64,000 nt of DNA from Mesorhizobium sp. M1B.F.Ca.ET.045.04.1.1 (GTDB lineage Bacteria; Pseudomonadota; Alphaproteobacteria; Rhizobiales; Rhizobiaceae). The position numbers and the translations under genes were made by a program. The stretch is from the NCBI RefSeq assembly GCF_003952465.1, contig NZ_CP034448.1, forward strand, positions 1,736,001 through 1,800,000, in the 5' to 3' direction. Positions 1 to 64,000 of the stretch are shown here, piece by piece. A model generated the notes under the pieces. It was not told the origin of the DNA, made no database searches, and saw nothing but the letters and a program-made list of their open reading frames with translations. The first letter of the stretch is position 1. Every line of letters begins with the position of its first letter.

Positions 1-1005
1 CGATTGAGGCGGCAGCGCGCGATCCGGCAGGGACAGCGTTCCGGTTGCCGGATAACTCGCGAGCTTGAGGCTGACCGCGGGATCCCTGGTCGGGAAGTCC
101 AGCTTCAACGAAACCGGACCGACGCCGACAGGAATGCCGATGTCGCGGCTTTCGATCGCCTCGGCGGCACCGCTGGGCAGGTTCAGCGCGACAGGTGCGA
201 CGCCCGACGGCTGGACTGTCTCCGGTGCCGGTTGGCTTGCGCTGCGCACCAGCACCACGTCGTCGATCAGCGAGGAGTTCTCCCACGGAACCTGCCTGCC
301 GTTGGTGGCCTTGACCACGTCGCGGCGCACGGCCGCCATCACCGTGCGTATCTCCTGGTTCGGCGCCAGAGCGCGGCGGGAGAAGGCGGATGAGAACGGG
401 CTGAGGTCGCCGGTACCGTCATAGGCGACAGCGCCGGGCTCGGTGGCGAAGGCAATCAGCGTGTTCAGCGAGCTCTTCACCTGCGCCAGGCCGGCGCCGC
501 CGGCGACGATCAGCTGGTCGCGCAGCCAATAGTCCTTGCGCGGAAACGGATTGTTGCGGCAAGCGTCGAGGATGATCACCTGGATCTTCGACTTCGAGCG
601 CAGTTGCTGCAGCACGTCGTCGAGCTTGATCGCCTGGACCTCGATATCGGCCGCGGCCTTCAGCGACGCATCGACCGGGATCAGGAAATTCTCGCCGCCG
701 ATCTGAAAGCCGTGGCCCGAATAATAGACGACGGCGAGATCGGCGCCGTCCGCCGCGGCGAGATAGTTTCGGAACTGCGCCTCGAACTGAAGCTTGGTGA
801 GATCCTTGGCGACGAACACGTCGAAGCCGGCCAGCCGGAACGTGTTCGCCACGTCCTGAGCATCCTTGTCCGGGTTCTTAAGCGCCGGGATTTCTCGGTA
901 TTCGGAATTGCCGATCACAAAGGCAACCCTGCGATCCGCATGCGCTTCGAACGCCGTGAGGCCCACGAGGATCAAGGCTGCAAGGAACGCGTAGCATCGC
1001 AGCAT
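1..1005 (-). CDS. Caspase-like (peptidase C14) secreted protein, C-terminus cut by window edge
   Basis: The frame opens at an ATG and stays open through base 1, giving 335 codons with no stop, so the gene continues outside the window. Residues 1-23 look like a signal peptide (MLRCYAFLAALILVGLTAFEA). A caspase-fold domain follows at about 25-250. The catalytic dyad is visible as His98 in YYSGHG and Cys149 in DACRNNP. After it comes a region rich in Pro, Ala and Ser (about 250-335) that may be a linker or the start of another domain. Bacterial caspase homologues (metacaspase/orthocaspase group) are cysteine peptidases. Substrates for this rhizobial type are unknown to me. Periplasmic or exported location is inferred from the signal peptide. 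Confidence 0.85.
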   Translation of the reverse strand, partial: MLRCYAFLAALILVGLTAFEAHADRRVAFVIGNSEYREIPALKNPDKDAQDVANTFRLAGFDVFVAKDLTKLQFEAQFRNYLAAADGADLAVVYYSGHGFQIGGENFLIPVDASLKAAADIEVQAIKLDDVLQQLRSKSKIQVIILDACRNNPFPRKDYWLRDQLIVAGGAGLAQVKSSLNTLIAFATEPGAVAYDGTGDLSPFSSAFSRRALAPNQEIRTVMAAVRRDVVKATNGRQVPWENSSLIDDVVLVRSASQPAPETVQPSGVAPVALNLPSGAAEAIESRDIGIPVGVGPVSLKLDFPTRDPAVSLKLASYPATGTLSLPDRALPPQS

Positions 1006-1172
1006 GGCAAATCCCCCATCCGCTATGGTCTATTGGCTCACAAAGACCAATTGCGGCACGCGGGTCTGTTAAAGAATTCACAATACGCCGATATGGAAAA
1101 GAAGAAAGGCTGCTGCGATGGCGAGATATGTTTATTTAATAAATATTCACGCTAGCAACTTCAAGTTGTTGC

Positions 1173-2036
1173 TTAGGCTGCTTCCGCAAGGAATTCAGGG
1201 TTCTGCTTGACCAGCGCCGCCCGCAGCTTTTCCATGGCGCGCGCTTCGATCTGGCGGACGCGTTCCTTGGAGATGCCGAGCGCCTCGCCGAGCGATTCCA
1301 GGGTGGCGCCGTCATCGCTCAGCCGCCGTTCCTCGATGATCCGAAGCTCGCGGGCGTTGAGCGCGCCAAGCGCGCTTTTCAGCCAGACCGCGCGACGCTC
1401 GATGTCGATCGTTTCGCCGACCACCTCGTCGGGAAGCGGATCCTCCGAGACCAGGAAATCCATCCGCTCGGCGGCGCCGTTCTCGTCGGCTAAAGGGGTG
1501 TTGAGTGAGCTGTCGGGAGCCGAAAGACGCGAATCCATCATCGCCACGTCGGCCTCCGGCACGCCGAGCGCGGCCGAGACCTCGCGGTAGAGCGAGGCGT
1601 TGGAGATCGGCTCGGCGCCATTGGCGAGGCGCGCGCGCAACCGCCTCAGATTGAAGAACAGCGCCTTTTGCGCCGAACTCGTGCCGCCGCGCACGATCGA
1701 CCAGTTGCGCAGGATGTAGTCCTGCATCGAGGCGCGGATCCACCAGGTGGCGTAGGTCGAGAAGCGCACCTCGCGGGCAGGCTCGAAGCGGGCCGCAGCC
1801 TCCAGCAGGCCGACATGGCCTTCCTGGATCAGGTCGCCGAGCGGCAGGCCGTAGTGGCGGAATTTCGACGCCATGGAAATCACCAGGCGCATATGGGCGA
1901 CGGTGATCAGGTGCAGCGCGTCCTGGTCGTTCTTTTCCTTCCAGCGTATCGCCAGGAGATGCTCCTCCTCGCGCTCGAGATAGGGAGCCTTCATCGCCGC
2001 CCGGACCAGTGTCCGTCCTGCCACGTCCTCGATCAT
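1173..2036 (-). CDS. rpoH2: RNA polymerase sigma-32 type factor, RpoH2-like
   Basis: A 287-residue sigma-70 family protein of alternative (RpoH) type. Region 2 spans about residues 45-115 (GLPLGDLIQEGHVGLLEA, FSTYATWWIRASMQDYILRN). An RpoH-box-like segment QKALFFNLRRLR is at 123-134. Region 4 with its helix-turn-helix is at about 230-275 (LGISKERVRQIEARA). It directs core RNA polymerase to heat-shock or stress promoters. Rhizobia usually carry two or more RpoH paralogues. I call this the RpoH2 type because of the EcfG promoter upstream, since rpoH2 belongs to the general stress regulon in Sinorhizobium. A purine-rich ribosome site (AGAGGAG) lies 7 bases before the ATG. Confidence 0.88.
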   Translation of the reverse strand: MIEDVAGRTLVRAAMKAPYLEREEEHLLAIRWKEKNDQDALHLITVAHMRLVISMASKFRHYGLPLGDLIQEGHVGLLEAAARFEPAREVRFSTYATWWIRASMQDYILRNWSIVRGGTSSAQKALFFNLRRLRARLANGAEPISNASLYREVSAALGVPEADVAMMDSRLSAPDSSLNTPLADENGAAERMDFLVSEDPLPDEVVGETIDIERRAVWLKSALGALNARELRIIEERRLSDDGATLESLGEALGISKERVRQIEARAMEKLRAALVKQNPEFLAEAA

Positions 2037-2107
2037 GCCGGCTCCTCTTGGCGGTCGTTACGCTGATGAAGGTTGAAAAGACGCTGCCGCGCCCTACAAC
2101 AGCCTGC

Positions 2108-2133
2108 AACGTGTCAGGCGCATGGATGGTTCC
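2108..2133 (-). promoter_or_regulatory. EcfG/RpoE2-type general stress promoter of rpoH2
   Basis: On the minus strand GGAAC (2133-2129) is followed after exactly 17 bases by CGTT (2111-2108). This matches the alphaproteobacterial EcfG consensus GGAAC-N16/17-CGTT. Transcription would start near 2100, leaving a leader of roughly 65 bases before the rpoH ATG at 2036. It places this sigma factor under the PhyR-NepR-EcfG general stress cascade (inference from consensus and known biology of rhizobial rpoH2). Confidence 0.8.
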
Positions 2134-2342
2134 GTTGCGGCGGAGGCGCACGCCCGATGCGCGGGCATGGTTTTGTTATCGGCCCGGCATGTTCGCCTGC
2201 CGCGATTTGCATGGATTTTGAGGATCGGATTTCTGGCTGAGCCAATTTTTGAAATCTGGTTCCTTATTTCGTGGACATCTATCTGCCAGTTTGCGGCTCT
2301 CACAATGCGCCGGGGCACCGGTCAAAACGGGATCACAGAAAA

Positions 2343-3116
2343 ATGAAATGGCTCAAATCGCTTCTCGTCGCCGGAACCCTGCAGGTTCTGGCGGTTACCG
2401 CCGGCCATGCCGGCGCCAATCTGGACCAGATCAAGCAGGCAGGCGTCATCAAGGTCGGCACGGAAGGCACCTACGCGCCCTTCACCTATCATGACGAATC
2501 CGGCGCGCTGGTCGGCTTCGACGTCGAGATCGCCAAGGCGATCGCCGAGAAGCTCGGCGTCAAGGTCCAGTTCCTCGAAGGCAAGTGGGACGGTCTGATC
2601 GCCGGTCTCGACGCCAATCGCTACGACGCCGTCATCAACGAGGTCGGCATCACCGATGCCCGCAAGGCCAAGTATGATTTCTCCGACCCCTACATCGCTT
2701 CCAAGGCCGTGCTGATCGTGCGCGCCGACAACAGCGACATCAAGACCTTCGCCGATCTCAAGGGCAAGAAGTCGGCGCAGTCGCTGACGTCCAATTTCGG
2801 CAAGCTCGCCGAAACCAACGGCGCCGAGCTGGTCGGCACCGACGGCTTCGACCAGTCGATCCAGCTGCTGCTCACCGGCCGCGCCGACGCCACCATCAAC
2901 GACAGCCTATCCTTCCTCGACTTCAAGAAGCACAAGCCGGACGCCAATGTGAAGATCGCCGCGCAGGAAGAGAACGCCGACTATTCCGGCGTCATCGTGC
3001 GCAAGGGCGATCCGGAACTGGTCGCCGCGATCAACAAGGCGCTGGCCGACATCAAGGCCGACGGCACTTACAAGAAGATCGCGGACACCTATTTCGGCCA
3101 GGACGTCTCGCAGTAA
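2343..3116 (+). CDS. Cystine/polar amino-acid ABC transporter, periplasmic binding protein
   Basis: A 257-residue family-3 solute-binding protein with a signal peptide (about residues 1-23, MKWLKSLLVAGTLQ...). The body follows the FliY/TcyJ pattern: KVGTEGTYAPFTY near the N-terminus, KWDGLIAGLDANRYDAVINE, and KAKYDFSDPY. This resembles the E. coli cystine-binding protein more than general amino-acid binders, so cystine or a related amino acid is the likely ligand. The open frame extends 24 codons upstream, but that stretch does not look like protein, so I start at 2343. A strong terminator (3141-3174) separates it from the permease, which would keep binding protein in molar excess. Confidence 0.85.
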   Translation: MKWLKSLLVAGTLQVLAVTAGHAGANLDQIKQAGVIKVGTEGTYAPFTYHDESGALVGFDVEIAKAIAEKLGVKVQFLEGKWDGLIAGLDANRYDAVINEVGITDARKAKYDFSDPYIASKAVLIVRADNSDIKTFADLKGKKSAQSLTSNFGKLAETNGAELVGTDGFDQSIQLLLTGRADATINDSLSFLDFKKHKPDANVKIAAQEENADYSGVIVRKGDPELVAAINKALADIKADGTYKKIADTYFGQDVSQ

Positions 3117-3140
3117 ACCATACGTATTTCCTTTTGAGTT

Positions 3141-3174
3141 CCGGCGGGTCGTCTTTGACGGCCCGCCGGTTTTT
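3141..3174 (+). terminator. Intercistronic rho-independent terminator/attenuator
   Basis: A GC-rich inverted repeat of 13 bp (CCGGCGGGTCGTC / GACGGCCCGCCGG) with a 3-base loop is followed by five T residues. It sits between the binding-protein gene and the permease gene of one transporter. Partial termination here would give more binding-protein message than membrane-component message. Confidence 0.8.
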
Positions 3175-3239
3175 GCATGATATTCTTCGGGCATTGCCGG
3201 CCGGAGGTGGTCGCAGCATCCGGAAAGGAGAAGGGCTCC

Positions 3240-3920
3240 GTGCCGCACTGGTTGCAACTGATGATGGAGTCGCTGCCGACGCTGCTGTGGGCGGCGCTGA
3301 TCTTCACCGTGCCGCTGACGCTGCTGTCCTTCGCGCTTGGGCTCATCGCCGGGCTGGTCACGGCGCTGGTCCGGCTGTTCGGCCCCAAGCCTCTGGTTGC
3401 GCTCGTCCGCTTCTATGTCTGGATTTTTCGCGGCACGCCGCTCTTGGTCCAGCTCTTCCTGATCTTCTACGGCCTGCCGTCGGTCGGCATCCTGCTCGAT
3501 GCCTTTCCCGCCGCGCTGATCGGCTTCACGCTCAACATCGGCGCCTACACGTCGGAGATCATCCGCGCCGTCATCGGCTCGGTGCCGAAGGGGCAGTGGG
3601 AGGCGTCCTACTCGATCGGCATGACCTGGAGCCAGGCGATGCGGCGCACCATTCTGCCGCAAGCGGGCCGGGTCGCGGTGCCGCCGCTTTCCAACACCTT
3701 CATCTCGCTGGTCAAGGACACCTCGCTCGCGGCGGCAATAACGGTGCCCGAGATGTTCCAGGCAGCGCAGCGCGTCGTCGCCACCACGTACGAGCCGCTG
3801 ATCCTCTATGTCGAGGCGGCCGCGCTCTACCTGGCGATGAGCTCGGTGCTGTCGGCGCTGCAGGCGCGGCTGGAGGTGCGGCTCAACCGCTATGGCGGGT
3901 TCCTGGAGGCCAACGCATGA
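3240..3920 (+). CDS. Amino-acid (cystine-type) ABC transporter permease
   Basis: A 226-residue integral membrane protein of the HisM/YecS (polar amino-acid) permease family. Several transmembrane stretches are visible, and the EAA-type cytoplasmic loop reads GSVPKGQWEASYSIGMTWSQAMRRTILPQA. I choose GTG at 3240 because an AAAGGAG site lies just upstream; the in-frame ATG at 3177 falls straight after the terminator and would add 21 residues without a membrane or signal feature. The stop overlaps the ATPase start (ATGA), indicating translational coupling. It forms the inner-membrane channel with the flanking binding protein and ATPase. Confidence 0.87.
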   Translation: MPHWLQLMMESLPTLLWAALIFTVPLTLLSFALGLIAGLVTALVRLFGPKPLVALVRFYVWIFRGTPLLVQLFLIFYGLPSVGILLDAFPAALIGFTLNIGAYTSEIIRAVIGSVPKGQWEASYSIGMTWSQAMRRTILPQAGRVAVPPLSNTFISLVKDTSLAAAITVPEMFQAAQRVVATTYEPLILYVEAAALYLAMSSVLSALQARLEVRLNRYGGFLEANA

Positions 3921-4711
3921 TCGGCCTCACCGACATCGAGAAGCGTTTTGGCGACAACCTTGTCCTGAAGGGCGTCACCGTCAGCATCGACGAGGGCAGC
4001 GTGACGGCGCTGGTCGGCCCCTCGGGCGGCGGGAAAAGCACGCTTTTGCGCTGCATCAACCTGTTGGAGATCCCGACCTCCGGCATCTTGCGCATCGGCG
4101 ACGAGACGCTTGCGTTCCGGCCGGGCGGCAAGGTGCCGGCGGCGGATGTGCAGCGCGTGCGCCTGCAGACCGGCATGGTGTTCCAGAATTTCCAGCTTTT
4201 TCCGCACCGGACCGCGATCGAGAATGTCATGGAAGGACTGATCACGGTGCTGAAGTGGTCCGAGACAAGGGCGCGCGAGCGGGCGATGGCGCTGCTCGAA
4301 AAGGTCGGCATGGCGCACAAGGCCGATGCCTGGCCGGCGACATTGTCGGGCGGCCAGCAGCAGCGGGTGGCGATCGCCCGGGCGCTGGCGCCGTCGCCGC
4401 GCGTGCTGCTTTGCGACGAGCCGACCTCGGCGCTCGATCCGGAACTGGCGCAGGAAGTGGTCGACGTGCTGGGGCAACTGGCCCGCGAAGGCACCACCAT
4501 GGTGATGGCCACGCATGATCTGCGGCTTGCTTCCAAGATCGCGCAGGAAGTGGTGTTCCTCGATGCCGGCTCGATTGTCGAAAAGGGCCCGGCTTCGGTC
4601 GTGTTCGACAATCCGGAGCGCGAGCGGACCAAGCGCTTCATCGCCTCGCTGCGGCAGGAGGAGGCGCAAAGGGAAGGCGGCAGAGAGGGATCAGGTACGA
4701 TTTCTTCGTAG
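3917..4711 (+). CDS. Amino-acid (cystine-type) ABC transporter ATP-binding protein
   Basis: A 264-residue ABC ATPase. Walker A is GPSGGGKST (about 34-42), the Q-loop is in VFQNFQLFPH, the signature is LSGGQQQR, Walker B is VLLCDEPTSALD, and the H-loop is MATHD. It follows the GlnQ/TcyN class used by polar amino-acid importers. The start overlaps the permease stop by ATGA. The last 20 or so residues are charged and serine-rich and probably lie outside the conserved domain. It powers the transporter encoded by the two preceding genes; no regulator is adjacent. Confidence 0.9.
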   Translation: MIGLTDIEKRFGDNLVLKGVTVSIDEGSVTALVGPSGGGKSTLLRCINLLEIPTSGILRIGDETLAFRPGGKVPAADVQRVRLQTGMVFQNFQLFPHRTAIENVMEGLITVLKWSETRARERAMALLEKVGMAHKADAWPATLSGGQQQRVAIARALAPSPRVLLCDEPTSALDPELAQEVVDVLGQLAREGTTMVMATHDLRLASKIAQEVVFLDAGSIVEKGPASVVFDNPERERTKRFIASLRQEEAQREGGREGSGTISS

Positions 4712-4717
4712 GCCTGC

Positions 4718-4893
4718 GCTGCCCCTCATTGCCCTGCCGGGCATTTCTCCCCGTATAGTGACGGGGAGAAAGACGCCGTCATGAATGATTTCGCCAACTG
4801 TCGACGTGCAGAATGATTGCCGAGGCCACGGCCGTCTTCCTTCTCCCCGTCACTATACGGGGAGAAGGTGCCGGCAGGCGGATGAGGAGCAGC
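4718..4893. repeat. RIME-like inverted intergenic repeat pair
   Basis: Two imperfect copies of a roughly 65-base unit lie in inverted orientation (4718-4782 and 4828-4893). Each contains the hairpin TTCTCCCCGTATAGTGACGG or its complement, flanked by CTGCCGGCA-like and CTCATCCGCC-like segments and GCTGC at the outer ends. About 45 unrelated bases separate the arms. The arrangement resembles rhizobial intergenic mosaic elements. It lies between the 3' ends of convergent genes. Confidence 0.75.
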
Positions 4894-4921
4894 GCTGACT
4901 TTGCCAACGTTGCTCGCAACG

Positions 4922-4949
4922 AAAAAACCCGGCTCGAGCCGGGTTTTTT
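4922..4949 (-). terminator. Rho-independent terminator of carD
   Basis: A perfect symmetrical hairpin (AACCCGGCTCGAGCCGGGTT core) with A6 on one side and T6 on the other. Read on the minus strand it follows the carD stop by about 22 bases. It could also terminate plus-strand transcripts because it is symmetrical. Confidence 0.9.
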
Positions 4950-4971
4950 CGTATTCGGAAAGCGAAAAAGC

Positions 4972-5553
4972 TCAGGCAGCTTCTTCCTGCTCGGCTTCCT
5001 CGTTGTCGGCCTTGGCGCCGCGCTTCGGACCCTTGTTGAGGTTGACCTCGATGAGGCGCACGGCTTCCGTCTCCGACATGCGGTTGACGGCGGCAATCTC
5101 GCGGGCCATGCGGTCGAGCGCGGCTTCGTAAAGCTGGCGCTCGGAATAGGACTGCTCCGGCTGGTTGTCGGCGCGGTAGAGGTCGCGCACCACTTCCGAG
5201 ATCGAGATCAGGTCGCCGGAATTGATCTTGGCATCATATTCCTGCGCGCGGCGCGACCACATGGTGCGCTTGATGCGGGCGCGGCCCTGCACGACCTTCA
5301 GCGCGCGATCGACATAATCCTCTTCCGACAGCTTGCGCATGCCGATCGAGGTCGCCTTGGCGACCGGCACCTTGAGCCGCATCTTGTCCTTCTGGAAATC
5401 GATGACGAATAGTTCCAGCTTGTGACCTGCGACTTCCTGCTCGTCGATCGCCACGATCTGGCCGACGCCATGCGCCGGATAGACGATGAATTCGCCGGTC
5501 TTGAACCCGTGGCGGGCTGCGGTGGACTTCTTCTGCGGGGTGATCGTTGCCAT
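4972..5553 (-). CDS. carD: CarD/CdnL family transcription regulator
   Basis: 193 residues. The CarD/TRCF RNA-polymerase-interaction domain occupies about 15-75 (FKTGEFIVYPAHGVGQIVAI), followed by a helical DNA-binding half (about 80-165). The tail is acidic (NEEAEQEEAA) after a basic GPKRGAK patch. CdnL-type proteins bind the beta subunit of RNA polymerase and stabilise open complexes, notably at rRNA promoters. An AAGGAG ribosome site lies about 10 bases before the ATG. It is the last gene of the minus-strand series helicase, S4 protein, fdxA, carD and has its own terminator. Confidence 0.9.
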   Translation of the reverse strand: MATITPQKKSTAARHGFKTGEFIVYPAHGVGQIVAIDEQEVAGHKLELFVIDFQKDKMRLKVPVAKATSIGMRKLSEEDYVDRALKVVQGRARIKRTMWSRRAQEYDAKINSGDLISISEVVRDLYRADNQPEQSYSERQLYEAALDRMAREIAAVNRMSETEAVRLIEVNLNKGPKRGAKADNEEAEQEEAA

Positions 5554-5928
5554 TACGCCCTGAACTCCTTAGTTGTAGCGCCGGCATGGCGGCGCCGGCT
5601 GAAACCCACGCGATCGGCGATAGCCGACCGTTAGCCGCACAACAGGTGAACCCACCGGAAAAACCGAGACCGACAAATCGCACGAATGCGACCCGCCTGC
5701 CCCAGATCGCTCTGGTCCGGATTGAGAAGCTCACCTTTCAGTGATTTGGGGCGTTAGCGCCATAAATCGACGTTGTGTCACCGGCATGTTTCGCTCATGT
5801 AGCACAAAAAGTCGGAAGAATCAAGGTTTTGCTGCGTTCGCTAACGCCAAACGCCGTCGCTGTCTGTCAAGACAGCAATTGTATCGGGCCTGTTACGCTG
5901 CGTCATGCCGACCTAGCCGGCTCGGCAG
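5554..5928. other. Intergenic region between fdxA and carD
   Basis: 375 bases holding the carD leader and promoter region and the fdxA 3' end. I find no convincing coding frame, repeat family or clear terminator here. Confidence 0.5.
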
Positions 5929-6267
5929 TCAGTCGCCTTCGCCAGGCTCCGGCGAGAAATATTTCTCGAACTTTCCGGTCTCGCCGTCGAAGGTCTTGGC
6001 ATCTGCCGGCGGCTCTTTCTTGGCGGTGATGTTGGGCCATTTCTCGGCGTATTCGGAATTGACCTGCAACCATTTGTCGAGACCGGACTCGGTGTCCGGC
6101 TTGATCGCGTCGGCCGGGCATTCCGGCTCGCAGACGCCGCAGTCGATGCACTCGTCAGGGTGAATGACGAGCATGTTCTCGCCTTCGTAGAAACAGTCGA
6201 CCGGACAGACCTCGATGCAGTCCATGTATTTGCATTTTATGCAATTGTCGGTCACGACATAGGTCAT
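5929..6267 (-). CDS. fdxA: 7Fe ferredoxin FdxA
   Basis: 112 residues, the usual length for FdxA. Cysteines at 9, 12, 17, 21 and 25 and a second set C40-x2-C43-x2-C46-x3-C50-P fit the [3Fe-4S][4Fe-4S] pattern, with the long C-terminal extension typical of the Azotobacter FdI/FdxA class. It is a soluble low-potential electron carrier whose partners in rhizobia are mostly unassigned. The gene lies downstream of the S4-domain gene and upstream of carD, all on the same strand, but intergenic gaps of 250-375 bases suggest separate promoters. Confidence 0.93.
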
Positions 6268-6418
6268 CGCAGGCTCCGGGACGTCCCGTTTTTGTTGGGC
6301 TTTTCAGGGTGAGGTAACGCCTTTGCCCTTCGCTGGCAAGGGCGGGGCTTGCTGCCGGAGCCGGCGTTGCGGAACAGAATTCCAACCGGTCGCCGCGACG
6401 CGGTTCAGTCGTCTCTTC

Positions 6419-6520
6419 TAAAGCGCGTCGCGATCTTTCAGATTCGCTCCCTGCGCTTTAGTTTTTTGAATTTACGCATGTCTTTGTCCCGAAACCGGTT
6501 CCCACTTTCGGGAGACATGC
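6419..6520. repeat. Palindromic intergenic repeat, S family copy 1
   Basis: Two adjacent hairpins. The first is bounded by TAAAGCGCG and CTGCGCTTTA. The second runs from GCATGTCTTTGTCCCG to CTTTCGGGAGACATGC. A near-identical copy lies at 30207-30309. The second hairpin alone recurs at 35384-35436 and 62023-62076. This copy abuts the stop codon of the S4-domain gene. Confidence 0.85.
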
Positions 6521-6907
6521 TTAGTCCTCGCCGCGCAGGCGGTCGGTGTGCCGGCGCTCCCGCTTGGTCGGACGGCCGCTGCCGGTCTCGCGCAGCGCCG
6601 GAATGGCGTCGGGAACGGCCTCACCCTTGGGCGTGGGTGGGGGCGACATATCCTCGTAGAGCAGTCGCGCTTCCTCCGCCGGGCCGCGCCGGGTTCCTGG
6701 CCCAAGCACTTTCCAGACCATGATACGGCGGTCGAGCGTGATGGTCAGGACATCGCCGGCCTTGACCAGATCCGAGGCCTGCGCTGCTTTGTCGCGATTG
6801 ATGCGGACGCGTCCTGCAATGACGAGCTTCGCCGCCAGGGAGCGCGATTTCACCGCGCGCGAGAAGAACAGCCATTTGTCGATGCGCTGGCGTCCTTCTC
6901 CAACCAT
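6521..6907 (-). CDS. S4-domain RNA-binding protein (Hsp15/HslR family)
   Basis: 128 residues with an N-terminal S4 RNA-binding domain (about 8-60: RIDKWLFFSRAVKSRSLAAKLVIAGRVRINRDKA) and a basic, probably disordered tail (GSGRPTKRERRHTDRLRG). The Hsp15 family binds ribosomal RNA and rescues stalled 50S subunits carrying peptidyl-tRNA. The start lies 14 bases after the helicase stop, so the two genes are very likely cotranscribed, suggesting a shared RNA-related role. A palindromic repeat begins directly after its stop. Confidence 0.87.
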   Translation of the reverse strand: MVGEGRQRIDKWLFFSRAVKSRSLAAKLVIAGRVRINRDKAAQASDLVKAGDVLTITLDRRIMVWKVLGPGTRRGPAEEARLLYEDMSPPPTPKGEAVPDAIPALRETGSGRPTKRERRHTDRLRGED

Positions 6908-6921
6908 TGCACCGGCCGAGG

Positions 6922-9900
6922 CTATTTCTTCAGCTGGTCGCGCAAGGCGGCGAGCTTGGCGAAGGGCGAATCCGGGTCGAAGCGCTGCGGACGCTCCTCG
7001 CGTGGCTTGCTCTGGAAGGCCGGCTTGTTGTCGCCCGCGGCATTTCCTTTGCCGCCCTGCCTGTTGCCCTTCCAGTCCGGCCGCCCCTCGCGGCGGTCGC
7101 CGGTTTCCGGCCTCGGCTTGAACTTCGAGCGATCGAAGCGAGGTTTGCCGGCGCCGTCGCGCTGGTCGCGACGGCCTTCGTGGGTCGGCCGATCTCCGGC
7201 CTGGCCGCCAGTGGCGCCCGCCTGGCCATCATGCGCAGTCAGTGCGCCGCGCTGACGGTTATCGCGTCGGTTGTCATGGTGGCGATGGCGCGGGCGCTGA
7301 TGATCGAAGCGCGCCTGTCGCCACAGAAGGATCGGCTTCGGCTCTTCTTGCTCGGCTGGGGCTTCGCCGGCCTTACCCTCCCCCTCGTGGGGAGGGTCGG
7401 CGCGCAGCGCCGGGGCGGGGGGAGCGCCGGCACCGGCGGTATTGGTGCCGTCTGCATCGCCGGCGCCATCACCCCCACCCGCGTCGCTTCGCGCCGCGAC
7501 CTCCCCCATCGAGGGGGAGGTCGGAGCCTCGGTGGCCTGCTCTGGCGCAGGAGCGGCTTCTCCTACAGCTTCAGTTTGAGGCTGCTCTTCCGACACGGGC
7601 TCTACGCCGGCCTCAGCGGCAGACTCCGTGCCTCCGTCGGTCGTAGCTTCGGTAGCTTGTATTTCGGCTATCGGTTCCGAGCCTTCGGCGGCGGTATCGG
7701 CAGCCGGCATCTCAGCCGCCTTTGCAGCGCGCGCGGCCTCTTCCGCGGCGAGCTTCGCGGCGGCGGCTTCGCGGGCGGCGCTGTCCAGCGCGTCGAGCTT
7801 GGCCTTGACTTCGGCGGCCGGCTTCGGCTCGGAACGATAGCCCAAGCCCTTGAGGATCTCTTCCATGTCGTCGGCGGTGGCGCCGAGGATCGACATCATC
7901 GGCGGCGTCACCATGAAGGCGTGGCCGTCATAAGCGCCGTCAGGGCGCTGACCGAGGCCGGGCTTCCAGTTGGTCGCCGGGCGGATGAGATCGGCGAGCC
8001 TTTCCAAAATGTCGACACGCACGGCGCGGCGGCCGAGGTTGCGGTAGCCGGCGAGTTTGTAGAAGGTCTTGTCGAAGGCCGGGTCGATGACCACCGAGGT
8101 GCGGCCCGACGCCAGCGCATGGACGACGTCGCCGAAGCCCGGCTTGTCCTTGCCCTCGTTCTTCAGCGCCCAGAGCAGCGTCACCAGCCCGGCCGGCGCC
8201 GGCTTGATCAGCGCCGGCACGAAGACGTGGTAGGCGCCGAAGCGCACGCCAAGGCGCCGCAGTGCCGCGCGGCCCTCCTGGTCGAGCGACTTCATTTCCT
8301 CGGCGATGTCGCGGCGGTTGATGAGGCCGAAATGCTCGACGAGCTGGAAGGCTATGCCACGCGCGATGCCGGCGAGCTGGTCGGCATTCTTCAAGTCGAC
8401 GAGCGGCTTCAGCAGCGACTCGATCTGGAAATTGACGAAACGCTCGGCGCGCGCCGCGACCTTGTCGCGGGCCGGCCCGGTGAGCTGTTCGTCGGCAAGC
8501 AGCACAAGCCGCGGCTTCAGCGCCTCGTCACCGGCGACCAGCGTGCCGATCGGTGCGCCGATCCAGCGCAATATGCCGTCCGAGCCCAATGCCAGATCGC
8601 CGTTGGCGCAGGCGGCAAAGCGCTCCGAGCGCGCCTCGAATTCCGTGCTGAGCGCCTTCTGGGCGGCGGTGCGCACCGCCTTGGCATCCTCGCCGCCGGC
8701 GCTCTGGTCGGCGGTGAAGCGGAATCCCTGCAGCTCGCCGACGTGATGGCCTTCGACGAGGACGGTTCCGGTTGGGCTGATTTCGGCTTCAGGCATGGTA
8801 TTTTCTCTAAGGCGCCGCATGAGGACGGAAGTCCTGCGGTCTACGAAGCGTTTCGTCAACCGCTCATGCAGCGCATCCGACAATCTGTCTTCGATTTCGC
8901 GCGTCTTTTCCTGCCAGTGTAGCTGATCGGCCAGCCAGTTCGGTCGGTTGGAGACGAAGGTCCAGGTGCGGATCTGTGCGATCCGGTGCGACAGCGTGTC
9001 GATATCGCCATCCGTCGTGTCGGCTCGCCGCACCTGCTCGGCCATGTAATTCTCATCGACATGGCCATGGCGCGCAAGGTCCATGTAGATCGAGGCGATA
9101 AGGTCAGCATGCTGCGCGGGCGCGATCTTGCGGTAGTCCGGCAGCGCGCAGGCTTCCCAAAGCAGCGCCACGCGCTCCTTGCCGCTGGCAAGCGCGCGGA
9201 TATCCTCGTCGCGCGACAGATGTTCCAGCGCCTGGGCGTCCACCACCGGCAATGCCCGGGTCAGCCCTTCGACCGGCGCGTTGGTCTCGATCGAGCGCTT
9301 CAGGGCATCGAGGCTGGTGAAATCGAAATCGACGGTGCGCCACTGCAGCACCTTCACCGGGTCGAAGTCGTGTCCTTCGATCTTCTTGACCAGATCCTCG
9401 TCGAACGGATCGACCTGACCGGTGACGCCGAAGGTACCGTCACGCAGATGCCGCCCGGCGCGGCCGGCGATCTGGCCGAGCTCGGCGGCGGTCAGGTTGC
9501 GGTACTGGTAGCCGTCGAACTTGCGGTTCTGGGCGAAGGCGACGTGCTCGAGATCGAGGTTCAGCCCCATGCCGATGGCGTCGGTGGCGACGAGATAATC
9601 GACATCGCCAGACTGGAAGATCTCCACCTGGGCATTGCGGGTGCGGGGCGAGAGCGCGCCGAGCACGACTGCCGCGCCACCCTGCTGGCGGCGGATCAGC
9701 TCGGCGATGGCATAGACCTCGTCGGCGGAGAAGGCGACGATCGCCGTGCGCCGCGGCAGGCGGGTGAGCTTCTTCGAGCCGGCATAGGCGAGATGCGACA
9801 GCCGCGGCCGCGTCACCACCGAAATGCCCTTCAGCAGTTTCTGCAAGATGCCGTGCATGGTGGCGGCACCGAGCAGCAGCGTCTCCTGGCGGCCGCGCAA

Positions 9901-10275
9901 ATGCAGGATGCGGTCGGTGAAGATGTGGCCGCGTTCCAGGTCGCTCGCGAGCTGCACCTCGTCGATGGCGACGAAGGCCGCATCGGTCTCGCGCGGCATC
10001 GCCTCGACGGTGCAGACAGAATATTTCGCAGCTGCCGGAATGATCTTCTCTTCGCCGGTGATGAGCGCCACCTTGTGGGCGCCGACCTTCTCGCAGACGC
10101 GCGTGTAGACCTCGCGGGCAAGCAGTCTGAGCGGCAGGCCGATGATGCCACTCTCATGCGCCACCATGCGCTCGATGGCGAGGTGGGTCTTGCCGGTGTT
10201 GGTGGGGCCGAGCACGGCCGTCACGTCGCGGCCCGAAAGGATCAGCGGCTGGGTGTGTTTCGGCTGGATGTTCAT
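6922..10275 (-). CDS. Suv3-like superfamily 2 RNA helicase with repeat-derived insertion
   Basis: About 1117 residues from the ATG at 10275; the frame is open 25 codons further to 10350. SF2 motifs: Walker A GPTNTGKT at 23-30, the DEVQ box in FVAIDEVQLASDLERG, motif V ATDAIGMGLNL, motif VI GQIAGRAGRHLRDG. This set and order resemble mitochondrial Suv3. A long middle region of unknown fold follows. The C-terminal quarter is low-complexity, first Ala/Glu-rich, then Arg/Gly/Asp-rich and basic (about 1010-1117), like an RNA-binding tail. An inverted pair of intergenic-type repeats is embedded in frame at 7374-7525. Role in RNA turnover is inferred from the family and from the S4 neighbour. Confidence 0.85.
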   Translation of the reverse strand: MNIQPKHTQPLILSGRDVTAVLGPTNTGKTHLAIERMVAHESGIIGLPLRLLAREVYTRVCEKVGAHKVALITGEEKIIPAAAKYSVCTVEAMPRETDAAFVAIDEVQLASDLERGHIFTDRILHLRGRQETLLLGAATMHGILQKLLKGISVVTRPRLSHLAYAGSKKLTRLPRRTAIVAFSADEVYAIAELIRRQQGGAAVVLGALSPRTRNAQVEIFQSGDVDYLVATDAIGMGLNLDLEHVAFAQNRKFDGYQYRNLTAAELGQIAGRAGRHLRDGTFGVTGQVDPFDEDLVKKIEGHDFDPVKVLQWRTVDFDFTSLDALKRSIETNAPVEGLTRALPVVDAQALEHLSRDEDIRALASGKERVALLWEACALPDYRKIAPAQHADLIASIYMDLARHGHVDENYMAEQVRRADTTDGDIDTLSHRIAQIRTWTFVSNRPNWLADQLHWQEKTREIEDRLSDALHERLTKRFVDRRTSVLMRRLRENTMPEAEISPTGTVLVEGHHVGELQGFRFTADQSAGGEDAKAVRTAAQKALSTEFEARSERFAACANGDLALGSDGILRWIGAPIGTLVAGDEALKPRLVLLADEQLTGPARDKVAARAERFVNFQIESLLKPLVDLKNADQLAGIARGIAFQLVEHFGLINRRDIAEEMKSLDQEGRAALRRLGVRFGAYHVFVPALIKPAPAGLVTLLWALKNEGKDKPGFGDVVHALASGRTSVVIDPAFDKTFYKLAGYRNLGRRAVRVDILERLADLIRPATNWKPGLGQRPDGAYDGHAFMVTPPMMSILGATADDMEEILKGLGYRSEPKPAAEVKAKLDALDSAAREAAAAKLAAEEAARAAKAAEMPAADTAAEGSEPIAEIQATEATTDGGTESAAEAGVEPVSEEQPQTEAVGEAAPAPEQATEAPTSPSMGEVAARSDAGGGDGAGDADGTNTAGAGAPPAPALRADPPHEGEGKAGEAPAEQEEPKPILLWRQARFDHQRPRHRHHDNRRDNRQRGALTAHDGQAGATGGQAGDRPTHEGRRDQRDGAGKPRFDRSKFKPRPETGDRREGRPDWKGNRQGGKGNAAGDNKPAFQSKPREERPQRFDPDSPFAKLAALRDQLKK
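7374..7525. repeat. Inverted palindromic repeats inside the helicase coding region
   Basis: Two inverted units: one begins ACCCTCCCCCTCGTGGGGAG and continues GCGCGCAGCGCCGG (7374-7422); the other contains CGCTTCGCGCCGCG followed by CCTCCCCCATCGAGGGGGAGG (7469-7525). Each has the hairpin-plus-GC-tail form typical of rhizobial intergenic repeats. Both are translated without breaking the frame, giving PTSPSMGEVAARS and PALRADPPHEGEGK in the low-complexity linker. Confidence 0.75.
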
Positions 10276-10930
10276 CGGCTGGGAAATGACGCTTTCTGCC
10301 GCTTGTTGTCGGGAACGCGGCGGTGCCGCCGCGTGTGACAGGCGACACATAGGGATTTCAGACGCGAAGCGAAAGCGGAATGTTCCCTGAAAAAAATGGC
10401 GCGCCGACGGGCAAGGTCAAAATCTGCGGCCGATTAACCGTTGGAACGAGTCTGGAACGAATCGGCGACGAATCGCTGACTCGGCCTGATTCAGGTTTTG
10501 TTCACGGCTATATGTGGATTTTTTGACGCTGAGTCTCACCACATGCTGAATCCAAGAACTGGCCCGTTTCATGCTTGGCTCGGGCGCGCTTCGAACGGCC
10601 GTTAACTTTTGCCGGCGAACGGTGGCGGCTTACCTGAGTGCAGTCGCCAAAGTTATGAAATGGTTGATCTTTCCTAATCGCCCATTAATTATTTTGACGC
10701 CGTTTCCGCTCCGCGCGTTAACTTTTCGGCCAAAGCCGGAACGAATCGGCGACGAATCAGCGATCTACGAACTTTCCCGTTTTGTTCACCTCTAGATATG
10801 GTGTTGTCCACAGCTTGCGCACCGAAAATTCACAAGCTGTGAACGGGATTTCGCATAGGGCGCGCGGAAGCCGTTAACTTTTGCGTGCCGAATTGAGGCA
10901 TGCGTCACGCGTTCCGCCGGGAGCGCAGAC
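10276..10930. other. Repeat-rich non-coding region
   Basis: No convincing gene in 655 bases. A 21-base direct repeat starting GGAACGAATCGG occurs at 10454-10474 and 10738-10758; 20 unrelated bases after each copy comes GTTTTGTTCAC (10495-10505, 10779-10789). GTTAACTTTT occurs at 10601, 10717 and 10873. A DnaA-box-like TTGTCCACA lies at 10804-10812. Several AT-rich patches are present, for example around 10681-10700. The helicase promoter must lie at the left end on the minus strand. Confidence 0.7.
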
Positions 10931-10964
10931 AAAAACAGGTGGCCCGATTTCTCCGGGCCACCTG
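10931..10964 (-). terminator. Rho-independent terminator of phaB
   Basis: Stem CAGGTGGCCCG / CGGGCCACCTG with a short loop, followed on the minus strand by TTTTTG. It lies about 30 bases beyond the phaB stop. Confidence 0.88.
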
Positions 10965-10994
10965 CCATCGAAGAACATCAGGTGAGATAAGATC

Positions 10995-11720
10995 TCAGGT
11001 GAAATACTGGCCGCCATTGGCGCTGATGGTCGAGCCGGTGATGAAACCGGCCTCGTCCGACGCCAGAAAGACGACGCAGCGCGCGACCTCTTCCGGCTCG
11101 CCGAGACGGCCGACAGGGATCTGCGGGATGATGCGCTCGTTGAGCACCTTCTCGTCGATCGCCTTGACCATCTCGGTGGCGATATAGCCCGGGCAGATGA
11201 CGTTGACGGTGATGCCCGCGCGGGCACCTTCCTGGGCAAGCGCCTTCGAGAAGCCGATGTCGCCGGCCTTGGCGGCGGAGTAATTGACCTGGCCGGCCTG
11301 GCCCTTCTGGCCGTTGATCGAGGAGATGGTGATGACGCGGCCGAACTTGCGGTCGCGCATGCCGCTCCAGAGCGGATGCGTCATGTTGAAGACGCCGGAG
11401 AGGTTGGTGTCGACAACCTCCTTCCACTGCTCGCGGGTCATCTTGTGGAACATGGCGTCGCGGGTGATGCCGGCATTGTTGACCAGCACCGAGACCGGGC
11501 CGAGATCGGCCTCCACCTGTTTAATCCCGGCGGCGCAGGCATCGTAGTCGGCGACCGACCATTTGTAGACGGGGATGCCGGTCTCGGCCTTGAATTTCTG
11601 CGCCGCTTCGTCGTTGCCGGCATAGTTCGCGGCCACCGAATAACCGGCGCTCTTCAGCGCCACCGATATCGCCGCGCCGATGCCTCGCGATCCGCCCGTG
11701 ACTATTGCGACTTTGGACAT
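10995..11720 (-). CDS. phaB: Acetoacetyl-CoA reductase
   Basis: 241 residues, the normal length for PhaB. It is a short-chain dehydrogenase with the NADP-binding motif TGGSRGIG near residue 8, NNAG at about 86-89, and catalytic Ser/Tyr/Lys in SSINGQKGQAGQVNYSAAK. It reduces acetoacetyl-CoA to (R)-3-hydroxybutyryl-CoA, the second step of polyhydroxybutyrate synthesis. It follows phaA on the same strand with 136 bases between them that hold an inverted 7-mer repeat. The PHB synthase gene phaC is not in the window. The ribosome site GGGAGGAAC lies just upstream of the ATG. Confidence 0.95.
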   Translation of the reverse strand: MSKVAIVTGGSRGIGAAISVALKSAGYSVAANYAGNDEAAQKFKAETGIPVYKWSVADYDACAAGIKQVEADLGPVSVLVNNAGITRDAMFHKMTREQWKEVVDTNLSGVFNMTHPLWSGMRDRKFGRVITISSINGQKGQAGQVNYSAAKAGDIGFSKALAQEGARAGITVNVICPGYIATEMVKAIDEKVLNERIIPQIPVGRLGEPEEVARCVVFLASDEAGFITGSTISANGGQYFT

Positions 11721-11744
11721 GAAGTTCCTCCCTTTTTTGGTCGG

Positions 11745-11855
11745 AGGAGCGAATAGGGAGTAGCGAATAGCGAATAGCGAGTAGGGATCTGATATCCCGC
11801 CGCGCGACGCTTTTTCTTCCCTATTCGCTACTCCCTATTCGCTATTCGCTACTGC
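11745..11855. repeat. Inverted block of tandem 7-mers between phaA and phaB
   Basis: The left arm (11745-11786) is built of degenerate units such as AGCGAAT and GGAGTAG. The right arm (11817-11855) is its reverse complement (CTATTCGCTACTCCC and so on). About 30 unrelated bases form the loop. A similar structure with GCAGTAG units lies at 34597-34670. RNA from this block would fold into a long hairpin between the two coding regions. Confidence 0.8.
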
Positions 11856-11856
11856 C

Positions 11857-13044
11857 TCAGTTCAACGCTTCAACGCACATGGCGACGCCCATGCCACCGC
11901 CGATGCACAGCGTCGCCAGGCCCTTCTTGGCGCCGCGGCGGCGCATTTCATGGACCAGCGTGTTGAAGACACGGGCGCCGGAAGCGCCGATCGGATGGCC
12001 GATGGCGATGGCGCCGCCATTGACGTTGACGATCGAGGGATCCCAGCCCATGCCCTTGTTGACGGCGCAAGCCTGCGCGGCGAACGCCTCGTTGGCCTCG
12101 ACGAGATCGAGGTCCTTGACCGACCAGCCGGCCTTTTCCAGCGCCCTTTTCGAGGCCGGGATCGGGCCGGTGCCCATGATCGCCGGGTCGACGCCGGCGG
12201 TCGCCCAGGAAGCGATGCGCACCAGCGGCGTGATGCCGCGCCTGGCGGCTTCGGCCTCGGTCATCAGCAGCGCGCCGGCGGCGCCGTCATTGATGCCTGA
12301 AGCATTGGCGGCAGTGACCGTGCCGTCCTTGTCGAAGGCGGGCTTCAGCTTGGTCATGGCGTCCAGCGTCGCGCCATGGCGGATATATTCGTCCTGGTCG
12401 ACGATGGTGTCGCCCTTCTTGCCCTTGATGGTGAAGGCGACGATCTCGTCCTTGAACTTGCCGGCCTTCTGTGCCGCTTCGGCCTTGTTCTGCGAGGCGA
12501 GCGCGAACTCGTCCTGGTCGTCGCGGGTGATCTGGAACTGACGGGCGACGTTCTCGGCGGTGTTGCCCATGTGGTAGCCGTTGAAGGCATCCCACAGGCC
12601 GTCCTTGATCATGGTGTCGATCATCTTGTAGTCGCCCATCTTGACGCCGGCGCGCAGATGCTGGGCATGCGGCGAGAGCGACATCGATTCCTGGCCGCCG
12701 GCGACGATCAGCTTGGCATCGCCGGTGGCGATCTGCTGCATGCCGAGGGCGATTGCCCGCAGCCCCGAGCCGCAAACCTGGTTGAGGCCCCAGGCGGTGG
12801 TCTCCTTGGGCAGGCCGGCATTGATCGAGGCCTGGCGGGCTGGGTTCTGTCCCTGGGCGGCGGTCAGCACCTGCCCGAGGATGACCTCGTCGACCTCGCC
12901 TGCCTCGACGCCGGCCCGCGCGAGCAGTTCCTTGATGACCACGGCGCCGAGCTCATGTGCCGGCGTCGCGGCGAAACTGCCATTGAAGGACCCGACCGCC
13001 GTGCGGGCGGCGCTGGCAACGACGATTGAATTGGAAGCGGACAT
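11857..13044 (-). CDS. phaA: Acetyl-CoA C-acetyltransferase (beta-ketothiolase)
   Basis: 395 residues, a full-length biosynthetic thiolase. The acylated Cys is in QVCGSGLRA (about 88-91), the base His is in [10 protein letters not shown] (about 348) and the second catalytic Cys is in LCIGGGMG (about 378). It condenses two acetyl-CoA into acetoacetyl-CoA for PhaB. It is the first gene of phaA-phaB and is divergent from phaR across a 305-base region, the standard rhizobial arrangement. Confidence 0.95.
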
Positions 13045-13349
13045 TTTCTTCTCCAGACTTCGAGGTGTCGTGTTTTAGGCGATCATTGAAGACTTTTCTT
13101 GCCCGTTAGGGAACCCGAGTCAAACCGGAAATGGGCATGGCCGCCATGCGCGGCAAGCAGGTCGGGCGCCTATCGTGACAGCGCAGCCATCAGCGCGCGG
13201 TACAATTTGCTCCGCTCATTCCGCATTAAATGATGCCGCACTGCACAAACCACTTGGAATTGTGACGCTTTTGCGCATATCCTCGACAAATGGCGCAATC
13301 GTTACCGGCCGCTTACTCTGAACGCGCCGGTATCCTGGGGAGGATACGG
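13045..13349. other. Divergent phaA/phaR control region
   Basis: 305 bases between the start codons. It must hold both promoters. The only distinct motif I see is GCACTGCACAAA at 13238-13249, about 100 bases before the phaR start. No small gene is evident. Confidence 0.55.
13238..13249 (+). promoter_or_regulatory. Candidate PhaR-type operator upstream of phaR
   Basis: GCACTGCACAAA. A copy with one change, GCAGTGCACAAA, lies at 15405-15416 in front of the second citrate-synthase gene. PhaR proteins are known to bind TGC/GCA-rich sites near pha genes. Assignment to PhaR here is inference only. Confidence 0.35.
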
Positions 13350-13943
13350 ATGGCCGCAAAAGACGACCCGATCGTCATCAAGAAATATGCCAACCGCCGG
13401 CTCTACAACACCGGCACCAGCACCTATGTCACGCTCGAGGATCTGGCCGAGATGGTCAAGAAGGGCGAGGAGTTCACCGTGCAGGACGCCAAGACCGGCG
13501 ACGACATCACGCATCCGGTGCTCACACAGATCATCTTCGAGCTGGAGAACAAGGATGGGCAGAACATGCTGCCGATCCCGTTCCTTCGCCAGCTGATCTC
13601 CTTCTACGGCGATCAGATGCAGATGATCGTGCCGAGCTTCCTCGAACAGTCGATGATCGCCTTCTCCAAGGAGCAGGAGCGCTTCCGCGAGCAGCTCAAG
13701 GGCGCCTTCGGCAAGACGCCGATCGACATGATGAAGACGCCGATGAAGGCGCTGGAGGAACAGACGCGCCGGAACGTGGAAATGTTCCAGAACGCGATGC
13801 GCATGTTCACGCCGTTCCCGTCCGCGGGGAACAATTCCGCGGCGCCTGCCGAGCCGCCGAAGAAGGAAGAGAAATCCGACGATCTGCAGGAATTGAAGGC
13901 GCAGATCGCCGCGATGCAGCGCAAGCTCGACACGATGTCCTGA
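13350..13943 (+). CDS. phaR: Polyhydroxyalkanoate synthesis repressor PhaR
   Basis: 197 residues. The N-terminal PHB/PHA accumulation-regulator DNA-binding domain is at about 8-70 (IVIKKYANRRLYNTGTSTYVTLEDLAEMV), followed by a PHB-binding-type domain (about 75-150). A Pro/Lys-rich linker and a C-terminal coiled-coil-like segment (LQELKAQIAAMQRKLD) close the protein. It represses phasin and pha genes and releases DNA when PHB granules form. I start at 13350 because GGGGAGGA lies 6 bases upstream; the frame extends 20 codons further up without support. Confidence 0.93.
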   Translation: MAAKDDPIVIKKYANRRLYNTGTSTYVTLEDLAEMVKKGEEFTVQDAKTGDDITHPVLTQIIFELENKDGQNMLPIPFLRQLISFYGDQMQMIVPSFLEQSMIAFSKEQERFREQLKGAFGKTPIDMMKTPMKALEEQTRRNVEMFQNAMRMFTPFPSAGNNSAAPAEPPKKEEKSDDLQELKAQIAAMQRKLDTMS

Positions 13944-13994
13944 CGGGTGTGTTGGCGGTTGCGAACGCTTGTGGTGGTCGAGGCGTCTCTGACG

Positions 13995-14153
13995 TCGTCA
14001 TCCTAGGGCGGAGCAAGGAGCGAAGCGACGCGCGCAGACCCTAGGATCCATGCCGTTACATTAAAGCGTTGCAGCAATTGCAGAATTCTGCACGTTTGTA
14101 CCCTACGGCAAGGGCCACGGCATGGATACTCGGGTCAAGCCCGAGTATGACGA
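13995..14153. repeat. Composite palindromic element, E family copy 1
   Basis: Bounded by TCGTCAT and ATGACGA. The left half holds a CCTAGGG...CCCTAGG hairpin ending ATCCATGCCGT. The right half starts CACGGCATGGAT and holds ACTCGGGTCAAGCCCGAGT. It lies after the phaR stop and faces the 3' end of the next gene. Other copies are at 16599, 29276, 29647 and 57062. Confidence 0.8.
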
Positions 14154-14184
14154 AGCGATAGGCCTTTCGGCTAATCCCCAACGG

Positions 14185-15342
14185 TTAGACCATAGATCGT
14201 TCCGGCCTTAGCGGCCCGTCGTAACGCGCGCGGGGCCTGATCGGCCTGTTGCTTGTCACTTGTTCGATGGCATGCGCCGTCCAGCCGACGCTGCGGCCGA
14301 GCGCGAACAGGCGGAAGGGCGCGTCGGCGGGGAGACGCAGGCTGCGCGTCAGCGCGGCCAGCGCGAAATCGACATTCGGATGCATGCCGGTCGCGGCAAC
14401 GACGGCGTCGCGCAGATGCAGGAGCCCGTCATCGATCTCGACATCGGGCAGCAAGGCTTCCGCGCGCGGATCGCCTTCGGGGTAAAGTTGATGACCGAAG
14501 CCGGGCAGCGGCCGGTCGTGGGCGAGCCAGCGCGCGATCGCCTCGTCCGGGCCCAGCCGTTCCGAATCCTCGACAAGGGCGATCGCCGCGGCGCCGGCGC
14601 CGCCGTGGCGCGGGCCGGTGAGGGTGGCGAGACCGGCAAGCAGGCAGGCCGCGATCGGCGCGCCGGTGGAGGCCGCCACGCGCGCGGCAAAAGTCGAGGC
14701 GTTGAGCTCGTGATCGGCAAGCAGCACCAGCGCCTTGCGGATGAGATCGGCGCCGGCCGCGTCGACCGACCAGGCGCGCGCCAGCCTTTCATGCACCGGC
14801 TCCGATCCGAAGATCGCGCCGAGCGCGGTGGCGATCACGCTTATCGCATTGGCGCCGTCCTGCTGCAGCATGGCCGGCCTGCGGCCGAGCGAAGGCCGGC
14901 CTTCGCCCGCAAGCGCCGAGAGTCTCGCAAATGCCGTGGAAGCACCGCTCTGCCGCGCGGTCGAAGGGGTCAGCGAAGCGAAGGATACGGCAGCGCCGGA
15001 GGCCCATAACAGGCCGGCGGTTTGCTCAAGCGTTGCCGCCGCCGCAAACGCCACGGCATCCTGGCCGCGATAGACGAGGCGGCCATGCAGCACCGTCGAG
15101 ATGGCGGTGGTGATCGCCGGCTCGCCCCAGGCGATGGCGCTCTCGGCAATCGCCTGCGGGCTGCGTCCGCGCGCCCGGCGGGTGGCAAGCGCGGCAATGT
15201 CGTCGGCACGATACTGGCTGCGGCGCGGGTCCACTTCGTCGGGCCGCATGCCGATGCGGCCGCGGCTGACATAGGCATAAAGCGTCTGCGGCCGCACGTT
15301 GAGCCGCGTCAGCGCTTCCTCTCGTGTCAACCATTCGGACAT
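14185..15342 (-). CDS. Citrate-synthase-like protein with N-terminal helix-turn-helix
   Basis: 385 residues. Residues 1-60 form a MerR/excisionase-like DNA-binding segment (WLTREEALTRLNVRPQTLYAYVSRGRIG). The rest is a citrate-synthase fold: HGG in GPRHGGAGAAA, the second catalytic His in PGFGHQLYPEGDPRA, the catalytic Asp in HPNVDFALAAL. It could be an enzyme, a regulator using the synthase fold as a sensor for acetyl-CoA or oxaloacetate, or both. It is divergent from a second citrate-synthase-like gene across 92 bases, so control of the shared promoter region is plausible. Confidence 0.8.
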   Translation of the reverse strand: MSEWLTREEALTRLNVRPQTLYAYVSRGRIGMRPDEVDPRRSQYRADDIAALATRRARGRSPQAIAESAIAWGEPAITTAISTVLHGRLVYRGQDAVAFAAAATLEQTAGLLWASGAAVSFASLTPSTARQSGASTAFARLSALAGEGRPSLGRRPAMLQQDGANAISVIATALGAIFGSEPVHERLARAWSVDAAGADLIRKALVLLADHELNASTFAARVAASTGAPIAACLLAGLATLTGPRHGGAGAAAIALVEDSERLGPDEAIARWLAHDRPLPGFGHQLYPEGDPRAEALLPDVEIDDGLLHLRDAVVAATGMHPNVDFALAALTRSLRLPADAPFRLFALGRSVGWTAHAIEQVTSNRPIRPRARYDGPLRPERSMV

Positions 15343-15404
15343 GCCTGGTGCCTCACATTGATTCTATTGATCAAGATTGATGCATTGGTTGCGCAGCATT
15401 AATT

Positions 15405-15416
15405 GCAGTGCACAAA
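15405..15416 (+). promoter_or_regulatory. Copy of the candidate PhaR-type motif before the second citrate synthase gene
   Basis: GCAGTGCACAAA, one base different from the motif at 13238-13249, directly ahead of the ribosome site at 15422. The surrounding 15343-15434 also holds TTGATCAA and other short AT-rich dyads that could serve the HTH-fused neighbour. Confidence 0.3.
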
Positions 15417-15434
15417 AGGTCAAGGAGACAAGTC

Positions 15435-16535
15435 ATGGCAAACGGGCTTGATGATGTTGTGGCGGCGGACACGGTGCTTTCCGATGTCGATGGCGCGGGC
15501 GGCCATCTCACCATCCGAGGCCATTCCCTGACGGAACTCGCCGCCCATTGGCGTTATGGCCAGGTGGTGCGCCTCTTGTTCGACGGCTTCTTCGACGAGC
15601 TTCCCGGTGATGCCGAGCTGGAAAAAGCCATCGGCGATGCGCGCGTCGAGGTTTTCGAACGGCTGCAGCCGATGCTGACGGAGCTCGCGCCGCTCCATAT
15701 CTACAGCGCCATGCGCGCCGGCATCGCCCTGCTGCCCGACGGCGATGGGCTTGCCGATGCGCTGCGGCTGACCGCGGCGCCGGCGGTGCTCACGCCGGCC
15801 CTGCTGCGGCTCAGCCGCGGCAAGAAGCCGATCGCTCCGGATGCAAGCGCCGATCATGCCGCCGATATGCTCAAGATGCTCGGCGGCACCGCATCGCCGG
15901 CGCTTGCCAAGGCGCTCGACACCTATCTGGTGACGGTCTGCGACCACGGGCTCAACGCCTCGACCTTCGCGACGCGCGTGGTGGCATCGACGCAGGCCGG
16001 CTTGACCTCGGCGATCCTGGCCGGGCTCGGCGCGCTCAAGGGTCCGCTGCATGGCGGCGCGCCGGGGCCGGTGATCGAGATGCTCGACGCGATCGAGGCG
16101 AGCGGCGACGCCGCCGCCTGGCTGCGCGACGAGATCGCGCGCGGCGAGCGCATCATGGGCTTCGGCCACCGCATCTACCGCGTGCGCGATCCGCGCGCCG
16201 ACGTGCTGAAGGCCGTGGTGCGGCGACTTGGCGCCAGGAGCCAGACGAGTAGCGGGAAGGCGGGCAGCCGGCTGGCCTTCGCCGAAACGGTGGAGCAGGC
16301 GGCGCTCGACGTGCTCAGGATCGCCAAGCCCCAGCGTTCGATCCAGACCAATGTCGAGTTCTATACGGCGCTGCTGCTCGAAGCCGCCGGCTTCCCTGAG
16401 GAAGCGTTCTCCAACGTCTTTGCCGCCGGCCGCGTCGCCGGCTGGATCGCCCACGCGCGCGAGCAGCAGGTGACCGGGCGGATGATCCGGCCGCAGTCGC
16501 GCTATGTCGGGCCGGTGCCCGATCTCGTCGCCTGA
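15435..16535 (+). CDS. Citrate synthase/methylcitrate synthase-like protein
   Basis: 366 residues with a citrate-synthase fold over nearly the whole length. His in GPLHGGAPGPV and His in MGFGHRIYRVRDPRAD are the expected catalytic histidines. The position of the catalytic Asp reads TNVEFYTALLL, so Asp is replaced by Glu. An AAGGAG site 7 bases before the ATG supports this start. It condenses acetyl-CoA or another acyl-CoA with oxaloacetate if active. It is paired with the HTH-fused synthase on the other strand. It is not the main housekeeping gltA type, which is longer. Substrate uncertain. Confidence 0.82.
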   Translation: MANGLDDVVAADTVLSDVDGAGGHLTIRGHSLTELAAHWRYGQVVRLLFDGFFDELPGDAELEKAIGDARVEVFERLQPMLTELAPLHIYSAMRAGIALLPDGDGLADALRLTAAPAVLTPALLRLSRGKKPIAPDASADHAADMLKMLGGTASPALAKALDTYLVTVCDHGLNASTFATRVVASTQAGLTSAILAGLGALKGPLHGGAPGPVIEMLDAIEASGDAAAWLRDEIARGERIMGFGHRIYRVRDPRADVLKAVVRRLGARSQTSSGKAGSRLAFAETVEQAALDVLRIAKPQRSIQTNVEFYTALLLEAAGFPEEAFSNVFAAGRVAGWIAHAREQQVTGRMIRPQSRYVGPVPDLVA

Positions 16536-16598
16536 CAGCGCGGATCGGTGATCATTGCACCGCGTAAACGTTCGGAATTGGCCGAAGCCCCTCGAACT

Positions 16599-16794
16599 TC
16601 GTCATTCCAGGGCGACGCGAAGCGTAGACCCTGGAATCCATGCCGATACATCAAGCGAAGAATGCGGCGATCCAGAACGAGCGCATGGCGCTGCCGTCGC
16701 TCTTTCTGCACCGTCGCGGCTCTCGAAAGTCACGGCATGGATCCTATGGTCTGCGCCGCGTCGCTTCGCTCCTTGCTCCGCCATAGGATGACGA
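16599..16794. repeat. Composite palindromic element, E family copy 2
   Basis: TCGTCATTCCAGGG...CCCTGGAATCCATGCCG on the left and CACGGCATGGATCCTATGG...CCATAGGATGACGA on the right. Same architecture as the copy at 13995 but with different hairpin stems, each still self-complementary. It occupies most of the 410-base gap between the synthase and patatin genes. Confidence 0.8.
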
Positions 16795-16945
16795 AGGCGA
16801 CTGCCGAAATTTCAACAGATCACGCTTGTGTGTTCGTGTTCTTGCCTTGGTCCGCCCTTATATGCTGCGCTGCAACATAGGCTGATTGCGCTGGGCTGCT
16901 CCTTATGACGCAAGGGCAGGCCGAAGCATCAAGACAAGGAACGTC

Positions 16946-18075
16946 ATGGCGAAGAACGGCAAGGCGGGGGAAAAGAAGAAGATCAACGTCGCGCTCCAGG
17001 GCGGCGGTTCGCACGGCGCCTTCTCCTGGGGGTGCTCGACCGCCTGCTCGAGGACGGGCGGCTGGACATCGCGGCCGTGTCCGGCACCAGCGCCGGCGCC
17101 ATGAACGCGGTCGCGCTGGCTGACGGCTTCGTGCGCGGCGGCGTCGAGGGCGCGCGCAAGAAGCTCGACAAGTTCTGGCGTGCGGTGGCCTCGAAGGGCC
17201 GCTTCAGCCCGGTGCAGCGCATGCCGTGGGATGTCGTGTGGGGCAACTGGTCGATCGAGAATACGCCCGGCTATTTTTTCTTCGATACCATGTCGCGGGT
17301 CTTCTCGCCTTACATCGCCAATCCGCTCGGCCTCAACCCGCTGCGCGACGTGGTCGAGAAAGAAATCGATTTCCGCAATGTGCGCGCCTGCAAGTCGATC
17401 GAGCTCTTCATCTCGGCGACCAATGTCGAGACCGGACAGCTGCGCGTTTTCTCCGACGGCGAGATCGACCTCGACACGGTGATGGCTTCCGCCTGCCTGC
17501 CGCAATTGTTCCGCGCGGTCGAGATCAAGGGGGTGCCTTACTGGGACGGCGGCTATGGCGGCAATCCGGCGCTCTATCCTTTCTTCAAGACGGCGGCGAC
17601 CGAGGATGTGCTGCTGGTGCAGATCAATCCGGTGGTGCGCGAAGGCACGCCGAAGAGCGCCAACGAGATCCAGAACCGGATCGACGAGATCACCTTCAAC
17701 GCAGGGCTCCTGCGCGAATTCCGCTCGATTGCCTTCGTCAAGGAGCTGATCGCGGCCGGCCGCCTGCCGCATGGCGAATACCGCGATATCCGCATGCACA
17801 GGATCGACGCCGACGAGGCGTTCAAGGATCTCTCGGCCTCGTCCAAGGTCAATGCCGAATGGGCCTTCCTCGCCTATCTGCGCGACCTCGGCCGAAATGC
17901 CGCCAGCGACTGGCTGGAGGAAAATTACGACGCCGTCGGCAGCCAGGCGACGCTCGACCTGTCGGGCGAGCTCGACGACGGCTTCAAGCCGGTGCGCGGT
18001 CCGGCGCCGGGGCGCCGCGTCAAGGAATTCCTCGCAGCGCGCATCAAGCCGGAATCGGCGCGACGCCGCGCCTGA
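16946..18075 (+). pseudogene. Patatin-like phospholipase, single-base frameshift
   Basis: Two frames join into one 376-residue patatin. The first (16946-17031) gives MAKNGKAGEKKKINVALQGG and the oxyanion motif GGGSHGAF. The second (from about 17031 to 18075) continues VLDRLLEDGRLDIAAVSGTSAGAMNAV with the nucleophile motif GTSAG and, later, the DGG motif with catalytic Asp (YWDGGYGG). The break lies at a run of five G at 17028-17032, where six would restore the frame. The family hydrolyses acyl lipids. Either the gene is recently broken or the base call is wrong; all motifs are intact, favouring an error or a very recent mutation. Confidence 0.85.
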
Positions 18076-18168
18076 TTTGCCAGGTCGCGACCTCACAAAG
18101 ATCGAGATCGTTGGATGGCGGCCTGTCCCGCTTCTCGCTCGGACAGGACAAGCCGCTTTCCTGTCGCG

Positions 18169-19053
18169 CTATTTCAGAGGGAGAAAGAGTTCGACGATGA
18201 TCTCGGGCACCGCCATCTCTGGGGAGAAGGACAGCCGTCGTTGGCAATAGACCGGAAAGTCGCGTGCTTCCTCGCCGCTGGCCGGAAGCCATTCACGATA
18301 AAGGTAAAGCGCGGCGGGCTCCAGATTGTTGGTATTGCCGGGGTAGCGCAGCACCGCACAGCGTCCGCCGGGGATCACGCCAGCCTTCATCTGCTCGTCG
18401 TTCGCGTCGATCGGCTGGTCGGTCCCGACGCAAATGTCCATGCTGTAGTCGGCCGCGACAGCGGGACATCTCTCGGAACGGAAGACATTGAAGGTCGGGC
18501 TTGTTTCGGGCGACAGGCCGGCGGCCTTGCGCCAGGCGATGAACCGCTGGATCGTAGCGCCGAGCGTCGCCCGGTCACCCCGATGCTCCATGATCGCCAC
18601 CGGGGTGGGAGGCACATCGCGGATCGTCACGTCGTCGCGGGTAAAAATTATCTGCATGAGCTTTCTCCTGGCGTTGTCGAGAGGCCCGAAGGCCATAAGC
18701 CACGCCCCCCAGTCGGGAGATCTCCGGAACGACGAAGGCGATTGCCCGCACCGTTGCCGAAAGGCGCGGGCGAAGGCATCCGGTGCGTCGTAACCGGCAT
18801 CCATCGCTATATCCGTGACGCTTTCGGCATCCCCGTAGCCCAGCCGGTATGAAGCGCGCTTCATGCGGGCGAGCTGGATATAGCGATGCACGGACAGCCC
18901 GAAGGTCGCCGTGAACTGCCGGTGGAAATGATATTTCGAATAGGCTGCGACGCTGCTCAGCGCGTCCAGGTCCAGATCGTCGTCCAGATGCCGGTCTATG
19001 TGATCCAGCACCCGCTGCATCCGGGCAAGGTAGTTTTGCAGCGCCGCCTGCAT
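18169..19053 (-). CDS. AraC-family regulator with GyrI-like effector domain
   Basis: About 294 residues from the ATG at 19053 (GGAGAAC ribosome site); the frame stays open to 19137. The two helix-turn-helix units of an AraC domain lie at about 5-110 (LDALSSVAAYSKYHFHRQFTATFGLSVHRYIQLAR, AMDAGYDAPDAFARAFRQRCGQSPSSFR). A GyrI-like small-molecule-binding domain occupies about 135-290 and ends EIIVELFLPLK. This is the Rob/SoxS-with-GyrI layout, often sensing toxic or amphipathic compounds. The aldehyde dehydrogenase gene is divergent and may be its target. Confidence 0.87.
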   Translation of the reverse strand: MQAALQNYLARMQRVLDHIDRHLDDDLDLDALSSVAAYSKYHFHRQFTATFGLSVHRYIQLARMKRASYRLGYGDAESVTDIAMDAGYDAPDAFARAFRQRCGQSPSSFRRSPDWGAWLMAFGPLDNARRKLMQIIFTRDDVTIRDVPPTPVAIMEHRGDRATLGATIQRFIAWRKAAGLSPETSPTFNVFRSERCPAVAADYSMDICVGTDQPIDANDEQMKAGVIPGGRCAVLRYPGNTNNLEPAALYLYREWLPASGEEARDFPVYCQRRLSFSPEMAVPEIIVELFLPLK

Positions 19054-19361
19054 CGTTCTGTTCTCCGTGGCAGCTCCAGCTAAGCGGCGCGGACATGAGG
19101 CGCTCGACCGATCTTGCGGTTTTGTCACCGGCCGCACACCATCGCCAAGGGCTGTTTACGCACGCCCAATTAACGCTTGAACGGCGAAAAGGGCCATTTG
19201 CGGACCGGTGACTTTCTTGTGTCGATGACGGGTGCCAAACGGCATATTTGAGGCGTTCGGATCGGGGCAACCGCCGGGAACATTCCCCGACGGAACCGGG
19301 GCAATGCTGGATTCGATTGCCAGGCCGATGTAACTTACCTGAACGTAAAGGGGAGGTAGCG
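19054..19361. other. Divergent AraC/aldehyde dehydrogenase control region
   Basis: 308 bases holding both promoters. A short dyad GGGAACATTCCCC lies near 19276-19289. No coding frame or repeat family is recognised. Confidence 0.5.
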
Positions 19362-20783
19362 ATGCTGCAGACCAGACAGAACTCCCTCGGGGTCAGGTTT
19401 GAAGCGCAGTGCAGGGCCTTCGAGAAGGAGCCTTTTCCCAGCCTCGAGGTGCGCAAGGACCGGCTCAAGCGCCTGCTCGCTCTCACCGAAAAGCATGAGG
19501 CCGAGATCTGCGCGGCGATCGACAGCGATTTTTCCGGCAGGGCTCAGCAGGAAACGCGGCTTGCGGAACTGTTCGTCGTTCGCGCCGGCATCAGGCACGC
19601 CATTCGGCATCTGCGCGGATGGATGCGCGAACGCCGCGTCGCCACCAGCCTGCCCTTCCTGCCTGGGCGCAATCGGCTTTTGCCGCAACCGCTCGGCGTC
19701 GTCGGCATCGTCTCGCCCTGGAATTATCCGTTCCAGCTCGCCGTCGCGCCGGCGACCGCCGCTTTAGCCGCCGGCAACCGGGTGCTGATCAAGCCTTCCG
19801 AACTGACGCCGAAGTTCTCGGACCTGCTCGCCCGCTTGGTAGAGGAGCATTTTTCCCCTGACGAGATGAGCGTGGCGGTCGGCGATGCCGACGTCGGCAA
19901 GACATTCGTGTCGATGCCTTTCGATCATCTCCTGTTCACCGGCTCCACCGCGGTCGGCCGGCAGGTGGCGCTGGCCGCGGCCGCCAATCTGACGCCGGTC
20001 ACGCTCGAGCTCGGCGGCAAGTCGCCGGCGATCTTCGATCAATCCTGCGATCTCGATGCTGCCGTCGCAAGCGTCGCCTATGGCAAGCTTTTGAATGCAG
20101 GCCAAACCTGCATCGCGCCCGACTATCTGATGGTCCCGCAAGGGCAAGGTGCGGCGATCGCCACAAAGCTCGCCGCCGCGATGGCGCGGCTCTATCCTCG
20201 CCTCGCCGACAATCCCGACTACACGGCGATCGTCAGCGAACGGCACCGCCAACGGCTGAGCGACATGATTGCCGAGGCGCGCGAAGGCGGCGCCGATGTC
20301 ACGGAGGTCAACCCGGCAAATGAAGAGCTTGGCGTCACTGACCGCAAGATGGCGCCCGTCCTGGTCAGGAATCCCGGTGAGACCTTGCGGCTGATGCGCG
20401 AGGAAATCTTCGGGCCGGTGCTGCCGATCCTCGAATACGGCACGGTCGACGACGCCATCGAGCATGTGAACCGGGGCGAGCGTCCGCTCGCTCTTTATTG
20501 GTTCGGCAAGGATAGCGCCAATCGCCAAAGGGTGATGCGGGAAACCGTGGCCGGCGGCGTCACGGTCAATGACTGCATGATGCATCTGGTGCAGGAGCGG
20601 CAGCCATTCGGCGGCGTCGGCGAGAGCGGCATGGGCGCCTATCACGGCGAATGGGGCTTCCGGACCTTCAGCAAGGAAAAGCCGATCTTCGTCCAGTCCA
20701 GGCTAAGCGCCGGCGGCCTGCTCAGACCGCCCTATGGCAGGACATTCGAGCAGTTGTTCCGCTTGCTGAACTTGATCGGCTGA
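19362..20783 (+). CDS. Coniferyl-aldehyde-type aldehyde dehydrogenase
   Basis: 473 residues, ALDH superfamily. Motifs: SPWNYPFQLAVAP (about 130), the GSTAVGR cofactor turn, catalytic Glu in LELGGKSPAIF and catalytic Cys in NAGQTCIAPDY, then EEIFGPVLPI. The length without an extended N-terminus and the C-terminal hydrophobic tail (FEQLFRLLNLIG) match the CalB/fatty-aldehyde group, which oxidises coniferyl, long-chain or aromatic aldehydes. AAGGGGAGG just before 19362 fixes the start. No partner alcohol dehydrogenase is present. Confidence 0.88.
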   Translation: MLQTRQNSLGVRFEAQCRAFEKEPFPSLEVRKDRLKRLLALTEKHEAEICAAIDSDFSGRAQQETRLAELFVVRAGIRHAIRHLRGWMRERRVATSLPFLPGRNRLLPQPLGVVGIVSPWNYPFQLAVAPATAALAAGNRVLIKPSELTPKFSDLLARLVEEHFSPDEMSVAVGDADVGKTFVSMPFDHLLFTGSTAVGRQVALAAAANLTPVTLELGGKSPAIFDQSCDLDAAVASVAYGKLLNAGQTCIAPDYLMVPQGQGAAIATKLAAAMARLYPRLADNPDYTAIVSERHRQRLSDMIAEAREGGADVTEVNPANEELGVTDRKMAPVLVRNPGETLRLMREEIFGPVLPILEYGTVDDAIEHVNRGERPLALYWFGKDSANRQRVMRETVAGGVTVNDCMMHLVQERQPFGGVGESGMGAYHGEWGFRTFSKEKPIFVQSRLSAGGLLRPPYGRTFEQLFRLLNLIG

Positions 20784-21148
20784 CAGCATTTATTTTCGAA
20801 GCGGGCGCGCCTCAGCGTTGTCTCATGCCAATGGGGCAAGTCATTGCGCGAAAAAATTCCGCAGCATGCTGACGCCTACTGCCATCGAGGGTCCCCGCGA
20901 ACAAAAATATCTGTCCGGACCGGGAAAAGCCGGCTGCCGACGGTCCGAAAAGTGGAAAAAGCCAGCAAGCACCGATTGAAAGCGCAATGATGCTGCAATT
21001 TTTCTGACTATATTGCGCCGCAACTTTGAGGTAGAAGCGCGCTTCGCCGATCACGGCAAATTGAACATGGCTTTGCGCGCACCCATATCGGCCGCGCGCC
21101 AGGGAGTCGAAGCGCCGACCTCGCCAAGCCCGCAACGGAAAAACGACG
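20784..21148. other. Intergenic region ahead of the RND operon
   Basis: 365 bases. AT-rich stretches (around 20841-20860 and 20990-21015) probably contain the efflux operon promoter. I see no gene, strong terminator or repeat family. Confidence 0.45.
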
Positions 21149-22321
21149 ATGCCGAAAATCAGGTTTCACAAGCTTGCAGCCATTGCTGTGCTCATCGGAT
21201 TCGCTGCCTGGATGGCAACGGGCGAGTTCTCGTCCGTGGGCAGCGCCGCCGACCACCAGAATGCAGGGGAGGCAGGCAAAGCAGCGCAATCAGGAGCCGA
21301 GAAGCCGAAGACGGCAGAGGCCGAGCCGAAGGCCGCATTGCGCACCGTCGCGGTGGTGACGCCGCCGCGCAAGACCTTCGCGCGGGCGATACGCATCTCG
21401 GGCCTCACCGAGGCCGACAAGCGGGCGGTGCTCGCCACGCGCGTCGCCGGCGTCATCGACAAGCTGCCGGTCAAGCAGGGCGATCGCGTCAAGACCGGCG
21501 ACCTGGTGCTGATGCTTGCCGCCGAGGAGAAGATCTCGAACGTCGACAACGCCAAGCAGCTCCTGGTGCAGCGACAGGCCGAACTCGAAGCGGCGCTCAA
21601 GCTGATGAAGACCGGCAACCTGCCCAAGCTGCAGCTCGACACCGCGCGCTCGAACCTCACCGCGGCGCAGTCGATGCTGGAGACGGCACAGGCCGAACTC
21701 GACCGCAACGAGGTGAAGGCGCCGTTCGACGGCGTCATCGACCGCGTGCCGGTCGAACTCGGCAGCTCGGTCATGCAAGGCGGCGAGGTGGCGACGATCC
21801 TCAAACTCGATCCGGTGATCGCGCGCGGCGAGATCAGCGAGCGCGACCTGCGCTACATCAAGATCGGCGACGAGGCCAATGTGCGCCTGGTCAACGACCA
21901 GAAGGTCACCGGCACGGTGCGCTACATCAGCCGGGATGCCTCGTCGCAGACCCGCACCTTCCGCGTCGAGGTGGCGATCCCCAATGGGGATGGCTCCATC
22001 CCCGCCGGCATGACGGCCGAGATCACGCTCAGCGCCGAGCCGACCGATGCGGTCATGCTGCCGCGCTCGGTGGTGACGCTGGGCGACAAGGGCGACCTCG
22101 GCATCCGCGCCGTCGGCAAGGACGACAAGGTGGCCTTCTTCCCGATCGACCTCGTCGACGATACGCCGCGCGGCCTGGTCCTCGGCGGCATCCCGCGGGA
22201 TGCGCGCATCATCGTCGCCGGCCAGGAGCTGGTGAAGGAAGGCGATCCGGTGAAGCCCGTCGAGGCCGACCAGGCCACCATCAACAAGCTGATCAGCGAA
22301 GCCACCGCCGGCACGCAGTAG
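21149..22321 (+). CDS. RND efflux periplasmic adaptor (membrane fusion protein)
   Basis: 390 residues. An N-terminal signal or anchor (about 8-25) precedes an Ala/Glu/Lys-rich linker. The HlyD/AcrA body contains a split lipoyl domain (VAGVIDKLPVKQGDRVKTGDLVLML at about 100-125 and NEVKAPFDGVIDRVPVELGSSV at about 185-215) around a helical hairpin rich in Gln/Ala/Glu, then a beta-barrel domain. It links the inner-membrane pump to an outer-membrane channel. The pump gene follows after 76 bases. No TetR or outer-membrane factor is adjacent. Confidence 0.9.
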   Translation: MPKIRFHKLAAIAVLIGFAAWMATGEFSSVGSAADHQNAGEAGKAAQSGAEKPKTAEAEPKAALRTVAVVTPPRKTFARAIRISGLTEADKRAVLATRVAGVIDKLPVKQGDRVKTGDLVLMLAAEEKISNVDNAKQLLVQRQAELEAALKLMKTGNLPKLQLDTARSNLTAAQSMLETAQAELDRNEVKAPFDGVIDRVPVELGSSVMQGGEVATILKLDPVIARGEISERDLRYIKIGDEANVRLVNDQKVTGTVRYISRDASSQTRTFRVEVAIPNGDGSIPAGMTAEITLSAEPTDAVMLPRSVVTLGDKGDLGIRAVGKDDKVAFFPIDLVDDTPRGLVLGGIPRDARIIVAGQELVKEGDPVKPVEADQATINKLISEATAGTQ

Positions 22322-22397
22322 CGCGACCGCCCGGCGCCGGCCCGACCGGCGCCGCCGGCCAGTGTCGCCGCTTCCAACGAAACAGCAGGCATAAGTC

Positions 22398-25300
22398 ATG
22401 GACATCGTCAGACTCGCCATTCACAACGCCCGCCTCACGATATCGGCGCTGATGTTCCTTCTGGCTGCGGGCTGGGTAGCCTATCAGTCGACGCCGAAGG
22501 AAGCGGAGCCCGACGTTCCGATTCCGATGATGTATGTCAGCCTGGTCTACCAGGGCATCTCGCCGGAGGACTCCGAGCGCCTGCTGCTCAGGCCGATGGA
22601 GAGCAAGCTCAAGAGCCTCAAGGGGCTCAAGGAGATGCGCTCTGCGGCCTTCCAGGGCGGCGGCTACGTGCTGGTCGAGTTCCAGCCGCAGACCAATCTG
22701 GCCACCGCGCTGCAGGATACGCGCAGCAAGGTGCAGGACGCCAAGGCCGACCTGCCGCAGGCGGCCGAGGAGCCGACCGTCACCGAAGTCAACGTCTCGG
22801 AATTCCCGGTCCTGGTCGTGACGCTGTCTGGCGACGTGCCGGAGCGCGTGCTGACGGCGGCGGCGCGCGAACTGCGCGACCGCATCGAGGAAGTGCCGGG
22901 CGTGCTGGAAGGCTCGCTGCAGGGCGCGCGCGACGACCTGGTCGAAGTCGTCATCGACCCGGTGAAGCTCTCTTCGTACGGGCTGCAGCTCGACCAGGTG
23001 ATCCAGGGCGTAGGTGCTTCCAACAGCCTTGTCGCGGCCGGCAATCTCGAAGGCTCGGAAGGCAAATACGCGGTCAAGGTGCCGTCGCTGATCGAAACGC
23101 CCGAGGACGTCGCCAACCTGCCGGTCGTCGCCACGCCGAATGCCGTGGTGCAGGCGAAGGACGTCGCCACCGTACGCTCGACCTTCAAGGACGCCGAGAC
23201 GGTGACCCGGCTCGACGGCAAGCCGGCGATCGCCATCGAGGTGAAGAAGCGCATCGGCGCCAATCTGATCGATACGCTGACCCATGTCAGGGAAGTGTCG
23301 GACAACTTCATCAAGTCGATGCCGGAAGGCATGCATGTCACCTACACGCAGGACAAGTCGGTCTTCGTCAACCAGCTGCTCGGCGACCTGCAGAACCATG
23401 TGATGATCGCCGTCATCCTGGTGTTCATCGTTATCCTTTACGCGCTGTCCGGCCGCGCCTCGCTGCTCATCGGCCTCGCCATCCCGTCGTCGTTCCTGAT
23501 CGGCATCCTTCTGCTCGCCATGATGGGCTACACGATCAACATGATCGTGCTGTTCAGCCTCATCCTGGCGGTCGGCATGCTGGTCGACGATGCCATCATC
23601 GTCACCGAATTCGCGGAACGGCGCATGAGCGAAGGCATGCCGAAGGCGGATGCCTTCGCTTTGGCCGCCAAGCGCATGGCCGGCCCAGTGATCGCGGCGA
23701 CGATGACGCGCATCGCCGCGTTCTCGCCGCTCTTGTTCTGGCCCGGCATCATCGGCGACTTCATGAAATACATGCCGATCACGCTGATCGTGACGCTGTC
23801 GGCCTCGATGCTCTATGCGCTGGTCTTTGCGCCGACGCTCGGCGCCATCTTCGCCAAGGCGCCGGCGCATCACGAGGAGAGCAACCGCGACGGCTGGTAC
23901 ATGGCCCTGGTCAAGCAGGCGGTGCGCTTCCCGATCACCGTCATCCTGCTCACCGTCGGCCTGCTGGTCGGCGTCGGCTTCGCCTACTCCAAGTACGGCG
24001 CCGGCGTCGAGTTCTTCCCCAATGTCGAGCCGGATTACGGCCTGCTCTACGTGCATGCCCGCGGCAACCTTTCGCTGGCCGAAATGGACGCTGCCACCAA
24101 GACGGCCGAAAGCCGCCTGCTCGGCTGGCCAGGGGTGAAGTCGGTCTATACCCGCGTCGGCAAGACGCAAGGCGGCGGCCAGGACATCCCGGAAGACGTC
24201 GTCGGCGTGATCCAGTACGAATTTGTCGACTGGCGCGAACGCAAGTCCGCCAACCAGATCCTCGACGACCTGCGCGCGGTGACGGCCGGCATTCCCGGCG
24301 TCGACGTCGAGGTGCGCGTGCCAGAAGCCGGCCCGCCGACCGGCAAGCCGATCCAGATCAGGCTGTCGGCCGCCGATCCTGCCGGCCTCGACGACAAGGC
24401 GCGCGCGGTGGCGGCGCGGATCGCCAAGATACCCAACGTCATCGACGTTTCGGACGGCCTGCCGCCGCCCGGCGTCGACTGGGCGCTCGAGGTCGACCGC
24501 GCCAAGGCTGCGCAATACGGCATCAGCCCGACCTCCGTGGGCACGGTGGTGCAACTGGTAACCAACGGCCTCAAGCTGTCGGAGTACCGGCCGGCCGGCG
24601 CCGACGACGCGGTCGACATCCGGCTGCGTCTGCCGGAGGACCGGCGCACGCTGTCGACGCTTGACGAGCTTAGGGTGCAGACCTCGCAAGGGTCGGTGCC
24701 GATCTCGAACTTCGTGGTGCGCAAACCCGAGCCGACGGTCGGCATCCTCAACCGCATCGACGGCGCGCGCACCGTGGTCGTGCAAGCCAATGTCAGCGCC
24801 GGCGCGCAGGTGGCGGCCGTGCAGCAGGAGGTCACTCAGGCCGTCGCCGACATGGGCCTCGGCAGCGGCATCCGCTGGAAGCTCGCTGGCTCCAACGAGG
24901 ACAGCGCGGAAGCCAGCGCTTTCTTGAGCAAGGCCTTCGGCGCCGCGATCTTCCTGATCTTCCTGGTGCTCTTGGCGCAGTTCAACAAGTTCACCAGCGT
25001 TTGGCTTGTCTTGTCCTGCGTGGTCATGGCGACGATCGGCGTGTTCCTCGGGCTGCTTCTGACTGGCGAGGCCTTCGGCATCGTCATGTCGGGTATCGGC
25101 GTCATCGCGCTCGCCGGCGTGGTGGTGAACAACAACATCGTGCTCATCGACACCTATGACCGGCTGCGCGAGGAGGGCTGGGACAAGATGGACGCGGTGC
25201 TGCAGACCTGTCGCGAACGCGCGCGACCGGTGGTGCTGACGGCGGTGTCGGCGATCCTCGGCGTGCTGCCGATCGCCTTTGGCCTCGGCCTCGAAATCTT

Positions 25301-25568
25301 CCATCACGAGACGACGATCAACGCGCCGTCGACGCAGTGGTGGATTTCGCTGTCCTCGGCGATCGTCTTCGGCCTGTCCTTCGCCACCTTGCTGACGCTG
25401 GTGGTGACGCCTTCAATGCTGATGGTGTTCACCCGCGCCAAGGTGAAGCCCGGCGCGCGGCGCAGCTTGTTCAGCCGCCTGTTCCGCCGCGGCAAGGTGT
25501 CGACCGATCAACCGACTTTGGAAACCGACCTCGAACCGGGGGCAGCCTTCCCGAAAGCCGCGGAATAG
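22398..25568 (+). CDS. RND-family efflux pump permease (AcrB/MdtB-like)
   Basis: 1056 residues, full length for a hydrophobe/amphiphile efflux pump. TM1 is at about 12-30. Large periplasmic loops follow TM1 and TM7. Clusters of TM helices lie at about 335-480 (IAVILVFIVILYALSGRASLLIGLAIPSSF) and 855-1020. The proton-relay region shows the conserved acidic pair in LILAVGMLVDDAIIVTEFAERR. It exports drugs or other amphiphiles using proton motive force with the preceding adaptor. Unlike AcrB, TM1 is followed by TPKEAEPDVPIPMMYVS, as in the MdtB/OqxB branch. The operon ends in a strong terminator. Confidence 0.92.
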   Translation: MDIVRLAIHNARLTISALMFLLAAGWVAYQSTPKEAEPDVPIPMMYVSLVYQGISPEDSERLLLRPMESKLKSLKGLKEMRSAAFQGGGYVLVEFQPQTNLATALQDTRSKVQDAKADLPQAAEEPTVTEVNVSEFPVLVVTLSGDVPERVLTAAARELRDRIEEVPGVLEGSLQGARDDLVEVVIDPVKLSSYGLQLDQVIQGVGASNSLVAAGNLEGSEGKYAVKVPSLIETPEDVANLPVVATPNAVVQAKDVATVRSTFKDAETVTRLDGKPAIAIEVKKRIGANLIDTLTHVREVSDNFIKSMPEGMHVTYTQDKSVFVNQLLGDLQNHVMIAVILVFIVILYALSGRASLLIGLAIPSSFLIGILLLAMMGYTINMIVLFSLILAVGMLVDDAIIVTEFAERRMSEGMPKADAFALAAKRMAGPVIAATMTRIAAFSPLLFWPGIIGDFMKYMPITLIVTLSASMLYALVFAPTLGAIFAKAPAHHEESNRDGWYMALVKQAVRFPITVILLTVGLLVGVGFAYSKYGAGVEFFPNVEPDYGLLYVHARGNLSLAEMDAATKTAESRLLGWPGVKSVYTRVGKTQGGGQDIPEDVVGVIQYEFVDWRERKSANQILDDLRAVTAGIPGVDVEVRVPEAGPPTGKPIQIRLSAADPAGLDDKARAVAARIAKIPNVIDVSDGLPPPGVDWALEVDRAKAAQYGISPTSVGTVVQLVTNGLKLSEYRPAGADDAVDIRLRLPEDRRTLSTLDELRVQTSQGSVPISNFVVRKPEPTVGILNRIDGARTVVVQANVSAGAQVAAVQQEVTQAVADMGLGSGIRWKLAGSNEDSAEASAFLSKAFGAAIFLIFLVLLAQFNKFTSVWLVLSCVVMATIGVFLGLLLTGEAFGIVMSGIGVIALAGVVVNNNIVLIDTYDRLREEGWDKMDAVLQTCRERARPVVLTAVSAILGVLPIAFGLGLEIFHHETTINAPSTQWWISLSSAIVFGLSFATLLTLVVTPSMLMVFTRAKVKPGARRSLFSRLFRRGKVSTDQPTLETDLEPGAAFPKAAE

Positions 25569-25595
25569 GCCGGTTTCGAACCCAATGGCAAAAGA

Positions 25596-25625
25596 GCCGC
25601 CCGGGGAACAACCGGGCGGCTTTTT
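25596..25625 (+). terminator. Rho-independent terminator of the RND operon
   Basis: Stem GCCGCCCGG / CCGGGCGGC with a 7-base loop, followed by TTTTT, 27 bases after the pump stop codon. Confidence 0.92.
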
Positions 25626-25666
25626 GCATTGTTCCCTCGTATTCAACCATACGGCGAGGGCTTTTC

Positions 25667-25825
25667 ATGACGATCAGCACACTTCTCATCATCATCCTGA
25701 TCTTGATCCTGATCGGTGCGGTGCCGGCATGGCCGCACTCGCGCTCCTGGGGCTATGGCCCGTCGGGGATCGTCGGCGTCATTCTGATAGTGCTGCTGAT
25801 CCTTTTGTTGATGGGCAGGATTTGA
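25667..25825 (+). CDS. DUF3309 small membrane protein
   Basis: 52 residues: a hydrophobic helix (LLIIILILILIGAVPAW), a short polar turn HSRSWGYGPSG, then a second helix (VGVILIVLLILLLMG). This exact plan (two TM helices around a WP...S.WGYGPSG motif) is DUF3309, common in alphaproteobacteria and of unknown role. It stands alone between the RND terminator and a convergent oxidoreductase gene. Confidence 0.85.
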   Translation: MTISTLLIIILILILIGAVPAWPHSRSWGYGPSGIVGVILIVLLILLLMGRI

Positions 25826-25889
25826 CCTCAACATTGCGGCCGGACTTTCGGGACCGGCCGCTTCATTTCTGGATGCTCTCTTGTCGCGA

Positions 25890-26847
25890 TCAGGCGGCCT
25901 GACGCGAGGGCGCAACGGCGATGCCGATATCCTGCATGGCTTCCGCAACCGCCCGATCGAGCGGGGTGTGCGGGATTTCGCCAATGACCTCTTCCAGCCG
26001 CGCCGAGACCAGGCGGTGCGCTTCGAAGCGCAGATAGGACATCGAGACGATCTCGCGCCACATGGCCACGAACGGGCTGCCGGCGCGCAGAACCCACCAA
26101 GGCATGAAGGAGAGCTTCAGCTTGCGGCCGAGCGCCTTCTCCGCCGCGGCCTTGATGTCGAGATCGGTGATGGCGTGGCCGGGGAAATTGATCGCCTCGT
26201 AGAAGCCGAGCTTGTCGAGGTTGCGCGCCACTCCGACGAAGGCCACTGCGAAGTCCGGCAGATAAGCCCATTCATGCACGAGGTCGGCCGGACCGGGGGC
26301 GGTGTAGGTTCCCTTTGCTCATCTTGGCGGCGACGACGAGGTCGAACCAGGAACCGCTGCCGGTGCCGCCGAAGAAGTCGCCGGCCCTGAGCAGAATGGT
26401 GCGCACGCGGCCGGCATCGGCCTCGCGGCGGAACAGCTCTTCCATGGCGCAGCGGATGCGGCCCTTTTCGGTGGTCGGATGGAAAGGCGTCTCCTCGGTG
26501 ATCACCCGCGGCATCGGCGAGCCGTAATTGTAGACGGTGCCGGGGAAAAGATGCGGCGCGTTATTCGCGCGACAGGCGGCCATGACGTTCTCGGCCATCG
26601 GCAGGCACTTGCCCCAGTCGGTATAGATCGGGTTCAGGCCGTTGAAGACGATGTCGACGCCTTGCGTCGCGCGGATCAGCGACTGGCGGTCCAGCGCGTC
26701 GCCGGCAACCGCAGTGGCGCCCTTGAGCTCGGCGGGCACCTTGCCGGTGCGGGTGACGGCGCGGACGTCGAAACCGGCGTCGATGAAGGCCTTGGCGACC
26801 ACGCGGCCGAGCCGGCCATTGGCGCCCAGAATTGCGATCTTGGTCAT
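25890..26847 (-). pseudogene. NAD(P)-binding oxidoreductase (NmrA/extended-SDR type), frameshifted
   Basis: Two frames form one 318-residue protein. The first (26847 down to about 26310) starts MTKIAILGANGRLGRVVAKAF with a GxxGxxG nucleotide site and runs to AAKMSKG. The second continues TYTAPGPADLVHEWAYLPDFA to the end at 25890. An extra T on the plus strand at 26309-26310 shifts the frame; removing it restores it. The family covers NAD(P)-sensing regulators and sugar-nucleotide-type reductases; substrate unknown. A GGAGAAG site precedes 26847. It is divergent from a LysR gene. Functional if the indel is a base-calling error. Confidence 0.82.
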
Positions 26848-26944
26848 TTTGTCTTCTCCGGTGCTTGGGTTTGCCCAATCAATCTGTCCTCTTCGCAAGC
26901 GAATGAAAATTGACAGATATCGGCGGTCTGATATTCAAAAATGA

Positions 26945-27838
26945 ATGAAGGAATTCGACTGGAACCTGATCAAGAGCTTCGTCGCGGTGGCCGAGACCGG
27001 CAGTCTTTCGGCCGCCGCCCGCAGGCTGGAGGCGAGCCAGCCGACGCTCGGCCGCCACATCGCCGAGCTGGAACAGGCGTTGGGCGTCACGCTGTTCCGG
27101 CGCGGGCGGCGCGGCTATGAGCTCACCGAGGCCGGCAGCACGCTCTATGAGCGCGGTCAGGCGGTCAGCGAGCAGGCCAATGCCTTCTCGCTTTTGGCGC
27201 TGGGCTCGGTCGAGGCGATCGAGGGCACGGTGCGCATCGCCGCAAGCGAAGTGGTTGCGGCCTGCGTATTGCCGCAGATGACGGCGCGTCTTGGCGAGGA
27301 GGAACCGGGCATCGAGGTCGAGATCGTCGCCTCGAACCAGGTCGAGAACCTGCTGCGCCGCGATGCCGACATCGCCATCCGCATGGTCAGGCCGGCGCAG
27401 AACGAGCTGGTGGCGCGCAAGGTCACTGACATTGCGCTCTGCCTGTGCGCGGCGAAATCCTATCTCGACCGGCGCGGCCGCCCGGAGAAGCCCGCCGACC
27501 TCGCCGACCACGCCCTGGTCGGGTTCGACCGCAGCGACGAGATCATTCGCGGCTTCACCGCCTTCGGCATTCCCATCGGCCGCAGCCATTTCCGTTTCCG
27601 GACCGACAACCAGATCGTGCTTTGGGAAGCGGTGCGGGCAGGAAACGGCATCGGCATCGGCCAGGAGCCGCTGGCGAACAGCGATCCGGAGCTGGAGAAG
27701 CTTTTGCCGGAGGTTCCCTTGCCCGTGCTACCGGTGTGGCTTGCGATGCATCGCGACGTGCGCACGAGCATGCGCATCCGTCGCGTCGCCGATTTCCTGC
27801 ATGAAGAGCTGAAGCGCTACTCCGCCGGCGCCGGCTAG
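26945..27838 (+). CDS. LysR-family transcriptional regulator
   Basis: 297 residues. The winged helix-turn-helix is at about 5-64 (LIKSFVAVAETGSLSAAARRLEASQPTLGRHIAELEQALGVTLF). The substrate-binding domain is at about 92-290 and carries the typical ALVGFD and GNGIGIG segments. It probably controls the divergent oxidoreductase gene 97 bases away, the usual LysR arrangement. Its effector cannot be told from sequence. Its 3' end runs into a two-hairpin repeat shared with a convergent MFS gene. Confidence 0.88.
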   Translation: MKEFDWNLIKSFVAVAETGSLSAAARRLEASQPTLGRHIAELEQALGVTLFRRGRRGYELTEAGSTLYERGQAVSEQANAFSLLALGSVEAIEGTVRIAASEVVAACVLPQMTARLGEEEPGIEVEIVASNQVENLLRRDADIAIRMVRPAQNELVARKVTDIALCLCAAKSYLDRRGRPEKPADLADHALVGFDRSDEIIRGFTAFGIPIGRSHFRFRTDNQIVLWEAVRAGNGIGIGQEPLANSDPELEKLLPEVPLPVLPVWLAMHRDVRTSMRIRRVADFLHEELKRYSAGAG

Positions 27839-27949
27839 AGCATGATGCCGAAAAGTGTGAAGCGGTTTTTCGGACGACATCATGCTCTATTTCTCTGATC
27901 CTAGAGCCGGATGATTTCAGGTCGATCCGACCTGAAATCCATCCGGCTC
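27837..27949. repeat. Two-hairpin palindromic element, R family copy 1
   Basis: Hairpin one (27837-27888) runs from AGAGCATGATG to CATCATGCTCT. Hairpin two (27903-27949) runs from AGAGCCGGATGATTTCAGGT to ACCTGAAATCCATCCGGCTC. An inverted copy lies at 39676-39792. It sits between convergent genes and reaches into the MFS coding end. Confidence 0.88.
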
Positions 27950-29110
27950 GGCGGCGAATTCGGCGCGGTGAGCAAGGCTGGCCATCAACAGCACGATGAC
28001 CAGCAGGCCGGAGAGCGCGATGAAGATCGGGCCGAAGCTCGAGTGTTCCGCGACGAAGCCGATCGCCGACGGCGCTACCAGGATGCCTGAATAGCCCATG
28101 GTGGTGACCACGCTCATGCCGGTGCCGGAAGACATGCCTTCCTGGTTGCCGCCGGCTGAAAACAAGATCGGCACCATATTGGCGATGCCGAAGCCGCAGA
28201 AGGCGAAAGCGGCAATGGCAAGCCAGGGGGAGGGCGAGAGGCCGGCCACGAACATGCCGGCCGCGGCGACGAGCGCCGATCCGCGCAGCGTCGCCACGGC
28301 GCCGAAGCGGTTGCGCACGCCGTCACCCAGGAAGCGCATGAGCGCCATGACGCCGGAGAAGGCTGCATAGGCGAGGCCGGCAATGGCAAGGTCGGCGCCG
28401 AGCTCCTGATGCAGGTAGAGCGCCGCCCAGTCGAGCACCGCCCCCTCGGAGACCATGGTGAGCAGCGCCATCAGTCCGACGAGATAGACGATTGGGTGGC
28501 GCGGCAGCGCGAATTTTTGGTGCTCGGCGACCTGCGGCCTGTCCTCGGCGATGAGGTAACGAACAGCAAAGGCGATCACTGCGAAAGCGATCGCCGTCAC
28601 GACGGTCGCATGCACGAGGGAGCCGTAATTCTGGATGGCGTAGCCGCCAAGCGCGCCGCCGGCGAAGCCGCCGAGGCTCCAGAAGCCATGCGAGGACGAC
28701 ATGATAGCGCGGGACAATCTTCTCTCCACCACGACCGCGTTGGAGTTCATGGCGACGTCCATGCCGCCGATCGAGCCGCCGAAGAGGAGCATGGCGATTG
28801 CCGCGAGCGGCACGTTGGGGGCGAGGGCCACTACCAGCAGGCCGAAACTGCCGCAGAGGCCGAACCAGCGCAGCACGGCGCGCGAGCCGTGCCTGGAGAT
28901 GAGATGGCCGCACCAGGTCATCGCCATCACCGCGCCGACGCCGAACAAGAGGATCAGCAGGCCGAGGGTGAATTTCGAAATGTCCAGCCGGGTGAGGAAC
29001 ACCGGAATCTGCGGCGCCCAGCTGCCGGTGAGAAAGCCGTTGGCAAGGAAAATGCCGGCAACGGCAAAGCGGCCGCGGGTCGCGGCTTGCATTGTGGTCT
29101 GCACGTTCAT
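27917..29110 (-). CDS. MFS transporter (YbjJ/FucP-like)
   Basis: 397 residues with about 12 hydrophobic helices. The region after TM2 reads HLISRHGSRAVLRWFG, a version of the MFS loop 2-3 motif, and GGSIGGMDVAMNSNAVVVE is typical of the YbjJ-like/inner-membrane MFS group. Substrate unknown. The final residues EPDGFQVGST and the stop are encoded by the palindromic repeat at 27903-27949, so the C-terminus was probably altered by repeat insertion. No adjacent enzyme suggests a substrate. Confidence 0.87.
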   Translation of the reverse strand: MNVQTTMQAATRGRFAVAGIFLANGFLTGSWAPQIPVFLTRLDISKFTLGLLILLFGVGAVMAMTWCGHLISRHGSRAVLRWFGLCGSFGLLVVALAPNVPLAAIAMLLFGGSIGGMDVAMNSNAVVVERRLSRAIMSSSHGFWSLGGFAGGALGGYAIQNYGSLVHATVVTAIAFAVIAFAVRYLIAEDRPQVAEHQKFALPRHPIVYLVGLMALLTMVSEGAVLDWAALYLHQELGADLAIAGLAYAAFSGVMALMRFLGDGVRNRFGAVATLRGSALVAAAGMFVAGLSPSPWLAIAAFAFCGFGIANMVPILFSAGGNQEGMSSGTGMSVVTTMGYSGILVAPSAIGFVAEHSSFGPIFIALSGLLVIVLLMASLAHRAEFAAEPDGFQVGST

Positions 29111-29275
29111 TGTTTGAAGTCCGCGATGCCGGATGGCCCTCGTGCGGCAAATTAGATCGATTCAATTTGCAGTCAAGGACCGTATTCTGGAAGTGCTTGG
29201 ACCAAGGGAGCGACCAAGGGTCGTCGTTCGTGGCAGGCTGCTGCTTTGGAGGTTGGCAGAAGCGCCTCTCCGCTG

Positions 29276-29488
29276 GTCATCCACGGGCGGAGCAAGGAGC
29301 GAAGCGACGCGCGCAGACCCGAGGATCCATTCCGTGACCTGGGAGCGCCGCTACGATGCAGAACGTCCCCCGGGGTTGCGCCGCTACGATCATAGTCTGG
29401 ACCGCCGTGCTCTTCGGCAGGCGTCACGGAATGGATTCTAGGGTCTCCGCCGCGTCGCTTCGCTCCTTGCTCCGCCCTAGAATGACGA
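29276..29488. repeat. Composite palindromic element, E family copy 3
   Basis: Left half GTCATCCACGGGCGG...ATCCATTCCGTGAC; right half GTCACGGAATGGATTCTAGGG...CCCTAGAATGACGA. It lies within duplication unit A. Confidence 0.78.
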
Positions 29489-29513
29489 AGTCGCGAAAGC
29501 GTTCGGCATCGCT

Positions 29514-29608
29514 AATGATCCCTCGGCCGCTTCGCCTCGAACTCGGCCTTCTTGGCCTCGGAGGCGTCGGTCTGGTTCAGCGCCTGCCATTCGGCATAGG
29601 CATGCCGT
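29514..29608 (-). pseudogene. Truncated DUF1244 3'-end fragment
   Basis: Read on the minus strand this matches the last 95 or so bases of the intact DUF1244 gene at 29878-30186 (GMPYAEWQALNQTEASEAKKAEFEAKR-like). The match stops abruptly at GCATGCC. It arose with the tandem duplication and has no start. Confidence 0.85.
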
Positions 29609-29610
29609 CG

Positions 29611-29977
29611 TGGCATGCTTCGGAGATTGGCGAGACGCCCCTCCTTTCGTCATCCACGGGCGGAGCAAGGAGCGAAGCGACGCGCGCAGACCCGAGGATC
29701 CATGCCGCGACCTGGGAGCGCCGCTACGATGCAGAACGTCACCCCGCCGCTACGATCATAGTCTGGACCGCGGCATTCTTCGGCAGGCGTCACGGAATGG
29801 ATTCTAGGGTCTGCGCCGCGTCGCTTCGCTCCTTGCTCCGCCCTAGAATGACGAAGTCGCGAAAGCGTTCGGCATCGCTAATGATCCTTCGGCCGCCTGG
29901 CCTCGAACGCCGCCTTCTTGGCCTCCGACGCCTCGGTCTGGTTCAGCGCCTGCCATTCGGCATAGGGCATGCCGTAG
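29611..29977. repeat. Tandem segmental duplication, unit B
   Basis: Second copy of the block at 29239-29608. Its right end is continuous with the intact DUF1244 gene, so unit B is the parental locus and unit A the derived copy (inference). Confidence 0.85.
29647..29854. repeat. Composite palindromic element, E family copy 4
   Basis: TCGTCATCCACGGG...ATCCATGCCG on the left and GTCACGGAATGGATTCTAGGG...CCCTAGAATGACGA on the right. The right half is nearly identical to that of copy 3, as expected from the tandem duplication. Confidence 0.8.
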
Positions 29978-30186
29978 ATGATCTCGCGCGACTCGTCCTT
30001 GGACAGCGCGACGCCGTCGGCCTCGGCGGCCTCGCGATACCAGTTGGACAGACAGTTGCGGCAGAAGCCGGCGAGGTTCATCAGGTCGATGTTCTGGACA
30101 TCGCCGCGCTCGCGCAGGTGATCGACCAGCCGGCGGAAGGCGGCCGCCTCGAAATCGCGTTTCTGTTCGTCGCTGAGTTCGGCCAT
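29878..30186 (-). CDS. DUF1244 domain-containing protein
   Basis: 102 residues, essentially all DUF1244 (EAAAFRRLVDHLRERGDVQNIDLMNLAGFCRNCLSNWYREAA, then MPYAEWQALNQTEAS). The conserved CRNCLSNWY segment with two cysteines is visible. It is a small, probably soluble protein of unknown function, widespread in proteobacteria. The 3' end of the gene has been tandemly duplicated downstream. A palindromic repeat begins 20 bases upstream of the start. Confidence 0.9.
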   Translation of the reverse strand: MAELSDEQKRDFEAAAFRRLVDHLRERGDVQNIDLMNLAGFCRNCLSNWYREAAEADGVALSKDESREIIYGMPYAEWQALNQTEASEAKKAAFEARRPKDH

Positions 30187-30206
30187 TGCATGGAACTCCG
30201 TGGGCT

Positions 30207-30309
30207 TAAAGCGCGTCGCGATCTTTCAGGTTCGCTCCATGCGCTTTAGGTTTTTGATTTTACGCATGTCTTTATCCCGAAACCGGTTCCCACTTTCGGG
30301 AGACATGCG
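30207..30309. repeat. Palindromic intergenic repeat, S family copy 2
   Basis: Near-identical to the copy at 6419-6520: the TAAAGCGCGTCGCGATCTTT hairpin followed by the GCATGTCTTTATCCCG...CTTTCGGGAGACATGC hairpin. It fills most of the gap between two minus-strand genes. Confidence 0.88.
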
Positions 30310-30319
30310 TTGAGGCCCG

Positions 30320-31117
30320 TCACACCGGCCCGGTGCGCGAGCCGAACATCTTCACCTCGTGTATATCGGCACGGCGGTCGATGGCGTCAACGATCGGGGC
30401 CAGCCGCTCCGCCCACGCAAGAGCGTCGGCGCGGTCGGCGATCAGGTCCTGGCGGATCTCGATCAGCGCATGGGCGTAGCCGTTGACGATGGCGTGGCGG
30501 AACATGGTGTCGCCGCGCAAAGCGCCGTCATAGGGTTCGTTGTCGCCGACGACGAGGTTCTTGTCTTCGGCAAGCATGTCGATCAGCGGCCGCGCCACGC
30601 GGTCGTCGCGGTCCCACAGGATGCCGACATGCCAGGGGCGGATGAAGCCTTGCATGCGAGGGGTGAAGGAATGCACCGAGAAGATGAACGGCGCCTTGCC
30701 GGAGGCGTGCGCCACCGACGAAATCATCGCGCCGACTGCGTCGTGATAGGGCCGGTAAAAGCGGTCGAGCCGTTTCTCCCGTTCCTCTTCAGCCATGGGG
30801 TAGTTTCCCGGCACGATGGTGCCGTCATAGAGCTGGCGGATCAGCGTCGGGTCGTCCTCGCCGCGGTTGGGGTCGATCAGAAGCCGCGAGAAGCCGGCAA
30901 GCACGGCCGGCGCGTCGAGCGCCGCCGCCAGCTCGCGCGTCACCGTCTCGACGCCGATGTCATAGGCGATGTGGCGCTCGAACTCCGCCGCCGGCAAGCC
31001 GAGGCTGCCATATTCGTCCGGCACGTCGCGGCGGGCGTGGTCGGCCAGAAGCACGATGCCTTTCTTGCGGTCGCCCTCGACGATGTCGAAAGGCGCGAAA
31101 ACTGTGGATCGGGTCAT
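30320..31117 (-). CDS. N-formylglutamate amidohydrolase family protein
   Basis: 265 residues from MTRSTVFAPFDIVEGD; the longer open frame to 31507 looks non-coding. Family signatures: LLADHARRDVPDEYGSLGLP near the start, DIGVETVTRELAAALDAPAVLAGFSRLLIDPNRGEDDPTLI, and IFSVHSFTPRMQG. The family hydrolyses N-formyl-L-glutamate to formate and glutamate in the Hut pathway, but no hut genes are nearby, so the true substrate may be another N-acyl amino acid. Cytoplasmic. Confidence 0.86.
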   Translation of the reverse strand: MTRSTVFAPFDIVEGDRKKGIVLLADHARRDVPDEYGSLGLPAAEFERHIAYDIGVETVTRELAAALDAPAVLAGFSRLLIDPNRGEDDPTLIRQLYDGTIVPGNYPMAEEEREKRLDRFYRPYHDAVGAMISSVAHASGKAPFIFSVHSFTPRMQGFIRPWHVGILWDRDDRVARPLIDMLAEDKNLVVGDNEPYDGALRGDTMFRHAIVNGYAHALIEIRQDLIADRADALAWAERLAPIVDAIDRRADIHEVKMFGSRTGPV

Positions 31118-31331
31118 TGGCTGAAAACGGTCTGTTCGCTGGTGTCCAGGCGGGGTGGTATCGTCATTCCATGAAGAGGACGCAGGCGCAATGCCGTTGT
31201 TTGGCCACGGTTTCTGCAAAAAATCCCGAGCGGGACGACTTACCGCACGCCGAGCCCTTCTAAATCGATTGGAATTGAACAAAACGGCGCGTTGACATGC
31301 GCCCGGAGTTTGCTGAAAAGGGCTTCGAGAG

Positions 31332-31850
31332 ATGCAGATGTGGTTCGCGAAGGGATTTGGAATGGGTTTCGCCGGCAGGCCGCGCAAGCGCCTGACCCTG
31401 CCGCTCCTGATCTTTGGCGCGGCCGTGTCCGCGCTTTGCGCGACCTCGCCGGCGCGCGCCGACTTCCGCGTCTGCAACGCGACACAAAACCTGGTCGGGG
31501 TCGGCATCGGCTACCGCGCCAAGGCCGGCTGGATCACCGAAGGCTGGTGGCACATCGAGGGGTCGACCTGCAAGACGCTGATCGAGGGTCCGCTGTCATC
31601 AAGGTTTTACTATCTTTATGCAGAAGACGCCGAGCGCGGCGGGCGTTGGGACGGCCCGATCAACATGTGCGTCGCCGAAAAAGAGTTCAAGATTGCCGGC
31701 GTGAATGATTGCGTCGCCCGGGGCTTCCAGCGCGCCGGATTTCAGGAATATGACACGGGCGAGCAGGCCAGCTGGATGGTCCAGCTGACCGACGAGCCCG
31801 CAACGGGAGGCGCGCCAGCGACCCCCGCCCCGGGAACAAACAGTCAATGA
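31332..31850 (+). CDS. DUF1036 exported protein
   Basis: 172 residues. An N-terminal basic stretch and a hydrophobic segment (about 20-43, LTLPLLIFGAAVSALCATSPARA) look like a signal peptide with an ARA-D cleavage point. The mature part is DUF1036: DFRVCNATQNLVGVGIGYRAKAGWITEGWW, FYYLYAEDA, CVAEKEFKI. A Pro/Ala/Thr-rich tail closes it. Function unknown; envelope location is inferred. It overlaps the pyk start by ATGA, so the two are translationally coupled. Confidence 0.87.
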   Translation: MQMWFAKGFGMGFAGRPRKRLTLPLLIFGAAVSALCATSPARADFRVCNATQNLVGVGIGYRAKAGWITEGWWHIEGSTCKTLIEGPLSSRFYYLYAEDAERGGRWDGPINMCVAEKEFKIAGVNDCVARGFQRAGFQEYDTGEQASWMVQLTDEPATGGAPATPAPGTNSQ

Positions 31851-33274
31851 GACGTAACCGCAAGGTCAAGATCCTCGCCACCATCGGTCCGGCTTCCTCG
31901 TCCGAGGAGATGCTGAAGAAGCTTTTCGAAGCAGGAGCCGATGTCTTCCGCATCAATATGAGCCATACCGACCACGAGCTGATGCGCACGCTCGTCGGCC
32001 GCATCCGCGCCGTCGAGGCGGCCGTCGGCCGACCGATCGGCATCCTCGCCGACCTGCAGGGGCCGAAGCTCAGGGTCGGCAAGTTCGCCAACGTCAAGGA
32101 AGCGCTGACCGTCGGCCAGACCTTCACGCTCGACGACAATCCGGAGCCCGGCACGTCCAGCCGTGTCTACCTGCCGCATCCGGAAATCCTGAGCTCGGTC
32201 GAGGCCGGTCACCGTCTCTTGATCGATGACGGCAAGCTGCAGCTCAAGGCGATCAAGAGCGACGGCAAGTCGATCACCTGTACGGTCGTGGCCGGCACCG
32301 GCATTTCCGACAAGAAGGGGGTCAGCCTGCCCGACACGGATCTGCCGGTCGGCGCGCTGACCGAGAAGGATCGCGCCGATCTCGACGCGGTGCTGGCTGC
32401 AAGCGTCGACTGGGTGGCGCTGTCCTTCGTGCAGCGGCCGGAGGATCTGGCCGAAGCCCGCAAGATCGCGCGCGGCCGGGCGCTGATCATGGCCAAGATC
32501 GAGAAGCCGCAGGCGGTGGCCCGCCTGCCCGAGATCATCGAGCTCTCCGACGCGCTGATGGTCGCCCGCGGCGATCTCGGCGTCGAGATGCCGCTGGAGG
32601 CCGTGCCCGGCATCCAGAAGCAGATCACGCGCGCCGCGCGCCGCGCCGGCAAGCCGGTGGTGATCGCCACCCAGATGCTGGAATCGATGATCACCGCGCC
32701 TGTGCCGACGCGCGCCGAGGTCTCCGACGTGTCGATCGCCGTGTTCGAAGGCGCGGATGCGATCATGCTTTCGGCCGAGTCCGCGGCCGGCGCCTATCCG
32801 GTCGAGGCGGTCGCCATGATGGACCGCATCGCCACCAAGGTCGAAACCGACCCGACCTATGCCGGCATCATCAACGCGCAGCGCTCGGAGCCGGAAGCGA
32901 CCGGAGCGGACGCGATCTCGCTCGCCGCGCGCGAGATCGCCGAGACGCTGAAACTGTCGGCCATCATCACCTACACCGCCTCCGGCACAACCGGCCTGCG
33001 CGCCGCGCGCGAGCGCCCGCAGGTGCCGATCGTGGCGCTGTCGCCGATCGTCAACACGGCACGCCGGCTGTCGCTCCTGTGGGGCACGCATTGCGTCGTC
33101 TCGGAGGATGCCATCGACCTCGACGACATGGTGGACCGCGCCTGCCGCATCGCTCTCGACGAAGGCTTCGGCAAGCCCGGCGACCGCGTGATCATCACCG
33201 CCGGAGTGCCGCTCAGGACGCCCGGATCGACCAATATGCTGCGGATTGCCTATGTCGGGTCGGAAACTCACTGA
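31847..33274 (+). CDS. pyk: Pyruvate kinase
   Basis: 475 residues, full length. The N-terminal RRNRKVKILATIGPASSS, the metal and substrate site in ALIMAKIEKPQAVARL with catalytic Lys, the ARGDLGVEMP loop and the TQMLESMI segment are all present. The C-terminal allosteric domain begins about residue 355. It converts phosphoenolpyruvate and ADP to pyruvate and ATP. The ATG overlaps the stop of the DUF1036 gene, conserved in rhizobia as far as I know. The stop codon lies at the edge of a MITE-like element. Confidence 0.96.
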   Translation: MRRNRKVKILATIGPASSSEEMLKKLFEAGADVFRINMSHTDHELMRTLVGRIRAVEAAVGRPIGILADLQGPKLRVGKFANVKEALTVGQTFTLDDNPEPGTSSRVYLPHPEILSSVEAGHRLLIDDGKLQLKAIKSDGKSITCTVVAGTGISDKKGVSLPDTDLPVGALTEKDRADLDAVLAASVDWVALSFVQRPEDLAEARKIARGRALIMAKIEKPQAVARLPEIIELSDALMVARGDLGVEMPLEAVPGIQKQITRAARRAGKPVVIATQMLESMITAPVPTRAEVSDVSIAVFEGADAIMLSAESAAGAYPVEAVAMMDRIATKVETDPTYAGIINAQRSEPEATGADAISLAAREIAETLKLSAIITYTASGTTGLRAARERPQVPIVALSPIVNTARRLSLLWGTHCVVSEDAIDLDDMVDRACRIALDEGFGKPGDRVIITAGVPLRTPGSTNMLRIAYVGSETH

Positions 33275-33480
33275 GGTGTGCCGATATTCAGGTGAGGCCG
33301 GCCTGCGAAGTGCGGCTTCCTGCGCTTCCGGCCTTCGCCGGCCGAAGCACTCATGAGTCGCCGCGCAGTTTGAGGCTACGGCCGGCGTAGGCCGGTGCTC
33401 ACGTACTTCAAGTACGCTCCGCTCCGGTTCTCGGAAGCCACTCTTCTCGGCTCGGCCTGACCTGAATCTCGACGCACCTC
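33273..33480. mobile_element. MITE-like palindromic element with terminal inverted repeats
   Basis: 208 bases. The left end reads GAGGTGTGCCGATATTCAGG and the right end is its imperfect reverse complement ending CCTGAATCTCGACGCACCTC. Inner segments also pair (GTGCGGCTTCCTG with GGAAGCCACTC; CCGGCCTTCGCCGGCC and CCGGCGTAGGCCGG form local hairpins). It has no coding capacity. It lies between convergent genes and touches the pyk stop codon. Confidence 0.75.
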
Positions 33481-33493
33481 AAGGCGCTTGAGC

Positions 33494-34561
33494 TCAACCC
33501 GGCGCGAGCTCTGCATCCGGCACTTTGAGCTCGGGACATCTGCCGATGCCTTGGGTGTCGCCGGCGATGCGGCCTTCCACTGTCCTGGCCATCGCCTCCA
33601 GATCGATATCTTTGCCGGCGGCCTTCTCGATCGCGCCGATGACGAGGTCGGGTGCGATCCAGTCGGGCTTGTGGCCGAGATTACGGACCCAGACCAATTC
33701 GGCGCCGGGAATGTCGCGTTCGAGGCCGACGGAATGGATCGTGGCGTAGACAACCTTGTCGCGATCGCCGGAGATGACGACCGTCGGAGCCTTGATCTCG
33801 CGGTAGCCGGGCGAGGCCTCGCGCACATAATCATAGAGCTGCGCCACATCGATGGCATTGGCGCGGAAGGCGCGCGGCCTCAGCACCAGCGGGATCGAGG
33901 TATTCTCGACATAGCCGTCCGGCACCTTGTTCGGTGAGAAGACGCAGGCCGTGGCGCCGCCAAGCTGCAGCATGCCCGCAGGATGGGCCAGAGTCTCCGA
34001 AAACAGCCGACCGACAATCGGAGTCGCCGTCAGCCTGTAATACCAGGCGGTCGCGCCGCCCGGCCAGGGATGGCTGACAGGCGCGAGGAAGACGAGGCCG
34101 AGCGTCATTTCGGGATGCGTCCGCGCAAAGGCTGTCGTGATCGCGCCGCCGAAGGAATGGCCGACAATCACCGCCTTTTCGATGCCGAGGCGATCCATCA
34201 GCGCGGCGATGGTGTCGGCCTGCGCCGCCAGCGTTTCATTGTTGCCCGGTCCGCGTTCGGACCAGCCGAAGCCCGGCCGGTCGAGGAACAGCATCTCGGC
34301 GCGGCCGTCGAGCAGGGGCTTCAGCGGCAGCAACTGATCCTTGAGGTTGGCGCTGGCGCCATGGATGAAGACGATCGGCGGGAGTTCGGCGCCTGGGGCG
34401 GCTGGTATGTGGACGTAATGGATACGGGCGCCGTTAATGTCGGCGAATTCGCCGACCGGCGGGTTGCGGCGCTCGATCAGCCAGGCACTGGCACGGGTGA
34501 TGCCGGCAAGCGCAAAGACGAGCGCAATGAGGAAGAGAAATGCAGCGCAGATGAGGTTCAT
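33494..34561 (-). CDS. Membrane-anchored alpha/beta hydrolase
   Basis: 355 residues. One N-terminal transmembrane helix (about 3-27) precedes an alpha/beta-hydrolase domain (about 40-330). The oxyanion region is VFIHGASANLKDQ, the nucleophile elbow is GHSFGG, the acid is probably in VVISGDRDKVV and the base His in VRNLGHKPDW. Substrate unknown; the family includes esterases, lipases and dehalogenases. It is convergent with pyk across the MITE-like element. Confidence 0.86.
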   Translation of the reverse strand: MNLICAAFLFLIALVFALAGITRASAWLIERRNPPVGEFADINGARIHYVHIPAAPGAELPPIVFIHGASANLKDQLLPLKPLLDGRAEMLFLDRPGFGWSERGPGNNETLAAQADTIAALMDRLGIEKAVIVGHSFGGAITTAFARTHPEMTLGLVFLAPVSHPWPGGATAWYYRLTATPIVGRLFSETLAHPAGMLQLGGATACVFSPNKVPDGYVENTSIPLVLRPRAFRANAIDVAQLYDYVREASPGYREIKAPTVVISGDRDKVVYATIHSVGLERDIPGAELVWVRNLGHKPDWIAPDLVIGAIEKAAGKDIDLEAMARTVEGRIAGDTQGIGRCPELKVPDAELAPG

Positions 34562-34594
34562 GCGGAGGAATACGGAAGTGGCGGGAAGTTAGTT

Positions 34595-34669
<75 letters not shown>

Positions 34670-34670
<1 letters not shown>

Positions 34671-35284
34671 CAAATCCCTTCGCCGGCCAGCTCTTCCGAA
34701 AGCGTCGAGACCTGATCCTGGGCGCTGCGCATCATCGGATAGATGGTAAGCACTTTCTGCCAGGCTTCCAGCGCCGACTGCTTATGGCCGGTCTCGGCCA
34801 TGATCTGCGCCAAGCCGGAAAGGGCGCCGAAATGGCGGGGCTCGAGCTGCAGGGTGTGGTCGATGTCAGCCATCGACTTCCCATAGTTCTTCATCAGGAA
34901 ATGCACCGTGGCGCGGCGGTTCCAGCCCTCGGCATAATCGGGCTGCAGGGTCACGACCTGGTCGAGGAAATCGAGCGCGACGTCAAATTTCTGGTCTTCC
35001 GTCGCCTTTTGCGCCCATTGCATCATCAGGTCGATCGAGGCGCTGCCGGACTGGCTCCACTCATTCCAGATGCGGCCGGCGATGCGTTCGGCGGCCTTTT
35101 CGTTGCGCTCGCGTCTGAGATCGCCAAAGAGCTGGTCGAGCCGTCCCTGCCTGGTCGAGGCGACCGGGGGCGGTGTGATGGCGGGCGGCGTCGCGGCGGG
35201 CGGCTTGGCCTGATCCTGCGCCGAGGCTGGCAAAGCCGTGCCGGAAAGGACGAAGGCGGTGAAAAATGCAAAAAGAATCCGCAT
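34670..35284 (-). CDS. Periplasmic TPR-repeat protein
   Basis: 204 residues. A signal peptide (about 1-22, ending ASAQ) and a Pro/Ala-rich linker (about 24-42) precede a helical region. At least two TPR units are visible: VALDFLDQVVTLQPDYAEGWNRRATVHFLMKNYGKSMADIDHTLQLEPRH and the unit after it. TPR modules mediate protein contacts; the partner is unknown. Single gene between an inverted 7-mer block and rpmJ. Confidence 0.85.
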
Positions 35285-35383
35285 GTCCGGAATCTAGTCC
35301 CGGACGGCGGATCGTCAAAATGATTTTAACGTGAGAGGCCGGCGAACCGGCAGTCGACATCAGCGGGCGCGGCGACCTTGTTT

Positions 35384-35436
35384 TTATGCATGTCGTTGTC
35401 CCAAAACCGCTGCGCACTTTTGGGCGGCATGCATTA
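35384..35436. repeat. Single-hairpin repeat, S family short copy
   Basis: GCATGTCGTTGTCCCAAAAC pairs with the CACTTTTGGGCGGCATGC half. It equals the second hairpin of the copies at 6419 and 30207 and lies just after the rpmJ stop on the minus strand. Confidence 0.8.
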
Positions 35437-35451
35437 AGCCGCGCGCAAGCG

Positions 35452-35577
35452 TCAGCCCTGGCGCGCCTTGTAGCGCGGAGCGGTCTTGTTGATGATGTAG
35501 ATGCGTCCCTTGCGGCGAACCAGCCGGTTGTCGCGGTGACGCGCCTTGAGCGCCTTGAGCGAATTCTTGATCTTCAT
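35452..35577 (-). CDS. rpmJ: 50S ribosomal protein L36
   Basis: 41 residues ([20 protein letters not shown] start, [10 protein letters not shown] end), the long L36 form found in alphaproteobacteria that lacks the zinc-binding cysteines. It sits alone, away from the main ribosomal operons, as is usual for this form. The leader (35580-35650) contains GGCGCGC...GCGCGCC and CGGCCCGGGACCGGGCC-type hairpins that may act in attenuation. Confidence 0.93.
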
Positions 35578-35820
35578 GGTCTTGCCTGTTCGGTCGGGGC
35601 CCGGTCCCGGGCCGAATTTTAAAGGCGCGCCCGGAAAAGCGCGCCTCTGAACTTGCGTGGCTCATAAACGAGGAGCCTTGCCCCTGTCAACCGCAAGCGC
35701 GCAACTCTGATACCGCAACTGGGCGCGCTCATCGAACATTCGCCATCCGGATCGCGCCGCATTGCGCGACTCAAGAGCGGCTGGAATGCTGGGCCGACGC
35801 AAAGCGATTGGAGATCCAGC

Positions 35821-36243
35821 ATGCGCCGTCTCTTTCTGTCAGCCAGCCTCGTCCTCCTGGCGACCGCTGCAGCGGCCTGGGCACAAGAATGCGACCGCAG
35901 CGACGACAGCCAGTCGATGATGACCATTTGCGCCAACACCGACTATGAGGCGGCCGATGCCAAGCTCAATGCCGCCTACAAGAATCTCGTCGGCGACAAT
36001 GACGAGAAGGCCAACAAGCTGCTGCAGACGGCGCAGCGCGCCTGGATCGCCTTCCGCGATGCCGAATGCGCCTATTCGGCCGCCGACAGCGCGGGTGGCT
36101 CCATCCATCCGATGGAGGTTTCACAGTGCCTGACGGAGCTGACCAACGAGCGCACCAAGCAGCTCACCTCAGGCCCCAATTGCCAGGACGGCGATCCGAG
36201 CTGCGCCAGCCCGGACGAGGACGAAGACCAGGACATGCAATAG
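35821..36243 (+). CDS. DUF1311 / LprI-like exported protein
   Basis: 140 residues. A signal peptide (1-21, ending AWAQ) precedes a DUF1311 domain at about 24-115 (CANTDYEAADAKLNAAYKNLV, AQRAWIAFRDAECAYSAA, CLTELTNERTKQL). The family includes the lysozyme inhibitor LprI and many small periplasmic proteins. An acidic tail (DEDEDQDMQ) closes it. Four or more cysteines suggest disulphides. Convergent with purK, 11 bases apart. Confidence 0.86.
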   Translation: MRRLFLSASLVLLATAAAAWAQECDRSDDSQSMMTICANTDYEAADAKLNAAYKNLVGDNDEKANKLLQTAQRAWIAFRDAECAYSAADSAGGSIHPMEVSQCLTELTNERTKQLTSGPNCQDGDPSCASPDEDEDQDMQ

Positions 36244-36254
36244 GCGCGGCGCGA

Positions 36255-37331
36255 TTAGCTCCTGCGGCTGATCCGCGTGAAATGGCCCATCTTGCGGCCG
36301 GGCCGCGACTCGGTCTTGCCGTAGAGATGCAGCATCAGGTCTGGCTCGGCGAGCAGCGCCGGCACCTTCAGCATGTCGTCGCCGATCAGGTTTTCCATCT
36401 CGCAGTCGGAATGACGTGCGGGCGAGCCCAGCGGCAAGCCGGCGACGGCGCGGACATGCTGCTCGAATTGCGAGACTATGCAGGCGGCTTCCGTCCAGTG
36501 GCCGGAATTGTGGACACGCGGCGCCAGCTCGTTGGCGAGCAGCGCGCCGTCGGCAAGCACGAAGAACTCGACGCCGATGACGCCGACATAGTCGAGCGCC
36601 GCGAGGATTTTCGCCACCGCCTCCTTCGCTGCCGCGGCGGTTTCCGGCTTGATCGTGGCCGGTACGGTCGAGCTGCGCAGGATGCCTTCCCGATGAACGT
36701 TCTCCGCTGGATCGTAGGCGGCGATGCTTCCGTCAAGCCCTCGCGCGGCAATCACCGAAATCTCGCGCTCGAAGGCGACGAGCGATTCGAGGATCAGCGG
36801 CACATTGCCCATCGCCTCGCAGGTGCCGGCAAAGCCGCCCGTCTCCATGTTGCGGAAGATGCGCTGCCCCTTGCCGTCATAGCCCAGGCGGCGCGTCTTC
36901 AGCACGCCGCTGCCGCTGAACTTTTTCAGCGCCACGGTGAGCTGATCGTCATTGTCGATTGGGCAGAATTCCGCCGTCGGAATGCCGATGCCGTTTAAGA
37001 AACTCTTCTCGGTCACGCGATCCTGCGCAACCTCGAGCGCGCGGGCCGGCGGATGGACGGGAACGCGCGCGGCGAGCGTCTCCGCCGCCGCAACCGGGAC
37101 ATTCTCGAACTCGTAGGTGACGACGGCGCTGGCGCTGGCCAGTTCGGCAAGCGCTGCCGGATCGTCAAAGGCGGCGACGATCTGCCGGTTGGCGACGTGC
37201 GCCGCCGGGCAATCGGCCTGCGGCTCCAGCACGATCGTGCGATAACCAAGTCGGGCGGCCGCCATCGCCAGCATGCGGCCGAGTTGGCCGCCGCCGATGA
37301 TGCCGATGGTCGATCCGATGGGCAGGCTCAC
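36255..37331 (-). CDS. purK: N5-carboxyaminoimidazole ribonucleotide synthase
   Basis: 358 residues, ATP-grasp enzyme. N-terminal [20 protein letters not shown] binds substrate. The ATP-grasp core carries [14 protein letters not shown] and [12 protein letters not shown], and the C-terminal part has [17 protein letters not shown]. It carboxylates aminoimidazole ribonucleotide with ATP and bicarbonate in purine synthesis. It overlaps purE by ATGA and must be translated with it. Confidence 0.96.
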
Positions 37332-37846
37332 GGCGTATCCGCCGGCTCGCTGGCGACCTTGGCGGTCTGAGCCGCGCGCCAGGCGTCGAGCCGGGCGGCG
37401 AGCCTTTCGTCGTTCAGCGCCAACACGGCGGCGGCGAGAAGCGCCGCATTGGCCGCACCCGCCTTGCCGATGGCCAGCGTACCGACCGGAATGCCGGCCG
37501 GCATCTGCACGATGGAAAGCAGCGAATCCTGGCCGGACAGCGCCTTGGATTCGACCGGAACGCCGAAAACCGGCAGCGGCGTCATCGCCGCCGTCATGCC
37601 GGGCAGGTGCGCGGCGCCGCCGGCGCCGGCGATGATCACCTTGTAGCCGGCAGCCTTGGCGCCCTTGGCGAATTCATAGAGGCGGTCGGGCGTGCGGTGC
37701 GCCGAGACGATCAGCCGCCTGTGCGGAATGCCCAGCGCGTCCAGCGTTTCGGCCGCCTGGCGCATCGTCGCCCAGTCGGACTGGCTGCCCATGATGATGG
37801 CGACGTCGGCACGCTGATCGGTCAAGGTTTTCGCTCCCGGCGGCAA
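37328..37846 (-). CDS. purE: N5-carboxyaminoimidazole ribonucleotide mutase
   Basis: 172 residues. The PurE signature lies in [20 protein letters not shown] and [17 protein letters not shown], then [27 protein letters not shown]. It moves the carboxyl group of N5-CAIR to give CAIR, the step after PurK. First gene of purEK. An internal start a few codons in is possible. Confidence 0.96.
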
Positions 37847-37919
37847 AGGCGCGCCTTAGCGGAAAACGCCAGGAGCCGCAAGGATTCGGTTTGGGCCCGA
37901 TCGATGCTCCGGCAGACGT

Positions 37920-38669
37920 CTATCGCCACCCGCCAGAGGCGGCAATGCGCTCGCCGGTCAGCCACGACGCGTCATCGGAAGCGAGAAAGACCGCAATTCT
38001 GGCGACATCCTCGGGCTGGCCGAAACGGCCGAGCGGGGTCTTCGCAATGATTTCCTTTTCGAACTCGCTGCCTACGACGCCGACCCGTTTCAGCCCCTCG
38101 GTGTCGACGCCGCCCGGAGCTATTGCGTTGACGCGGATGTTGCGAACCCCGAGTTCCCGGGACATCGACAGCGTGATCGAATCCACCGCGCTCTTGGTTG
38201 CGGCATAGATGAGCGAATTGGGTTGCGGGTTCTGGCTGGCTATCGAGCTGATGTTGATGACACTGCCGCCCGCTGGGCCGAAATGTTTCGCTGCTTCCTG
38301 GATGGTCAGGATCGTACCCAGCACATTGGTGTCAAACTGGCGGTGGAACTCAGCTTCGGTTACGGCCTCCAGGGGCTCGAACTCGAACACGCCTGCATTG
38401 TTGACCAGTATGTCGATGGTGCCGAAGGACGACTTCGCCGCCTCAAACAGACGGCGCACGTCGTCGCCCAGCGAGACGTCGCCCTGGATGGCTATCGCCC
38501 GGCCGCCGCCTTCTTTGATCTCGGCAACGATGCGGTCAGCACCTTCCTTGGAAGTGGCGTAGTTGACGACCACGGCAGCGCCGGCTGCCGCCAATCCTCT
38601 GGCGATGGCGGCGCCGATGCCTTTCGAAGCGCCGGTAACGATTGCGACCTTTTCGGCCAGTCTGCTCAT
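37920..38669 (-). CDS. SDR-family oxidoreductase (FabG-like)
   Basis: 249 residues. Cofactor motif TGASKGIG, NNAG, and catalytic Ser/Tyr/Lys in SSIASQNPQPNSLIYAATK; the end WLTGERIAASGGWR is typical of classical SDRs. I start at 38669 (GGAGAG site) rather than the upstream ATG at 38777, which overlaps the divergent LysR gene. Substrate unknown; this group includes FabG-like ketoreductases and xenobiotic carbonyl reductases. Probably controlled by the divergent LysR regulator. Confidence 0.9.
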   Translation of the reverse strand: MSRLAEKVAIVTGASKGIGAAIARGLAAAGAAVVVNYATSKEGADRIVAEIKEGGGRAIAIQGDVSLGDDVRRLFEAAKSSFGTIDILVNNAGVFEFEPLEAVTEAEFHRQFDTNVLGTILTIQEAAKHFGPAGGSVINISSIASQNPQPNSLIYAATKSAVDSITLSMSRELGVRNIRVNAIAPGGVDTEGLKRVGVVGSEFEKEIIAKTPLGRFGQPEDVARIAVFLASDDASWLTGERIAASGGWR

Positions 38670-38767
38670 CAAATCTCTCCTTGTGTTGATGATGAGCCGT
38701 ATCTGGTGATGATCGGAAGGCGTATTAGGATCAGCCGGATCATTTCTTTCGTGCCTGGAATTCTGGA

Positions 38768-39661
38768 ATGACGACAATCCTCGAAAAGACCGCCGGTCTT
38801 GTCGCCTTCGTTCGTACAGTCGATGCCGGTTCCTTTCACGCTGCCAGCCGACTACTCGGCTCCAGCCCGTCGGCAGTATCGAAAAGCGTGGCGCGGCTGG
38901 AACGGCGGCTGGGCGTGCGATTGGTCCAACGCTCGACGCGCCGCCTCGGCCTGACCAGCGAAGGCATCGCTTATTACGAGCGGGTCGCGCCTCTGCTAAG
39001 GGCGCTCGACGATGCTGAAGATATCGTCCAGATGGCCGATACGGCCCGGGGCCTGCTGCGAGTCACCGCACCCCTCGAGCTCGGGCGCGGCCTGATCGCC
39101 TCTTGGGCGCAGCTCTTTCTTTCGCAACATAGCGAGCTGAAACTAGAGCTCAGCGTCACCGACCGCCATGCCGACCTGATCCGCGAGGGCTACGACATGG
39201 CGGTGCGAATAGGCGACCTGTCCGACACCGGTCTTGTCGCCCGCAGGATCGCCAATCTGCCGGTCGTGCTGGTTGCCGCGCCCGTCTATATAGAGCGGCG
39301 AGGCCAACCGGCCTCTATCGATGCACTGCAGGACCACGACTTTATCCGCCACCAGATGGCAGGGAGGCCCTATCCCGTCGTTTTCGCGAATGGCACACAG
39401 ATCGTGCCGAACGGGCGCTTGGATACCGACGACGGCGGCGCCATCCGGCAGGCGGCGCTTGCCGGAGCCGGCATCGCTCATCTGATGCAGTTTGCGGTGC
39501 AGGATGATCTCGATGCCGGTCGCCTGGTTCGCATCTTGCCCCAGGCGGCGATGCCGACCATGCCGGTCCATATCGTGCACGCGTTCGGGCGGCAGCTGCC
39601 GGTCCGGGCCCGCCTGTTCGTTGATTTCCTCGCAGGCCGGATGGCTGCACTGTCGAGGTAG
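38768..39661 (+). CDS. LysR-family transcriptional regulator
   Basis: 297 residues. HTH at about 8-66 (GLVAFVRTVDAGSFHAASRLLGSSPSAVSKSVARLERRLGVRL). The effector domain spans about 90-290, resembling the CrgA-like group (DMAVRIGDLSDTGLVARRIANLPVVLVAAPVY). It is divergent from an SDR gene 98 bases away, the likely target. Its 3' end abuts the inverted R-family repeat. Confidence 0.9.
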   Translation: MTTILEKTAGLVAFVRTVDAGSFHAASRLLGSSPSAVSKSVARLERRLGVRLVQRSTRRLGLTSEGIAYYERVAPLLRALDDAEDIVQMADTARGLLRVTAPLELGRGLIASWAQLFLSQHSELKLELSVTDRHADLIREGYDMAVRIGDLSDTGLVARRIANLPVVLVAAPVYIERRGQPASIDALQDHDFIRHQMAGRPYPVVFANGTQIVPNGRLDTDDGGAIRQAALAGAGIAHLMQFAVQDDLDAGRLVRILPQAAMPTMPVHIVHAFGRQLPVRARLFVDFLAGRMAALSR

Positions 39662-39675
39662 TTGCAGGCCGGTGC

Positions 39676-39792
39676 TAGAGCCGGATGATTTCAGGTCGAA
39701 CCGACCTGAAATCTGAATCCGGCTCTAAATCAAAGAGATAGAGCATGATGTCGCCCGAAAACCGCTTCACACTTTTCGGCATCATGCTCTAG
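39676..39792. repeat. Two-hairpin palindromic element, R family copy 2
   Basis: The same two hairpins as at 27837-27949 but inverted: TAGAGCCGGATGATTTCAGG...CCGGCTCTA (39676-39727), then TAGAGCATGATGTCGCCCG...CATCATGCTCTA (39739-39792). It lies between convergent genes and ends at the stop codon of the PLP-enzyme gene. Confidence 0.88.
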
Positions 39793-40994
39793 TCCGGCCA
39801 GCGCAGTGCGCCCGCCGAATCCTTGCGTGCCGCCTTCATTGCATCCGCCGGTCGCTCCTTCGCGGTCAGCACGGCGCGCAGCCGCTCGGCGACGATCTCC
39901 GCCTCGCCGGGATGGAGGTTGCACGGGTCGAGGAAAAAGTGGCCGCGCTCGACCTCGTGGTTGCGCACGATGACGGGCGGCGAACCGGCAGCCAAGACGG
40001 AAGCGAGGCCGGCGGCGGTGAAGCGGCTTTCCGGGCGCACGAAGACCTGCAGGCGATCGAGCGGGTTCGCGGTCGGATCGGGAATGATCTCAGCGCCGAT
40101 GCCCGGAATGCCCTGCAGCGCGTCCTTCCACAGATTGAGCGCCGCTTCCTCGCGCCTGCGGATACCGGCATGGTCGCGCTTCTCCCAGGCCTCGAGCGCC
40201 GCCATCGTGCCGGCGATGCTTTCCTTGCCGACCTTCATGGCGCGGGCGACGCCGCGGTTCTGCAGATAGGCGGCGCGCACCAGGTCCTTGCGGCCGGTGA
40301 CGATGCCGCTGGTCGGGCCGCTGAGGAATTTATGGCCGCTGTAGACGACGATGTCGGCGCCGCGCGCCAGGAAGCTGCGCAGATCATATTCCGAGGCGGC
40401 GTCGACGATCACCGGAATGTTTTTGGCGTGACAAATCTCGCAGAACTCCTCCAGCGAAAGCATGCCGTACTGCACGGTGTGGTGCGCGACGACGTAGAGC
40501 GCTGCCGCCGTGCGCTCGTTGATCGCCTCGCGTACGTGATAATCCTGCGTGACGCTGACGGTGCCGGCGGGGATCACCTTGGCGCCGGCCACCCTGATCG
40601 ACTGGTCGATCGGCGCGCCGTAATTGACGATATGGCCGAGCTGGATCACCACCTCCGACTTCAGGCCTTCGGTGTCGTCCGGCAGCCGTTCGACCGCGAG
40701 AAGGTTCGTACCAGTCATCGCGCCGGCGATTGCCATGGTGATGCCTGAGGCGCAGCAGGCGGTGATGAAGCCGGCCTCGCCGCCGGTGAGACGCGCCACG
40801 ACCGCGCTCGCAGCGCGCTGCAGATCGTCCATATCCACCCATTGCGAGGCGATCTCGGCCATGGCGCTGATTGCTTCCGGAACGATGATCGAGGCGCCGA
40901 GCGATGTCATCGTGCCGGAGACGTTGATGATCGGCCGCAAGCCCAGCCTTTCGTGGATCGTGGTGTTCGAGCCGGTGTCGGAATAGGTCTTCAT
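39789..40994 (-). CDS. SelA-fold PLP-dependent lyase/transferase (DgaE-like), catabolic
   Basis: 401 residues from 40994 (GGAG ahead); an ATG 5 codons upstream is possible. The fold is that of SelA/Dga[23 protein letters not shown] at the N-terminus, [33 protein letters not shown], and the PLP lysine in [17 protein letters not shown]. True SelA is excluded by the absence of sel genes and the transport context. DgaE converts D-glucosaminate-6-phosphate by elimination. Here a related elimination on an imported amino compound, with RidA clearing the enamine product, is inferred. Last gene of the locus; the stop lies in a palindromic repeat. Confidence 0.78.
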
Positions 40995-41014
40995 TTGAGT
41001 GGACTCCATGAAAG

Positions 41015-41476
41015 TCAGGCGGCGATCTCGACGACCGCTTCGATTTCGACGGTGATGTTTCCAGGGAGCGAGCCGACGCCGATCGCCGAGCGCGCATGGC
41101 CGCCGATCTTGTCGAAGACGTCGGCGAAGAGGTCGGAGCAGCCGTTGACCACTTTGGGGTGGTCGCCGAAGGTCGGCGTCGCGTTGACGAAGCCGAGCAG
41201 CTTGACGACACGCACGATGCGGCCGAGGTCGCCCGCCGCCGCATGCATGACGGCAAGCAGGTTGAGGCCGGTGAGGCGGGCATGCTCATAGGCCTGCTCG
41301 ACGGTCACGTCCTCACCGACCTTGCCGGTGCAGAGCGTGCCGTCGGCGCGCAGCGGCCCCTGGCCTGACAGGAAGATCAGCCGGCCGCTTTCGGCATGAG
41401 TGACGAAGTTGGCGATGGGCGTCGGCGGCTCGGGCAGCGTCAGGCCGAGTTCGGCGAGCCGGGTATAAGGCGTCAT
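41015..41476 (-). CDS. RidA-family enamine/imine deaminase
   Basis: 153 residues, YjgF/YER057c/UK114 superfamily, of the longer RidA subgroup. Visible motifs are [54 protein letters not shown] and [26 protein letters not shown], with the binding-site Arg and Glu in the last. RidA proteins hydrolyse reactive 2-aminoacrylate-like enamines. It sits 20 bases before the PLP-enzyme gene, fitting a two-step deamination. Confidence 0.88.
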
Positions 41477-41544
41477 GGAAGAAGGCTCCCTAGGACGGCT
41501 TCAGCCATCCGTTGTCGACATTGGATGGCGCCAGCCATCCGATT

Positions 41545-42339
41545 TCAAAAATGCGAGGCGCGAAAGCGCGCCAGAAAGGTGCGGAGGCGTTCGTTGGTGG
41601 TCTCCGCGGCGAGAACCTCTTTCGGGGGCCCTACGGCGCTGACGCCGCCATCGGCCATAAAGACGATGCGGCTCGACGCATCGCGGGCGAAGGCCATTTC
41701 ATGCGTGACCATCACCATGGTCATGCCGTCTTCGGCAAGGCTCTTCACCACGGCCAGCACTTCGCCGACGAGTTCGGGGTCGAGCGCCGAGGTGATCTCG
41801 TCGAGCAGCAGGATCTTCGGCTCCATGGCGACGGCGCGGGCAATGCCGACACGCTGCTGCTGGCCGCCGGAAAGCTCCGCCGGCAGGCTGTCGGCCTTGT
41901 GGGCGAGGCCGACGCGTCCGAGCCAATGCTCGGCGATCGAGCGCGCTTCCGCACTGCTCTTGCCGCGCACCTTGGTGAGGCCGAGCATGATGTTGCCAGC
42001 CGCGGTCAGATGCGGGAACAGGTTGAAGCTCTGAAACACCATGCCGGTCTCGGCGCGCATGGCGGCCAGGTCGCGCTCGCTGCGCCGCTGGCGCGCACCG
42101 CCGTCGCGGAAGCCCACCTCCTTGCCGTCGATACGGATCGAGCCGCTGTCGTAACTTTCGAGGAAGTTGACGCAGCGCAGCAGCGTGGTCTTGCCGCTGC
42201 CGGACGGGCCGATGACGGTGACGACCTGGCCCTTCGCCACCTTGAGGCTGACCGAACGCAGCACCTCGACGGAGCCGAAGGATTTCGAGACCTCGGCAAT
42301 GTCGAGAAGCGCTGGCATGTCATTGGAACTGGTGGCCAT
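41545..42339 (-). CDS. Polar amino-acid ABC transporter ATP-binding protein
   Basis: 264 residues from the ATG at 42339, 4 bases after the upstream permease stop; ATG 42318 is an alternative. Walker A GPSGSGKTT, Q-loop VFQSFNLFPH, signature LSGGQQQRV, Walker B ILLLDEITSALD and H-loop MVTHE are intact. GlnQ-type importer ATPase. In place of the usual DEP the Walker B reads DEI, a variant seen in this family. Confidence 0.92.
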   Translation of the reverse strand: MATSSNDMPALLDIAEVSKSFGSVEVLRSVSLKVAKGQVVTVIGPSGSGKTTLLRCVNFLESYDSGSIRIDGKEVGFRDGGARQRRSERDLAAMRAETGMVFQSFNLFPHLTAAGNIMLGLTKVRGKSSAEARSIAEHWLGRVGLAHKADSLPAELSGGQQQRVGIARAVAMEPKILLLDEITSALDPELVGEVLAVVKSLAEDGMTMVMVTHEMAFARDASSRIVFMADGGVSAVGPPKEVLAAETTNERLRTFLARFRASHF

Positions 42340-42343
42340 AGTG

Positions 42344-42994
42344 CTATTCCCGGATGAAGGCGAAGCGCCGCTCGAGCCGGCGGCTGGCGAGCGAAAGCGC
42401 GTAATTGACGGCGAAATAGAGAAGGGCGCCGAGGATATAGAGCGGCATCGCCTCATAGGTGCGGCCGATGACCTGGTTGATGGCCTGCATCAGATCGGTG
42501 ATGCCGAGCAGCGAGACCAGCGCGCTGCCCTTCACCGCGTCGGTGACGCCGTTGATCCAGGGCGGCAGGAAGCGGCGGAAAGCCTGCGGAAAGATGACGT
42601 AGGCGAGCCGCTGGCGGAAGGTCAGGCCGATCGCCATCGCCGCTTCGGACTGGCCCTTTGGAATGGAAGCGACCGCACCGCGCAGATATTCGACGACCTG
42701 CGCGGTCTTGAACAGAGTGAGCGCCAGCACCGCGGCCCAGAAGGACTGGAGATGCACGCCGACCGCCGGCAGGCCGTAATAAACGAAGAAGATCAGCACC
42801 AGGATCGGGATGCCGCGAATGGTATCGCTGAAGATGCGCACCGCCCAGCGCAGCGGCGCCGGTCCGTAGACGAGGCCGACCCCGAGAATGACGCCGGCAA
42901 TCAGCGACAGCACCACGACCAGCAAGGACACCCAGAGCGTCAGCGCGAAACCCTCGGCGAGGAACGGCAGGGCATAAGCGATCTGGCCAAGCAT
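42344..42994 (-). CDS. Polar amino-acid ABC transporter permease 1
   Basis: 216 residues starting MLGQIAYALPFLAEGFALTL. HisM/GlnP-type permease: several TM helices and the EAA loop GAVASIPKGQSEAAMAIGLTFRQRLAYVIFPQAFR. The start overlaps the preceding permease stop by one base (TGATG). The two permeases probably form a heterodimer. Confidence 0.9.
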   Translation of the reverse strand: MLGQIAYALPFLAEGFALTLWVSLLVVVLSLIAGVILGVGLVYGPAPLRWAVRIFSDTIRGIPILVLIFFVYYGLPAVGVHLQSFWAAVLALTLFKTAQVVEYLRGAVASIPKGQSEAAMAIGLTFRQRLAYVIFPQAFRRFLPPWINGVTDAVKGSALVSLLGITDLMQAINQVIGRTYEAMPLYILGALLYFAVNYALSLASRRLERRFAFIRE

Positions 42995-43659
42995 CAGTGC
43001 GCCGTCCTGTACCAGCGCTCGACCAGCCGCAGTGCGAAGAGCAGGGCGTAGCCAGTGACAAGATACATCGCAGTGACGACGAGATAGACCTCGACGATGC
43101 GGAAGGTGTTGAAGTTGATCCACTGCGCGCCATAGGTCAGCTCCGGCACCGAGATGACGGACGCGACCGAGGTGTCCTTGAACAGCGAGATGAAGGTGTT
43201 GGAGAGCGCCGGCAGCGTGATGCGCATCATCGTCGGCAGGCGCACATGGATAAGCCGCTGCCAGGGGGTGAGGCCGATCGCCTTGCCGGCGTCGATCTGG
43301 CCGCGCGGCACGGCCTCGAGACCGGAGCGAAACACCTCGACCAGATAGGCGCCGCTGTAGAGCGCAAGCGTCGCAACGAATGAGGTCTGCGCGCTGTAGG
43401 CGACGTCGATGACGGTCGGCAGGCCGTAGAAGACCAGATAGACAAGCAGGATCAGCGGCACGTTGCGGATGAATTCGACGTAAGCCGCGATGATGGCGCG
43501 CGCGACGCGCCCGGCCGAGACGTACCAGACCGCCAGCACCAGGCCGATGACGATGCCGATGGCGATCGAGATCAAGGCAAGCTCGAGGCTGAGCAGCAGG
43601 CCGCCCGAAAGCTTGTCGAAATGCCGCCAGATCAGGTTGAAATTGAGCGTGTAGCCCAT
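42994..43659 (-). CDS. Polar amino-acid ABC transporter permease 2
   Basis: 221 residues. Same family: EAA loop SGLEAVPRGQIDAGKAIGLTPWQRLIHVRLP, with LSNTFISLFKDTSVASVISVPEL downstream of it. First of the two permease genes. A 124-base spacer with a stem-loop separates it from the binding-protein gene. Confidence 0.9.
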   Translation of the reverse strand: MGYTLNFNLIWRHFDKLSGGLLLSLELALISIAIGIVIGLVLAVWYVSAGRVARAIIAAYVEFIRNVPLILLVYLVFYGLPTVIDVAYSAQTSFVATLALYSGAYLVEVFRSGLEAVPRGQIDAGKAIGLTPWQRLIHVRLPTMMRITLPALSNTFISLFKDTSVASVISVPELTYGAQWINFNTFRIVEVYLVVTAMYLVTGYALLFALRLVERWYRTAH

Positions 43660-43731
43660 GCGTCCATCTCAATGGCCCGCGGTGACGAACACAGCATTCG
43701 TCCTCCGCGTGGCCCGTGTCGAGGAGAAACA

Positions 43732-43762
43732 GGCGGAAGAGCGTTTGCCGCGCCCTTCCGCC
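43732..43762 (-). promoter_or_regulatory. Intercistronic stem-loop after the binding-protein gene
   Basis: GGCGGAAG and CTTCCGCC pair across a GC-rich loop, followed on the minus strand by TGTTTC. It could be a weak terminator or an RNA-stabilising hairpin that raises binding-protein levels. The T-run is poor, so it is not called a terminator. Confidence 0.5.
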
Positions 43763-43783
43763 GACTTTGTCTGACGGGCCTGG

Positions 43784-44656
43784 TCAGATGACCGGGAAGC
43801 CCGGGTGACGTGGCGGCGGCTCCTGGCCGAAATATTCCTTGAAGGCGGCGTCGTAGAGCGCCGTCTCGTGGCCGAACATGGCGATGGTGAAGGTCTGGTT
43901 GACATAGGTCAGCCAGTCGAGATCGCCCTGGCGGACCGCTGCGCCGTAAAGCATCGAGTACCAGCTCTTGCCGGCGTCGAAATATTTGTCCGGATTGCGC
44001 GAGGCGAGCCAGCGCACGGTGGAGAGGTCGACCGCGGCGGCGTCGACGCGCTTCGATTCCAGTGCCTGCAGGACGTTGGCCTGGGTGTCGATCTGCATCA
44101 CCTGCGCCTGCGGCAGGGCAAAGTGGACCGAGCTTTCGGCATCGACATTCTGCAGGATCGAGATGCGTGTGGCGGAGCCTCCGGCAAGCAGCTTGTCAAA
44201 GGTCTTGTTCTCGGAGCCGGGCAGCGTCAGCAGCGCGACGCCTTCGACATAGTAGGGCCGCGAGAAGTGGATCAGCTGCGAGCGCTGCGCGGTCATGGTC
44301 ATGAACTGGATGGTAATGTCGACCTTGTTGGTGGTCACGTTCGGGATGCGCTGCGCCGGGTCCTGCATGACGAACTCGACCTTGGTCGGATCGTCGAAGA
44401 GGCCCTTGGCGAGGATGCGGCCCATGGTGATGTCCATGCCGACCAGCTCGCCGGCATCGTTCTCGAAATGCCAGGGCGCATTGGTGCTGCCGGTGCCGAC
44501 GATGAGCTTGCCGCGATCGAGCGCGGTGCGCAGTACGCTGTCGGATGCGGCCTGCGCGGCCGCCTTTTCGGCGCTGACTGCGGTGAGCGCGCCGGCGGTG
44601 GCCAATCCTGCCATGCCCAATTTCAGAAAATCACGTCTGCCGGATGTGTCGTTCAC
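43784..44656 (-). CDS. Amino-acid ABC transporter binding protein with Tat-type leader
   Basis: 290 residues. The leader has a twin-arginine motif (SGRRDFLKLG) and a hydrophobic stretch ending AEKAAAQA, indicating Tat export of a folded protein. The body is a family-3 solute-binding protein (LIVGTGSTNAPWHFENDAGELVGMDITMGRILAKGLF, VEFVMQDPAQRIPNVTTNKVDITIQFMT). First gene of the operon. A perfect palindrome lies upstream. The ligand is presumably the compound handled by the PLP enzyme and RidA. Confidence 0.88.
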   Translation of the reverse strand: MNDTSGRRDFLKLGMAGLATAGALTAVSAEKAAAQAASDSVLRTALDRGKLIVGTGSTNAPWHFENDAGELVGMDITMGRILAKGLFDDPTKVEFVMQDPAQRIPNVTTNKVDITIQFMTMTAQRSQLIHFSRPYYVEGVALLTLPGSENKTFDKLLAGGSATRISILQNVDAESSVHFALPQAQVMQIDTQANVLQALESKRVDAAAVDLSTVRWLASRNPDKYFDAGKSWYSMLYGAAVRQGDLDWLTYVNQTFTIAMFGHETALYDAAFKEYFGQEPPPRHPGFPVI

Positions 44657-44723
44657 GGCGACCTCCTTTGATGGTTATTCCCCAATGAAGCAGCGATGCA
44701 TGCGCCGATGGTCGATAGGTATT

Positions 44724-44739
44724 GTCTCTTATAAGAGAC
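44724..44739. promoter_or_regulatory. Perfect 16-bp palindrome, likely IclR operator
   Basis: GTCTCTTATAAGAGAC lies between the divergent binding-protein and IclR genes (44657-44783). A second imperfect dyad around TGTACA follows at 44746-44768. IclR proteins bind such short dyads near their own promoters. Confidence 0.7.
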
Positions 44740-44783
44740 GCATGTATCCTGTACAAGACAGATACTAGCATTAGGAATCGACA

Positions 44784-45584
44784 ATGCAAGACGGCGAAAC
44801 GCTCAGCGAATGGCCAGCTATTGGCACGGACGAAGAGAAGCCCGCGAACTCGCGCGAAAAGGGCCTCAACCGCGTGCTGCACATTCTGGAGTTCCTGCAT
44901 GCCACGCAGCGCGCGATCGGCATCGGCGAGCTGGCCAAGGGGCTCAACGCGCCGCGTTCGACGACCTACACGCTGGTGCGCGAGCTGGTCGATGCCGGCC
45001 TGCTGGAGATGGCCGGCGACGGCAATCGCGTCTATTTCGGCAAGAAGCTCTACCTCTATGGAATGGCCTATATGCGCGGCAACGACCTGTTGCGGCGCGG
45101 ACGGCAGGAGGTCGACGCGCTGTCGCGCGAGACGGGCGAGACCTCGGAGCTCTGCATGCTGCAGAGCGGCCGCTACACGATCGTCCATTCGAGCCCAGGC
45201 ACCCGGCCGTTCCGTATCAGCTCCGCCACCGGCCTGCAGATACCGCTGCCCTGGACAGCTTCCGGCCGGCTGCTGCTCGCCGGCCTCGAACGCAATCGGA
45301 TCGAAGCCATGATCTGCGAGGACGATCTCGTGCTGCCCGACGGCCGCAAGATCGAGCTCGAGGATTTCATCGACGACATCGGAAAAGCCCGCGTCACCGG
45401 CTATTGCGTGACGTCGGGCCTCGTCGACGCCTATACCAAATGCCTGGCGGCGCCGGTCTTTTTAGCGCCCGGCACGGTCGAGGCGACGATGTGCCTGGTG
45501 GTGCCGATCGACACCTCGCAGGAGCGGACAGGCGAACTGGTCGCGCTGCTGCGCGAGCGCGCGGCGCGGCTTTCGATCTCGTAG
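44784..45584 (+). CDS. IclR-family transcriptional regulator
   Basis: 266 residues. Winged HTH at about 27-85 (GLNRVLHILEFLHATQRAIGIGELAKGLNAPRSTTYTLVRELVDAGLLE). Effector-binding IclR domain at about 100-262 with the usual GETSELCMLQSGRYTIVHSSPG and LPWTASGRLLLAGL segments. Divergent from the transporter/catabolic operon, which it probably represses until the substrate is present. Confidence 0.9.
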   Translation: MQDGETLSEWPAIGTDEEKPANSREKGLNRVLHILEFLHATQRAIGIGELAKGLNAPRSTTYTLVRELVDAGLLEMAGDGNRVYFGKKLYLYGMAYMRGNDLLRRGRQEVDALSRETGETSELCMLQSGRYTIVHSSPGTRPFRISSATGLQIPLPWTASGRLLLAGLERNRIEAMICEDDLVLPDGRKIELEDFIDDIGKARVTGYCVTSGLVDAYTKCLAAPVFLAPGTVEATMCLVVPIDTSQERTGELVALLRERAARLSIS

Positions 45585-45603
45585 GACGAGCGAAAAGTTT
45601 CGG

Positions 45604-45666
45604 CTAAAGCGCGTCGCGCTGAAATGGATCCAGGCGCCGCGCTTCAATCCTGGGCGACATGCATTA
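45604..45666. repeat. Degenerate S-family repeat
   Basis: Begins CTAAAGCGCGTCGCG and ends GGGCGACATGCATTA like the other S copies, but the middle is diverged or rearranged. It overlaps the stop of the adjacent YdcH gene. Confidence 0.6.
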
Positions 45667-45867
45667 GGCGATGATGTCGGGGATGATGCGGTCTTCGAGC
45701 GCCATCAGCCGGTCCTTCAGCAGAAGCTTCTTCTTCTTCATGCGCTGGATCTGTAGCGGGTCGCAACCCATGGCGATCATCGCGTTGATGGCGGCGTCGA
45801 AATCGGCGTGTTCCTGTTTGAGCCGGGAATATTCTAGGCGTATCTCAGCCTGTTCCTGTTCGGACAT
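45664..45867 (-). CDS. YdcH/DUF465 family small protein
   Basis: 67 residues, mostly helical with a heptad-like pattern: LEYSRLKQEHADFDAAINAM, a CDPLQIQRMKKKKLLLKDRLMALEDRI core. DUF465 proteins are short coiled-coil proteins of unknown function. Divergent from a second DUF465 gene. Confidence 0.85.
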   Translation of the reverse strand: MSEQEQAEIRLEYSRLKQEHADFDAAINAMIAMGCDPLQIQRMKKKKLLLKDRLMALEDRIIPDIIA

Positions 45868-46118
45868 TATCTACCGTCTGCGTATGCGTCGCCCAGGGAT
45901 GGGCCTTTGGGCGGGGCCGGTGGGGTTTGTGACTTGTCGGTCTTGTCACCGGCGCGCCGCTGATATCACATTTCACATTGTCGTGGAATGCTACCACTGG
46001 GCATTCGACATCGAGATTGGTTGGTGGCAGACTGTCATTGTGCCGTCACAGTAGCGACCTGCGGTGGACGAGCCTGCGGCGGCTGCAATCGAGGAAACCA
46101 TGAAAGGGAGAACCAATC

Positions 46119-46298
46119 ATGTCTCTTGCATCCCATCTTGATGAGCTGCAGCGGAAGCACGGCGACATCGAGCGCGAAATCACCGATGCGATGATGCATC
46201 CTTCGGTAGACGACCTCGAAATCGCCAATCTCAAGCGGCGCAAGTTGGCAATCAAGGACGAGATTGAAAAGCTGAAGGCGAAACCGACGGCACACTGA
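46119..46298 (+). CDS. Second YdcH/DUF465 family small protein
   Basis: 59 residues: SHLDELQRKHGDIEREITDAMMHPSVDDLEIANLKRRKLAIKDEIEKL. It has the same layout as the divergent neighbour: helix, short break with acidic residues, then a Lys/Arg-rich helix. AAAGGGAG precedes the ATG by a few bases. A GC-rich imperfect hairpin at about 46334-46372 may terminate it. Confidence 0.85.
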   Translation: MSLASHLDELQRKHGDIEREITDAMMHPSVDDLEIANLKRRKLAIKDEIEKLKAKPTAH

Positions 46299-46539
46299 AG
46301 CTCCTCTAGGCAACATCACCGCACCCGTCGTGGTGCAACCCCACCGGTGGCAAGAAATGCCGCCGGGTTGGTGCTTTACACCGAAATTACCTGACCATTT
46401 TCGGGGCGCGTCTCGCAACCCGATGTGGTTGGTTGAGTTGCGCGGCCGCCGATCAAGGTCAGCCGATTTGCGGACCGTGGCTGCCGCTTGCCATTGACAA
46501 GCCATCTTTGCTCCGCCACCTCATGCCCGGAACTTCCAG

Positions 46540-47805
46540 ATGAAGGCGGCCGGCATGACCGGATATTTTTCTTCTCCTTTCCCGCGCCGGGCATCAGTCG
46601 GCGTCGACGTCGGCGGCGTGACGGTCGGCGGCGGCGCGCCGGTCGTCGTGCAGTCGATGACCAACACCGACACCGCCGATGTCGACCAGACCGTCGCCCA
46701 GGTCGCGGCGCTCAATCGCGCCGGCTCGGAGATCGTGCGCATCACCGTCGATCGCGACGAGAGCGCTGCCGCCGTGCCGCGCATCCAGGAGAGGCTGTTG
46801 AGGCTCGGCGTCAACGTGCCGCTGGTCGGCGATTTCCACTATATCGGCCACAAGCTGCTCGCCGATCACCCGGCCTGCGCCGAGGCGCTGGCGAAATACC
46901 GCATCAATCCCGGCAATGTCGGCTTCAAGGAGAAGAAGGACCGCCAGTTCGCCGCGATCGTCGAGATGGCGATCAGGTACGACAAGCCGGTGCGCATCGG
47001 CGTCAACTGGGGCTCCCTCGACCAGGAGCTCCTGACCCGGCTGATGGACGAGAACCAGGCCCGGGGCTCGCCACTCACCGCGCAGGAAGTCACCCGCGAG
47101 GCGATCGTGCAGTCGGCGATCCTGTCGGCCGAGATGGCGGAAGAGATCGGGCTCGGCCGCGACAAGATCATCCTGTCGGCCAAGGTCAGCGGCGTGCAGG
47201 ACCTGATCGCCGTCTATACCGCGCTTGCGACGCGCTCCGACCATGCGCTGCATCTTGGCCTGACCGAAGCCGGGATGGGCACGAAAGGCATCGTCGCCTC
47301 GTCCGCTGCAATGGGCATCCTCCTGCAGCAAGGCATCGGCGACACGATCCGCATCTCGCTGACGCCCGAGCCGAACGGCGACCGCACGCGCGAGGTGCAG
47401 GTCTCGCAGGAACTTTTGCAGACGATGGGCTTCCGGCAGTTCGTGCCGATCGTCGCCGCGTGCCCCGGCTGCGGCCGCACCACCTCCACCGTGTTCCAGG
47501 AACTGGCCCAGAGCATCCAGGCCGACATCCGCAAGAACATGCCGGTATGGCGCGAAAAATATCCCGGCGTCGAGAACCTCAAGGTCGCTGTGATGGGCTG
47601 CATCGTCAACGGCCCGGGCGAATCCAAGCATGCCGATATCGGCATCTCTTTGCCGGGCACCGGCGAGACGCCGACGGCGCCGGTCTTCATCGATGGCAAG
47701 AAGGCGGCGACGCTGCGCGGCCCTTCGATCGCGCAGGATTTCGAGAAAATGGTCGCCGACTATATCGAGCAGCGTTACGGACACGGCAAAGCCGCCGCGG
47801 AATGA
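46540..47805 (+). CDS. ispG: 4-hydroxy-3-methylbut-2-enyl diphosphate synthase (GcpE)
   Basis: 421 residues. TIM-barrel part ([29 protein letters not shown]) and C-terminal [4Fe-4S] part with Cys in [11 protein letters not shown] and GCIVNGPGE. It reduces MEcPP to HMBPP in the non-mevalonate isoprenoid pathway; ispA lies about 6 kb away. ATG 46555 is an alternative start. The next gene starts 4 bases after the stop. Confidence 0.95.
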
Positions 47806-47809
47806 GCCC

Positions 47810-48664
47810 ATGCGTCGTTTGTTGAAGGCGACGCTTTTCCTACTTTTAGGGCTGAACTCGGCCGGCCAGGCGCTGGCCGATCCGCCGCAATCGGCCGCCA
47901 AACGGCTGATTTCCCGCGTCTGCGACTTGATCGAGACCCAGGCCGAGCAAAACCGCCTGCCCAAGGATTTTTTCGCCCGGCTGATCTGGAAGGAGAGCCG
48001 CTTCGACCCCAATGCGGTCAGTCCGGTGGGCGCCGAAGGCATCGCGCAGTTCATGCCCGGCACGGCCAAGCTGCGTGGTCTCGCAGATCCCTTCGACATC
48101 GAGCAGGCCATCCCGGCGTCGGCGAAATATCTTGCCGAAATGAAGGCCGGCTACGGCAATCTCGGCCTCGCAGCGGCCGCCTACAATGCCGGCGAGAACC
48201 GAGTGTCGCGTTGGCTCTCCTCCGGCGGCTTTCTGCCGATGGAGACGGAAAGCTATGTCTTCGACGTCATGGGCGAGCCGGTCGACAAGTTTTCCGACGC
48301 CGCTTACGCCAGCGCCATCCAGCCGCTCGATCCGAAGACGAGCTTCGCTGTCGCTTGCCGCCGGCTGCCGGTGATCATGTCGCGGACGGTCGCCATGGCC
48401 TCGATCAACGTCAAGCCATGGGGCGTGCAGGTGGCCGGCAATTTCCGCCGCTCCGCCGCAATCGGCCAATGGCTGCGCGTGCGTGGGCGGTTCCCGGCCC
48501 TGCTCGCCAGCCATGATCCGGTGGTGAGCCGCGTGCGCACGCCGATCGGCCGGCGCGGCATCTACGCGGTCAGGATCGGCGCCGACTCGCGCGCCGAGGC
48601 CAACGGCATTTGCAACAAGCTGCAAAGCGTCGGCGGGGCATGCGTGGTGCTGCGCAACCGGTAG
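47810..48664 (+). CDS. Lytic transglycosylase (SLT domain)
   Basis: 284 residues. Signal peptide (about 1-21, ending ALAD). SLT domain at about 35-150 with catalytic Glu in LIWKESRFDPNAVSPVGAEGIAQFMPGTA and the AAAAYNAGENRV segment. The C-terminal half (about 150-284) ends with a region that may be SPOR-like (YAVRIGADSRAEANGICNKLQSVGG). It cleaves peptidoglycan glycan strands in the periplasm. Close behind ispG, so probably cotranscribed. Confidence 0.9.
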   Translation: MRRLLKATLFLLLGLNSAGQALADPPQSAAKRLISRVCDLIETQAEQNRLPKDFFARLIWKESRFDPNAVSPVGAEGIAQFMPGTAKLRGLADPFDIEQAIPASAKYLAEMKAGYGNLGLAAAAYNAGENRVSRWLSSGGFLPMETESYVFDVMGEPVDKFSDAAYASAIQPLDPKTSFAVACRRLPVIMSRTVAMASINVKPWGVQVAGNFRRSAAIGQWLRVRGRFPALLASHDPVVSRVRTPIGRRGIYAVRIGADSRAEANGICNKLQSVGGACVVLRNR

Positions 48665-48755
48665 CACAAAGAAAATGGGAGATGTCGGCGGGACAGAGGG
48701 GGGTGGCGGGCACTCGGCAGTTGGTTTTTGAGACCCGTCTTTAGTCAGCAAACGC

Positions 48756-51113
<2,358 letters not shown>

Positions 51114-51290
51114 GATTTTAATGGTCGGGATTACGCTTGATTTACATTAAGATTTCGTTGGCGATGGGTGGCCAGATGTCATTGACAGCTTTGGTGCCGT
51201 GCTCGTTCTGATCGGCAACAACTGAGCGTTCGGCCCCAACTGGCGTTTTATCGGCTTTCTCGACATCGCAATGGTGGTTCGCCGGAGATG

Positions 51291-51863
51291 CTATGGGTTG
51301 ACTATGAGAGAGCGGTATCGAGCAGCCACCACCGCAATGATCGCCAGGTGAAGCAGGATCGCGAGAGCTGCTCCGATCAATTGCGGGACAAGACCTCCCG
51401 TTCGGCCAATCATCCAGATGGTGGCAACGCTCAGCGGCAAGAACAAAGTGACGCTGGTGACGAGGCCGGGATTGTATTTGCGGAGCCGCGCCGATGTGAC
51501 GAGGTGAGCGAGCGCGTTCACCATCATGACATACGGGGCGACCAGGCCCCAAGCGGGTCCCCATATGAATGCCGCGTAAAGGGCCAGCAGGTTGATGTCC
51601 CAGACAAACGGCAGATTGATGACGAGAACCGAGGCGACGGTAAGAGCGTCACGGCCGCCGAAAACATTCTCGTTCGCGAACTTGCGGAATCGGTCGCCGG
51701 TGCGTTCTTCCACCTGATGGACCATGTAAAGCGGGCTGTGCAAGAAGATCAGGAACACCGGCCACGAAAGCGGCATCACTGGCGCAACCGCGATAAGCGA
51801 TGCCGCCATGAACCCTGCGCCAACGACCCAATAGTCGGCTAGCCAGCCTTGCAGTTTAAGCAT
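51291..51863 (-). CDS. HXXEE domain membrane protein
   Basis: 190 residues, mostly hydrophobic with five or six TM segments. The HxxEE motif is seen as HQVEE at about 49-53, followed by the family feature FRKFANENVFG. Function of this family is unknown; the His/Glu set may bind metal or act catalytically. Single gene between the kinase and an epoxide hydrolase. Confidence 0.82.
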   Translation of the reverse strand: MLKLQGWLADYWVVGAGFMAASLIAVAPVMPLSWPVFLIFLHSPLYMVHQVEERTGDRFRKFANENVFGGRDALTVASVLVINLPFVWDINLLALYAAFIWGPAWGLVAPYVMMVNALAHLVTSARLRKYNPGLVTSVTLFLPLSVATIWMIGRTGGLVPQLIGAALAILLHLAIIAVVAARYRSLIVNP

Positions 51864-52190
51864 TTGATTCCCCGCTTCCTCAGTCGGCGATCCTGCACGA
51901 ATGGACGCGCATCACCAGAACTATTCGAATGCATGGGCGCCTGCCCGATTTTTCGATTGGAATATGCACCGTTGGGGATCGGTTGGAAGAAAGAAGCCCA
52001 TTGACCTTGATCCTCGCGGCGCTGACGGCCGGGTGACCATGTCGGACATTGACTGCCGCGACCGCCCCTGAGACAGTCAATAAAAGATGCGCGCTTCCGA
52101 AACCTGGCACTCCGTCGGCCCAGCCACCCGTTGCGGCGTCTGGCCGCCTGCCATTGATCGGAGGTGGAAACACGAGCACGGGAAGCGGTC

Positions 52191-53177
52191 GTGAGCGAAC
52201 CTACACAGCGAACGGTCGAGACCAACGGCATCCGCCTCAATGTCGCGGAGCAGGGAGAAGGGCCGGTGGTGCTTTTGTGCCACGGCTTTCCCGAATCCTG
52301 GTATTCCTGGCGCCATCAGTTGGGCGCGCTTGCTGCGGCGGGCTTTCGCGCCGTCGCCCCCGACATGCGAGGCTACGGCAAGAGCGATCGGCCGGAAGCG
52401 ATCGACCAATACACGCTTTTTCATCTGGTCGGCGACATGGTTGGCCTTCTCGACGCCCTTGAAGCCCCCACCTCCGTCATCGTGGGCCACGATTGGGGCG
52501 CGGTCGTCGCCTGGTATGCGGCGCTGCTGCGACCGGACCGCTTCCACGCCGTCATCGGCCTCAGCGTGCCGTTCCGGCCGCGCGGCAATGCGCGCCCGAC
52601 CAGCCTCATGCCGCGAACGGCGGATTCCCAATTCTACCAGCTTTATTTCCAACAACCCGGCGTTGCCGAGGCAGAGCTGGAACGGGACCCCCGGGCCACG
52701 GTGCGCACCATGCTTTACGCTGCATCGGGAGATGCTTCGGCCGGCAGCACGACAGCGGGCGCTGGAATCAGCATGGTCCCGCACGGCAGAGGTCTCCTGC
52801 AAGCCGTCGAGGCGCCTCCGAACCTGCCGCACTGGCTCAGCGAAAGCGACCTCGATTTCTACACGGGCGAGTTTCAGCGCACCGGTTTTGCCGGGGGTCT
52901 CAACTGGTACCGCAACATCGATCGGAACTGGGAGCTGATGGCGCCCTTTGCGGGCGCGCGGATCAAGGTTCCCGCGCTCTACATAGCAGGCGACCGCGAC
53001 CTGGTGATCGCCTTCCCCGGCATGGATCAACTGTTGGCCAATCTCAGGAACTTCATCCCGCAAATCCGCGATACACTGATGCTGCCCGGCTGCGGGCATT
53101 GGACCCAGCAGGAGCGCCCGGACAAGGTCAACGCCGCGATGATCGAATTCCTCCGGAGCTTGCCGAACCGGGACTGA
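52191..53177 (+). CDS. Epoxide-hydrolase-like alpha/beta hydrolase
   Basis: 328 residues from GTG 52191 (GGAAG ahead); GTG 52164 is an alternative. The HGFPESWYSWRHQ motif supplies the oxyanion HGxP. The nucleophile Asp is in GHDWGAVVAWYAA, the acid Asp in IAGDRDLVI and the His in PGCGHWTQQERP. A cap domain in the middle carries tyrosines that may polarise the epoxide (QFYQLYFQQPG). It adds water to epoxides; substrate unknown. Divergent from the HXXEE gene and convergent with a tautomerase. Confidence 0.9.
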   Translation: MSEPTQRTVETNGIRLNVAEQGEGPVVLLCHGFPESWYSWRHQLGALAAAGFRAVAPDMRGYGKSDRPEAIDQYTLFHLVGDMVGLLDALEAPTSVIVGHDWGAVVAWYAALLRPDRFHAVIGLSVPFRPRGNARPTSLMPRTADSQFYQLYFQQPGVAEAELERDPRATVRTMLYAASGDASAGSTTAGAGISMVPHGRGLLQAVEAPPNLPHWLSESDLDFYTGEFQRTGFAGGLNWYRNIDRNWELMAPFAGARIKVPALYIAGDRDLVIAFPGMDQLLANLRNFIPQIRDTLMLPGCGHWTQQERPDKVNAAMIEFLRSLPNRD

Positions 53178-53253
53178 TCCGAGGGAAAGCGAGTATCGGC
53201 TCCGACACGGAAAGTTGGGCGAGCCGCTCGGCAAGCGACTCGCCCGGTTCAAG

Positions 53254-53472
53254 TCAGGCACTATCCTTGGCCCGGTAGGCGTCGGGAAGAATGAAGACCT
53301 CGTCGGCGCGGCCATAGCCTCCATCGGGAACTTCTTCGATCAGCACCATGGTATGGGGACGCACGCCTTCGCCGAAATACTCGACGAACATCTGCGTGGT
53401 CTTGTGGACGAGGTCTTCCTTCTGCGCCTTTGTGAGGGCGGCCTCGGGCATCTTGAAGTTGGCAAAGGGCAT
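53254..53472 (-). CDS. 4-oxalocrotonate tautomerase-like protein
   Basis: 72 residues after starting at MPFANFKMPE, which puts catalytic Pro at position 2; GGAAGGAA lies upstream. The upstream in-frame stretch to 53601 is not protein-like. The family keto-enol tautomerises unsaturated acids in aromatic degradation, but no such pathway is adjacent. The conserved Arg side is represented by GVRPHTMVLIEEV. Confidence 0.85.
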   Translation of the reverse strand: MPFANFKMPEAALTKAQKEDLVHKTTQMFVEYFGEGVRPHTMVLIEEVPDGGYGRADEVFILPDAYRAKDSA

Positions 53473-53783
53473 TTGCAGGTTCCTTCCGGGTTGGATTTTC
53501 ACGGCGCTGGACGAAGAAGCCGGCGAGGCGTCATCGGCCGGATCGATCTTCGTTCGCTGTCCCGGAGCGAACATAGATTGCTTCGGACGCCGAATAATCA
53601 CCTGGCTGTCGACAGCAGTATTCGGGCAGGTCGAACAATCGATGCAGTCGGCGCCCTATCCGCGGAACCGGCAGCTTGCTCCGCGGCTACGTTCCTCCTG
53701 GAGCGAGCATCGCGCATTCTTTGCCGAGGCGAGGCTGTGAGGATCGATGCTGGCCGGCATCGCCGCCCCGCCTGCGCCGCAGC
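53473..53783. other. Gap between tautomerase and ispA genes
   Basis: 311 bases. It contains the tautomerase promoter region and the 3' side of ispA. No gene, terminator or repeat family recognised. Confidence 0.45.
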
Positions 53784-54698
53784 TCAGTTGTTGCGCGTCG
53801 CCACGAACGTCGCGGCTGCTTTCAGCATATCCGCCTGCTCGCCATAGGGCTCCAGCAGCGCATGCGCCTGATCGATCAGGCCGTGGAGCTGCTCGCGCGT
53901 CCAGTCCGGGCCGTTGAGTGCGGCAAGCGTCGCCTTGCCGGCGGCTGCGTCTTTCTTCGTCGCCTTGCCCATCCGCTTTTCGTCGGCCGTCAGATCGAGC
54001 AGGTCGTCGGCAAGCTGGAAGGCAAGGCCGATGGCCGAGCCGAATTCCGCCAGTCTTTCACGATCCGCAGCCGGCGCGCCGGCGACGATGGCGCCCGCCT
54101 CGCAGGCGAAGCGGATCAGCGCGCCGGTCTTCATCGCCTGCAGCCTGATGATGCCGGCCTCATCCGGCCGCTTGCGCTCGGCCTCGAGATCGAGCGTCTG
54201 GCCGCCGACCATGCCGCCCGCTCCGGCGGCGCGCGCCAGCGCCAGCACGAGCGCTGCCCGGCGCTCGGCCGGCAGCACGGTCGCCTCGTCGGCGACGATG
54301 TCGAAGGCCAAGGTCAACAGCGCGTCGCCGGCAAGGATCGCGGTCGCCTCGTCGAAGGCCTTGTGCACCGTCGGCTGGCCGCGACGCAGATCGTCATCGT
54401 CCATCGCCGGCAGATCGTCATGGATCAGCGAATAGCAATGCACGCATTCGAGCGCCGCAGCGATGCGCAGCGCCGGCTCGCCATCGGCGGAAAAAAGCGC
54501 AGCACTTTCCATGACCAGAAAAGGGCGGAGCCGCTTGCCGCCGTTGAGAACGCCATGGCGCATGGCCGCCATCAGGCGCTCCGGCCGGGCTATCTCGCCG
54601 GAAAGCAGCGGCGCATCCAGGATCTGCCGCAGCAGAACCTCGATTGCGGCGGCGTGCGCGAAAAGCGCGGTTTCGAAGGCCGTCTGGTCGTCTTTCAT
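53784..54698 (-). CDS. ispA: Farnesyl/geranylgeranyl diphosphate synthase
   Basis: 304 residues starting [11 protein letters not shown] (ATG 54701 is adjacent). First Asp-rich motif [18 protein letters not shown] and second [13 protein letters not shown] are intact; NGGKRLRP and GQTLDLE are typical. The residues before the first motif (ECVHCYS) fit the FPP-type IspA group. It builds C15 or longer prenyl diphosphates from IPP and DMAPP. Usually follows xseB and precedes dxs, but neither is here. Divergent from mtgA. Confidence 0.94.
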
Positions 54699-54829
54699 CA
54701 TGGCCGGGACCGGTAGCCGACACTCAGACATTGCGCAAGAAGCCCGGCACCTTTATGCCGTTGAGCGCGTGGCACGGGTGGGGCGGCTTGACGGAACCGA
54801 TCGTCGAACATGAAAGCGAAGGGCTGGAC

Positions 54830-55537
54830 ATGGCGCGATCGCGGCGCCTGAATCGCGCCGGTCTCAAGCGCCTTGGCCGGCGTTGCCTGGTCGCGGCGAT
54901 CGTGCTGGCGGCGATACCGGTCGTGCTCACCTTCCTCTATCTGCCGTCCTTCGTGCATCCTATCTCGACGCTGATGCTGAAGGATCTCGCGACCTTCTCC
55001 GGCTACGACCGGCGCTGGGTGTCGATCGACGACGTGGCGCCGGTGCTGGCGCATTCGGTGATCATGTCGGAGGATGGGCAGTTCTGCTTCCACCGTGGCG
55101 TCGATCTCGGCGAATTGCGCGGCGTCGTCGACGATGCGCTGGCCGGCGAGGCGACGCGCGGCGCCTCCACCATCACCATGCAGACGGTGAAGAACCTGTT
55201 CCTGTGGTCGCGGCCGCTGGGCAGCGTGCGCAAGGTGGTCGAGCTGCCTCTGGCCATCTATTTCGACGCGGTGATGTCGAAGCGGCGGATCATGGAGATC
55301 TATCTCAACATCGCCGAGTGGGGGCCGGGCATCTACGGCATCGAGGCCGCCGCGCAGCATCACTTCGGCGTCTCGGCCAAGCAATTGTCGCGCCGGCAGG
55401 CCGCACTTCTCGCCGTCAGCCTGCCCAACCCGATCGCGCGCAATCCGGCCCGGCCCGGCCCGGGGTTGAGGCGGCTCGCCAATCTGATCGAGCGGCGCGC
55501 GGGCAGGTCCGGAGCCTATGTCGGTTGTCTTGACTAA
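54830..55537 (+). CDS. mtgA: Monofunctional biosynthetic peptidoglycan transglycosylase
   Basis: 235 residues. One N-terminal TM helix (about 18-40). GT51 domain with catalytic Glu in [30 protein letters not shown], and [30 protein letters not shown]. It polymerises lipid II into glycan strands at the inner membrane. [11 protein letters not shown] (54830) is the probable start; the frame is open further upstream over the ispA start region. Confidence 0.95.
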
Positions 55538-55639
55538 GGTCGGTTGACATTCATTCGCTCAAGGGGATTCGTGCAGCACTGACGGGGTGGCATAACGAAC
55601 CTCGCGTCAGCCTTATCCGCGATCAGAAGGAGCGGATCG

Positions 55640-56077
55640 ATGAATACCGCCAACGATCTCGAGCAGGTCGTCGAGCAATACCACCGGGCGCTCGGCGCGT
55701 TCATGCAGGGAGACTACGAGCCCGCCAAGCAACTGTTCTCCGAACAAGACGATGTCACCCTTGGCAACCCCTTCGGGCCTTTCGCGTGCGGATTGACGCA
55801 AGTTGTTGAGACGATGAAGCGTGCAGCATCGAATTACCGGGATGGCGATGCTATCGGCTTCGATACCATCTCGAAATATGTAACCCCCGGTCTCGCCTAC
55901 ATCGTCGAAGTAGAGCGGCTCGAATCCAAGGTGAGCGGCCGCAAGGATGTCTCCCCGGTGTATCTTCGGGCTACGAGCATCTTTCGTCACGAAGAAGGCG
56001 GCTGGAAGCTCATCCATCGGCACGCCGATCCGATAACCACCGTGCAGCCAGCGGACTCTGTCCTGCGGAAGAGTTAG
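55640..56077 (+). CDS. SnoaL/NTF2-like (DUF4440-type) protein
   Basis: 145 residues with an NTF2-like fold: an N-terminal helix (VVEQYHRALGAFMQGDYEPAKQLFSEQDDVTLGNPFGPF), then sheet segments (AYIVEVERLESKV, VYLRATSIFRHEEGGWKLIHRHADPI). The last motif is characteristic of SnoaL-like/ketosteroid-isomerase-type proteins. Function unassigned; cytoplasmic. Confidence 0.83.
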   Translation: MNTANDLEQVVEQYHRALGAFMQGDYEPAKQLFSEQDDVTLGNPFGPFACGLTQVVETMKRAASNYRDGDAIGFDTISKYVTPGLAYIVEVERLESKVSGRKDVSPVYLRATSIFRHEEGGWKLIHRHADPITTVQPADSVLRKS

Positions 56078-56231
56078 GGCGAAGCGGCGCCGGCGCAAAA
56101 AATTTCGCGAGCGGCGCTGGCCAAAACGGCGCAAGGCGTGTATAGGCACCCGACTTTCTCAGATTATGGCCTCGATGCGGCCCTTTCGCGAGGGTTGCCG
56201 GGGCATTTTGACCATGTAGTGGAGCATATCC

Positions 56232-56414
56232 ATGGCCGTTCCAAAACGAAAAACCTCTCCGTCGAAGCGCGGCATGCGCCGCTCGGCCGACGCCCTCAAG
56301 GCCCCGACCTATGTCGAGGACAAGAATTCCGGCGAAATGCGCCGCCCGCACCACATCGACCTGAAGACCGGCATGTATCGCGGCCGCCAGGTTCTGGAGC
56401 CGAAGGAAAGCTGA
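56232..56414 (+). CDS. rpmF: 50S ribosomal protein L32
   Basis: 60 residues: [20 protein letters not shown] start, the standard L32 form of alphaproteobacteria lacking the zinc cysteines. It ends [21 protein letters not shown]. Its own terminator follows. It is encoded alone rather than with plsX here. Confidence 0.96.
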
Positions 56415-56442
56415 GCAGCTTCCACGGTTTGTGATCTTCAAA

Positions 56443-56468
56443 AGACCGGCCCCTGGCCGGTCTTTTTG
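56443..56468 (+). terminator. Rho-independent terminator of rpmF
   Basis: Stem AGACCGGC / GCCGGTCT with a 5-base loop, followed by TTTTGTTTTT, about 28 bases after the rpmF stop. Confidence 0.92.
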
Positions 56469-56648
56469 TTTTTGGCGCATGGTTGATGGATTGCGGAGTG
56501 GATCGCGGAGGTTGCGGAAAAGCAAAGACAACCGGCTGACATCGTTATTTCATTAGGTCTCAGACCGTGTTCGTCGCAGGGCTCGAAAATTCTTGACGGC
56601 GCGCCTGCCGCGGATTTTACAAAAGGGTGCCTCATTGGAGTTGCCCAG

Positions 56649-57050
56649 ATGTTCGGTGCCATCCCGCTGCTGATCGTGCCCTTCGTCCTCTACAATCTCG
56701 GACTGCTGGGATTGTTCGGCGGCGGCGACGATCCATGGATGACCGAGATGTTTTCCTTCCGCATGATGTCGGGCGGCGTGTTCTCGATGACGCTCGGCGA
56801 CCTGATGGTGCTGATCGGCCTGGTCTTCCTGTTCATCGAGATCTCAAAATCGGTGCGCACCACCAATGCATCGATCCTGGATCATCTTTTGTCGACGCTG
56901 GTCTTCGTCGCCTTCCTGGTCGAGTTCCTGCTGGTGAAGGGCGCGGCGCACTCGGTGTTTTTCACGCTGATGATCATTGCGCTGTTCGACGTGCTGGCCG
57001 GCTTCTCGGTGTCGATGCGATCGGCGAGCCGCGACATCAATTTGAACTAG
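56649..57050 (+). CDS. Four-helix membrane protein of unknown function
   Basis: 133 residues, about four TM helices (3-25, 45-67, 80-98, 103-125 approximately). Motifs such as DPWMTEMFSFRMMSGGVFSMTLGDLMVLIGLVFLFIEISKS recur in uncharacterised alphaproteobacterial membrane proteins. I do not know a function. Single gene followed by an E-family repeat. Confidence 0.8.
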   Translation: MFGAIPLLIVPFVLYNLGLLGLFGGGDDPWMTEMFSFRMMSGGVFSMTLGDLMVLIGLVFLFIEISKSVRTTNASILDHLLSTLVFVAFLVEFLLVKGAAHSVFFTLMIIALFDVLAGFSVSMRSASRDINLN

Positions 57051-57061
57051 GTCTTCCAATG

Positions 57062-57245
57062 TCGTCATTCCAGGGCGAAGCAGGAGCGAAGCTCCGTCGC
57101 GGAGACCCTGGAATCCATGCCGTGACCTTGGCCGAAGAGCGCAGCGGAGCAGAATTCTGCACCTTTGCAACGCTTGGAAGTCACGGAATGGATCCTATGG
57201 TCTGCGCCGCGTCGCTTCGCTCCGTGCTCCGCCAGAGGATGACGA
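57062..57245. repeat. Composite palindromic element, E family copy 5
   Basis: TCGTCATTCCAGGG...CCCTGGAATCCATGCCGTGAC on the left; GTCACGGAATGGATCCTATGG...AGAGGATGACGA on the right. The left stem is as in copy 2. Between the halves is GCAGAATTCTGC. It lies between convergent genes. Confidence 0.8.
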
Positions 57246-57293
57246 CGCGAGGGACGTTTCGGCCAATCTCCAAGGCCACCGAGACGAAAGCGG

Positions 57294-57811
57294 TCAATCC
57301 GCAGTAGCCTCAGCCTTTCGCGCGGCCACCGCCTCGTAGGCAGCGCGCAGTTGCTGGCGCACGGTCGGTGTGCCCGGCGGCGTCCTCACCGGCGCGCCGA
57401 GATGTTCGTGGCGAAGCTCGTCCATGAACTGCTCCCACAGCGGCGGGCCGCCGTTTTCGAGAAGCTCGGCGCGGATCGACAGTTCCTCGCTGACCGGAAG
57501 CCATACCCGCCCCAGGCGCCGAGATGCGCCATGATCGGCACCAGCGTGATCGCCATCTCGGTCAGGCTGTAGATCGCTTTCTGCTTGTGGCTGGGATCGT
57601 CGGCCTTGGTCAGCAGGCCGAGTTCCATCAGCCGCCTTAGTCGGTCGGCCAGGATGTTGGAGGCTATGCCTTCCAGCGATCCATTGAGCAGTTCGCGGAA
57701 ATGGCGCCGGCCGCCGAAGATCATGTCGCGCAGGATGATCAGGCTCCAGCGATCGCCGAAAACCTCGAGCGATAGATTGATCGGGCAGCCGGAGCGGTGC
57801 TCGGTGTTCAT
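57294..57811 (-). pseudogene. HxlR-family regulator, single-base frameshift
   Basis: The first frame (57811 to about 57510) gives the HxlR winged helix: CPINLSLEVFGDRWSLIILRDMIFGG, LADRLRRLMELGLL, AIYSLTEMAITLVPIMAHLGAWG. The second frame continues VWLPVSEELSIRAELLENGG to MDELRHEHLG and the stop at 57294. Together they make 172 residues, normal for the family. One base (a G on the plus strand) is missing in the run at 57506-57513. Divergent from an esterase-like gene it probably regulates. Confidence 0.83.
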
Positions 57812-57865
57812 GACAGTCTCCCAAAACCGGTTGCATTATTATATCGGTTTCATTATCGTGCAACT

Positions 57866-57882
57866 GATTGCAAAATGCAATC
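57866..57882. promoter_or_regulatory. 17-bp palindrome between HxlR and hydrolase genes
   Basis: GATTGCAAAATGCAATC is a perfect dyad of 7-bp arms around AAA. GTTGCA and TGCAAC half-sites occur nearby at 57830-57835 and 57859-57864. Likely HxlR operator. Confidence 0.6.
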
Positions 57883-57902
57883 GGATTGAGAGAAGGAAGA
57901 GC

Positions 57903-58730
57903 ATGATGTCCGCTTTGCCACGTCCTGAAATCGTCTCGGAGAGTTTCGGCAATCCGGCCGATCCGGCGATCCTTTTGATCATGGGCGCCATGGCCTCAAT
58001 GCTCTGGTGGCCGAAAGCCTTCTGCCGGCAGCTCGCCGAGCGCGGCCGTTTCGTCATCCGCTACGACAATCGCGATACGGGTCTCTCGACCAAATACACA
58101 CCGGGCGAGCCGCCCTATGCGTTCGAGGACATGGTCGACGATGCCATCCGCGTGCTCGACGATCACGACATCCGCAAGGCGCATGTCGTCGGTATGTCGA
58201 TGGGCGGCATGATCGCGCAGATCGTGGCGCTGAAATATCCGATGCGCGTCGGCGCGCTCACCGTGATCTCCAGCTCGCCGCTCGGCGTCGATACCTCCGG
58301 GTTGCCGGGGGTAAGTCAGGCCTACAAGGAGCATTCCGCGGAAGGCGCCAATGTCGACTGGTCGAATCGGGGACAGGTGCTCGACTTCATGGTCAAGGAC
58401 GCTCGCGCCATTGCCAGCACCCTGCACCCGTTCGACAGCGAACGGACTCGCGCGGCGATCGAGAAGGATTACGACCGTTCCGCCGGCCTCGCCAGCGCCT
58501 CCAACCATTTCCTGCTCAAAGGCGGCGGGCCGGAGCGGCGGATAAAGGACCTGACGATGCCGCTGCTCGTCATCCATGGCACCGCCGATCCGCTCTTTCC
58601 GATCGAGCATGGCGAGGCGCTCGCTAAAGCCGTTCCCGGCGCCCGGCTGGTGCGGATCGAAGGCGGCGGCCACGAACTGCACCGCAACGACTGGCCGCAA
58701 ATCATCGAAGCCATCGCGACGCATCGCTAG
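57903..58730 (+). CDS. Alpha/beta hydrolase (RdmC-like esterase family)
   Basis: 275 residues starting MMSALPRPEIVSESFG behind AAGGAAG. The nucleophile Ser is in VVGMSMGGMIAQ, the acid Asp in IHGTADPLFP and the base His in IEGGGHELHRND. The RYDNRDTGLSTK segment is characteristic of the aclacinomycin methylesterase-like group, widespread and mostly uncharacterised. Divergent from the HxlR gene. Confidence 0.88.
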   Translation: MMSALPRPEIVSESFGNPADPAILLIMGAMASMLWWPKAFCRQLAERGRFVIRYDNRDTGLSTKYTPGEPPYAFEDMVDDAIRVLDDHDIRKAHVVGMSMGGMIAQIVALKYPMRVGALTVISSSPLGVDTSGLPGVSQAYKEHSAEGANVDWSNRGQVLDFMVKDARAIASTLHPFDSERTRAAIEKDYDRSAGLASASNHFLLKGGGPERRIKDLTMPLLVIHGTADPLFPIEHGEALAKAVPGARLVRIEGGGHELHRNDWPQIIEAIATHR

Positions 58731-58814
58731 TCGAAGAGGCCGGCCTTGACTCCGGCGGTCTACAAAAATAGTTAAGTGGTCACTTCAGTATTGTATCCGA
58801 CGACAGGAGAAAAG

Positions 58815-59471
58815 ATGTCCCTGACGCTGCATTTCCATCCGCTCGCTTCCTTCTGCTGGAAGCCGCTCATCGCGTTCTACGAGAACGACACGCCTTTCTC
58901 TCCGGTGATCGTCGATCTCGGTGACGCGCAGTCGCGTTCGGCATTCCTGAAGGTTTCGCCGACGGGCAAGATGCCGGCCCTGCGCGACGACGCCAGGGAC
59001 CGCACGGTGCTGGAATCGACCATCGTCATCGAATATCTCGCCGCCTATTACCCCGGGCCGGTCGAGCTCGTCCCCGCCGACATCGACCTCGCCATCAAGG
59101 TCCGCCAAGCCGACCGCTTCTACGACTTCTACATGCAGGAGCCGATGCAGAAGATCGTCGGCGACCGGCTGCGTCCAAAGGACAAGACCGATCCGTTCGG
59201 GGTCGAGCAGGCGCGCGCGCAGCTGCGCAATTCCTACGCCATCGTCGAACAGGAGATGAGAGGGAGGACCTGGGCGGTCGGCGAGATCTTCACCATGGCC
59301 GACTGCTCGGCCTCGCCGGCGCTATTCTACGCCAACAAGGTCGAGCCGTTCGGCGACGAGTTCCCCGCCGTTAGGCGCTATCACGACCGGCTGCTCGCGC
59401 GCCCGTCCTTCGCCCGCGTGATCGAGGAAGCGGGACCTTACTTCAAGTTCTTTCCGTACAACAACGGCTAG
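58815..59471 (+). CDS. Glutathione S-transferase family protein
   Basis: 218 residues from [12 protein letters not shown] (AGGAGAAAAG upstream). Thioredoxin-like N-domain (about 3-78) with the SPTGKMPAL cis-Pro motif and ESTIVIEYL; helical C-domain (about 90-210) with [18 protein letters not shown]. Ser12 or Cys14 may be the glutathione-activating residue. Followed after 6 bases by an ArsR gene and then an SRPBCC gene in one operon. Confidence 0.9.
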
Positions 59472-59477
59472 CCGGCG

Positions 59478-59816
59478 ATGCTGCACGATCCGGCCCAGCT
59501 CGACCTCATGTTCCAGGCGCTCGCCGATCCGGCGCGGCGCCAGATGGTGGAACGGCTGTCGCGCGGGCCGGCCTCGGTCAGCCAGCTGGCCGAACCGCTG
59601 GCGATGTCGCTGTCGGCCGTCGTCCAGCATCTCAACGTCCTCGAGGCGAGCGGCCTGGTGAGCACCGAGAAGCTTGGCCGGGTGCGCACCTGCCGGATCG
59701 AACCGCAGGCGCTGAGCGCCGCCGAGCGCTGGATCAACGAGCGACGGCTCGCCTGGGAGCGCCGGCTGGATCGGCTCGGTGTTTTTCTCGCCGAAACAAC
59801 CAAAGACCAAAACTGA
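59478..59816 (+). CDS. ArsR-family regulator
   Basis: 112 residues. Winged HTH ([52 protein letters not shown]). No cysteine metal site is evident. In this class the regulator is nearly always paired with an SRPBCC protein, as here (11 bases downstream). Middle gene of the GST-ArsR-SRPBCC operon. Confidence 0.9.
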
Positions 59817-59827
59817 GGAACGCCGCC

Positions 59828-60292
59828 ATGACCGAACGATCCGTCGTCCATTCCACCTTCGTCATCGAGCGCGTCTATCCGGTGGCGCCCGAAAGGGTCT
59901 ATTTCGCGCTGAGCGATCCGGCCGCCAAGAAGTGCTGGTTTTTCGATCCCGACAACCCGATGCCGAGCCGGCATGAAATGGACTTTCGTATTGGCGGCAA
60001 GGAGATGAATGCCGGTTGCCCGAGCGATGGGCAGATGCATTTCTACAATGCGGTCTATCAGGACATCGTGCCGAACCAGCGCATCGTCTACAGCTATGAG
60101 CTGTTGTTCGGCGAAACCCGAGTGTCGGTGTCGCTTGCGACGATAGAGCTCATCGCGGAAGGCAGGGGAACGCGGCTGATCCTGACGGAGCAGGGGGCTT
60201 TCTTCGACGGCATCGACTCACCGGCCACCCGCGAGCACGGCACCGGCGAACTGCTCGACGCGCTCGGGGCGGCACTGGAACTGGCGACATGA
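59828..60292 (+). CDS. SRPBCC (AHSA1-like) domain protein
   Basis: 154 residues with a START/Bet v 1-type ligand cavity: [44 protein letters not shown]-like central strands and a C-terminal helix ([15 protein letters not shown]). It probably binds a hydrophobic ligand and works with the ArsR repressor in front of it. Confidence 0.88.
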
Positions 60293-60399
60293 AGCAGTAG
60301 AGCGTTTCACCATTTCACGGAAACGGCGAGCCGCCCTCTACCTGTCAAATGCTTCGCGTATCGTCGCTGCATGGGGAAAGCCGGTCCAGCTAAGCAGTC

Positions 60400-60696
60400 C
60401 TACTCCGCCGCGGCGACCAAATCACAGAAAACGAGCCGCGGCGGCGCACTCAGCAGCGTCTCGAAACGCTCCAACGCCTCCTTCACCGGCTGAGATGCGA
60501 GGTGCGCGTCACACGCCCCCGCGTCTCGATAGAGCTCGTAGACGACAAAGGCATTGGGATCCTCCTTCCGCCGATGCACGGCATAGCGCACATTCCCATC
60601 TTCGCCGCTTGCGATATCCACTAGCTTGCGCAGAATCCCTTCGACTTCGCCGGCACAGGCCGGACGGGCACTCAATTCCGCCAGCAAAAGATGCAT
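60400..60696 (-). CDS. Antibiotic biosynthesis monooxygenase (ABM) domain protein
   Basis: 98 residues, one ABM dimeric alpha+beta barrel: LLLAELSARPACAGEVEGILRKLVDIASGEDGNVRYAVHRRKEDPNAFVVYELYRDAGACDAHLASQPV. The family includes quinone monooxygenases such as YgiN and LsrG. Start 12 bases after the stop of an AraC-type gene, so they share a transcript. Confidence 0.88.
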   Translation of the reverse strand: MHLLLAELSARPACAGEVEGILRKLVDIASGEDGNVRYAVHRRKEDPNAFVVYELYRDAGACDAHLASQPVKEALERFETLLSAPPRLVFCDLVAAAE

Positions 60697-60708
60697 GATG
60701 ACAATCTC

Positions 60709-61568
60709 CTAGAGGTGTGAAGGAGCCATCACCATCGCTCCAGCCCAGCGGGAAGTATTGTAAAAATGCGTCCTGGCGCGAGCCTCTCTGAGGTAGCGCT
60801 GCGGAGACTCCGCAACCAGCTCGCGGAAGTGGCGGATAAAGTGAGCCTGATCGTAATAGCCGTATGCCAGCGCCGCGTCTGTGGTCCTTGCGCTATCATT
60901 CAGCATCAGGGCGCGAACCGTCTTCTGGAAGCGTCCCAGACTACGAATCTCGACTGGTGTCTGCCCGGCAATGCTAGCGAACGGCGTTCCAACTGACGGC
61001 GCCCGAGTCCGATGCAGTCCGTCAATCGGTCGATCGCAAGGTTGGCAGGATCGCCATACAGCATGCCCATTGCGCGTTCGAAGACGATGTCCGGCGCCGC
61101 TCGGGACAGGCGTTCTGCAAGGAAGCGCTGGATCAGCCGGAGCCGGGTGGACAGCGCCTCCGCGCCGGCTACACGCCAGGCCAACTCTTGGCCCGCCGCA
61201 CCCCACAGGTCCTCCGCGGAAGGCGCACGATCCATCATGTCCCTGCCCGGCATGTCGACAAATCGATGTATCATGCCGGCCCGGAAGCGCACCGCGACGA
61301 AACCAACGTCGTCTGATGGCAACAATGCCAACGGCCGGCGGCGAATGTAGAACAAGTGGGCGACGGAACAGGTTTCCGGCGCGCCATCACTCACCGATCG
61401 CCTGAACGGCGTACGGTAGTGGAAATACAGTTCCGCCCCGGTTCCGGGAAGCAGCACAGGCAAGTCGACCCGCTCGCCGCCGACAGTTTCCCATCCCCAA
61501 ATCCTGTCGACATAGGGAGCCAGACCATCGATCGGAAGGAATTGAAAGGCGCGCATCTTTCCAGACAT
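60709..61568 (-). pseudogene. AraC-family regulator, single-base frameshift
   Basis: The first frame (61568 to about 60985) gives an effector domain (FLPIDGLAPYVDRIWGWE, LLPGTGAELYFHYR) and the first HTH start (CIGLGRRQLERR). The second frame continues FASIAGQTPVEIRSLGRFQKTV, YGYYDQAHFIRHFRELVAESP and the stop at 60709. One A is missing in CGAACGG at 60979-60982; restoring it gives 286 residues. Upstream of and probably controlling the ABM monooxygenase gene. Confidence 0.84.
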
Positions 61569-61802
61569 CTATGCCGGATGGTTTTCGTCGATGCGGCAGT
61601 ACGCAGGGGCATTGCCACCGGACATGGCCGCCTGCTCTTGCGGCGTGTAGATCGCTTGGACCAGCGATACTATTTGCATTAGCTCCTCGCAGCCAGTCCG
61701 CAATTCTCCATCGGGAAATTCGATCCTCAAAGACGCACGATTCCGATCTTGCGCGAATGCGCGTTCGCGGTTCTCGGATGGTGCCGACGTGGCAGTCAGC
61801 AC
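61569..61802 (-). CDS. Possible small protein of unknown function
   Basis: 77 codons whose TAG stop directly abuts the ATG of the AraC-type gene (TAG/ATG junction). The C-terminal half looks protein-like (LRTGCEELMQIVSLVQAIYTPQEQAAM). I recognise no family. It could be the first gene of the AraC-ABM transcript or a chance frame. Confidence 0.35.
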   Translation of the reverse strand: MLTATSAPSENRERAFAQDRNRASLRIEFPDGELRTGCEELMQIVSLVQAIYTPQEQAAMSGGNAPAYCRIDENHPA

Positions 61803-62022
61803 CCCCCGCCTGAAGCGCTCTCAAGCTATGGGTCGCCACCGGTTTCATCGAGAGGGCCGCGCCTGTTCGACACCAGTGTCAGTCGGGTCGTCCCCCGTCA
61901 GCTTCGCCGAAAGGCGCCATAGTTTCAAAGCACTGCCCATCTCTCTCGGCACGGCGCAACGAAAAACCGGACGTGACGTTTTTACGGAACGCTCGGAAAC
62001 CTTAGCATGGCGGAATCGACTT
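61803..62022. other. Gap of unclear content
   Basis: 220 bases between the possible small gene and a short S-family repeat. Nothing recognisable; presumably promoter sequence for the minus-strand genes to its left. Confidence 0.4.
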
Positions 62023-62076
62023 TGATGCATGTCATTGTGTCAGAACCGCTGCACACTTCTGAGCGACATGCATTCA
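62023..62076. repeat. Single-hairpin repeat, S family short copy
   Basis: ATGCATGTCATTGTGTCAGA pairs with the CTTCTGAGCGACATGCAT half. Diverged version of the copy at 35384-35436. It lies after the stop of the ArsR-type gene. Confidence 0.78.
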
Positions 62077-62086
62077 CGGCCAAAGA

Positions 62087-62362
62087 CTATTCCCCCGGCG
62101 CTGTTTCCCAGAACTGGTCGAGCCAGATGTTGAGCCTGAGGAAACCGGCGGCGCTGACGGCATAGACCCGTCTGGTGCCCTCCGCCTTGGCGTTGACCAG
62201 GCCGGCGTCGAGCAGGACTTTCAGGTGCTGCGAAACGGCCGGGCGTGAAACGGGCAACCCGGCGGCCAATTCGTTCACCGTCTTGGGGCCACGCCGGAGC
62301 TCCTCCAACAGATAGCGCCGGTTGGGATCGGCTATCGCCACGAAGGCGTCGGAAAACATCAT
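62087..62362 (-). CDS. ArsR-family winged-helix regulator
   Basis: 91 residues: FSDAFVAIADPNRRYLLEELRRGPKTVNELAAGLPVSRPAVSQHLKVLLDAGLVNAKAEGTRRVYAVS. No metal-binding cysteines. It lies 31 bases after an MFS transporter gene on the same strand, suggesting that it regulates its own operon or a distant target. Confidence 0.88.
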   Translation of the reverse strand: MMFSDAFVAIADPNRRYLLEELRRGPKTVNELAAGLPVSRPAVSQHLKVLLDAGLVNAKAEGTRRVYAVSAAGFLRLNIWLDQFWETAPGE

Positions 62363-62393
62363 GCCTTATTTGTGAGGCAAAGTTTTCCAAATC

Positions 62394-63641
62394 TCAACTA
62401 TCGGCTTCAACCTTTGTGCGCGGATCGAGCCGCAGGGCTTCGGGCGTGACGGCGCGGTCGGCCGGCTGCGTCTTGAAGGCATCGCGGTTTTCGATCGGAA
62501 CCGGCGCACGGGCGCGGATGCGCAGCAGCGTGTAGCCGGCCAGGCTAAGATGCGCGAGCGCGGTTGCGAGGAAGAGCCCTTCCGGCCGCAGCCAGCCCAT
62601 CAGGGCGGCGGCCAGCAGCGGCCCGATCATGGTGCCGAAGCCGTAAAGCAGAAGCAGGCCGCCCGACACTTTTACGAAATCCTCCGCCCGCGCGTGATCG
62701 TTGGCATGCGCGACGGCGATCGAATAGAGCGTGTAGGCGAAGGCGCCGTAGGCGGCGGTCAGCACGATGACGAAGACGCCCGCATGCGGCTCGATCAGGA
62801 AGATCAGCACCGCGACCAGCGCCGCGCCGAAGGCGGCGCCGGCGAGCACAAAGCGGCGGTCGGTGGTGTCGGAAAGCCGCCCCGCGGGAAGCTGCATGGC
62901 CGCGCCGGCGACGACCACAAGGCTCATCATCAGCGCGATCTCGGCGGTGGAGATGCCGATACGGGCGCCATAGACGGCGCCGAGCGTGCCCCAGGCGCCA
63001 TTGGCGATGCCGATCAGCAGGCAGGCCACCGCCGACACCGGAGAATTGGCATAAAGGCCTTTGACGTCGAGCTTGACGTCCTGCAGCGGCTTGGGATGCG
63101 ACTGCGTCGAGACGGCGGTCGGAATGAGCGACAGGCAGAACAGGATGCCGGTGATCATGAACAGCGAGGCCGATCTTACGTCGCCGCCGGCGACGATCAT
63201 CTGGCCGCCCATGATGGAAGCGTAGGTGACCATCATATAGAGGCCGAAGACGGTGCCGCGGTTCTCGTTGGTGGCCTTCTCGTTCAGCCAGCTTTCGATG
63301 ACCATGAAGGCGCCGGCCATGGTGAAGCCGGTGAAGGCGCGCAGCAGGATCCAGAAATACTCGTCGATGATGAGGCCGGTGAGCAGCGCGATGATCGCCC
63401 CCGAGGCGGCGAAGGCGCCGAAGGCCCTGACATGGCCGGCCCGGCGCACCAGCCGCGGCGCGAAGAAGCAGCCGGTGACGAAGCCGCCGGCCCAGGCCGT
63501 GCCCATCAGGCCGAGCGAGGCGGTCGAGAACCCTTCAACCTGGCCGCGCAGCGGCAAAAGCAAGCCGTGCAGGCCCGACGCCGCCAGCAGGAACGCAGTG
63601 CCGCGCAGCAGCGAGAGGATCGGTCGGTAGGTTGCGAACAT
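62394..63641 (-). CDS. MFS transporter (YcaD-like)
   Basis: 415 residues, about 12 TM helices: RGTAFLLAASGLHGLLLPLRGQVEGFS at TM1, GTAWAGGFVTGCFFAPRLVRR with a loop 2-3 motif, NENRGTVFGLYMMVTYASIMGGQ. The pattern matches the YcaD group of the sugar/drug MFS. Substrate unknown. The C-terminal cytoplasmic tail is charged and about 30 residues long. Confidence 0.88.
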   Translation of the reverse strand: MFATYRPILSLLRGTAFLLAASGLHGLLLPLRGQVEGFSTASLGLMGTAWAGGFVTGCFFAPRLVRRAGHVRAFGAFAASGAIIALLTGLIIDEYFWILLRAFTGFTMAGAFMVIESWLNEKATNENRGTVFGLYMMVTYASIMGGQMIVAGGDVRSASLFMITGILFCLSLIPTAVSTQSHPKPLQDVKLDVKGLYANSPVSAVACLLIGIANGAWGTLGAVYGARIGISTAEIALMMSLVVVAGAAMQLPAGRLSDTTDRRFVLAGAAFGAALVAVLIFLIEPHAGVFVIVLTAAYGAFAYTLYSIAVAHANDHARAEDFVKVSGGLLLLYGFGTMIGPLLAAALMGWLRPEGLFLATALAHLSLAGYTLLRIRARAPVPIENRDAFKTQPADRAVTPEALRLDPRTKVEADS

Positions 63642-63743
63642 GGGCTGATCCGGCTGGAAATTTCAGAGCGCAGCTCTGCTTCAGAGTACAGGTCTGGCAG
63701 TCGCTTTCAGGCTTTTCCGGGGCGGGCGGACACGCCGGCCGGA

Positions 63744-63938
63744 TTATCCGCGGCGAAACAGCGCCTCGGCAGCGGATTTGGTGGAGCCTTTGGCCGTCCG
63801 TTCGGCTTCCAGCCTGGCAATCTCTTCGCGCAGCAGGGCAATGCGCTCGGACAATTCGTCGACGGACAGCAGCGAGAGATCCTGGCCGATCTCATGCGGG
63901 CGCGGCTTCTTCCTGGGTTCGTCGTCGAAGATCGCCAT
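63744..63938 (-). CDS. DUF1192 small protein
   Basis: 64 residues starting MAIFDDEPRKKPRPHEIGQD, then LSLLSVDELSERIALLREEIARLEAER, the DUF1192 helical signature, and a tail ending EALFRRG. GGAGCGACG lies ahead of this ATG; the frame is open 17 codons upstream. Function unknown; conserved in Rhizobiales. Confidence 0.87.
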   Translation of the reverse strand: MAIFDDEPRKKPRPHEIGQDLSLLSVDELSERIALLREEIARLEAERTAKGSTKSAAEALFRRG

Positions 63939-64000
63939 CGTCGCTCCTCCCTCATTGGCCATTTGCCTGGTTTGGCAATCAGCATACATAGGGCAGGGGC

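Follow-up and report, generated by a model that had tools for sequence, protein, structure and literature searches.

A composite palindromic element in frame within a Suv3-like helicase gene of Mesorhizobium, with copies between and within other genes

The best-known palindromes within protein-coding sequence are those of Rickettsia, in which they could be blamed on the reduced genome. The Rickettsia palindromic elements (RPE; Ogata 2000) are described, in the available text of the papers citing them, as palindromes of approximately 100-150 bp present both between genes and in frame in unrelated conserved genes (PMC2229807, PMC10969869, PMC3733652). GTAG and CGTC REPs are likewise palindromic, form dimers in opposite orientation downstream of genes, and in some cases lie in ORFs including that of a UvrD/REP helicase (PMC3733652). 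In-frame fusions of RPE, ERIC and other MITEs have been reviewed (PMC2229807, PMC10969869). Bru-RS and RPE families are listed together in PMC2267715, where a repeat found inside genes, Cod-2, is likened to RPE, and RIME is named in PMC2573895. Among the matches listed in a search of the open-licence literature, covering titles and abstract starts, no paper on in-gene palindrome copies in Mesorhizobium was found. A palindromic element lying in frame within a helicase gene of Mesorhizobium sp. M1B.F.Ca.ET.045.04.1.1 is described here. The window analysed is a stretch of 64,000 nucleotides (contig NZ_CP034448.1, 1,736,001 to 1,800,000), and positions are those of the window.

The element and its host gene

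The features of the locus are as follows.

6922 to 10350, minus strand: Suv3-like DExQ helicase gene, host of the element; open frame of 1142 aa, identified by Pfam
7342 to 7848 (limits approximate), minus strand: low-complexity linker from the helicase core to the conserved C-terminal part, placed by the orthologue anchors GLGYR and PKPILLWR
7375 to 7521, minus strand: composite palindromic element, in-frame residues 944-992, TSPSMGEVAARSDAGGGD...APALRADPPHEGEG; defined by repeats, fold, genome copies and orthologues
7499 to 7521, minus strand: outer hairpin of the 5' unit, ACCTCCCCC/GGGGGAGGT; 95.8% of cells paired in 24 sequences
7480 to 7498, minus strand: inner hairpin of the 5' unit, with a single mismatch; 95.8% of cells paired in 24 sequences
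7413 to 7479, minus strand: tails and spacer between both units, from alignments; length varies among species with the frame kept
7398 to 7412, minus strand: inner hairpin of the 3' unit, CGGCGC/GCGCCG; 98.6% of cells paired in 24 sequences
7375 to 7397, minus strand: outer hairpin of the 3' unit, ACCCTCCCC/GGGGAGGGT; 91.7% of cells paired in 24 sequences

The element consists of two inverted units of approximately 50 nt around a spacer, each with an outer and an inner hairpin. The outer hairpins are of the CCTCCCC...GGGGAGG type. Folded as single-stranded RNA the segment reached -115 kcal/mol compared to -85.55 (sd 4.74) for shuffles (z -6.21), and none of 200 shuffles folded as well. A covariance model of the half-unit matched positions 7377-7422 in the 3' unit with 63.4 bits. 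Rfam gave four matches, every one far under the gathering score, and a known RNA family was rejected on these grounds.

The helicase was identified by the DEXQc_Suv3 (E 6.8e-27) and Helicase_C (E 1.9e-9) domains. Translation of the ORF showed no stop across the inserted segment, which the helicase frame reads as 49 residues. The linker is GC-rich and of low complexity. In the AlphaFold model residues 854 to 1103 had no drawn secondary structure, the whole model being poor (mean pLDDT 43.5). The first-pass annotation had described inverted hairpin repeats in frame inside the helicase, and the open ORF, the hairpins and the fold confirmed this. Its layout stood as to the inverted repeats and was corrected otherwise: the gene runs on the minus strand, and the two inverted units of the segment make up a composite with four hairpins.

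Helicase orthologues and constraint on the insert

The best 80 of 146 helicase relatives were kept. Both linker anchors were present in 78 of these, with L060 and L061 ending before the site. The insert was found in 28 of the 80 named orthologues, remnants in three, a different palindromic insert in two and none in 47 (including L060 and L061); the states of L058, L083 and L087 were assigned by reading the peptide or the alignment. The helicase frame was open through the insert in all 28 carriers. The remnants in L056 and L081 are scars which retain one outer hairpin, while L058 retains less. A quick-method tree of the helicase core (2361 nt, root not inferred) confined the carriers to one group of 72 rows, mixed with 40 non-carriers and the three remnants. 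The minimum number of state changes on this tree was 17, a count in which gain and loss are not distinguishable. L083 and L087, outside the 72-row group, had other palindrome-like peptides in the helicase linker (SPLEGEV..PPLEGEG and SPLAGEV), apparently separate insertions.

Seven sister sets were aligned, and most non-carriers had unrelated linker sequence at the insert site. As the linker is replaced in these, no clean empty helicase site was found. The segment is not a conserved part carried by all orthologues. The earlier expectation that relatives would lack exactly this segment held in that 47 of 80 were without it, but not in its exactness, since most aligned non-carriers have another linker there. 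The left junction and the spacer were common to carriers in the alignment, which suggests one old entry into the helicase linker.

Divergence was compared in the 28 carriers and the window. Mean differences at codon positions 1, 2 and 3 were 0.086, 0.103 and 0.147 in the arms, 0.264, 0.232 and 0.355 in the spacer, and 0.300, 0.315 and 0.519 in the mid linker. The linker part adjoining the core (0.130, 0.119 and 0.442) was more constrained than the insert, and the first and third positions of the helicase core had 0.040 and 0.235. The codon-position ratio of the insert resembles that of the mid linker and is thus not that of a constrained domain. The segment had been called domesticated. This was not supported because peptide constraint in the arms is close to that of the adjoining mid linker, and because the insert is patchy, often absent and decayed to remnants. 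Differences at 4-fold sites were 0.14 in the arms, 0.32 in the spacer, 0.26 in the core and 0.46-0.48 in the flanking linker. Divergence of the arms at these sites was low and uncorrelated with host divergence, indicating that neutral drift is not all that acts on the DNA. On the sequences compared, the arm similarity reads as exchange between copies or a weak nucleic-acid constraint.

Two explanations other than a single old insertion followed by many losses bear on these results. The segment may have spread among species as an allele through homologous recombination of the linker, a serious possibility to which we give somewhat less than an even chance. Carriers and non-carriers alternate among sister species with at least 17 changes, arm divergence is independent of host divergence, and the unrelated linker in most aligned non-carriers makes allele exchange a live alternative to plain loss. 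Against this, the divergence of the spacer tracks that of the host gene (Spearman 0.25-0.34) and is about as large as that of core 4-fold sites.

The in-gene palindrome might instead be kept for a role in DNA or RNA, such as RNase processing, translation pausing or a binding site, with the peptide as a by-product. This is unlikely, though the low 4-fold divergence of the arms relative to spacer and core, without host correlation, would agree with it. The pairing test covered 24 inserts in alignment; five others, shortened or diverged, were left out. Standard pairs made up 95.2% of 744 cells, a value reached by none of 500 shuffles, and three pairs were changed on both sides, which was equalled by three of 500 shuffles. 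However, three two-sided changed pairs were also obtained when the structures were slid by +1 or +3 columns, and 36 of the cells were unpaired and only four compensated. The absence of the insert from 47 of 80 orthologues (two of them not judgeable) also argues against such a role, and module exchange between copies, as in the HrpB gene below, would likewise keep the arms alike. Structural selection on the helicase hairpins is accordingly weak, as breaks are mostly uncompensated and two slid controls reach an equal two-sided count.

In-frame copies in other genes

In-frame copies were found elsewhere in the source genome in the genes for HrpB, XdhC, HyuB (the B part of a hydantoinase A/B fusion), GlyQ and GlyS. 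In most in-gene copies the 5' arm is read as SPLEGE, and PPLKGEG is a frequent reading of the 3' arm. All eight in-gene copies seen in the source genome lie in minus-strand genes of the contig, glyQ and glyS being neighbours. The glyQ-glyS region (C1:6517574-6519829; L139, L434) holds four elements in 2.3 kb: two in GlyS, one between the genes and one in GlyQ.

GlyQ was matched in 60 of 61 genus genomes, through the insert in seven (source genome included) and not through it in 53. Junctions were read in 30 loci, seven with the element and 23 without. The element replaces eight codons present in the others, for example those of ASNDNLPM. For HrpB a one-piece match was obtained in 28 of 99 genomes, the source genome included. 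The junction was readable in 21 of 30 loci; 19 of these, all among the 28, had the element and two were without it, carrying GGGKSAMPVP or a close variant. HrpB elements were shortened in some loci (L309, L321), and whole inner-hairpin modules differ among carriers with the frame still open.

Twenty further loci in relatives, chosen by us from the peptide matches listed, comprised PcrA (nine), PDH E2 (five), hydantoinase A (HyuA; five) and GlyS (one). In the five PDH E2 loci copies were present on both sides of the E3-binding domain, which was placed by Pfam in L272 only. On chain 3lfu_A (DNA helicase II) the PcrA insert maps between residues 237 and 240, and on chain 7eiv_A the GlyQ insert maps at residue 240; the AlphaFold model of GlyQ was poor like that of the helicase (mean pLDDT 38.8). 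From these and similar positions, many sites lie inside enzyme domains and not only in disordered linkers. Linker disorder, offered by the first-pass annotation as the reason for tolerance, does not serve as a general one given the copies inside GlyQ, PcrA, HrpB, XdhC and hydantoinase. Judging by these sequences the helicase is not a special case, and its insert belongs to a family of palindromes that lie in frame in genes of this genus.

Faulty assembly of a GC-rich palindrome is a highly improbable explanation of the in-gene copies. In the source genome the gene halves at the PcrA element (C1:4109537-4109688, L136) are in different frames as assembled, with the break at hairpin C or G runs, and the same applies to the first GlyS element (C1:6518071-6518188, L139). 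Set against these two cases, each of which may be an assembly error or a real frameshift, are the helicase frame, intact in every carrier, and the inserts of GlyQ, PcrA (nine of nine relatives read), HrpB, E2 and HyuA, which are open in several separate genomes.

Copies across the genome, mobility and known systems

BLAST of the segment against the 7.78-Mb source genome gave 16 matches, two of which were the query itself on either strand. The self-complementary outer-hairpin pattern was found at 30 places compared to none for a backwards control. This rules out a chance palindrome: hairpins could be imagined to arise in a GC-rich, low-complexity linker rich in Pro, Glu and Ala, but the recurrence of the hairpin and of the composite layout elsewhere and the patchy presence in orthologues leave that next to no probability. 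Twenty-two of the 30 outer hairpins form 11 pairs whose starts are separated by 97 to 152 bp; the element is therefore normally a composite of two units.

The covariance model, built on five units, gave 135 half-unit matches at E<=1 in the source genome. The best 133 fell into 103 sites, with at least two units at 30 of these. The two weakest matches were left out. The number of sites is a lower bound, as the list missed the second GlyS element. By our own hairpin patterns 17 sites were of the window's type (F1), two mixed F1/F2, 29 F2, 35 F3, five F4 and 15 unassigned. F1 to F4 have a common two-hairpin plan with different stems across the 103 sites. Subfamily F3 presumably resembles RIME. 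The stems of the inner hairpins vary in sequence yet remain complementary in the copies examined.

Site locations were scored with a home-made codon-usage gene finder. Fifty-nine sites lay between tandem genes, 35 between convergent genes, three between divergent genes, two at a region edge and four in a gene, which places them mostly behind genes. The earlier view that the unit is normally intergenic was borne out, the whole-genome search giving copies mostly between genes. A local in-gene test added XdhC to the four in-gene sites. XdhC had been missed by the first test because an overlong upstream frame masked its coding signal, and the local test in turn does not pick up the helicase, in whose linker codon use is unusual. 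In-frame sites including the helicase numbered five of the 103 model sites, with five of 19 for the F1 type and none of 84 for the others (Fisher p 1.3e-4); F1 units were the basis of the model, which missed a GlyS copy, and the contrast is therefore only indicative. Sixty stretches of 20 kb, sampled evenly (1.2 Mb), held 35 sites, 23 with at least two units. Four of these 23 were in genes (helicase, GlyQ and GlyS twice, one GlyS copy having a broken frame), a number too small for extrapolation. Of the 12 single-unit sample sites, two were inside predicted genes and were left out of the element count. The 13 F1 composites had two to five open frames of six (mean 3.3 compared to 2.8 in base shuffles); their frames are little more open than those of shuffles.

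The peptide was found at E<=1e-6 in four genomes, all Mesorhizobium and including the source genome, out of 249 sampled across the order. No peptide match was present in plasmid records at E<=1e-3. Peptides as diverged as that of L087 would escape both searches. A partial DNA unit (25-46% of the query) was present in nine plasmid records: five of Phyllobacterium, two of Methylosinus and one each of Terrarubrum and Pleomorphomonas. The intergenic site between an MFS gene and purH (L131, L335-L383) was compared in 29 loci with one-piece matches and 20 chosen by us, from 99 genomes; 48 of the 49 were readable. Depending on the species it holds an F1 composite, an F3 composite, a single hairpin or other sequence, a variety which fits turnover of elements. 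No clean empty site was present among the 48 readable loci.

No target-site duplication was seen at the GlyQ and HrpB sites, where carriers are without 8-10 native codons, a loss for which simple transposition is insufficient as an explanation. TA was present within 4 nt of 15 of the 30 outer hairpins. A search of the source genome for the Y1 family found no RAYT. The only Y1_Tnp match (C1:7656222-7656467, L143), which we take to be of IS200 type, has one stop inside and no unit beside it. A REP-RAYT identity was rejected for these reasons. Because neither a clean empty site nor a RAYT was found, transposition as the cause is only something we infer.

The segment is very probably a copy of a short non-autonomous palindromic mobile element. 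The element would be a REP/MITE-like element of Mesorhizobium whose full unit, of two inverted halves of approximately 50 nt and a spacer, measures about 100-180 bp. Copies would land mostly behind genes and now and then inside one. Being GC-rich and stop-free in two to five of six frames, the element in its usual phase would be translated as a hydrophilic Pro/Ser/Gly/Glu peptide (SPLEGE...PPLKGEG), and for this reason a frame-keeping copy could survive in a linker or loop. In the helicase a single entry probably took place early in the main Mesorhizobium clade, judging by the shared left junction and spacer, and the insert would afterwards have been lost or exchanged many times. Some losses may be deletions between both outer hairpins that leave a single-hairpin scar. 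The insert is likely tolerated and not selected for its peptide. More tentatively, and with the odds somewhat against it, the palindromes in essential genes of Mesorhizobium may form a standing reversible population which enters loops by replacing native residues, swaps hairpin modules with other copies in frame and leaves one-hairpin scars. If so, the genus contains a large natural set of enzyme versions with and without the element, for example of GlyQ, GlyS, PcrA and PDH E2.

In these root-nodule bacteria, pieces of mobile DNA inside a helicase and other housekeeping enzymes would be translated into protein, and this is apparently tolerated. Here coding palindromes occur in a large-genome, growable relative, in several host genes and with related species that have or lack them at a given site. 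This makes it directly testable whether such an insertion is neutral, costly or useful. The inserted peptide (SPLEGEM...) can also mislead homology searches and annotation.

Compared to known systems, the coding palindromes of Nematomorpha mitochondria are also inverted repeats in translated genes; they are mitochondrial, and intergenic mobile copies are not mentioned in the available text (PMC6649704). RIME of rhizobia and Bru-RS of Brucella are, by description, intergenic palindromes of related alphaproteobacteria, for which the text available does not mention in-gene copies (PMC2573895, PMC2267715). The element resembles MITEs in being short with terminal inverted repeats, as seen in its inverted halves and the 11 hairpin pairs. 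ERIC, NEMIS and YPAL, set beside it by description, are inverted-repeat elements of 100-200 bp whose frames fuse with genes (PMC2229807), and differ in that no target duplication was seen at the in-gene sites compared here. With GTAG/CGTC REPs, as far as they are described, the element shares palindromes, dimers in opposite orientation, a position behind genes and some copies in ORFs. It differs in having GTAG at none of the 30 outer hairpins and, from GTAG REPs with a RAYT, in having no unit beside the lone Y1 transposase match of the source genome. The likeness to RPE proposed by the first-pass annotation holds for behaviour: a palindromic repeat of approximately 100-150 bp lies between genes and in frame in unrelated protein genes. 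By description RPE differ: here two inverted units of two hairpins each form a composite, the genome measures 7.8 Mb, and the CGTC tag (PMC3733652) is near only one of 30 outer hairpins. The element therefore works like RPE but is not a member. Intragenic REPs are already known and, as far as seen, what is new in Mesorhizobium is the family of elements and the setting, the type of event being known.
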